Assembly (NCBI GenBank): GCA_025937235.1 | Contig: JAICRU010000029.1 | Span: forward strand, 1 to 33,535 | Source of the DNA: Acidimicrobiia bacterium | GTDB taxonomy: Bacteria > Actinomycetota > Acidimicrobiia > Spongiisociales > ZC4RG35 | Length of the DNA stretch: 33,535 nt | Direction of reading: 5' to 3' | In this document: piece by piece, positions 1 through 33,535 of the stretch | How positions within the stretch are numbered: the stretch's first letter is position 1 | How the letters are laid out: each line of letters opens with the position of its first letter | Notes under the pieces: model-generated | Seen by the model: the letters and a program-made list of their open reading frames with translations, nothing else | What the model was told of the DNA's origin: nothing | Databases searched by the model: none | Position numbers and translations under genes: made by a program

Positions 1-248
1 ACGGCGTCAGCATCACCGGCCTCGATCACAAGACATCGGCCCTGGTGACGATCGCGGCCCTTGTTGCCACCGAGGCGGACATCCCCTCGTATCACACCGC
101 GATCGACCGTGCCCATGCCGCTGGGGCCGACGACGAGGAGATCGTGCAGACGCTGATCTGCATCGCGCCGCTGGTTGGGGCGGCCCGAATCGCCTCCGCC
201 GCGCCGCAGGTGGGATTCTTCCTGGGAGACAGTGAGGCCATCGACTAG
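1..248 (+). CDS. Carboxymuconolactone decarboxylase-like (CMD/AhpD-fold) protein, 5' truncated
   Basis: The reading frame is open from base 3 to the TAG at 246-248; the true start lies upstream of the window. The visible 81 residues have the helical CMD-family pattern: a helix with LVTIAALVATEA, then a charged segment, then the helix EIVQTLICIAPLVGAARI. The same pattern recurs in the gene at 2619, so the two are paralogues on either side of the LuxR regulator. No CxxC pair is visible in this part, and the only cysteine is in LICIAP, so an AhpD-like peroxidase role is not supported. Substrate and function are unknown. Family assignment is from pattern recognition of a fragment. Confidence 0.6.
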   Translation, partial: GVSITGLDHKTSALVTIAALVATEADIPSYHTAIDRAHAAGADDEEIVQTLICIAPLVGAARIASAAPQVGFFLGDSEAID

Positions 249-293
249 CCCGGTCCTGGGGCGTCGTTTGCACATCCCAAGCCTCGCTCCGCC

Positions 294-299
294 TACCAT
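294..299 (+). promoter_or_regulatory. Putative leaderless -10 element of the LuxR gene
   Basis: TACCAT ends 6 nt before the GTG at 306, so transcription would begin at or next to the start codon. No Shine-Dalgarno sequence precedes that GTG. No convincing -35 box is seen; TTTGCA at 267-272 is too far away (21-nt spacer). Confidence 0.4.
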
Positions 300-305
300 T
301 TCCCG

Positions 306-2531
306 GTGACATCGGTTCGAAGCCGAGCCACGCAGAGCTCGACGCACGGCCCGGATTCCTTCGAGATACACGATCTCGATCTGCGCCCGCCCTCCCTCCA
401 CGAAGGGATGCTGGGGCGCGGGCATCTCCTGGATCGGGTTCGGTCTCTTGACGACGCCCGTGTCGTCGTGGTGGTGGCCCCGGCCGGATACGGAAAGACC
501 ACTCTGCTGACGCAATGGATGACGTCTGCGTCGCCGCCGGCGGCGTGGCTCTCACTCGATCCCGCCGACAATGATCCGGTTGGGCTTTTACGCCGTCTCT
601 GGGCCGCCTTCGATCATGCAGGCATGATCATGCCGGACAGAAGGACGGGCGCCCGCTTCTCATCGAGACCTTCCGCCGCAGACGGCATCCCGCGCCTCGT
701 CTCGGCCCTGCAACCCGGGGCGGAAGGCGGGCTCTTCTTCATCGACCATCTCGACGCACTCCGCACCAGGGCCTCCTGGGACGTGATCGCGGCCTTGATC
801 CATCAACTCGAGGGCAGGGTTCGGTTGATCCTGGCTTCGCGTGCCGAGCCCAGGCTCCCGATTGCCGATCTTCGAGCTCGCGGTTTCGTCGCCGAGTTGA
901 CTGCATCGGATCTCGCCTTCGACGTGCACGAGGCGGCTGGTCTGCTCGATTACGTCGGTGTCGAGCCCGGTTACGACATTGCCGACCTAATGGCCCGCTC
1001 CGAGGGCTGGCCGGTGGGCGTGTACCTGGCCGCCCTCGCCATGAAATCAGGGTCGAATGAGGTCTCGCCGGTCACGGTGGAGGGAAGCGACGTGTTCATC
1101 GCAAGGTACCTCCGTAGTGCGATCCTCGATCGTCTGTCAGGGCCGAAGCGGACGTTCCTGATCCGGACGTCGATCCTCGATCGTCTGAGTGGTCCCCTGT
1201 GCGATGCCGTGCTCGAGACGACGGGGTCGGAGCGCCTGATCGATAGCGTCGTGCAGTCGAACCTTCTCATAGTCCCACTCGACCGTGTCCGGGAGTGGTA
1301 CCGCTATCACCACATGTTCCAGGACCTGCTCCAAGCGGAGTTGCGGCTACGCGAGCCCTCTGCGGTGGAGGGACTGCATCGCCGGGCCGCGGAGTGGTTC
1401 GAGAACAATGGCCATCCGGAATTGGCCATCCGCCACGCTCAGGCCGCAGGTGACGTTTCCGGGGTGGCGGGGCTCATGGAGCGCATCGCTCGCACCACCT
1501 ACTCCACAGGTCGATCGGACACCGTGTTCGGCTGGCTCGACTGGCTCGAGGAGCGAGGCGGGCTGGCCGGCCATCCCGCTTCCGCAGCGCTTGGCGCCCT
1601 GGCGGCAGCCCTCAGTGGTGATGCTCTGCGAAGCGGGCGACTGTTGGATCTCATCGGCGATCAATCGCATCCGTTGGCTCGGCTGGTTGCTGCTCTGCGC
1701 TGTCAGTCCGGGGTGACAACCATGATCGCCGATGCCCGCCAGGCGCGTGACGCGTTCCCGCCCGGCTCGGAGTGGACGCCGGCCTGCATCACCGTGGAAG
1801 GGCTGGGATGGATGTGGCTCGGGGATACTGAGCAGGCCGATTCGTTGTTCGCTCAGGCCATCTCGATGGCGGAACCTCTTCTTGCCGTGCCGACCGCGAC
1901 GATCGCACTCTCCGAACGAGCCTTGATCGCCATGCAGTCGCGCGACTGGGCCGGCGCAGAAGCCGCCTGCGGGACGGCCCTCCGCCTGCTCCTCGACCAT
2001 GGATTGGATGGGTACTCCACGAGCGCGCTCACCTTCGTAGTCGCGGCACGTCTCGCCCGCCACCGCAACGACATCCCACGCGCTCGGGAATTGCTCGCTC
2101 AAGCCGTGCGACTTCGCCCTCAACTCAACGCCTCGCTTCCCGGGATTTCGGTCCAGACGGGCATCGAGATGGCGAGGGCACATGTCGAGCTGGCGGAGGT
2201 GGCGGGGGCCAGGCTGATCCTCCGTGAGATGCGTGTCATCCTCAATCAGTGCCCCGACCTCGGTCTCCTTCCGGGCCAACGGGAGGAGCTGGCCCGGTCG
2301 ATGGCCGACATGAAGCCCGGGAACGTAGGTCCTTCGATGTTGACCACGGCCGAGCTGCGTCTCCTGCCGTTGCTGGCCAGTCATCACACCTTCCCCGAGA
2401 TCGGGGAACGTCTCTATATCTCTCGCCATACCGTCAAGACCCAGGCGATGTCGATCTATCGCAAGCTGGGGGCGTCGTCGCGAAGCGAGGCGGTTCGAAT
2501 CGCGGGTGAAGCCGGGCTGCTCGGCACCTGA
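306..2531 (+). CDS. LuxR-family transcriptional regulator of the large MalT-like (LAL) type
   Basis: The 741-aa protein matches the usual LAL size. An N-terminal STAND-type NTPase carries the Walker A motif APAGYGKTTL at about residues 58-67. Next come the ARM-like segment with YRYHHMFQDLL near residue 340 and a long helical TPR-like middle. The C-terminal LuxR helix-turn-helix (about 677-741) contains LTTAELRLLPLLA and ISRHTVKTQAMSIYRKLG. Such proteins bind ATP and an inducer, oligomerise and activate transcription. The GTG start is favoured by the -10-like hexamer 6 nt upstream and by the lack of a better start before the conserved region. CMD-like paralogues flank the gene, so they or their operons are the obvious candidate targets. 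The inducer is unknown. Confidence 0.9.
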   Translation: MTSVRSRATQSSTHGPDSFEIHDLDLRPPSLHEGMLGRGHLLDRVRSLDDARVVVVVAPAGYGKTTLLTQWMTSASPPAAWLSLDPADNDPVGLLRRLWAAFDHAGMIMPDRRTGARFSSRPSAADGIPRLVSALQPGAEGGLFFIDHLDALRTRASWDVIAALIHQLEGRVRLILASRAEPRLPIADLRARGFVAELTASDLAFDVHEAAGLLDYVGVEPGYDIADLMARSEGWPVGVYLAALAMKSGSNEVSPVTVEGSDVFIARYLRSAILDRLSGPKRTFLIRTSILDRLSGPLCDAVLETTGSERLIDSVVQSNLLIVPLDRVREWYRYHHMFQDLLQAELRLREPSAVEGLHRRAAEWFENNGHPELAIRHAQAAGDVSGVAGLMERIARTTYSTGRSDTVFGWLDWLEERGGLAGHPASAALGALAAALSGDALRSGRLLDLIGDQSHPLARLVAALRCQSGVTTMIADARQARDAFPPGSEWTPACITVEGLGWMWLGDTEQADSLFAQAISMAEPLLAVPTATIALSERALIAMQSRDWAGAEAACGTALRLLLDHGLDGYSTSALTFVVAARLARHRNDIPRARELLAQAVRLRPQLNASLPGISVQTGIEMARAHVELAEVAGARLILREMRVILNQCPDLGLLPGQREELARSMADMKPGNVGPSMLTTAELRLLPLLASHHTFPEIGERLYISRHTVKTQAMSIYRKLGASSRSEAVRIAGEAGLLGT

Positions 2532-2618
2532 CATTTCACCCCCCTGAGGCGATGCCGGTGCCGCGGGGGAAGTGTGTCATTGCGGTGGGGCACGCTGGGC
2601 CATCTCGAGAGGTGAACG

Positions 2619-2942
2619 ATGGACTCCGAAAGCATGGGACAGACCCTCAAGGAGCTGAAAGACGCTGCCGACCCGAGTCCGTCGCTCACGGCGTTCGGTC
2701 CTGGCGCCCTCGATCAGAGGACCCGGGGTTTGGTCGGCATCGGCGCCGCCGTCTCACTCGGTGCATCGACGCCGACGTATCGCCGATTGATCGACGAGGC
2801 ACGTCAGGGAGGCGCCACGGCTGACGACTGCATCGGTGCGTTCATAGCGGCCGCCCCGGTGGCCGGAGCCGTGCGCCTGGTGACGGGGGCCCCCCGTCTT
2901 GCATCCGCCCTGGGGTACGACGTGGGCCAGGCCCTCGAATGA
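2619..2942 (+). CDS. Carboxymuconolactone decarboxylase-like (CMD-fold) protein
   Basis: This 107-aa protein starts at an ATG with a good ribosome-binding site, GAGAGGTG at 2606-2613. It has the CMD-like layout FGPGALDQRTRGLVGIG, then ASTPTYRRLIDEARQGGAT, then IGAFIAAAPVAGAVRLVTGAP, closely matching the truncated gene at the window start. The only cysteine in the helix where AhpD has CxxC is in DDCIGAF, so a thiol peroxidase or reductase reaction is unlikely. Its stop overlaps the next gene's ATG (ATGA, 2939-2942), so it is probably translated as a unit with the lipoprotein gene. The gene lies 87 bp after the LuxR gene. Biochemical role unknown. Confidence 0.65.
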   Translation: MDSESMGQTLKELKDAADPSPSLTAFGPGALDQRTRGLVGIGAAVSLGASTPTYRRLIDEARQGGATADDCIGAFIAAAPVAGAVRLVTGAPRLASALGYDVGQALE

Positions 2943-4390
2943 GGAATACGACTCGCAGGACGGCAGTCATCGCGGTCCTGGCCCTGGCGGTATCGGCGTG
3001 TGGCTCGGACGAGATCTCCGTCGAGGAGGCCCAGGCCCAGTTCTGCGCCGACGTCGAGGAGTACGTGACCGCCCTCGACACCTACGGCGGCTTGTTCGAC
3101 GACGTGGAGTTGACCGTCGGCGACGTGCGATCGGCGGCGGATGACCTCGATTCAGCGCGTGAGGCGGTCGGTGAATCCGCCGCCGTGTTCCGAGGCGCGG
3201 TCGAGGCAGATCCCGACACGGCAGTGACCATCGAGCTCTTGGAATCCGATTCGATCACGACCGTTCAGGAGGCGGAGGAGGACTTCGACGACTCCGTGGC
3301 CGGGATCAACGACCGAACCCAGGTAGTGGATGCCGGGGTTCGCTTCACCTCGGCCGCCTATGCCCTCCAGGTCGCCTGGGTGCGGTTGTTTGCCGATGCC
3401 GGCTGCATCGAGGACGAGGATGAAGCCACGGAGTGGGTGTCCGGATATGTGTCGGCGCTGCAGACCGACCTGGCGACAATCGGCCTCTATGGGGGCAGGA
3501 TCGACGGGATCTACGGCCCCGAGACGATCGCCGCCGTGGAGAGGCTCCAGGACGAGGCCGGTCTCGAGGTGACCGGTCTTCCCGACCCTGCCACCCAACG
3601 CACCCTCGCCGAACGTCTCGACCAGGGCGAATCGGCCCAGGTGGCGGCGCTGCAGGGGATCCTGACCGCCACGGGCCACTACACCGGGCCGGTAGACGGT
3701 GTCTGGTCGAACGCGGTCGAAGAGGCGTTGAAGGCGCTGCAATCCGAGCTCGGCGTCCCGGCCACGGGGGTGGTCGATGCCGCCACGATGCGCGCCTTCG
3801 AGGCTGCATTGACCGAGGCGGGGAACCCGCCGGCACCGGAGCCCACCGACCCGGTCCCCTCCGCCCCACCGTCCACCTCGGGTCCGGCTACGACGGAGCC
3901 GGCTCCCGCTACGACGGCCCCACCGGCGCCTGCGACGACAGCGCCGGCCCCGCCAACCACGGCCGCGCTCCCCACGACCGTGCCCCCTGTCGCAGGCGGC
4001 ATCCTCGATGTGCTGGCGGATGCAGGTCAGTTCACCCAACTACTGGCTGCCATCGACACCGCCGGGCTCACCGAGACCCTCTCCGGGGGTGGGCCGTTCA
4101 CCATTTTCGCCCCGACCGACGAGGCCTTCGCCCAGCTGGCAGATTCGCTTCCGACCGAGCCGGAGGCGCTGCAGGCAGTCCTGCTCTATCACGTGGTCGA
4201 AGACAACCTGGGAGCCTTCGATTTGATCGGCCTGGGATCGGTGACGACCTCCCAGGGCGGCACGGTGGCGATCTCGGTGACCGGGGGACAGATCGTCCTG
4301 AACGACGTCTCGACGATCACCATCAGCAATGTGCTGGGGTCCAACGGAGTTGTGCACGTGGTCAACGCGGTGCTGGTGCCCCCGGCGTAG
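2939..4390 (+). CDS. Lipoprotein with two peptidoglycan-binding domains and a C-terminal FAS1 (fasciclin) domain
   Basis: This 483-aa protein begins with a lipoprotein signal peptide; the lipobox LAVSAC puts the lipidated cysteine at residue 21. Residues 22-170 form an acidic, probably helical region of no family I recognise. Two PG_binding_1 repeats follow, about 172-226 (GLYGGRIDGIYGPETIAAV) and 235-290 (GHYTGPVDGVWSNAVEEAL). A Pro/Thr/Ala-rich linker spans about 295-352. The FAS1 domain (354-482) has FTIFAPTDEAFAQL and LLYHVVED and ends NGVVHVVNAVLVP. It is probably anchored to the outer face of the membrane, gripping the wall and using FAS1 for adhesion. The start overlaps the upstream CMD gene by ATGA. 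The domain combination is unusual but each domain is clear. Confidence 0.9.
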   Translation: MRNTTRRTAVIAVLALAVSACGSDEISVEEAQAQFCADVEEYVTALDTYGGLFDDVELTVGDVRSAADDLDSAREAVGESAAVFRGAVEADPDTAVTIELLESDSITTVQEAEEDFDDSVAGINDRTQVVDAGVRFTSAAYALQVAWVRLFADAGCIEDEDEATEWVSGYVSALQTDLATIGLYGGRIDGIYGPETIAAVERLQDEAGLEVTGLPDPATQRTLAERLDQGESAQVAALQGILTATGHYTGPVDGVWSNAVEEALKALQSELGVPATGVVDAATMRAFEAALTEAGNPPAPEPTDPVPSAPPSTSGPATTEPAPATTAPPAPATTAPAPPTTAALPTTVPPVAGGILDVLADAGQFTQLLAAIDTAGLTETLSGGGPFTIFAPTDEAFAQLADSLPTEPEALQAVLLYHVVEDNLGAFDLIGLGSVTTSQGGTVAISVTGGQIVLNDVSTITISNVLGSNGVVHVVNAVLVPPA

Positions 4391-4417
4391 ATGACCGCTG
4401 CAACGCGACTGCTCTGA
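4391..4417 (+). other. Possible 8-codon coupling ORF between the FAS1 gene and the UPF0126 gene
   Basis: The TAG stop at 4388-4390 is followed without a gap by ATG at 4391. This opens a frame reading MTAATRLL and stops at TGA 4415-4417, overlapping the ATG at 4417 of the UPF0126 gene (TGATG). Ribosomes could re-initiate twice and so be handed on to the next gene. No Shine-Dalgarno sequence precedes either ATG. The arrangement may be accidental. Confidence 0.3.
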
Positions 4418-5100
4418 TGGAGAGCACCCTGGTAACGCCCCCACTTTGGATAGAGCTGACGACGATCGTCTCCGGCGCTCTGGCCGGCGCCGTTTACGCC
4501 GCCACCAGGGGCCTCGACGCGGTGGGCCTGGGGGCAATGGCAGTCGTCGGGGGCCTGGGAGGTGGGATGATCAGGGACATCATGCTCGGGACCGTCCCGC
4601 TGGCTTTGACGAATCCGGTCTACCTGTACACCGTGGCCGGGGCCGCAATCTTCGGGATGTTCTTTGGTTCCGCGGTCGAGCGAATGCACCTGTTGCTCGC
4701 CACCGTCAGCACCGTTTCCCTGGGTTTGTTCACTGTGGTTGGGGCCTCACGCGCCCTCCTCCTCGACCTGCCCCTTGGCTCCGCGGTCCTGGTCGGCGTG
4801 GTCACGGGGATCGGCGGAGGGATTCTTCTCGATGTGATCGTGGGTGACGTCCCACCCAGGGCCTTCAGGAGAGGGGCGCCATTCGCCACGGCGGCCCTGG
4901 TCGGGGCGATTGTCTTTGTCGCACTGTCGGAGCTCACCGATCTCGGCACCGACCTCATCGCGATCGCCTGTGTGTTCCTCGTCGCGGCCGTCAGGGGTGT
5001 GGGGATCTGGCGAGGATGGGTGACACCCGGGCCCATCGACTTGACCCCCAAGGAGCTGCGCAGACAGAGATCCGAATCGCCGCCCCAGTCAGCCGAGTGA
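4417..5100 (+). CDS. UPF0126 / TRIC-type membrane protein (putative glycine or cation channel)
   Basis: This 227-aa hydrophobic protein contains the two half-repeats typical of UPF0126: GLGGGMIRD at residues 46-54 and GIGGGILLD at 131-139, each followed by a glycine-rich turn. About seven membrane segments are visible. The C-terminal tail (205-227) is charged and cytoplasmic-looking. The family resembles eukaryotic TRIC channels; some members have been annotated as glycine transporters, so the substrate is open. I chose the ATG at 4417 because the hydrophobic domain begins right after it, although the frame is open far upstream inside the FAS1 gene. The 3' end overlaps the convergent cupin gene by 12 bp. 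Confidence 0.85.
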   Translation: MESTLVTPPLWIELTTIVSGALAGAVYAATRGLDAVGLGAMAVVGGLGGGMIRDIMLGTVPLALTNPVYLYTVAGAAIFGMFFGSAVERMHLLLATVSTVSLGLFTVVGASRALLLDLPLGSAVLVGVVTGIGGGILLDVIVGDVPPRAFRRGAPFATAALVGAIVFVALSELTDLGTDLIAIACVFLVAAVRGVGIWRGWVTPGPIDLTPKELRRQRSESPPQSAE

Positions 5101-5532
5101 CGGGTGCGCTTCGTCGCTCGGGGACCAGGGCGGCTCGCCCACCTCGGTGATGTGCGGCCGGTCGGAAGCCGTCACCCAGAAGCCGACCAGCGAGGCCGAG
5201 AGATCGGGATGGGGGTTGAGGGCCCGATGAACGACGCCGATCGGCTCGGTGTAGACGTCACCAGCGGAGAAGTGCTCCGACCGCCCCTCGTACTGAAGGG
5301 TCACGATCCCGCGTAGGAGGACGAAGTAGACGATCCCGTTGTGGACGTGCCAGGTGGCGGTGCGCCCCGGGCCCAGCTCCGACAGCTGGACGTTGACCCG
5401 TGCCTCGGGATCCCGAGGCAGACGGGCTTCGATCGCGTCGAGCAAGGTTTGACGGACATGAGAGCCATCCGGTGGGAGCAGCCCGGTGAGTAGCAAGGTC
5501 ATGGTGTCGGGGTCGACCCGTGCTTCGCTCAC
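5089..5532 (-). CDS. Small single-domain cupin protein
   Basis: This 147-aa protein contains one cupin barrel. Motif 1 is seen as PGRTATWHVHNGIVYFVLLR, with metal-ligand-like His62 and His64. Motif 2 is GDVYTEPIGVVHRALN, with His102. The glutamate normally found in motif 1 (HxHx3-4E) is not present; hydrophobic residues occupy that place, so metal binding may be three-histidine or lost. The GTG start overlaps the TGA of the upstream ligase gene (GTGA at 5529-5532), so it is likely co-translated with it. Function unknown: cupins include dioxygenases, epimerases and ligand-binding proteins. The link with a glutamate-cysteine-ligase-like enzyme could point to thiol or amino-acid chemistry. Confidence 0.75.
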   Translation of the reverse strand: MSEARVDPDTMTLLLTGLLPPDGSHVRQTLLDAIEARLPRDPEARVNVQLSELGPGRTATWHVHNGIVYFVLLRGIVTLQYEGRSEHFSAGDVYTEPIGVVHRALNPHPDLSASLVGFWVTASDRPHITEVGEPPWSPSDEAHPSLG

Positions 5533-6662
5533 AACCCGAACATCGTGTCTTCGATCAGGTGGTCGACGACGGCCTCCAGGGCCTCGCGCTCGCCGGCGCC
5601 CCCTTCCAGGGCGCCGTGGTAGACCGCGCGCTGCCGATGGGCACTGGTCCCTTCCCTGACGATGTCCCGTATGTGACGAATCTGCTCTATGACGTCGAAC
5701 TCCAGCGCATCCTGGGCCAACATCTCGATCGCCTCTTCCATCAGTGCAGGGAAAGCGACGAGCTCACCCCGGCCGAAGTCGATCAGGCTGCCATCGGTCC
5801 CGTATCGCTGGGCGCGCCACATGTTCTCCGAGATCAGGAATGGGGAGTACAGCCGCCATCTCTGGTTGCGCCGGCGTAGCCGGAACATGTACCCGAGCAG
5901 ACACAGATAGAGGGCGGCGACGGTGATGGCGTCGTCGAGCCGGGTGCAGACATCGGTCACCCTCATCTCGAGGGTCGGGTAGCGCGCCGATGGCCTTATG
6001 TCCCACCAGAGCTTGGTGGCGTCCTCGATGATCCCAGCCTCGACCAGGATGCTCACGGTCCGCTCGTACTCCCCCCACGACTCGAATTCTTCCGGGATCC
6101 CGGTTCGAGGCAGATTCTGGAAGATGACCGGCCGGTATGCGAGCAACCCGGTCTCGGTCCCGCCCCAGAACGGTGACGACGTGCTCAGGGCGAGGAGGTG
6201 GGGGAGCATGTAACGGATCTGATTCATGAGGTCGAGGCGAAGGTGGTCGTCCTCGATACCCACGTGGACATGCATCCCGCAGATCACGAGCTGGCGGGCC
6301 ACTACCTGATAGTCCGCGGCGAGACGTTGATACCTGGGCTGCTCGGTCGTCTCCTGCTCCATCCAGTTGGCGAAGGGGTGGGTGGAGGCAGCGATGATGG
6401 CCGCTCCGAACTCAGCGACGACCCCGGCCAGGTCGCGACGGAGCCCGGCCAGATCGTCCCTGGCTTCGGAGAGCTTGGCGCACACCTTGGTCCCGACTTC
6501 GATCTGAGCCTTCAGGAACTCGGGTGTCACCTGAGGGCCGAGGACCTGGCGGAGTGAGTCCCACAGCTCGGGAGGCGGGTCCTTGACCAGCTCCCGGCTT
6601 TCCCGGTCCACGACGAGATACTCCTCCTCGATGCCTACGGAGAAAGCGGGTCGGTCGATCAC
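5529..6662 (-). CDS. Carboxylate-amine ligase, GCS2/YbdK-type glutamate-cysteine ligase homologue
   Basis: The protein is about 377 aa with the hallmarks of the YbdK/GCS2 family: SVGIEEEYLVVD near the N-terminus, ASTHPFANW, the metal-site segment CGMHVHVGIED, and WWDIRPSARYPTLEMRVTD. These enzymes join glutamate to an amine using ATP; some make gamma-glutamylcysteine and others act on unknown amines, so the product is not certain. I chose GTG 6662 (the preceding codon at 6665 is also GTG) because the conserved domain begins just after it and because TAGCGT (6675-6670) lies 7 nt upstream. The longer frame back to 6779 would overlap tag by more than 100 bp. It lies between tag and the cupin gene on the same strand. 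Confidence 0.85.
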   Translation of the reverse strand: MIDRPAFSVGIEEEYLVVDRESRELVKDPPPELWDSLRQVLGPQVTPEFLKAQIEVGTKVCAKLSEARDDLAGLRRDLAGVVAEFGAAIIAASTHPFANWMEQETTEQPRYQRLAADYQVVARQLVICGMHVHVGIEDDHLRLDLMNQIRYMLPHLLALSTSSPFWGGTETGLLAYRPVIFQNLPRTGIPEEFESWGEYERTVSILVEAGIIEDATKLWWDIRPSARYPTLEMRVTDVCTRLDDAITVAALYLCLLGYMFRLRRRNQRWRLYSPFLISENMWRAQRYGTDGSLIDFGRGELVAFPALMEEAIEMLAQDALEFDVIEQIRHIRDIVREGTSAHRQRAVYHGALEGGAGEREALEAVVDHLIEDTMFGL

Positions 6663-6672
6663 CACGGGAACG

Positions 6673-7275
6673 CTAGAGATCGAGCCCGAGGACGCGACGT
6701 CTGGACGAAGCGCACTCCTCCCGCACGTGACAGCCCTCCAGATGATCGTTGACGAGGCCGATTGCCTGCATGAAGGCATACGTGGTGGTCGGCCCGACGA
6801 AGGACCATCCGCGCCGTTTCAGGTCCTTCGAAATCGCGGTGGATGTCTCGGTCACCGCTGGTATCTCGACCGGGGGTGGTTGCTCGGGCTCGGCCCAAGA
6901 CCAGAAGTAACCGGCGAGGGAGCCCTTTTCCTCGATCAGCTCCAGGGCCCTGCCTGCGTTGTTGATGGTCGAGCGGATCTTGCCCTGATGACGGATGATG
7001 CCGGCATCCCCCAGGAGTCGGGCCACGTCGTCTTCGCCGAACCCGGCCACGATCCCGGGCTCGAATCCGGCGAAGGCGGCCCTGAAGTTCTCCCGCTTGC
7101 GGAGAACCGTGAGCCATGAGAGCCCGGACTGGAAACCCTCCAGGCAGATCTTCTCGAAGAGACGGGTGTCCTCGGTGCTGGGCCGGCCCCATTCCTCGTC
7201 GTGATAAGGCGCGTAGTCCGGGCCCGAGCCCCACCAGCAGCGGGGCATCCCGTCCTCTCCGATGACCAGTTCCAT
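6673..7275 (-). CDS. tag: DNA-3-methyladenine glycosylase I
   Basis: The 200-aa protein has the full Tag pattern. MPRCWWGSGP and YHDEEWGRP supply Cys13 and His25 of the zinc snap. EKICLEGFQSGLSWLTVLRK holds the conserved glutamate (Glu46) and aromatic base-binding residues. The C-terminal VNDHLEGC supplies His178 and Cys182, closing the zinc site. The enzyme removes 3-methyladenine from alkylated DNA as the first step of base excision repair. The ATG start has no Shine-Dalgarno sequence, but TAGCCT lies 7 nt upstream, suggesting a leaderless message. It is divergent from the molybdoenzyme gene across 76 bp and probably leads the operon with the GCS2-like ligase and the cupin. Confidence 0.95.
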   Translation of the reverse strand: MELVIGEDGMPRCWWGSGPDYAPYHDEEWGRPSTEDTRLFEKICLEGFQSGLSWLTVLRKRENFRAAFAGFEPGIVAGFGEDDVARLLGDAGIIRHQGKIRSTINNAGRALELIEEKGSLAGYFWSWAEPEQPPPVEIPAVTETSTAISKDLKRRGWSFVGPTTTYAFMQAIGLVNDHLEGCHVREECASSRRRVLGLDL

Positions 7276-7282
7276 CGTCTGC

Positions 7283-7288
7283 AGGCTA
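7283..7288 (-). promoter_or_regulatory. Putative leaderless -10 element of tag
   Basis: On the minus strand TAGCCT ends 7 nt before the ATG at 7275. It shares a 76-bp divergent spacer with the promoter of the molybdoenzyme gene. No clear -35 box is seen. Confidence 0.45.
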
Positions 7289-7338
7289 TTTGATCATTTG
7301 TTTCGCACGACCCACATGTCATAGGGAGGCGGTGTCCG

Positions 7339-7344
7339 TAGCTT
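7339..7344 (+). promoter_or_regulatory. Putative leaderless -10 element of the molybdoenzyme gene
   Basis: TAGCTT ends 7 nt before the ATG at 7352. A GGGAGG stretch at 7324-7329 is too far from the ATG (22 nt) to act as its ribosome-binding site, which fits a leaderless start. Confidence 0.45.
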
Positions 7345-7351
7345 TGTTGGC

Positions 7352-8890
7352 ATGAGCTCGAAGGGTCGGGACGCCATGGCTGGGGCTGCTGCGGTCGCAC
7401 TCGCGCTCGGCGTCTCCGAGCTGGCGGCGGGGCTACTCGGTCTGCCGTCGCTGATCGAAGCCGTGGGCGACTGGGTGATCGATGCCTCACCGACACCGGT
7501 CAAGGAGTGGGCGATTTCGACTTTCGGGACCAATGACAAGCTCGTCCTCCTCATCGGGATCGTGCTCGTCTCGCTCCTGGTCGGTGCCCTGATCGGCATG
7601 ATCGCCCGACGCCGGTTTGGCATCGCCGTCGCCGTTTTCCTCGGGTTCGGCGCTGCGGCGACGCTGGCCGCCACCCGTGATCCGGCCGTTTCGATCGGAG
7701 TGGCAGTGATCCCGGCGGGTCTTGCCATCATCACCGGTCTGGCCGCACTGCGGTGGCTGTACGCACAGAGCCCGGCAGCCGTGGCGCAGGTGGAGGAGCC
7801 GGCCAAACCCGCCGACCCGTCCCGTCGCCGTTTGGTGATCGGGCTGGGCGCGATCCTCGGTGTCGCCGCATTCTCCGGGGGGATCGGGAGGGCCCTGGTC
7901 GACCGCTCGACCCGATCAGTGTCGGGACGCGCCGACGTGAGCTTTCCGGCGGCTGCCGAGTCCCTGCCCCCGATGCCGGAGGCGGCCGAGCTCGGCGTTC
8001 AAGGGCTCAGCCCTGTCATAACACCGAACGAGGTCTTCTACCGGATCGACACCGCATTTCTCAGCGTCCCTCGTGTCGAGATATCCGAATGGGCGATCAC
8101 CGTGGAGGGGCGCGTCGACCGGCCCTACTCCCTCACCTACGACGACCTGCTCGCCATGCCCCTGGTGGAGAGGGACGTGACACTGTCCTGTGTCTCCAAT
8201 GCGGTCGGTGGCGACCTCGTCGGCAACGCTCGGTGGCTCGGGGTTCCCCTCTCCGATATTCTCGACCGGGCCGGGGTGCGCGGAGACGCCGAGCAAGTGG
8301 TGGGGCGCTCGGTCGATGACTTCACCGTCGGGTTCCCGGTCGAGGCGGTCTACGACGGTCGTGACTCCCTGGTGGCCGTGGGGATGAATGGGGAGCCGCT
8401 GCCACTCGAGCACGGATTCCCGGCCCGGCTGGTGGTGGCCGGCCTCTACGGGTATGTGTCGGCCACCAAGTGGCTGTCCTCCATCGAGTTGACCGGTTGG
8501 GACGACTTCGATGCCTACTGGGTCCCGCGTGGCTGGGCCAAGGAAGCGCCCATCAAGACCCAGAGCCGGATCGATACTCCGACCAACAGAACCGCTCTCG
8601 ACCCCGGGAGGCACCGGGTGGCCGGTGTCGCCTGGGCGCCCACCCGGGGGATCTCCAGGGTCGAGGTGAGGCCGGGCGAGGACGCAGAATGGGTCGAGGC
8701 CGAGCTCTCCGAGCCCCTTTCGGACAACTGTTGGCGTCAGTGGGTGGTCGACTGGGATGCCCCCGCCGGGACCCATCGTCTCCAGGTACGTGCCACCGAC
8801 GGTGACGGCAGCGTCCAGACCGATGAGTCGCGCCCCCCTGCTCCCGACGGTGCCACCGGTTGGCACACGATCCAGGTCAGCGTGGGCTGA
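7352..8890 (+). CDS. Membrane-anchored molybdopterin-dependent oxidoreductase, sulfite oxidase fold
   Basis: This 512-aa protein has two parts. Residues 1-178 contain about five membrane segments (roughly 8-32, 62-84, 90-108, 112-137 and 160-176). Residues 215-512 form an extracytoplasmic sulfite-oxidase-type catalytic region: NEVFYRIDTAFLSVP, the molybdenum-ligating cysteine Cys280 in VTLSCVSNAVGG, GVPLSDIL, and PARLVVAGLYGYVSATKWL. A Mo-co dimerisation-like beta domain follows from about residue 400, with GVAWAPTRGISRVEVR. The substrate could be sulfite, a sulfoxide or a protein methionine sulfoxide; the sequence alone does not tell. No heme or haem-binding CxxCH is present, so electrons must pass to an outside partner. 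A separate translocation signal is not needed because of the membrane anchor. Confidence 0.9.
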   Translation: MSSKGRDAMAGAAAVALALGVSELAAGLLGLPSLIEAVGDWVIDASPTPVKEWAISTFGTNDKLVLLIGIVLVSLLVGALIGMIARRRFGIAVAVFLGFGAAATLAATRDPAVSIGVAVIPAGLAIITGLAALRWLYAQSPAAVAQVEEPAKPADPSRRRLVIGLGAILGVAAFSGGIGRALVDRSTRSVSGRADVSFPAAAESLPPMPEAAELGVQGLSPVITPNEVFYRIDTAFLSVPRVEISEWAITVEGRVDRPYSLTYDDLLAMPLVERDVTLSCVSNAVGGDLVGNARWLGVPLSDILDRAGVRGDAEQVVGRSVDDFTVGFPVEAVYDGRDSLVAVGMNGEPLPLEHGFPARLVVAGLYGYVSATKWLSSIELTGWDDFDAYWVPRGWAKEAPIKTQSRIDTPTNRTALDPGRHRVAGVAWAPTRGISRVEVRPGEDAEWVEAELSEPLSDNCWRQWVVDWDAPAGTHRLQVRATDGDGSVQTDESRPPAPDGATGWHTIQVSVG

Positions 8891-8947
8891 TCTCGTCCAA
8901 ATGGGGAGCCACAGATGCGATATGCGGCACTCAGGGTCCCAATTTCA
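8889..8947. repeat. Palindromic intergenic element, copy A
   Basis: The spacer between the molybdoenzyme stop and the convergent gene ending at 8950 is almost entirely this element. It shares five ordered blocks with the copy at 25520-25578: GATCTC, TGGGGAGC (8902-8909), TGCGATATGCG (8916-8926), GGTCCCAATTTC (8935-8946) and a short AAAT block. The ends pair as AAATGGGGA (8899-8907) with TCCCAATTT (8937-8945), one mismatch. It could be a bidirectional terminator, a small structured RNA or a dispersed repeat. Confidence 0.6.
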
Positions 8948-8949
8948 GT

Positions 8950-9906
8950 TCAGTCCTGGTCGGTCGCCGAGATCGCCCAGGACAGCCCGAGATCGGGGCT
9001 GGTGAGGGCGAGGCGAAGAACCCATCCCGTCTCGGGGCTGCCATCGTCGAACCAGTGCCAGGCGAGCGAGGTCGCAGCCCGGCCCATGACGTCTGGATCC
9101 GCCGGCCAGTCCTGGTCGGTCAGCGTGGCCACCGCCCACCAGGCCAGGTAGCGGCCGGCCGCCGCTCCTCGCCGGCGCCCATGGGCTCCGGCCGAAGCCC
9201 CGGCCCACGCCATCCAGGCCATGCCCGAACCGGGGCCGAGATCGGCCGCCCGAGCCCGGGTCATGCCCAACGCGGCAATAGCGGCCAGATGGTCTCCCTC
9301 CGCGGCGGCGGTCTGGCACCGGCCGTTGGATTGGTCGGTCCAGGCCTCGACCAGGTCTGCCAGTGCAGCGGCGGAGGGAAGATCGTCGATCGTCGTTGGG
9401 TTTTCCGGTAGTTCCACGACCAGAGTTGGTGGCAGCGATGGGGAGGGCGCCTCGATCCCATCACTCTTGTATGTCGCCGTCTCGTAAGCCGGCTCCCAGG
9501 GCTGGAGGTGCGCGGGCAGGTCCGGGATCTCATCCACCCGGTCGCCGCGCACGACCCTCTCTGCGGCGAAGGTGTCTCGGTCGGGCCCGGGCGTCAGGTG
9601 CGGATCCATCTCTGCCCACGTCTTGGTGCTCGCCGCCACCTCGGGAAGGGGGCCCAGACCGAATCTGGAGCCGCCTTCCGACACGACCGACCCGGCAATG
9701 GGGGCCGGGGCCTCGAGAGCCAGGCGATAACGGATGTGCTCCTCCACACCCCAGACCTGCTTTCCCCTGGTCACCGCCTCGGCACATCGCCGTCTCAATT
9801 CGAGAAGCCGGTCCCAGTCCCGGGCGGCACACAGCCCATCGATCACTCGCAACAGCTCATCGGTGTCTGACGACTCGATTGCTTCGATCGCCCGTGGCCA
9901 GGTCAT
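8950..9906 (-). CDS. Conserved-looking hypothetical protein, 318 aa
   Basis: I do not recognise this protein. The N-terminal 60 residues look helical and repeat-like (DELLRVIDGLCAARDWDRLLELRRRC). The middle is rich in Pro and acidic residues (about 90-180). The C-terminal half is an Ala/Trp-rich helical domain (GMAWMAWAGASAGAHGRRRG, then AAAGRYLAWWAVATL) that ends in WVLRLALTSPDLGLSWAIS. There is no signal peptide or clear membrane span. The ATG at 9906 overlaps the TGA of the rhodanese gene (ATGA, 9903-9906), so it is translationally coupled to it. A longer open frame upstream only reads through sseA out of frame. The last residues, about diagonal to a substrate fold, give no catalytic motif. 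Confidence 0.7.
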   Translation of the reverse strand: MTWPRAIEAIESSDTDELLRVIDGLCAARDWDRLLELRRRCAEAVTRGKQVWGVEEHIRYRLALEAPAPIAGSVVSEGGSRFGLGPLPEVAASTKTWAEMDPHLTPGPDRDTFAAERVVRGDRVDEIPDLPAHLQPWEPAYETATYKSDGIEAPSPSLPPTLVVELPENPTTIDDLPSAAALADLVEAWTDQSNGRCQTAAAEGDHLAAIAALGMTRARAADLGPGSGMAWMAWAGASAGAHGRRRGAAAGRYLAWWAVATLTDQDWPADPDVMGRAATSLAWHWFDDGSPETGWVLRLALTSPDLGLSWAISATDQD

Positions 9907-10718
9907 GGCTCGGGCCCGGTGGCGACCGGGAGGTCGCGGCGGGACCAATCGGAGAACGACCCCACATAGACATCGGGAATGGGACGTCCGGCGACGACCA
10001 GGGCTAGGGCCGCGTGACAGGCGTTGACTCCGCTGCCACAGGAGACGATCCCCCGATCCGGGAAGCCGCGGTAGCGATCGGCCAGGCTTTCCGGGCTGCG
10101 GAAGCGGCCATCCTCCAGATTGCCTTCGAGCGGGTAGTTGACCGCTCCCGGGATATGTCCTGCCTTTGGGTCGACCGGCTCCGTCTCTCCTCGATACCGC
10201 TCTGGGGCCCGCACATCGACGATGAATCTTCCCCCGAGCTCGTCGTGTGTCACCACACCCCTGAACCGTGCCACCGGCGGGTAGTCGGTCCGCACCGGGA
10301 CCACGGGCTCCGTCTCCAGGGGAAAGCCGTCTTGTGTCCAGGCCTGGATGCCTCCGTCGAGCACGCGAACCTCTCCAAGATGTCCGATGGAGTGCAGCAT
10401 CCACCAAAGCCGGGCGGCGACCGCTCCACCGACGTCGTCGTAGACCACGACGTCGTCTGCGGGGCCCAGCCCCAGCCTTCCCAGAGTGCGGGAGAATTCG
10501 GCTGCGGTAGGCAACGGGTGACGGCCCTCCCCGGATGGGGCGGCCAGGTCCGTCTCCAGATCCACGAACACCGCGCCGGGTATGTGTCCCTCGGCGTAGG
10601 CGTCGGCGCCGTGGCCGGGGTTGGCCAGCGACCAGCGCACGTCGAAGATCGCGTTGTCTTCGAGGGACCCGATCAGCTCATGTGTGCTGATCAGCGGGCT
10701 GGTCATCGGTGTCGTCAC
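9903..10718 (-). CDS. sseA: Sulfurtransferase, two rhodanese domains (3-mercaptopyruvate type)
   Basis: The 271-aa protein has two rhodanese domains. The inactive N-terminal one (about 9-135) contains HIPGAVFVDLETDLA, VVVYDDVGG and VLDGGIQAW. The active C-terminal one (about 150-265) contains FIVDVRAPERYRGE, AGHIPGAVNYPLEG and the loop SCGSGVNACH with catalytic Cys227. The CGSGVxA loop is nearer to 3-mercaptopyruvate sulfurtransferases than to thiosulfate rhodaneses (CRKGVTx), so mercaptopyruvate is the likely donor. A second start, ATG at 10706, is possible. Either start overlaps the end of the upstream small gene, by 41 or 29 bp. The downstream 318-aa gene is ATGA-coupled. Confidence 0.9.
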   Translation of the reverse strand: MTTPMTSPLISTHELIGSLEDNAIFDVRWSLANPGHGADAYAEGHIPGAVFVDLETDLAAPSGEGRHPLPTAAEFSRTLGRLGLGPADDVVVYDDVGGAVAARLWWMLHSIGHLGEVRVLDGGIQAWTQDGFPLETEPVVPVRTDYPPVARFRGVVTHDELGGRFIVDVRAPERYRGETEPVDPKAGHIPGAVNYPLEGNLEDGRFRSPESLADRYRGFPDRGIVSCGSGVNACHAALALVVAGRPIPDVYVGSFSDWSRRDLPVATGPEP

Positions 10719-11031
10719 GAATCTCGAGCTCGGTGCCCAGGCCGCTCACCGTCGCACCCAGGGCGGCGGCGAGCGAGCCGGCCGCTTTCTTGAGCTGGGC
10801 CCGGGTCCCGGGATCGCCCATCGCCGCGCTGAACGATGCAGCCACCTGGTCCCAGGCACCGGCCAGCGTGGCCAGGGCGCTCCTTATCTCTTCTTCACTG
10901 GGGCCCCCGTCTGACGCCAGGTCCTCATAGGTGCGTCGGAGCCGGTCTTTCAGGGCGCTCCATTCGGTTGTGACCGCGTCCCAGGGATCAGCATCCCCAT
11001 TCGACGTAGCATCGGCCCGGTGCGTGTCCAC
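10678..11031 (-). CDS. Small conserved helical protein, about 117 aa
   Basis: This protein is not assigned to a named family. It is mostly helical and acidic: WDAVTTEWSALKDRLRRTYE, then a GPSEEEIRSALATLAGAWDQ segment, then QLKKAAGSLAAALGATVSGL. Similar small actinobacterial proteins of unknown function have this layout. The start is GTG at 11031, because no other start codon lies before the conserved helices. It is supported by TACCAT ending 7 nt upstream on this strand. With that start its first 12 bases overlap the divergent exonuclease gene. It leads the operon with the sulfurtransferase, whose start lies inside it. Confidence 0.65.
   Translation of the reverse strand: MDTHRADATSNGDADPWDAVTTEWSALKDRLRRTYEDLASDGGPSEEEIRSALATLAGAWDQVAASFSAAMGDPGTRAQLKKAAGSLAAALGATVSGLGTELEIRDDTDDQPADQHT
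11007..11012 (+). promoter_or_regulatory. Putative leaderless -10 element of the exonuclease gene
   Basis: TAGCAT ends 7 nt before the GTG at 11020. It lies within the first codons of the divergent small gene. No good -35 is visible. Confidence 0.45.
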
Positions 11032-11892
11032 CTCCTCGATGGTACCTACGAGCTCTTTCGCTCTCACTATGGCCGCAAGGACACCGTCACCGGCCCGGAC
11101 GGACAGGATCTGAAGGCGACCCTGGGGATCATGGAGTCCACCCTCGCCCTGCTCCGAGAGCCGGAGGTGACCCATCTCGCTGCCAGTTTCGACACCGTGA
11201 TCGAGTCCTTTCGCAACGTCATGTTCCCCTACTACAAGTCCTCTGCAGGCATGGACCCCGATCTGCTCGCCCAGTTCCCCGTCGCCGAGACCGCTTTGGA
11301 GGCCCTCGGTGTCGTGGTGTGGCGGAACATCGAGTTCGAAGCCGACGACGCCATCGCCACGGCCGCCATCCGCTGGGTCGAGGACGTCGATCAGGTGGTG
11401 ATCGCAACTCCGGACAAGGACTTGAACCAACTCGTCATCGGGGACCGGATCGTCACCTACAACCGCCGTGAGCAAAAGATCCTCGACGAGAGAGCCGTGG
11501 TGGACAAGTTCGGGATACACCCCGAGTCGATACCCGACTATCTCGCCTTGGTGGGCGACACCGCCGACGGCGTACCCGGGTTGCCCGGGTGGGGCGCCAA
11601 GTCCGCCTCGACCGTCTTGGCCCGTTATCCGCGTCTGGAGCTGATCCCCGAGTCGGCGTCCGATTGGGAGGTGACGGTTCGCGGGGGCGACAAGCTGGCC
11701 GCGGTGCTGAGCGAGAATCACGATCTGGCCTATCTGTACCGGGAGCTCACCACCTTGCGGTTCGACGTCCCCATCGATGAGACCCTGGGCGACCTGGAAT
11801 GGAAGGGTGTCCCCCGCCGCCGCTTCGAGGAATTCTGCACCTCGGTCGGCTTCGACCCCGACTCGATCCGGGTTCATCGCTGGGCGGACTGA
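11020..11892 (+). CDS. 5'-3' exonuclease / flap endonuclease-like protein
   Basis: The 290-aa protein corresponds to the stand-alone PIN-like 5'-3' exonuclease domain also found at the N-terminus of DNA polymerase I. Metal ligands are seen as Asp7 (HLLDGTYELF), Asp58 (AASFDTVIES), Glu107-Ala-Asp109-Asp110 (EADDAIAT), Asp132 and Asp134 (TPDKDLNQLV), and Asp180 and Asp183 (VGDTADGVPGLPGWGAKSA). The last motif is part of the helix-3-turn-helix that grips duplex DNA. The likely role is removing 5' flaps or RNA primers. GTG 11020 is the natural start, with MRVHLLDGTYELFR reading straight into the first metal site. Its 5' end overlaps the divergent gene by 12 bp. Confidence 0.9.
   Translation: MRVHLLDGTYELFRSHYGRKDTVTGPDGQDLKATLGIMESTLALLREPEVTHLAASFDTVIESFRNVMFPYYKSSAGMDPDLLAQFPVAETALEALGVVVWRNIEFEADDAIATAAIRWVEDVDQVVIATPDKDLNQLVIGDRIVTYNRREQKILDERAVVDKFGIHPESIPDYLALVGDTADGVPGLPGWGAKSASTVLARYPRLELIPESASDWEVTVRGGDKLAAVLSENHDLAYLYRELTTLRFDVPIDETLGDLEWKGVPRRRFEEFCTSVGFDPDSIRVHRWAD
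11039..11044 (-). promoter_or_regulatory. Putative leaderless -10 element of the small gene at 10678-11031
   Basis: On the minus strand TACCAT ends 7 nt before the GTG at 11031. It sits inside codons 7-9 of the exonuclease gene, so the two divergent promoters are interlocked with each other's coding sequence. Confidence 0.45.
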
Positions 11893-11905
11893 CCCCGTGG
11901 GTGGG

Positions 11906-11945
11906 CCGTGTGCAGGCGACCATCTCCGTGGGTGGTCACACACGG
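11906..11945. terminator. Hairpin between convergent genes, candidate bidirectional terminator
   Basis: CCGTGTG (11906-11912) pairs with CACACGG (11939-11945). An inner stem pairs GACCA (11918-11922) with TGGTC (11933-11937). It fills the 56-bp spacer between the exonuclease stop and the ABC transporter stop. No T-tract follows on either side. Confidence 0.45.
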
Positions 11946-11948
11946 CTC

Positions 11949-13925
11949 TCAGGCCGCCGCTTCGGGCTCTTCCTGGGCCCCGCTGAACTGCGCGTTGTAG
12001 AGAGCGGCATAGGCGCCGTCGAGGGCGACCAGTTCGTCGTGGGTGCCTTGCTCCACGATTCGGCCCTCCTCCATCACCAGGATCAGATCGGCGTCCCGGA
12101 TGGTGGAAAGACGGTGGGCGATCACGAAGCTGGTCCGATCGGTGCGCAGGGCGGCCATGGCATGCTGGAGGAGAAGCTCGGTTCTGGTGTCGACCGAGCT
12201 GGTGGCCTCGTCCAGGATCAGCAGCGATGGGTCGGCGAGGAAAGCGCGAGCGATGGTGATCAGCTGCTTCTCGCCGGCACTCACGTTGCTCCCCTCGTCA
12301 TCGATGATCGTGTCATAACCGTCAGGGAGACTGTGGACGAAGCGGTCGACGAAGGTGGCCTTGGCCGCGTCGAGGATCTCCTCCTCGCTGGCATCGGGGC
12401 GCCCGTAGGCGATGTTCTCCCGGATCGTCCCCTTGAACAGCCAGGTGTCCTGCAGGACCATGCCGATCTCTGAGCGCAGATCGGACCGTCGCATATGGGC
12501 GATGTCCACGTCGTCGAGGGTGATCCGCCCCGAGTCGAGCTCGTAGAAGCGCATGATCAGGTTGACCAGGGTGGTCTTGCCGGCACCGGTCGGGCCGACG
12601 ATCGCCACCTGCTGGCCTGGCTCGACCGTGAGGGACAGATCCTCGATGAGGGGGCGGTCCTCCTCGTAGCGGAAGGACACCTCCTCGAACACGACCCGTC
12701 CGTGTCGGTCGCCGACCATCTCCGGGACCTGGTCGTCGGGGGCCTCCGCATCGGCATCGAGCAGCTCGAACACCCGCTCCGCCGAGGCGACGCCGGATTG
12801 GAGGAGGTTCACCATCGATGCGATCTGGGTGACCGGGTGGGTGAACTGCCGGGAGTACTGGATGAAGGCCTGGACGTCACCGAGGCTCATCGTCCCACTG
12901 GCAACCCGCAGCCCGCCGACCACCGCGATGACGACGTAGTTGAGGTTCCCGATGAACATCATGATCGGCATGATCAGCCCGGAGAGGAACTGGGCGCCGA
13001 AGCTGGCCTTGTAGAGCTCCTCGTTCTCGACTTCGAAGCCCGCCTGGCTCTCCCCCTGCCGCCCATACACCTTGACCAGGGAATGACCGGTGAAGGCCTC
13101 CTCGATCTGGGCATTGAGGGTCCCGGTCCGCCGCCATTGGGTGATGAACTGGGTCTGGGAGCGCTTCATGACCAACCCGGCGAGGACCATCGACACGGGG
13201 ATCGTGACCAGGGCGATGACGGCCAGGGCCGGCGAGATGGAGAACATCATCCCGACGACGAAGAGGACCGTGAGGACCGAGGTGAGTAGCTGGCTCATCG
13301 TCTGTTGCAGGGTCTGCGAGACGTTGTCGATGTCGTTGGTGACACGGCTCAGCAGCTCGCCACGGGGCTGGCGATCGAAGTAGCGGAGCGGAAGGCGATT
13401 CAGCTTGTCCTCGACCTCGCCCCTGAGCCGGAAGATGGTGCGCTGAACGACGTCGTTGAGCAGATAGCCCTGGAGGAAGCCGAGGAGTGCCGATGCCGCA
13501 TACAGGGCGAGGGCGACGAGGAGCGCAGTGCCCAGGGCCTGGAAGTCGATGCCCTGCCCCGGCACGAGATCGACTCCGCCGAGCAGATCGGCGATCTGGC
13601 CCTGGCCCTGTGCCCGGGCCGCATCGATCGCCTCGGCCTTTGTCGTCCCCTCAGGCAGACGTGACCCGATGACCCCGGCAAAGATCAGATCGGTGGCCTG
13701 CCCGAGCACCCTCGGCCCGATCGCGGCGAGCCCGACGCTGACGACGGCAGTCAGGAAGACGAGCATGACCCGCAGCCGCTCGGGGCGGAGCCGGGCGGCC
13801 AGCCGTCTTGCCGAAGAACCGAAATCGAGTGACTTCTGCCCGATCATGCCGCCCCCGAACGGTCCGCGCCCCGGCCCGGGCCCGGCCTGGACCCTCTCGG
13901 TGGCCTTCATCGTGCGATCGCTCAC
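11949..13925 (-). CDS. ABC exporter half-transporter, catalytically complete subunit
   Basis: This 658-aa type I exporter half has a membrane domain (about 50-385, six spans) fused to an ATPase domain. Walker A is GPTGAGKT at 444-451, the Q-loop is at Gln492, Walker B with catalytic Glu573 is LLILDEATSSVD, and the switch His604 is in VIAHRLS. Its signature motif is VSAGEK at 548-553 instead of LSGGQ. The partner has a normal signature but a faulty catalytic site, so this subunit supplies the active Walker A/B and His of the working site. A long linker with two Gly/Gln-rich stretches (about 85-125) sits between the first two spans. The GTG start overlaps the partner's stop by GTGA. Substrate unknown; multidrug or lipid export is typical. 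Confidence 0.93.
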   Translation of the reverse strand: MSDRTMKATERVQAGPGPGRGPFGGGMIGQKSLDFGSSARRLAARLRPERLRVMLVFLTAVVSVGLAAIGPRVLGQATDLIFAGVIGSRLPEGTTKAEAIDAARAQGQGQIADLLGGVDLVPGQGIDFQALGTALLVALALYAASALLGFLQGYLLNDVVQRTIFRLRGEVEDKLNRLPLRYFDRQPRGELLSRVTNDIDNVSQTLQQTMSQLLTSVLTVLFVVGMMFSISPALAVIALVTIPVSMVLAGLVMKRSQTQFITQWRRTGTLNAQIEEAFTGHSLVKVYGRQGESQAGFEVENEELYKASFGAQFLSGLIMPIMMFIGNLNYVVIAVVGGLRVASGTMSLGDVQAFIQYSRQFTHPVTQIASMVNLLQSGVASAERVFELLDADAEAPDDQVPEMVGDRHGRVVFEEVSFRYEEDRPLIEDLSLTVEPGQQVAIVGPTGAGKTTLVNLIMRFYELDSGRITLDDVDIAHMRRSDLRSEIGMVLQDTWLFKGTIRENIAYGRPDASEEEILDAAKATFVDRFVHSLPDGYDTIIDDEGSNVSAGEKQLITIARAFLADPSLLILDEATSSVDTRTELLLQHAMAALRTDRTSFVIAHRLSTIRDADLILVMEEGRIVEQGTHDELVALDGAYAALYNAQFSGAQEEPEAAA

Positions 13926-15655
13926 GAGGCGACCTCGGCCCTGAGCTGAGACTCCACGATCTCGACGTAGGTGGGGCTGGTGGCAAGGAGCGCCTCATGG
14001 GTGCCGAGGCCAACGATCTCCCCGTCCTCCAGCACGATGATCTGATCGGCGTCGGCGATGGTCGACACCCGCTGGGCCACGATGATCACCGTTGCCTGGG
14101 CTGTGACCGGCTTGAGGGCACGGCGGAGTCGGGCGTCGGTGGCCAGGTCCAGCGACGAGAACGAATCGTCGAAGACATAGATCTCAGGGCGGCGGATCAC
14201 GGCCCTGGCGATCGCCAGCCGTTGACGCTGGCCGCCCGAGAAGTTGGTCCCACCCTGGGCCACCTCCGATTCGAGTCCCTCGGGTTGGGCGGCCACGAAG
14301 TCGCGAGCCTGTGCGATCTCGAGAGCGGCCCACATCTCATCATCGGTCGCATCGGGTTTCCCGAAGCGGAGGTTGCTCGCCACCGTGCCCGAGAACAGAT
14401 ATGCCTTCTGCGGGACCAGGCCGATCTTCGACCACAGGGTGTCGGGGTCGATCTCTCTCACATCTACTCCGTCCACCAGGACCGTCCCGCTCGTCGGGTC
14501 GAAGAGACGGGGGATCAGGCTGAGCAGTGTGGTCTTCCCGGCCCCGGTCGAGCCGATGATCGCAGTGGTCTGACCGGCGCCGGCGGAGAAGGTGACATCG
14601 CTCAGGATGGGATGGGCGGCTCCCGGGTAGGAAAAGCCGACACCTTCGAATGCCAACTCACTCTTGCCGGGCAGGTCGATCACTGCCCGGGTAGGCGGGA
14701 CCACGGTGGAGTCGGTGTGGAGCACCTCTCCGACCCGGTCGGCGCTGACCGACGCACGTGGCACGAGGATCAGCATGAAGGTCGACATCATGACCGCCAT
14801 CAGGATCTGGATCAGATAGGAGAGAAAGGCGGTCAGGGCGCCAATCTCCATCGCACCGGCATCGACGCGCTGGGCGCCAAACCACAAGACCGCGACGCTG
14901 GAGACATTGAGGACCAGCATCAGTACAGGGAACATGGCCGCCATCCAGCGGCCGACGGTGACCGCGACATCGGTGAGATCGGCGTTGGCGCGGCCGAACC
15001 GCGCCGTCTCGAATGGTTCCCGGACGAAGGCGCGGAGAACGCGGATGCCGGTCGTCTGCTCTCGGAGCACCCGGTTGACGTCGTCGATCCGGGTCTGCAT
15101 GACCCGGTAGCCGGGGATCATCCGGGAGATGATCAGGCCGACGACCACGCCGAGGACGGGCACGGCCACAGCCACCAGCCAGGAGAGGCCGACATCCTCT
15201 CTGATCGCCATGACGACCCCACCCACCATCATGATCGGTGCGGCGATCAGCATCGTGAAGGTCATGAGGACCAGCATCTGGATCTGCTGGACGTCGTTGG
15301 TGTTGCGGGTGATCAGGGAGGGTGCGCCGAACCGCCCCATCTCACGAGCGGAGAAGGAGCCGACCCGGGCGAAGATGGCGGAACGCAGGTCTCGCCCGAA
15401 GGCCATGGCGGTTCGGGCGCCGAAGTAGACGGCTGTGATGGTGCAGGCGACCTGGAGGAGCGAGATCCCGAGCATCACGGCTCCCACCCGGATGATGTAG
15501 TCGGTGTCACCGTTCACCACGCCGTTGTCGATGATGTCGGCGTTGAGGCTGGGCAAGTACAGCGAGGCGATCGTCCCCACTACCTGGAGGACGACGACGA
15601 TCAGCACCTCGCGCTTGTAGGGCCGAAGGTAGGTGCGGAGGGTCCGGAGCAGCAT
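13922..15655 (-). CDS. ABC exporter half-transporter, subunit with degenerate ATP site
   Basis: The 577-aa protein has a six-span membrane domain (about 15-300) and an ATPase domain. Walker A is GSTGAGKT at 368-375 and the signature FSGGQ at 473-477 is canonical. The Walker B region reads IYVFDDSFSSLD, placing Asp497 where the catalytic Glu should be. The switch histidine is replaced by Gln527 (VAQRVST). Both changes are the known marks of the degenerate site in heterodimeric exporters such as TM287/288 and TAP. It should pair with the product of the next gene. The start ATG overlaps the tetR stop (ATGA, 15655-15658), and this gene overlaps the next by GTGA, so all three are one coupled operon. 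Confidence 0.93.
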   Translation of the reverse strand: MLLRTLRTYLRPYKREVLIVVVLQVVGTIASLYLPSLNADIIDNGVVNGDTDYIIRVGAVMLGISLLQVACTITAVYFGARTAMAFGRDLRSAIFARVGSFSAREMGRFGAPSLITRNTNDVQQIQMLVLMTFTMLIAAPIMMVGGVVMAIREDVGLSWLVAVAVPVLGVVVGLIISRMIPGYRVMQTRIDDVNRVLREQTTGIRVLRAFVREPFETARFGRANADLTDVAVTVGRWMAAMFPVLMLVLNVSSVAVLWFGAQRVDAGAMEIGALTAFLSYLIQILMAVMMSTFMLILVPRASVSADRVGEVLHTDSTVVPPTRAVIDLPGKSELAFEGVGFSYPGAAHPILSDVTFSAGAGQTTAIIGSTGAGKTTLLSLIPRLFDPTSGTVLVDGVDVREIDPDTLWSKIGLVPQKAYLFSGTVASNLRFGKPDATDDEMWAALEIAQARDFVAAQPEGLESEVAQGGTNFSGGQRQRLAIARAVIRRPEIYVFDDSFSSLDLATDARLRRALKPVTAQATVIIVAQRVSTIADADQIIVLEDGEIVGLGTHEALLATSPTYVEIVESQLRAEVAS

Positions 15656-16284
15656 CAGCCGACCAGGCTTCCCGCCGGCTCGACGATGCCGATCAACAGC
15701 ACCTCGACGAGCTCGTCCACCGTGAGACGCTCGCCGAAGCTAAGGGCAGGGTGGGCGTTGGCCAGCAGCAGGCCGCGAAAGGCCGAGGCGGCGCGGGCGG
15801 GCTCGATCCTGAGCTGGTCCCGGTGGCGCTCGAAGATGCGAGCGAGGGACTCGTTTATTGCCGCGTTGGAGACGATGACGAAATTGGGCGGGCCCGAGGC
15901 GTGGTCAGGGATCGCGTCGTGTGGGATGGTGCGAAGGACCGCCATGAGGGCGAGCACCTGCTCCAGCCTGTCGAGGAGGATTCGCGCCGCCTCGGCGAGT
16001 TGAACGGGCAATGGGGCGCCCTCATAGACGGCGGCCAGCCCCTCCTGTACCGGGCCTGGATCGAAGCTGGCTCGAAGAGCCTCGTAGATCAGAGCGGGCT
16101 TGTCCGGGAAGACCCGGAAGATGGTGCCCTCGGCGATGCCGGCGGCCTCGGCCATCTCACGTGTGGTCACCGCGGCGCCGCGCTCGATGAGAAGCGGGAT
16201 CACCGCCTCGACAATGGCCCGGCGGCGCTCCTCGGGGGCCAGGGGCAGGGCGCGACTTCGCTTGCTCAAGATCGGGGAAAGCAT
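15655..16284 (-). CDS. TetR-family transcriptional regulator
   Basis: This TetR protein is about 209 aa from ATG 16284. The N-terminal DNA-binding part has EERRRAIVEAVIPLLIERG, then the helix-turn-helix TTREMAEAAGIAEGTIFRVF and the typical following FPDKPALIYEAL. The C-terminal ligand domain is of average size. It leads the ABC exporter operon and overlaps it by ATGA, so it probably represses its own operon and is released by an exported compound. The start is uncertain. GTG 16299 lies inside the palindromic operator. ATG 16284 lies inside a possible -10 box (TATGCT). TTG 16269 would give a protein starting MSKRSRALPLAP, with transcription starting a few bases upstream. Confidence 0.92.
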   Translation of the reverse strand: MLSPILSKRSRALPLAPEERRRAIVEAVIPLLIERGAAVTTREMAEAAGIAEGTIFRVFPDKPALIYEALRASFDPGPVQEGLAAVYEGAPLPVQLAEAARILLDRLEQVLALMAVLRTIPHDAIPDHASGPPNFVIVSNAAINESLARIFERHRDQLRIEPARAASAFRGLLLANAHPALSFGERLTVDELVEVLLIGIVEPAGSLVG

Positions 16285-16285
16285 A
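16280..16285 (-). promoter_or_regulatory. Putative -10 element of the tetR-ABC exporter operon
   Basis: On the minus strand TATGCT lies 18 nt after TTGTGA (16309-16304), which could serve as the -35. The spacer between them is almost wholly the inverted repeat described below. Transcription would begin near 16273, 4 nt before TTG 16269. Confidence 0.4.
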
Positions 16286-16307
16286 GAGTGAGTGAGCACT
16301 CACTCAC
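16286..16307. promoter_or_regulatory. Probable TetR operator (inverted repeat)
   Basis: GTGAGTGAG (16288-16296) and CTCACTCAC (16299-16307) form a perfect 9-bp inverted repeat with a 2-bp centre. The GTGA repeats allow an overlapping second register at 16287-16304. Position over the -35/-10 spacer of the tetR operon fits autorepression; palindromes of this GTGAGTGA type are common TetR sites. Confidence 0.75.
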
Positions 16308-16316
16308 AAATCGGTC

Positions 16317-16487
16317 TCAGTTTTCCCCGAAGTCCTCCCAGACGACGTCGAAGCGCTCGAGACAGTCGGAGCAGCGGTAGGCAAGCGGGGTGCCCGGCTC
16401 GAGCGGCGCGTCCTCGGGGAGGAAGGAGATGAGATGGGCGGTGCCGCCGCAATCGACACAGATGAAGGTCTCCGGTGGGTCGCTCAA
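16317..16487 (-). CDS. Small zinc-ribbon protein, 56 aa
   Basis: A TTG-started gene reads MSDPPETFICVDCGGTAHLI and ends WEDFGEN before TGA 16317-16319. Two CxxC pairs, Cys10/Cys13 and Cys39/Cys42, make a zinc ribbon; His18 is also available. Between them is an acidic, proline-rich loop. The TTG (16487-16485) overlaps the TGA of the aldolase gene (TTGA, 16484-16487), so translation is coupled to it. A role in RNA, DNA or protein binding is possible, but none can be assigned. It lies directly downstream of a glycolytic enzyme and upstream (in the minus direction) of the tetR operator. Its short length and TTG start make it easy to miss. Confidence 0.8.
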   Translation of the reverse strand: MSDPPETFICVDCGGTAHLISFLPEDAPLEPGTPLAYRCSDCLERFDVVWEDFGEN

Positions 16488-17512
16488 CCGATCGTCTTGC
16501 CCGCCGATTGCAGCTGCTCGGCGGCTTCCACCACCCGCGCCGCCATCCCGACCTCGGCTTTCTTCATGTAGGAGCGGGGGTCGTAGGTCTTCTTGTCCCC
16601 GACCTCACCGTCGACCTTGAGGACCCCGTCGTAGCTCTTCATCATGTGGTCTGCGATGGGGCGGGTGTATGCGTACTGGCAGTCGGTGTCGATGTTCATC
16701 TTGATGACGCCGTAGCCGAGAGTCTCATGGATCTCATCGAGGCTCGACCCGCTGCCACCGTGGAACACCAAATAGTGCCGGGCGTCTGCCCCGAACCGAT
16801 CCGTCACCGCCGCCTGGCCGTCACGCAGGATGGTCGGGTCGAGCTTGACCGCACCGGGCTTGTAGACGCCGTGCACGTTGCCGAACACTGCGGCGAGCAG
16901 ATAGCGGCCTTTGTCGAAGGTCCCCAATACCTCGGAGACCCGCACCATGTCACCGGGGGACGTGTATAGCTTGGACCGATCGACGTCTTCGTTGTCCGTT
17001 GCGTCCTCCACGCCGCCGACGATGCCGATCTCGAGCTCGAGGATCACATCGAGCTCGGCGCACAGGTCGAGCAGCTCGCGCGCCAGCTCCAGATTCTCCT
17101 CCATGGGCAGCTCGGACGCGTCCAACATGTGGGACTGGAACAGAGGGCCTTTCCCCTCGCTCTTACGGCGTCGGGACTCCTCGAGCAGGGGTCGAATGAA
17201 GCCGTCGACACGGCCGGGGGGACAGTGGTCGGTGTGGAGAGCCACGTTGACCGGGTATTGCTCGGCGACGAAGCCGGCGAATTCGGCTAGAGCCCTGGCC
17301 CCGACCGGCATGCTCTTGTTGGACTGACCAGAGGCGAACTCGCCGCCACCGTACGAGATCTGGAGGATCCCGTCGGACCGAGCTTGGCTCAGACCCTCGA
17401 GGGCGGCCAGGATGGTGGTCGACGAGGTGACATTGATGGCGGGGAGGGCGAAGCTCCCATCCCGGGCCGCATCGAGCATGGCCTTGTACTTCTCTGGGGT
17501 GACGATGGGCAT
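16484..17512 (-). CDS. fbaA: Class II fructose-bisphosphate aldolase
   Basis: This 342-aa zinc aldolase cleaves fructose 1,6-bisphosphate to dihydroxyacetone phosphate and glyceraldehyde 3-phosphate in glycolysis and gluconeogenesis. The start of the family fold is MPIVTPEKYKAMLDAARDGS. Signature motifs include FALPAINVTSS, VALHTDHCPPGRVDGFIRPL (zinc-binding), ELEIGIVGGVEDATDNED, VFGNVHGVYKPG, and VFHGGSGSSLDEIHE. The acidic insert with EDATDNEDVD is typical of the FbaA subgroup. ATG 17512 is the start: the preceding open frame has no aldolase similarity, and TACTTT lies 6 nt upstream. The gene is followed by the coupled zinc ribbon. It is divergent from the DUF454 gene. Confidence 0.95.
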   Translation of the reverse strand: MPIVTPEKYKAMLDAARDGSFALPAINVTSSTTILAALEGLSQARSDGILQISYGGGEFASGQSNKSMPVGARALAEFAGFVAEQYPVNVALHTDHCPPGRVDGFIRPLLEESRRRKSEGKGPLFQSHMLDASELPMEENLELARELLDLCAELDVILELEIGIVGGVEDATDNEDVDRSKLYTSPGDMVRVSEVLGTFDKGRYLLAAVFGNVHGVYKPGAVKLDPTILRDGQAAVTDRFGADARHYLVFHGGSGSSLDEIHETLGYGVIKMNIDTDCQYAYTRPIADHMMKSYDGVLKVDGEVGDKKTYDPRSYMKKAEVGMAARVVEAAEQLQSAGKTIG

Positions 17513-17518
17513 GACTGA

Positions 17519-17524
17519 AAAGTA
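17519..17524 (-). promoter_or_regulatory. Putative leaderless -10 element of fbaA
   Basis: On the minus strand TACTTT ends 6 nt before ATG 17512. There is no Shine-Dalgarno sequence. The heptamer repeats at 17525-17552 lie just upstream. Confidence 0.45.
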
Positions 17525-17552
17525 CAACGTCGAACGCAGAACGTAGAACGCC
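17525..17552. repeat. Short tandem repeat of 7 bp in the fbaA/DUF454 divergent spacer
   Basis: Four consecutive heptamers read CAACGTC, GAACGCA, GAACGTA and GAACGCC; AACG recurs every 7 bp. They fall in the region where a -35 box for fbaA would lie. They could be an activator array or a drifting microsatellite. Confidence 0.55.
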
Positions 17553-17584
17553 GATACCGACTCGCCGTCAGAAACCGACCGGAA

Positions 17585-17590
17585 TAGGTT
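17585..17590 (+). promoter_or_regulatory. Putative leaderless -10 element of the DUF454 gene
   Basis: TAGGTT ends 6 nt before GTG 17597, the start favoured for the DUF454 gene. Confidence 0.4.
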
Positions 17591-17596
17591 TTGGGT

Positions 17597-18037
17597 GTGA
17601 CACAGAGTGTCGATCAACCGGTCGCGCCTCGGAAGCCACGAAGCCGCCTCCTGCGCGCCGTTTATTTCGTCCTCGGCATCATCTGCCTCGGTTTCGTCTA
17701 CCTCAGCGTCCTCCCCGGGATACCCACGTTCGACTTCGTCATCCTCGCCGCCTTCTTCTTCTCCATGTCCTCCGACCGTCTCCATGGTTGGCTGGTCAAC
17801 CACCCTGTCTACGGCAAGATCATCAGGGGCTACCGGAGTGGCGGGCTCACGATGAGGATGAAATGGGCGGCCGCCATCGCCATAACCGCCAGCCTTTCCC
17901 TGTCGGCGTTCGTCCTGACCGACAACAACGTGCTGAGGATCGTCCTGGCCGCGGTGGGAGTCTTCGCCATCTGGTTCGTCTTCAGTCGTCCCACCAAGAC
18001 CCAGGCGCCGCCGGATCAGCCCCCGCTGACCGCCTGA
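17597..18037 (+). CDS. DUF454 (YbaN-like) membrane protein
   Basis: The protein is about 146 aa. After a basic N-terminus it has a span (LRAVYFVLGIICLGFVYLSV), the family core GIPTFDFVILAAFFFSMSSD, the motif RLHGWLVNHPVYGKIIRGYR, and two further spans (AAAIAITASLSLSAFVL and IVLAAVGVFAIWFVF). Members of DUF454 are inner membrane proteins of unknown function. GTG 17597 is preferred over TTG 17591 because the -10-like TAGGTT lies 6 nt upstream of it. The 3' end overlaps the convergent MoaD-like gene by 22 bp (18016-18037), so the two transcripts are antisense to each other at their ends. Confidence 0.8.
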   Translation: MTQSVDQPVAPRKPRSRLLRAVYFVLGIICLGFVYLSVLPGIPTFDFVILAAFFFSMSSDRLHGWLVNHPVYGKIIRGYRSGGLTMRMKWAAAIAITASLSLSAFVLTDNNVLRIVLAAVGVFAIWFVFSRPTKTQAPPDQPPLTA

Positions 18038-18279
18038 AGCACCTGAACCTGGGACCCGGGGCCTACCGGAGTGTCCAGGTTGGCCCGCACTGCATCGACG
18101 AATACGAGGACATGAGGCCTTATCGCCCCAGACTCGTCGAGCAGATGGTTCCTCAGACCAGGCTCGTCGGCGAAGAGGCTTTCCAGCACCTCACCCAGGG
18201 TCTCGCCTTCGGCCTGGTGGCGGGGGCCGGTGGTGACCGCCTGGGTGAGGACCCGGGGCAGTTTCACCGTCACGCTCAT
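18016..18279 (-). CDS. MoaD/ThiS-like beta-grasp sulfur-carrier protein
   Basis: The 87-aa protein has the beta-grasp layout (SVTVKLPRVLTQAV, then GETLGEVLESLFADEPGL, then IRPHVLVFVDAVR) and ends in a terminal Gly-Gly (LQAVSGG). A terminal Gly-Gly is the site where MoaE/ThiF-type enzymes activate sulfur carriers by thiocarboxylation. The segment resembles MoaD more than a ThiS of thiamine synthesis. No moaE, moeB or thiF gene lies nearby. Its ATG overlaps the TGA of the BNR-propeller gene (ATGA, 18276-18279), so the two are co-translated. This suggests a joint function instead of molybdopterin synthesis. The 3' end overlaps the DUF454 gene. Confidence 0.8.
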   Translation of the reverse strand: MSVTVKLPRVLTQAVTTGPRHQAEGETLGEVLESLFADEPGLRNHLLDESGAIRPHVLVFVDAVRANLDTPVGPGSQVQVLQAVSGG

Positions 18280-19310
18280 GCGATGAGGCGAATGGTGGCG
18301 ATCCGTGGGAACGAGGGCCCCAGGCGCTCCCAGGTCTCCCCGAGGTCTCGTGTGAGCCACAGGTCACCACCGGAGGTCCCGAAACAGAACGCCCCATCGG
18401 CGGTCCCGTCGAAGGCCCGACGCAGGACCGCGGTGAACTGCGGCGCATCTGGCCAGCCGGTTCCGACCACCGACCATGAATCCCCGTCGTCGTCGGAGCC
18501 GTAGACCCTGAGGTCGCCGTCGACAGGCACTCGATTCTCGCTCGATTCGAGCGGGATCGTGAACAAACGCCCACTGTCGGCGTGCCGCCAGATCACGAAT
18601 CCGAAGCCGGCGGGGAGGCCGTCCTCGATCCGCTCCCAGTTATCGCCACCGTCGGTCGAGCGGAACATGCCCTGGTGATCCTGACGCCAGATCCGCTCCG
18701 GCTTGGACGGGTCGTGGGCGAGGCCGTGCACGCAATAGCCGATCTCCGGACGCTCACCGTCCTCGGGAGTGTCGACCGACGGGATCCCGTCGTTCTTCGG
18801 GAGCCAGGTGGTGCCATCGTCGTCGGAGCGGAAGACACCGACCGCAGAGATGCCGACCCACATGCTCCCGTTGCCCTCGAGGATGCGATGGGTGCAGAGC
18901 CCACCCGCACCCGGAAACCACCCCTCACGGGTCGGATGCTCGTTGAGGCCGTCCACCGGGTCCCAGGTCATGCCACCGTCTGCAGAGGTGAACAAGCCTG
19001 CCTGAGCCACACCCGCGTACAACCTGTCACCGGAGCCATGGAACGTCCAGATCTGTTCCATCTTCCGATCGGAGCCCTCGGGCCACGCGGGAGGGGAGTC
19101 GGCCGGCTTCCAGTCCACCAGGTTCTCACTGTGGTGGACCCCGACTCCGAACCAGTTGCTGCCGACTGCGGCGAGGTGGGTGCCGTCCGGGGCCTGGCCG
19201 AAAGCAGTGACCTTCCAGCCGGGGAACAAGGGCCCCTCCACCTGCCAGCCCGATCTCGACTCGTCGAGCAGAAATCCGCCCTTCTCTGATCCGACCAGGA
19301 TTCGCATCAT
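18276..19310 (-). CDS. BNR/sialidase-like beta-propeller protein
   Basis: The protein is 344 aa and repeats the Asp-box (S-x-D-x-G-x-T-W) at least four times: TSADGGMTWDPV, RSDDDGTTWLPK, RSTDGGDNWERI and GSDDDGDSWSVV, with a variant TRDLGETWERL at the end. It is a beta propeller of the WD40/YVTN/BNR class, also seen in photosystem-assembly factors. The catalytic residues of true sialidases are not evident, so glycosidase activity is unlikely. No signal peptide is seen, so it is probably cytoplasmic. The start may be ATG 19310 or the adjacent ATG 19307, which is better spaced from AGAAGG (19319-19314). The MoaD-like gene follows with ATGA coupling. Confidence 0.82.
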   Translation of the reverse strand: MMRILVGSEKGGFLLDESRSGWQVEGPLFPGWKVTAFGQAPDGTHLAAVGSNWFGVGVHHSENLVDWKPADSPPAWPEGSDRKMEQIWTFHGSGDRLYAGVAQAGLFTSADGGMTWDPVDGLNEHPTREGWFPGAGGLCTHRILEGNGSMWVGISAVGVFRSDDDGTTWLPKNDGIPSVDTPEDGERPEIGYCVHGLAHDPSKPERIWRQDHQGMFRSTDGGDNWERIEDGLPAGFGFVIWRHADSGRLFTIPLESSENRVPVDGDLRVYGSDDDGDSWSVVGTGWPDAPQFTAVLRRAFDGTADGAFCFGTSGGDLWLTRDLGETWERLGPSFPRIATIRLIA

Positions 19311-19341
19311 GAGCCTTCTTCCATAGACAATTGGACACTAC

Positions 19342-20538
19342 TTGTCGACCAGCAAGCCCCCGATTCGACCATTCAGCCGTTTTTCGCTCGCCGCGGTCAC
19401 TGCGATCACGATGGGCGTCGCCACCTTCTCGCAGGGAGCATTCGGGGTCCTCGCCTCGGACCTGATCGAGGAATTCCACCTGGAGAGATGGCAGATCGGG
19501 ATCCTTCTGACAGCCAACGGCTTTACCGGGGCCCTTCTGTCGCCGTCCTTCGGCCGCCTCACAGATCGGATGGGCAGTGTCAGGTCGGTCGTCTGTGTCC
19601 TGCTCCTGGCGATGGCGACCATGACCGTGGTGGCCGTGGCACCCACCTACTCGGTTCTCTTCATCGGGGCGGTGCTCTACGGCCTTCCCAACGGGTGGGC
19701 CAACCCCGCCACCAACGCCCTGATCGTAGACAACGTGGTGGCCGGAACGAGGGGTGTGATCACCGGCATCAAGCAATCCGGAGTGCAGATGGGGTCCTTC
19801 CTCGGAGGGCTTCTCCTGCCCGGAATCGCGGCCGCGACCAGCTGGAGAGTCGCCTTTGCCTCGTTCCTGATCTTCCCGGCTGCAGGTCTCGCTGGGATGT
19901 TGCGACGGCGGGGCGTGCTGAGACCACACCTGAACCGAGCCCACCCAGATTCCTCGGTCCCGACCGCGGTGCGATGGATCGCCGTCTACGGGGGACTTGC
20001 CGGTCTGGGGGTGTCGGCGACCACCACGTTCCTCCCCCTGTTTGCCGAAGAGAGTGAGGGCTGGACCCATGCCCAGGCCGGCCTGCTCATCGCCGGGGTG
20101 GGTCTGGTCGGGGTGATCGCCCGCATCACTTGGGGCTCGGCCTCGGAACGCTGGCTGGGGCACGGGCGCACCCTGGTGTTACTGGCTCTGCAATCGGCGG
20201 TGGCGGTCGGGCTGCTGGCTCTCGCCTCGTCCGATCTCGCACCGTCGTGGGTACTGATCGGGGCAGCACTTCTCATCGGGTCCGGGGCGGTGGCTTGGAA
20301 CGCGGTGGGAATGCTCGCGGTGATGGATTACTCGGCTCCGGAGCTGGTGGGCCGGGGCACCGGTCTCGCCATGCTCGGGTTCCTAACGGGGATCGGGCTC
20401 GGTCCACCCCTAATGGGGCTTTCTGTCGACCGACTCGGGACGTACACCCCGGGCTGGATCGTCATCGGACTTCTCTTCATAGCGGGGGCCGTGGTCGCCG
20501 GTCGAGTCCACCGCACCGGTACCCTCGCCCACGTTTGA
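19342..20538 (+). CDS. Major facilitator superfamily (MFS) transporter
   Basis: This 398-aa protein has twelve membrane segments in two six-helix halves. MFS motif A is visible between the second and third segments as [10 protein letters not shown], with a partial copy in the second half ([15 protein letters not shown]). The [12 protein letters not shown] segment with a nearby [20 protein letters not shown] is characteristic of the large drug/metabolite permease groups. Substrate and direction cannot be read from sequence. The TTG start at 19342 is 31 bp from the divergent BNR gene and has no clear ribosome-binding site. The stop overlaps nucS (TTGA, 20535-20538), which ties an apparent transporter to a DNA-repair gene in one operon. 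Confidence 0.88.
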
Positions 20539-21203
20539 GACTGGTCATCGCCCGCTGCACGATCGACTACACGGGCCGGGTGACCGCCCACCTCCCCGAG
20601 GCGGTCCGGCTGATCATGGTCAAGGCCGACGGCACCCTGGCCGTCCACTCAGACGGCAATGCCTCCAAGCCGCTCAACTGGATGGTTGCCCCCAACGTCA
20701 TCTCCAGCTTCGACGACAGGTGGGAGGTCACCAACGACAAAGGGGAGAAGCTCGTGATCACGATCTCCGAGGTGCTCCAAGACGTGACCCATGCCCTGGG
20801 CGAGGACCCCGGTCTGCAGAAGGACGGGGTGGAGGCCCATCTTCAACAGCTGCTCGCCAGCCGGCCCTGGGTCCTCGAGGAGGGCCTAACCCTGATCCGT
20901 CGAGAGTATCCGACCGACATCGGGCCCGTTGACCTCCTCTGCCAGGACGTCGAGGGCAACATCGTCGTCGTCGAGGTCAAGCGTCGGGGTGAGATCGATG
21001 GGGTGGAACAGCTCACCCGATATCTCGAGCGACTCGGGATGGACCCCAGGCTGGGGCCTTTGAGGGGGATGCTGGTTGCCCAGGCCATCACCCCGCAGGC
21101 TCGAGTCCTCGCCGAGGCGCGGCGCATCGAGGCGATCGAGGTCGACTACGACGGCCTGCGCGACATCGAAGACACGGAGCTGCGGCTCTTCGAGCTCCAC
21201 TGA
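20535..21203 (+). CDS. nucS: Mismatch-specific endonuclease NucS
   Basis: This 222-aa enzyme cuts both strands at mismatches and is the main mismatch-repair factor in actinobacteria that lack MutS/MutL. The N-terminal DNA-binding part contains [20 protein letters not shown] and NWMVAPN. The C-terminal nuclease domain carries the PD-(D/E)xK core, with Asp133 (GPVDLLCQD) and Glu147-Val-Lys149 (VVVEVKRRG). It ends TELRLFELH; in known NucS proteins this end binds the sliding clamp, so the same is expected here. The TTG start 20535 overlaps the MFS stop and lies at the natural protein start MRLVIARC. trmL follows within 2 bp. Confidence 0.95.
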
Positions 21204-21204
21204 C

Positions 21205-21672
21205 GTGTTCGACATCGTCTTCTATCGGCCGGAGATTCCCCCCAACACGGGTAACGCCATGCGGCTCGCTGCCGTCACCGGGTGCCGGCTTCACCTCATC
21301 GAGCCGCTCGGCTTCGACATGGAGGACAAGAAGCTGCGTCGTGCCGGCATGGACTATCGGGACAAGGCGGTCGTGAGCGTCCATCCCGATCTGGAGAGCT
21401 GGCGTCAGGGGGGGCGGCGGGAGCGGGTCTTCGCCTACACGGTGGACGCCGACCTGGTCTACACCGAGGTTGCCTACCGGCCGGGAGACGCACTCCTCTT
21501 CGGTCCAGAGTCCGTTGGGCTCCCCGAAGAGGTGAAAGGGCTCGATTGGGTCACCGAGCGACTCCGCCTCCCAATGCTCTCGGGGGTGCGTTCGCTCAAC
21601 CTGGCCAACTCGGCGTCGGTGGTGGTGTACGAGGCCTGGAGACAAAATGGGTTCGGCGGTTCACGTGTGTGA
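21205..21672 (+). CDS. trmL: tRNA (cytidine(34)-2'-O)-methyltransferase TrmL (SpoU/SPOUT class)
   Basis: This 155-aa protein is a minimal SPOUT methyltransferase of the TrmL subgroup, which 2'-O-methylates the wobble base of certain leucine tRNAs. Motif 1 is IPPNTGNAMRLA, motif 2 is LLFGPESVGLPEE and motif 3 is LPMLSGVRSLNLANSASV, together forming the trefoil knot that binds S-adenosylmethionine. The KLRRAGMDYRD loop is also typical of the family. GTG 21205 follows the nucS stop by only 1 bp and begins VFDIVFYRPEIPPN. It is the last gene of the MFS-nucS-trmL operon. Confidence 0.93.
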   Translation: MFDIVFYRPEIPPNTGNAMRLAAVTGCRLHLIEPLGFDMEDKKLRRAGMDYRDKAVVSVHPDLESWRQGGRRERVFAYTVDADLVYTEVAYRPGDALLFGPESVGLPEEVKGLDWVTERLRLPMLSGVRSLNLANSASVVVYEAWRQNGFGGSRV

Positions 21673-21696
21673 CGGCCGCCGCCGCGCCACGGTCGA

Positions 21697-21712
21697 GGTC
21701 ACCTCGGTGACC
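21697..21712. other. Perfect 6-bp hairpin at the convergent trmL/M20 junction
   Basis: GGTCAC (21697-21702) pairs with GTGACC (21707-21712) across a CTCG loop. It includes the stop codon of the M20 gene on the minus strand. There is no T-tract; it could add to termination, or be chance. Confidence 0.3.
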
Positions 21713-23045
21713 AATCGGCGAGGAGCCTGAAGGCTATCGCCTCGGCGAGCACTGCCCGCTCCAGGTCACCGATGTCCTGGCTCTCGTTGGGGGCGTGATA
21801 GGCGCTGGTGGGATCGCTGGTCCCGATGACCAGGATGGGCGAGCCCGGGTAGAGCTCGGCGAAGGTCGAGATGAACGGGATCGATCCGCCCGCTCCCATG
21901 TGCACCGGCTCGTTTCCGAACGCCTCGATGAAGGCCCGGGTCCAGGCCTGGACGGGGAACGTATCCATGTCCAGGACGGTCGGGTCGCCATGCTCCTCGT
22001 GGAAGAACTCGACCTTGGTGCCCCAGGGGGCGTTGTCGACGAGATGCTGCTTCAGCGCCTCCAACGCACCCAACGTGTTCTCGCCGGGGGCGAGCCGCAT
22101 GCTCACCTTCGCCCTTGCCATTGGAACCAGCTGGTTTATGGCGCTCGACACCGGAGGTGCATCCACGGCCAGCACCGACACGGCGGGACGGGTCCAGAGA
22201 CGGGACGGGATGGACCCGATGCCGATCTGGTGGAGGCCATCGACGGTGCCGGCGAGCTTGCGGGCCATGGCCTCGGGGACGTCGATGCCCTCCGCCTCAT
22301 CGCTGACCAGCCCGGGAATGGTGACATTGCCCTCATCGTCGTGGAGGGTGGCGAGGAGCCTGGCCAGCGCGATCAGGGCATCCGGGAAGACGCCGCCGTA
22401 TTGGCCGGAGTGGACGGCCTTCTCCAGGGTACGAAGCTCGAAGGAGACCGCGACGATGCCCCGCAGGGACGTGATGAACGCCGGCACACCAACCGACCAG
22501 TTGCCGCCGTCGCCGATCACGATCACGTCGGGGCGGAGAAGGTCCGCGTGTCGCTCGAGTATGGCTTCGAGGCTCTCTGAGCCGGCCTCCTCCTCGCCTT
22601 CGAGGAAGAGTTGGATCCCGACGGGCGGCTTCCCGCCGTGTGCCGCGACCGCCCCCAGGTGCATGAGGATGCCTCCCTTGTCGTCGGCCGCTCCCCGCCC
22701 ATAGAGCCGACCGTCACTCTGTGTGGGCTCGAACGGGTCGGTGGCCCATTCGGACGAGGGCCCGGCAGGCTGGACGTCGTAGTGCGCATAGAGGAGCAAC
22801 GTCGGGGCACCCTCCGGCGCCGGAATCTCGGCGAATATCGCGGGGTTTCCGCCGTCGGCTTGGAGGAGCCGCGCGTTCCGGAAGCCGGTCTCAGCCAGCA
22901 TGGCCCTGATCTTCTCTGCCCCTTCCCGCACCTTCGACTGGTCGTGACCGGGGGCGCTCACCGTGGGCAGCCGCACCAGGTCGCCGAGGAGCTCGACGAG
23001 GCGGGGCATGTCGGCGGCAACGTTGGCCCGGAGATCCTCGTGCAT
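21699..23045 (-). CDS. M20-family dipeptidase / metallopeptidase
   Basis: This 448-aa zinc peptidase has the M20 catalytic pattern: YAHYDVQPAG (first His/Asp), GRGAADDKGG (bridging Asp), FLEGEEEAGSESLE (catalytic and metal glutamates) and VIGDGGN. A central dimerisation domain (about 215-330) is inserted, as in PepV/CNDP-like dipeptidases. The closing region has GAGGSIPFI and ends with YHAPNESQDIGDL (metal His). Likely substrates are dipeptides or N-acyl amino acids in the cytoplasm. ATG 23045 is the start: TACCCT lies 6 nt upstream and family similarity starts at once (MHEDLRANVAADMPRLVELL). A longer reading frame upstream has no peptidase similarity. Confidence 0.92.
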   Translation of the reverse strand: MHEDLRANVAADMPRLVELLGDLVRLPTVSAPGHDQSKVREGAEKIRAMLAETGFRNARLLQADGGNPAIFAEIPAPEGAPTLLLYAHYDVQPAGPSSEWATDPFEPTQSDGRLYGRGAADDKGGILMHLGAVAAHGGKPPVGIQLFLEGEEEAGSESLEAILERHADLLRPDVIVIGDGGNWSVGVPAFITSLRGIVAVSFELRTLEKAVHSGQYGGVFPDALIALARLLATLHDDEGNVTIPGLVSDEAEGIDVPEAMARKLAGTVDGLHQIGIGSIPSRLWTRPAVSVLAVDAPPVSSAINQLVPMARAKVSMRLAPGENTLGALEALKQHLVDNAPWGTKVEFFHEEHGDPTVLDMDTFPVQAWTRAFIEAFGNEPVHMGAGGSIPFISTFAELYPGSPILVIGTSDPTSAYHAPNESQDIGDLERAVLAEAIAFRLLADWSPR

Positions 23046-23051
23046 TCTGGG

Positions 23052-23057
23052 AGGGTA
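23052..23057 (-). promoter_or_regulatory. Putative leaderless -10 element of the M20 peptidase gene
   Basis: On the minus strand TACCCT ends 6 nt before ATG 23045. The divergent M50 gene begins 60 bp away and has CATCAT (23094-23099) placed 6 nt before its own ATG. Confidence 0.4.
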
Positions 23058-23105
23058 ACGCCCGGCATTGTCCCCAATCGCCCGCCCGTAGGCCATCATG
23101 GGGTG

Positions 23106-23888
23106 ATGCCCACGTTTCGGTTGTTCGGGATCCCGGTGACTATCCACCCATCGTTCCTCGTCATCGCCGCTCTCCTCGGCCTCTCCGGCGGGCAACCCGT
23201 CGTGTATCTCGTCGCCTGGGTGATCGTCGTCTTCCTCTCCATCCTCATCCATGAGCTCGGTCATGCCCTGACTGCCAGGTCGTACGGCGCCGAGGTGGAG
23301 ATCGAGCTCAACGCCATCGGCGGTCTCACCAGTTGGGCCGTCCCCGGCGAGGAGCTGAGCCCGGGCCGCCGGGCCCTTGTCGCCGCGGCCGGCTCCGGTG
23401 TAGGTGTGATATTCGGCGCCCTGGTCTGGTTGTTCGACCGATTCACCGGGCCTTACACCGAAGTGGCGGGCTTCGTCGTCCGCAACCTGATCGTGGTCAA
23501 CGTCCTCTGGGGTTTGCTCAACTGGCTTCCGATCCGCCCGCTCGACGGGGGTCACCTCTTCAGCTCTCTCCTTCAGAAGCTGATTCCGTCGCGCGCCGAG
23601 GCCGTCGGCAACGTCGTGTTCTTCCTCACGGCGGCGGGAGCACTAGTGGCAGGCGTGATGACCCGACGCATCTTCCTCGCCGTGCTGGCGGGTTGGCTGC
23701 TACTCGGGGAGCTGACCAGGGGGAGGCAGACCCGTACCACTGCGCCGATCCCCCCGATGACCTTCGACCGTCCCGAGGAGCCTGCGGATGGAGAGGAGGA
23801 TGAGCAGGAGGCGGCTACCCCGAGCACGGTCGACGCCGATCCGGAGCCGGAGCCAGGCCCTCGTCCCGAGCCGGAACCCGAGCACTAG
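23106..23888 (+). CDS. Site-2-protease-family (M50) membrane metalloprotease
   Basis: This 260-aa protein is a compact M50 protease. HExxH lies in the membrane segment ILIHELGHALTARSYG, and the second metal motif is NWLPIRPLDGGHLF, the classical N-x-x-P-x-x-x-x-D-G form. About five spans are visible. Such enzymes cut transmembrane substrates such as anti-sigma factors or signal peptides. The C-terminal tail (about 210-260) is long, charged and rich in Pro/Glu (ending PEPEPGPRPEPEPEH), not part of the protease fold. The start is ATG 23106, preceded by an in-frame GTG 23103. The short M50 form lacks PDZ or CBS domains. The acyl-CoA dehydrogenase gene follows after 12 bp. Confidence 0.88.
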   Translation: MPTFRLFGIPVTIHPSFLVIAALLGLSGGQPVVYLVAWVIVVFLSILIHELGHALTARSYGAEVEIELNAIGGLTSWAVPGEELSPGRRALVAAAGSGVGVIFGALVWLFDRFTGPYTEVAGFVVRNLIVVNVLWGLLNWLPIRPLDGGHLFSSLLQKLIPSRAEAVGNVVFFLTAAGALVAGVMTRRIFLAVLAGWLLLGELTRGRQTRTTAPIPPMTFDRPEEPADGEEDEQEAATPSTVDADPEPEPGPRPEPEPEH

Positions 23889-23900
23889 CGTCCCGGCGTA

Positions 23901-25139
23901 ATGGACTTCGCCTATGCCTCCCGGGTGGAGGAGCTGCGGGCCCGCCTCCAGGGTTTCATGGACGACTCGGTCTACCCGGCCGAAGGGCGGTACGAGGAGG
24001 AGATGCGGGTGGCCGGGGACCCTCATCATCATCCGAAGGTGATCGAGGAGTTGAAGGCAGAGGCCCGGAGCCGAGGGCTGTGGAACCTGTTCCTCCCCGA
24101 TCCAGATCTGGGCGCCGGGCTGAGCGTCCTCGAGTACGCCCCTTTGGCCGAGATCACCGGTCGCAGCCCCGAGATCGCCCCGGAGGCGATCAACTGCTCG
24201 GCGCCGGACACCGGGAACATGGAGATCCTGCACCAATTCGGCACTCCCGAACAGAAGGAGACCTGGCTCCTCCCGCTTCTCGAGGGTGAGATCCGTTCTT
24301 GTTTCTCGATGACCGAGCCCGACGTCGCCAGCTCTGACGCCACCAACATCCGCACCCGGATCAGCCGAGACGGCGACGAGTACCGGATCACTGGCCGCAA
24401 ATGGTTCAGCTCTGGCGCCGCCTCGGAACGGTGCAAGGTCTCGATCGTGATGGGTGTCTCCGACCCCGACGCCGAGCCACACCGGCGCCAGTCGATGGTC
24501 CTGGTCCCCATGGGTACCCCGGGGGTCGAGGTGGAGCGCCAGCCCATGGTGTTCGGCTATCAGGATCGGGGCGGACATGTCCAGATCCACTTCGACGACG
24601 TGCGTGTGCCGGTGGAGAACCTGCTCGGGGAGCAGGGCGGTGGCTTCGCCATCGCCCAGTCACGACTGGGACCCGGCCGCATCCATCACTGCATGCGCGC
24701 AATCGGGGCCACCGAACGATGTCTCGATCTGATGGTTCAGCGATCTCAGGCTCGCCAGGCCTTTGGCCGGCCGCTTTCCGAACAGGGTGTGGTCCAGCAG
24801 TGGATCGCAGATGCCCGAATCCGGATCGAGCAAACCCGGCTCCTGGTGCTGAAGACGGCCTGGATGATCGACGAGGTCGGCGCGAAGTCTGCTCGCACCG
24901 AGATCGCGGCGATCAAGGTCGCCGCCCCTGCCCTGCTCACCGAGGTCGCAGACCGCGCCATCCAACTGTTTGGAGCAGCTGGCTTCACCGAAGACTTCCC
25001 GCTGGCCCGCTTCTATGCGATGGGGCGCTGGCTGCAGATAGCGGACGGGCCCGACGAGGTGCATCGCCGATCGGTGGCCCGCGCCGAGCTCGGGCGCCTT
25101 GGGCCGGGGGCGATTCCCGATCCGTACGTCTTCGACTGA
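23901..25139 (+). CDS. Acyl-CoA dehydrogenase (ACAD10/11-like)
   Basis: The 412-aa flavoenzyme catalyses the first, alpha-beta dehydrogenation step of fatty-acid or related acyl-CoA breakdown. FAD/substrate motifs include CFSMTEPDVASSDATNI, ITGRKWFSSGA, SRLGPGRIHHCMRAIG and ARQAFGRPLSEQ. The late motif GFTEDFPLARFYAMGR and DGPDEVHRRSVAR is characteristic of the ACAD10/11 subgroup. The expected base/glutamate position is hard to fix without an alignment. The ATG 23901 start is 12 bp after the M50 stop and has no clear ribosome-binding site. The substrate chain length is unknown. The 103 bp after it carry the whiB promoter region. Confidence 0.92.
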   Translation: MDFAYASRVEELRARLQGFMDDSVYPAEGRYEEEMRVAGDPHHHPKVIEELKAEARSRGLWNLFLPDPDLGAGLSVLEYAPLAEITGRSPEIAPEAINCSAPDTGNMEILHQFGTPEQKETWLLPLLEGEIRSCFSMTEPDVASSDATNIRTRISRDGDEYRITGRKWFSSGAASERCKVSIVMGVSDPDAEPHRRQSMVLVPMGTPGVEVERQPMVFGYQDRGGHVQIHFDDVRVPVENLLGEQGGGFAIAQSRLGPGRIHHCMRAIGATERCLDLMVQRSQARQAFGRPLSEQGVVQQWIADARIRIEQTRLLVLKTAWMIDEVGAKSARTEIAAIKVAAPALLTEVADRAIQLFGAAGFTEDFPLARFYAMGRWLQIADGPDEVHRRSVARAELGRLGPGAIPDPYVFD

Positions 25140-25200
25140 GAACCGACCCAATCCGTCGACCGTATTGGCTTCGAACCCTGTTTGGCACACCCGCCTGAAC

Positions 25201-25231
25201 GGGAACGATTGGGGTTGACCGTGCGTTTAAT
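25201..25231 (+). promoter_or_regulatory. Promoter region of whiB with an ECF sigma-like signature
   Basis: GGAAC (25202-25206) is followed, 18 nt later, by GTT (25225-25227), matching the GGAA(C/T)-N17-19-GTT pattern known for actinobacterial SigH/SigR/SigE-type sigma factors. Alternatively TTTAAT (25226-25231) could be a -10 for the main sigma, ending 11 nt before ATG 25243. TTGACC at 25215-25220 lies between them and is badly spaced for either. Confidence 0.4.
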
Positions 25232-25242
25232 CGGGTTCACTT

Positions 25243-25521
25243 ATGACTAGCAGCGTGACCTTCGATTTGAAGTTCTCCTCATGGAGGGAGGATGCTGCCT
25301 GTCTCGGTGTCGTGGAAGAAGTCTCGTTCTTCCCCGATACCGAGGACCTGTCCGCAATCGCACAGGCCAAGGCGATCTGCGCTTCCTGCCCGGTAGCCTC
25401 GGAATGTCTCACCTGGGCCATCGAGACCAACCAGAGTGAGGGGATCTGGGGGGGTCACACTCCCAAGGAGCGCCGCTCCATCCGCCGCCGCTGGATCGAG
25501 GAGATCGAGCGCGCCTCGTAG
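25243..25521 (+). CDS. whiB: WhiB-family iron-sulfur transcriptional regulator
   Basis: The 92-aa protein is a complete WhiB-like (Wbl) regulator, restricted to actinobacteria and their phages. Cys20, Cys46, Cys49 and Cys55 (DAACLG, then AICASCPVASEC) bind a 4Fe-4S cluster that senses redox or nitric oxide. The turn GIWGG (67-71) is followed by a basic helix (KERRSIRRRW) that contacts DNA; Wbl proteins act through the sigma factor region 4. The start is ATG 25243; GTG 25255 is a possible alternative. The subgroup cannot be named from this sequence alone. The gene stands alone between the acyl-CoA dehydrogenase and a convergent operon. Its promoter may be ECF-sigma dependent. Confidence 0.95.
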   Translation: MTSSVTFDLKFSSWREDAACLGVVEEVSFFPDTEDLSAIAQAKAICASCPVASECLTWAIETNQSEGIWGGHTPKERRSIRRRWIEEIERAS

Positions 25522-25578
25522 ATCTCTGCGAAATTGGGTTGGGGAGCTGCGATATGCGACGCGCCCGGTCCAATTTCG
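25520..25578. repeat. Palindromic intergenic element, copy B
   Basis: Between whiB and the convergent M14 gene, CGAAATTGG (25529-25537) and CCAATTTCG (25570-25578) form a perfect 9-bp inverted repeat around a 32-bp centre. Shared with the copy at 8889-8947 are GATCTC, TGGGGAGC (25540-25547), TGCGATATGCG (25548-25558) and GGTCCAATTTC (25567-25577). Both copies begin at the stop of a plus-strand gene and end 3-7 bp before the stop of a convergent one. Confidence 0.6.
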
Positions 25579-25584
25579 GTGGGG

Positions 25585-26577
25585 TCACCGTCTCTCCGCC
25601 GGCTCGTCGACGTCTGGGCCTCTCTCGGCGGCCACATGCAGCAGGGGGTCGCCGGGGTTGACCAGAGGGTTGAGGGTCCGGGCGATGACCCAGCCCGATT
25701 GCGGAGCCTTGACCCGGGTGGGCCGGACTCCGAACGCATCCGAGATGGCGGCCACCTCCTCGCCGCCCTCCACCCTGTCACCCAGCCGTGGCTTGATCTC
25801 GACCAGCCCGCCTCGGCGAGCCCTGACCCAACGGGTTCGTCGGACCAATGTGGTGGTGCCCGCTCTGGGCAGTCTCATATCGATCATCCCGAGGGCTCGG
25901 AGGGTGCGCATGACGCCGTTGACTCCGAAGATCACCGACGCTTCGTCCAGACGGTCGGCTTGGCCGGCCTCGTAGAGCAGCATCTTGATCCCTTGTTCCG
26001 TGGCGGCCTGACGCAGTGACCCGTCCCTGACTCTGGCCTTGATGGTGAACGGCGCGCCGAAGGCTCGCGCCAGCTCCAGGGTTCCCGGATCGTCGATGTC
26101 GGCCCTCAGCTGGGGGTGGTTCGTCCGGTGATTGGAGGCCGTGTGGCAGTCGATTCCCACCGAGCAGTGCGACACCACCTCTCTCATGAAGAGATGTGCC
26201 AGACGTGAGGCGGTGGACCCGCGGGGAGACCCCGGGAACACACGATTCAGGTCGCGTCGGTCCGGGGCGTATCGAGACCTCATCATGAAGCCGAGGGGGT
26301 TGACGATGGGCACGGCGATCACGGCGCCGCGCAAGCTCTTGGCGTCCAGGGCCCTCATCACCTTCCGCACCACTTCCACGCCGTTGATCTCGTCCCCGTG
26401 GATCCCACCCGAGACCCATACATTGGGCCCGGAGGTGCGCCCGTTGATGACGGCGATGGGGAGCGAAGCCTCGGTCCCGGCCGGCAGGTGGGCGAAGGGG
26501 AGCTCGATCCGGGTCTTCCGCCCCGGAGGGACGGTGACCTTCCCGATCGTTATCGGGTCGTTGCGGGTCTCAACCAC
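25585..26577 (-). CDS. M14-like zinc deacylase (succinylglutamate desuccinylase / aspartoacylase family)
   Basis: The protein is 330 aa from GTG 26577. The zinc ligands are His60 and Glu63 (GGIHGDE) and His145 (IDCHTAS). [10 protein letters not shown] at 107-116 binds the substrate carboxylate, and Glu203 (LLYEAG) is the expected catalytic base. The C-terminal part (about 248-320) is a barrel-like lipoyl/HlyD-type domain ([17 protein letters not shown] and [17 protein letters not shown]). Family members hydrolyse amide bonds of N-acylated amino acids. Here it lies last in an operon with RimK- and RimB-like genes, overlapping RimK by 8 bp (26570-26577), so a gamma- or alpha-glutamyl peptide is a plausible target (inference). 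Confidence 0.85.
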
Positions 26578-27469
26578 GGCCCTGGCTGACCGGCCGGTGG
26601 TCGGCGTTGTCCTCGATGAACTCCATGATGGCCGCGGCGATGTCGACACCGCTGGCGGCCTCGATGCCTTCCAGGCCCGGCGATGAGTTGACCTCGAGCA
26701 CCATGGGGCCGACGTCGGATTGGATCAGGTCGACACCCGCCACGTTGAGTCCCATGGTCTTGGCGGCGCGAACTGCGGTGGCCCGCTCGCTGGCGGAAAG
26801 CTTGATCACCTCGGCATGACCGCCCCGGTGCAGATTCGATCGGAACTCGCCGGGCGGCCCCTGGCGTTTCATGGCCGCGACGACCTTCCCTCCCACCACG
26901 AAAGCCCGGATATCGGCACCCCGAGCCTCCTTGACGTACTCCTGGACGAGGATGTTGGCATCGAGTTGGCGGAAGGCCGAGATCACCGAATCGGCTGCCT
27001 TGCGGGTCTCGGCGAGCACCACACCCAGGCCTTGGGTGCCTTCGAGCAGCTTGACCACGACCGGCGGGCCCCCCACTACCTCGAGCAGCCCGTCGATGTC
27101 CTGGGTCGAGTGGGCGAAGCTGGTGGTGGGAAGGTCCACACCGGCCCGGGACAACAGCTGCAGGGAGCGAAGCTTGTCCCGTGAGCGGCTGATCGCCTGG
27201 GAGTCGTTCAAGGTGAACACCCCCGCCATCTCGAACTGGAGCACGACGGCCGCTCCATAGAAGGTGTACGTGGCGCCGATCCGGGGAATCACCGCGTCGG
27301 GCCTGACCTCCTCCCCCCGGTAGAGGATCTTCGGCCGCCTCGCCGAGATCTCCATGTAGCAACGGAGGTAGTCGACGACAGCTACCTCGTGGCCCCGTTC
27401 GGTGGCGGCCTCCCGCAGCCGTGAGGTCGAGTAGAGGCTCGAGCTACGGGAGAGGATCGCGATCTTCAT
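26570..27469 (-). CDS. rimK: RimK-like ATP-grasp glutamate ligase
   Basis: This 299-aa ATP-grasp enzyme matches the RimK (ribosomal protein S6 modification) group. The N-terminus ([20 protein letters not shown]) is followed by the preATP-grasp domain. The ATP-grasp part includes [39 protein letters not shown] and the metal-binding [15 protein letters not shown]. coli RimK adds glutamates to the C-terminus of S6; homologues add other amino acids to small molecules or proteins (mmpA, coenzyme F420). The ATG overlaps the RimB-like gene's stop by ATGA (27466-27469). The true acceptor here is unknown. Confidence 0.88.
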
Positions 27470-27927
27470 GACTGAACCCGCGTGGGGCGGGGGCCGAGGT
27501 AGCTGCGGCCCGGGTCCACGAAGAAGTTGTTGCGCACCGCGCGCCGGCCGAGCAGCATTCGGAACCCCATCTCGTCGCGGCTGGTCAGGTTGACCAGGGC
27601 GCTCAGCTCCACTCCGGCCACGACCACAGTCGTCCGTATCACCGGTCTCAGCTCGCTGCGGCCCCCCGGATTCTTCACCTTCTTCTCCATAGCCAGGGGC
27701 GCCTCACACTGAATCGACGGCTTCCTCGATCGCTGCTTGGGGTGGATCTCGAATCGAACGTACTCCGTGCCGTCGCGTTCGAAGCGCTCGACATTGAATG
27801 CGTGGAGCGAGGAGTTGTCGGCCCCCGTGTCGACCTTGACCTTCATCTCCGTGACGCCGAGGTCGGGGAGCTGTACCCATTCCCTCCAACCGATGACCTG
27901 TTTCTGCTCGTCGACCCGCCTCTTCAT
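27466..27927 (-). CDS. RimB-like ATP-dependent zinc protease / retropepsin-like protein
   Basis: The protein (about 153 aa) belongs to the PF05618 family. It begins with the [11 protein letters not shown] segment and has the retropepsin-like catalytic Asp33 in [13 protein letters not shown]. The matching late motif is [11 protein letters not shown], and the fold ends [13 protein letters not shown]. Although often named an ATP-dependent zinc protease, the DTGA motif suggests an aspartic-type peptidase. In Pseudomonas the relative RimB acts in the rimABK operon and modulates RimK. ATG 27927 is preferred over ATG 27939, because the latter falls inside TACGAT (27943-27938), a possible -10. Alternatively the longer form adds MPPR. 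It leads the three-gene operon. Confidence 0.82.
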
Positions 27928-27937
27928 GCGCGGCGGC

Positions 27938-27943
27938 ATCGTA
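27938..27943 (-). promoter_or_regulatory. Putative -10 element of the rimB-rimK-M14 operon
   Basis: On the minus strand TACGAT lies 10 nt before ATG 27927, which would leave a leader of only about 3 nt. The divergent small membrane gene starts 57 bp away. Confidence 0.35.
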
Positions 27944-27984
27944 GAGGTCGGAGCGGAGGGCTCGATGAGCCACAATGGGATGGG

Positions 27985-28134
27985 ATGAGACGTGGACGAA
28001 GACGGGCTGCGAAGATGATGCCGGCGTGGCTGATCGGGCTGATCCTCGGTGCAGTGGTCTTCGCGATCGTGCTGTTCGTCCTCGAGGTCCTCGGCTATGG
28101 CGACGATCCCGCCATCGGGATGATCGTCTTCTGA
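27985..28134 (+). CDS. Small single-pass membrane protein, 49 aa
   Basis: ATG 27985 opens a 49-codon gene that reads MRRGRRRAAKMMPAWLIGLI, followed by a long hydrophobic stretch (about residues 14-36) and the tail LGYGDDPAIGMIVF. The seven basic residues before the membrane segment fit an inside-N orientation. CACAAT (27971-27976) is a weak -10-like hexamer 8 nt before the ATG. Alternative starts are ATG 28015 and 28018. No function can be assigned. It is divergent from the rimB-rimK-M14 operon across 57 bp, and convergent with the VanW gene. Confidence 0.55.
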   Translation: MRRGRRRAAKMMPAWLIGLILGAVVFAIVLFVLEVLGYGDDPAIGMIVF

Positions 28135-28166
28135 CATTGCGGGACGGGGTTGGGGCCTGCGCTCAC

Positions 28167-29849
28167 TCAGAGCCGTGGCTCTGGTATCCGGTTCCCGTTG
28201 CAGTCGATCCCTTCGGCCGGTCGGTAGTCCGCAATGAAGGTGTCGACGACCACCCTCCCGTCGGGATAGGTGCGCTGACGATCGGTCTCGACATGGGTGC
28301 AAGCCCCCCGTGACGATGAGCGCTGACCGATCTCGGCGACCTCGACGTTCTTGGTGGAGTACATGGTGACCGTTATCGAGGTGTCGGTGTACGAGGTCCA
28401 GATCAGCACCGGGTGAGCCGTGGTGTTGGTCATCACCAGGTCGGGGGCCGGTGAGGAGATCGTGGCCTCGCGCCCGTAGGGGTAGCGAGAGAAGTAGAGG
28501 CTGTGACTCCGGTACTCGTTGATGTCGAGACCGGCAAAGAAAGCCGCGTTGAACATCGTGGTGGCGAATTGGGACACCCCTCCTCCGATCTCCTGGACCA
28601 GATGTCCTTGGCGGATCGCGCCCGCGGCGATGAACCCGTTCTCAACCGTCCGCGGCCCAACGTACTCGTTGAGAGACAGCATCTCGCCCGGCACCAGGTA
28701 CACCCCGCGCACGATGTCGGCGATGCGCTGGATGTTGCGTACCCGGGACTCGCAGCAGTTGTGAGGGGTGGTGAACTCGCCGACGTTCTCGACGATCAGG
28801 CTTCCATCCGCCCACGCGGTGAGTGCCGGGTCGACCGTGGGTCGCGACTGGAGCCCGAACGGTCCGCTCGAGCCGGCCAGGATCTGCTGGCCGAGCCACT
28901 CCCCGACGCCCGCCTCACAGCACACGGGAGGTGACTCGCCCGGGGTGCGCACGGCGACCACACCGTCGCTCACGTTGAAGGTCGGCTCGACGAATGATCC
29001 CACCGGGCCGACGATCGTGTTCTCCAAGGTGGCCTGCATTCCCTCGCCGTCGAAGGTCGTGCTCACCTCTCCGACGCCCACATCGATCCGGAGATGCGAG
29101 GTGAGAGCGGCAGGTGTCAGCGTTGCCGCCCGGCCGTCCACCGAGATGTCGATGCCGTCCCCGATTGCCGTATTGAGGCTGTCAACGGTGGCCTGGGCCG
29201 TCCCGTCGGTAACCGTGGGCATGATCTCCTCGACGTCGATCTCGAGTCGATCGGGTGGTTGGATCAGGTCCAGGCGCCCCAGCTGATCAACGATCGAGTC
29301 GATGTCGGCTTCTGTGCCGACTATCCCCGGGACCAGCACCAGCCGACCCAGGTCGTCGGAGTGGATGTCGGGCTCGGCCACGACCACGGGGGTGAGGCCG
29401 GGGTGGTCGTCGAGAGCCACCATCGCCTTTTCGGCATCGAACGACCACACCTCATCGATATCCTCTGTGATCAGACCGCCGAGGGCCCAGGACGAGAACT
29501 GCCGCCAGGGCGAGCCCTCATGTCTCGTGGCCATGATGGCCGCGGCGGTGGTGGCTTGGTCGTAGTCGAACCCGACGTCGCCCAATGGAACGGCCAGCTC
29601 ACCCTGGCCGAAGTCGATGACCAAGTCGTGGCCGAGGACGTCCGCGGATCTGGCGTCGACCTCCGATTCCACCTCGGCCGGCGTCATCCCCTCCATGGGC
29701 CGGCCCGCGTACGAGACGTTGATGGCCACGGTCAGACCCTCGCTCGACACATGACGGGACCAAGCCACGCCGGCCAGGGCGAAGAGGATGAGGCCCAGAG
29801 CCAGGAAGGCCCAGGAGAAGATGGAGATCGGGGCGGCGTGCTTGGCCAA
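28167..29849 (-). CDS. VanW-family cell-surface protein with N-terminal YoaR-like region
   Basis: This 560-aa protein has one N-terminal membrane segment (about 12-30) and is otherwise extracytoplasmic. Residues 40-300 hold two copies of a YoaR/PG-binding-like beta-rich region. The VanW domain (about 355-480) includes EFTTPHNCCESRV, VPGEMLSLNEYVGPRT, IGGGVSQFATTMFNAAFFAG and EYRSHSLYFSRYP. VanW proteins accompany some vancomycin-resistance and wall-modification loci; their activity is undetermined. Six cysteines occur outside the membrane: 310, 311, 365, 366, 517 and 550, including two CCE triplets. The start is TTG 29849. It lies next to, and is divergent from, rpoB. Confidence 0.88.
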   Translation of the reverse strand: MAKHAAPISIFSWAFLALGLILFALAGVAWSRHVSSEGLTVAINVSYAGRPMEGMTPAEVESEVDARSADVLGHDLVIDFGQGELAVPLGDVGFDYDQATTAAAIMATRHEGSPWRQFSSWALGGLITEDIDEVWSFDAEKAMVALDDHPGLTPVVVAEPDIHSDDLGRLVLVPGIVGTEADIDSIVDQLGRLDLIQPPDRLEIDVEEIMPTVTDGTAQATVDSLNTAIGDGIDISVDGRAATLTPAALTSHLRIDVGVGEVSTTFDGEGMQATLENTIVGPVGSFVEPTFNVSDGVVAVRTPGESPPVCCEAGVGEWLGQQILAGSSGPFGLQSRPTVDPALTAWADGSLIVENVGEFTTPHNCCESRVRNIQRIADIVRGVYLVPGEMLSLNEYVGPRTVENGFIAAGAIRQGHLVQEIGGGVSQFATTMFNAAFFAGLDINEYRSHSLYFSRYPYGREATISSPAPDLVMTNTTAHPVLIWTSYTDTSITVTMYSTKNVEVAEIGQRSSSRGACTHVETDRQRTYPDGRVVVDTFIADYRPAEGIDCNGNRIPEPRL

Positions 29850-30044
29850 TATGCCCCGTCATCGTACGAGGGGCGCCTTCCCAAGACGCAGCACGTCAGC
29901 CTATGCACGCGTTTCCGAGCCGGCCATGAACGACACCCGGGCCCCCCGGCGTCTGTTAGCCGGGGTGCGGGGGCGCGCGGTGACCGGGGCGCTCCAACGA
30001 TCGAGGCTCGGCCCGGGGCAAGAGACCGGCATCGACGCAGACTC

Positions 30045-30074
30045 TTGACGCGTTTCTCGGCTCCGCGGTATATT
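30045..30074 (+). promoter_or_regulatory. rpoB promoter
   Basis: TTGACG (30045-30050) and TATATT (30069-30074) are separated by 18 bp, close to the consensus of the housekeeping sigma. It is the best promoter in the window. It gives rpoB its own transcript; no ribosomal-protein gene lies upstream. Confidence 0.8.
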
Positions 30075-30080
30075 GACCAT

Positions 30081-30094
30081 CGACCTTCGGGTCG
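30081..30094 (+). other. C(UUCG)G hairpin at the 5' end of the rpoB transcript
   Basis: CGACC (30081-30085) pairs with GGTCG (30090-30094) around TTCG, the very stable tetraloop. Counting 7 nt from the -10 places the transcription start on the first base of the stem, so the mRNA would begin as a hairpin. Confidence 0.5.
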
Positions 30095-30149
30095 GGACAG
30101 ACCGTCACACCAACGTGCGGCTGTTCGACAACTGAAAGTTTCGATTGGA

Positions 30150-30177
30150 GGCATGCTGACGCGTCTGTTAGCATGCC
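30150..30177 (+). terminator. Long hairpin in the rpoB leader, candidate attenuator
   Basis: GGCATGCTGAC (30150-30160) pairs with GTTAGCATGCC (30167-30177), 11 bp with one G-U, around GCGTCT. TTGTCTGCGTT follows, only partly T-rich. Its 3' arm begins 48 nt before rpoB TTG. The 12-mer GCGTCTGTTAGC (30161-30172) also occurs at 29949-29960, inside the hairpin upstream of the promoter. Confidence 0.5.
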
Positions 30178-30224
30178 TTGTCTGCGTTACGAACACCTGA
30201 TCCGGATCCCTCAGGAGGCCCCCC

Positions 30225-33535
<3,311 letters not shown>

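Follow-up and report, generated by a model that had tools for sequence, protein, structure and literature searches.

REP sequences of the GTAG and CGTC superfamilies (PMC3733652) are short, multicopy intergenic palindromes that usually follow coding regions, in gaps flanked by convergent or unidirectional genes, with lineage-specific sequences and sometimes in arrays; those of the CGTC superfamily also lack a dedicated transposase (PMC3733652). Most known REP-like repeats come from Proteobacteria, and RAYT enzymes account for many of them. In REP/RAYT systems and REPINs, non-autonomous palindromes are dispersed through the genome and each lineage has its own type. MITEs, given as 70–300 bp long in bacteria, are non-coding, have inverted-repeat ends and reveal their insertion history through empty sites, while intrinsic terminators form a stem-loop just behind the stop codon that is usable on both strands.

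These likenesses recur in a repeat from Acidimicrobiia, a class of Actinomycetota, which nonetheless differs from each of the systems. It is longer than REPs (~50 bp), near-perfect when young and present in fewer copies, and forms a REP-like superfamily across its class without RAYT; the element-bearing genomes tested contain no Y1_Tnp gene. It is shorter than MITEs, and neither a parent IS nor a target duplication was found (the genomes are drafts and the flanks old). Unlike intrinsic terminators, it has no U-tract, its primary sequence is conserved, and most of the homologous gene ends examined in one congeneric species (G002) lack it. The original prediction, made from two copies, had matched them to no known terminator or repeat type. 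An Rfam search of the window gave 0 matches at gathering score; REP- and MITE-like repeats, which the prediction did not name, are the closest kind.

Results

Two copies of the repeat lie between convergent genes in the window, the whole 33,535-nt stretch of an Acidimicrobiia genome (G000) that we analyzed. Copy A (8895..8946, minus strand in consensus orientation) matches the R1 sequence model described below with 37.7 bits (E = 4.5e-9). It consists of a left arm AAATGGGGA (8899..8907), one substitution away from the AAATTGGGA of its ortholog in the congeneric G001, a central 11-mer TGCGATATGCG (8916..8926) within which CGnAT forms a conserved block, and a right arm TCCCAATTT (8937..8945). 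Copy B (25526..25579, minus strand; 32.7 bits, E = 1.6e-7) has the left arm AAATTGGGT (25531..25539), the same 11-mer (25548..25558) and a right arm TCCAATTT (25569..25576), which has one C fewer than the arm aligned with it in the G001 ortholog, TCCCAATTT. The 59-bp gap holding copy A separates a molybdopterin oxidoreductase-like gene (7352..8890, plus strand; PF00174, E = 9.3e-43), whose stop codon is 8 nt from the arm, from a gene matching no family (8950..9906, minus strand; stop codon 4 nt from the arm). Copy B occupies a 63-bp gap between a WhiB-family regulator (25255..25521, plus strand; PF02467, E = 4e-21; stop codon 9 nt from the arm) and an AstE/AspA-type deacylase (25585..26577, minus strand; PF24827, E = 5.6e-40; stop codon 8 nt from the arm). 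Rereading the sequence and the gene calls upheld the shared blocks, their coordinates and the convergent setting of both copies as originally predicted. Insertion and deletion differences had also been read as a sign of structure, a reading that fails here: copy B merely lost one C. The proposed end-to-end stem survives in part, the outer ~9 bp being generally kept (with the substitution in A and the lost C in B) and the inner stem not. Against shuffled sequences, the plus strand of copy A folds no better (z = −0.24) and copy B folds better (z = −3.58). A third convergent gap in the window (11892-11949) carries another inverted repeat (GGGCCGTGTG...CACACGGCTC) outside this repeat family.

The repeat is a dispersed multicopy family. 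The 3.08-Mb genome has five exact occurrences of the 11-mer, four of them inside such palindromic elements, versus zero for the reversed control, and the pattern ATTGGG-N24-52-CCCAAT matches 21 palindromes, almost all with a length of exactly 43 bp, versus zero for its control; the resemblance between A and B is thus not chance. The R1 model, built from 14 of these 21 palindromes with copies A and B left out, recovers ~45 copies in G000, A and B included, and >50 in G001 (MAG OF_bin.16), a count well above two, the outcome that the original prediction had named as support. In the window's genus, from which three species were compared (G000, G001 and G002), the consensus is CGWAATTGGGA-N10-CGnAT-N14-TCCCAATTWCG, with nearly fixed arm spacing. 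Among 34 genomes of the family, the repeat is clear only in this genus and in G017, a member of another genus; three more gave one or two marginal matches, and the 11-mer alone, used as a probe in relatives, gave mostly chance matches. One stretch of G000 (C67:17989-23455) holds three copies in 5.5 kb, each kept in G001. Near locus position 2001-2110 of L128 (G001, C58), a half-element duplicate stands beside a full copy, a possible case of slippage or template switching.

Copies lie just behind stop codons. The nearest stop codon is within 20 nt of an arm in 31/34 (G000) and 41/48 (G001) measurable cases, with medians of 8 to 8.5 nt, and in tandem gene pairs the copy usually abuts the stop of the upstream gene, not the start of the next. 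The original prediction had placed the element at convergent gene ends and named copies always at 3′ ends as support. The 3′-end position holds nearly always, to within ~20 nt of a stop codon, but gene context in G000 and G001 together, by the calls of a purpose-written codon-usage caller, is convergent for 29 copies, tandem for 48 and divergent for 8. Some copies provide the stop codon themselves, as TAA in CGTAATT in the window's genus and as E-I-A-stop (GAAATTGCGTAG) in G017; several G017 genes (at L091, L094 and L099) end in ...EIA-stop because the element supplies their last codons and stop. Across the class, 38/68 measured copies have a stop codon at most 20 nt away. REPs located no more than 15 nt from a stop codon can reduce translation in E. 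coli (PMC12306157), and by analogy these copies could possibly lower translation too, since the same geometry is common here.

Comparison of the three congeners reveals an insertion history. All but three G000 copies have an ortholog, matched through the flanks, in one or both of G001 and G002, nearly always in G001 (C13:15583 for copy A, C139:7704 for copy B), and the flanks of G000/G001 ortholog pairs are ~89% identical. G002 has no element at most of the orthologous sites that align, those of copy A, copy B, C67:20868, C67:23402, C3:3241, C33:4588, C26:14865 and others among them, so that, as with MITEs, inserted elements face empty sites in a relative. Degenerate copies are retained in G002 at C144:1710, C11:910, C114:25073, C126:3433 and C52:19913. 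Sites filled in G000 and G001 and mostly empty in G002 indicate spread by insertion followed by staying put: expansion of the repeat postdates the divergence of G002, fixation predates the separation of G000 from G001 and, on these data, little or no movement has followed. Losses in G002 could also explain its empty sites but are less economical. The copy upstream of metX (L043:1495-1549, L137:2001-2055) is unlike other copies in that all 59 bases, along with most of the flanking sequence, are the same in G000 and G001, and a degenerate copy occupies the same place in G002.

Palindromes of one architecture and lineage-specific arms occur across the class. G017 contains 15 near-identical young copies, each exactly 46 bp long and some identical (13 distinct, or 12 once reverse complements are merged), with arms AAATTGCGTA...TACGCAATTT; where their halves differ from copy to copy, they match each other better than shuffled halves (P = 0.003). 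A hairpin model (CM) made from these copies and scanned over 395 class genomes found such palindromes in at least 24, among them many genera of family f2 and single genera of f11, f27 and f28; copy numbers are lower bounds, with no more than 14 candidates scored per genome. Members are ~50 bp long and lack coding capacity, with arms of ~10 bp (TTCTTGCGTA, TCTGGCGTA, GAAGTTGCGTA and others) around a core GCC-nATn-GGC or a relative of it, and young copies are near-perfect palindromes over ~50 bp that fold with median z of −9.6 to −11.6 against mononucleotide shuffles. Some genomes have arrays of copies with a ~70-bp period; BIME-like tandem palindrome arrays of this kind are seen at L301, L303, L289, L292, L293 and L253 (G105, G107 and G125).

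Halves are matched within these wider copies. The class alignment has double compensatory changes in 14/15 predicted pairs, counts that are inflated because both strands of each palindrome were aligned and fitted to a hairpin model. Within nine f2-family genomes, 20 copies have perfectly matching halves versus 7.3 expected, in a test biased upward because the CM search favors palindromes. Despite this bias, cases such as G097, in which six of seven distinct copies have perfectly matched 7-mers, are hard to explain otherwise. Template switching during replication perfects palindromes and could keep halves matched without selection. Beyond the class, the exact core pattern was found in 0/396 phylum genomes, ~358 of them outside the class, a weak negative, since the divergent type in the window itself also escapes this pattern. 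Viral contigs gave 0 matches with two patterns, and when the literature was searched for the arms and for palindromes in Acidimicrobiia, none of the papers listed was relevant.

In the window's genus, arms and center keep their sequence and the inner stem decays. Over 34 ortholog pairs, substitutions per site are 0.056/0.043 in the arms, 0.108 in the center, 0.16/0.21 in the inner segments and 0.11 in the flanks, which are largely coding (arms versus inner segments, P = 5e-16 Fisher's test). An ortholog pair requires detection in both species; since few G000 copies went unpaired, the resulting bias is small. Watson–Crick pairing in this genus is about that of shuffles at every column pair, with no covariation; columns 7/53, both A/T, vary independently (AT 21, AA 12, TT 10, TA 7). 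Covariation, whose absence from related genomes the original prediction had named among the grounds for refuting it, does occur in other Acidimicrobiia with near-perfect palindromes. The prediction is partly supported: it was right about palindromes dispersed to the 3′ ends of genes, and partly wrong in that, in this genus, sequence and not base pairing is conserved. Sequence kept without pairing points to recognition of duplex DNA in this genus.

One reading of this pattern is that, in the window's genus, the copies are duplex DNA dyads for a host protein, acting as a roadblock, insulator or chromosome-organizing site. Conserved arms, CGnAT center and spacing, together with the independent A/T columns, are what such a site would show, yet we find this reading doubtful: the repeat has an insertion history and is missing at most tested sister-species sites and from most of the family, and the genes at the 13 loci inspected do not resemble a regulon. 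A dyad role may rather be a secondary use of a mobile repeat. Another reading is a bidirectional RNA hairpin at 3′ ends, either a U-tract-less terminator or an mRNA 3′-end protector serving both convergent genes. Proximity to stop codons, convergent or tandem rather than divergent context and the very stable folding of young copies favor it, but the inner stem is not maintained and does not covary in this genus, a terminator scan is empty at A and B, where no U-tract follows, the element is absent at most tested G002 loci, and only ~45 places in the whole genome have it; we judge this reading unlikely. A canonical intrinsic terminator was rejected since no T-run follows the stems at A and B and the plus strand of copy A folds no better than shuffles. 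A role as a 3′-end hairpin or as a protein-binding dyad is possible.

The repeat is not accompanied by RAYT. Y1_Tnp (PF01797) was found in 0/34 family genomes and in 0/22 element-bearing genomes outside the window's genus, while control genomes were positive. Mobilization as a RAYT-dependent REP of the GTAG or CGTC superfamily, suggested by size, palindromic form, 3′-end location and the ~70-bp-period arrays of some genomes, is already contradicted by this absence and by the foot of the hairpin, where the unpaired GTAG/CGTC tag is absent in G000, G017 and the class consensus (GTAG/GCGTC strings occur only inside the stem, in some lineages); we consider it very improbable. The repeat is a short multicopy extragenic palindrome, REP-like in form and place, and for want of tag and RAYT we do not file it as REP. 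Neisseria DNA uptake sequences also form inverted pairs at gene ends, but single arms are not clearly above the G017 background among the matches listed, and a relation to such sequences is extremely improbable. Integron attC sites were rejected on sequence, the arms having no GTT/AAC core and the copies being dispersed.

Discussion

Copies A and B are probably old copies of a mobile palindrome that is non-autonomous and REP/MITE-like and belongs to an Acidimicrobiia-wide superfamily. The superfamily is real and previously unrecorded in the literature searched, and A and B are old, decaying, partly constrained members of it. With no RAYT, autonomous unit, target duplication or viral carrier, we infer an enzyme supplied in trans, which would copy the palindrome by recognizing either its DNA hairpin or its pair of inverted half-sites. 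Insertions behind stop codons would persist because they do least harm there, and arms and center would later be retained through continued binding of the duplex dyad by some host protein or by that enzyme. Against this mobile-palindrome reading, no autonomous copy, candidate enzyme or target-site duplication was found, the empty G002 sites might in principle be losses, and all genomes are drafts. A more specific form of it, offered tentatively, is that a non-HUH/Y1 enzyme moves the superfamily, that the arms co-evolve with this enzyme in each lineage and that, in the window's genus, the arms were co-opted as duplex DNA for a protein to bind. Clean filled and empty orthologous sites, and copies that run from young and perfectly palindromic to old and decaying, mean that the mobilizing enzyme can be sought and the parts of the repeat kept by the host measured.

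Searches for what moves the repeat covered flanks, parent elements and enclosed genes. No direct repeat is enriched at the flanks, which are old, and no parent IS with the same terminal repeats was found in these draft genomes, where IS copies often collapse. No autonomous copy was seen: ~1-kb units between two copies in G017, G097 and G108 hold ordinary-looking genes, by eye alcohol dehydrogenase-like, sugar kinase-like and agmatinase-like, plus a protein type that recurs in G017 and G097. This apparent protein type (L099:577-1515 in G017, L277:1556-2473 in G097), each time between two palindrome copies ~1 kb apart and in genomes of different families, has an N-terminal '...GVFTxxQA...' and a C-terminal '...QNxAxLLGWTxxRxTW...' and is a candidate associated gene.
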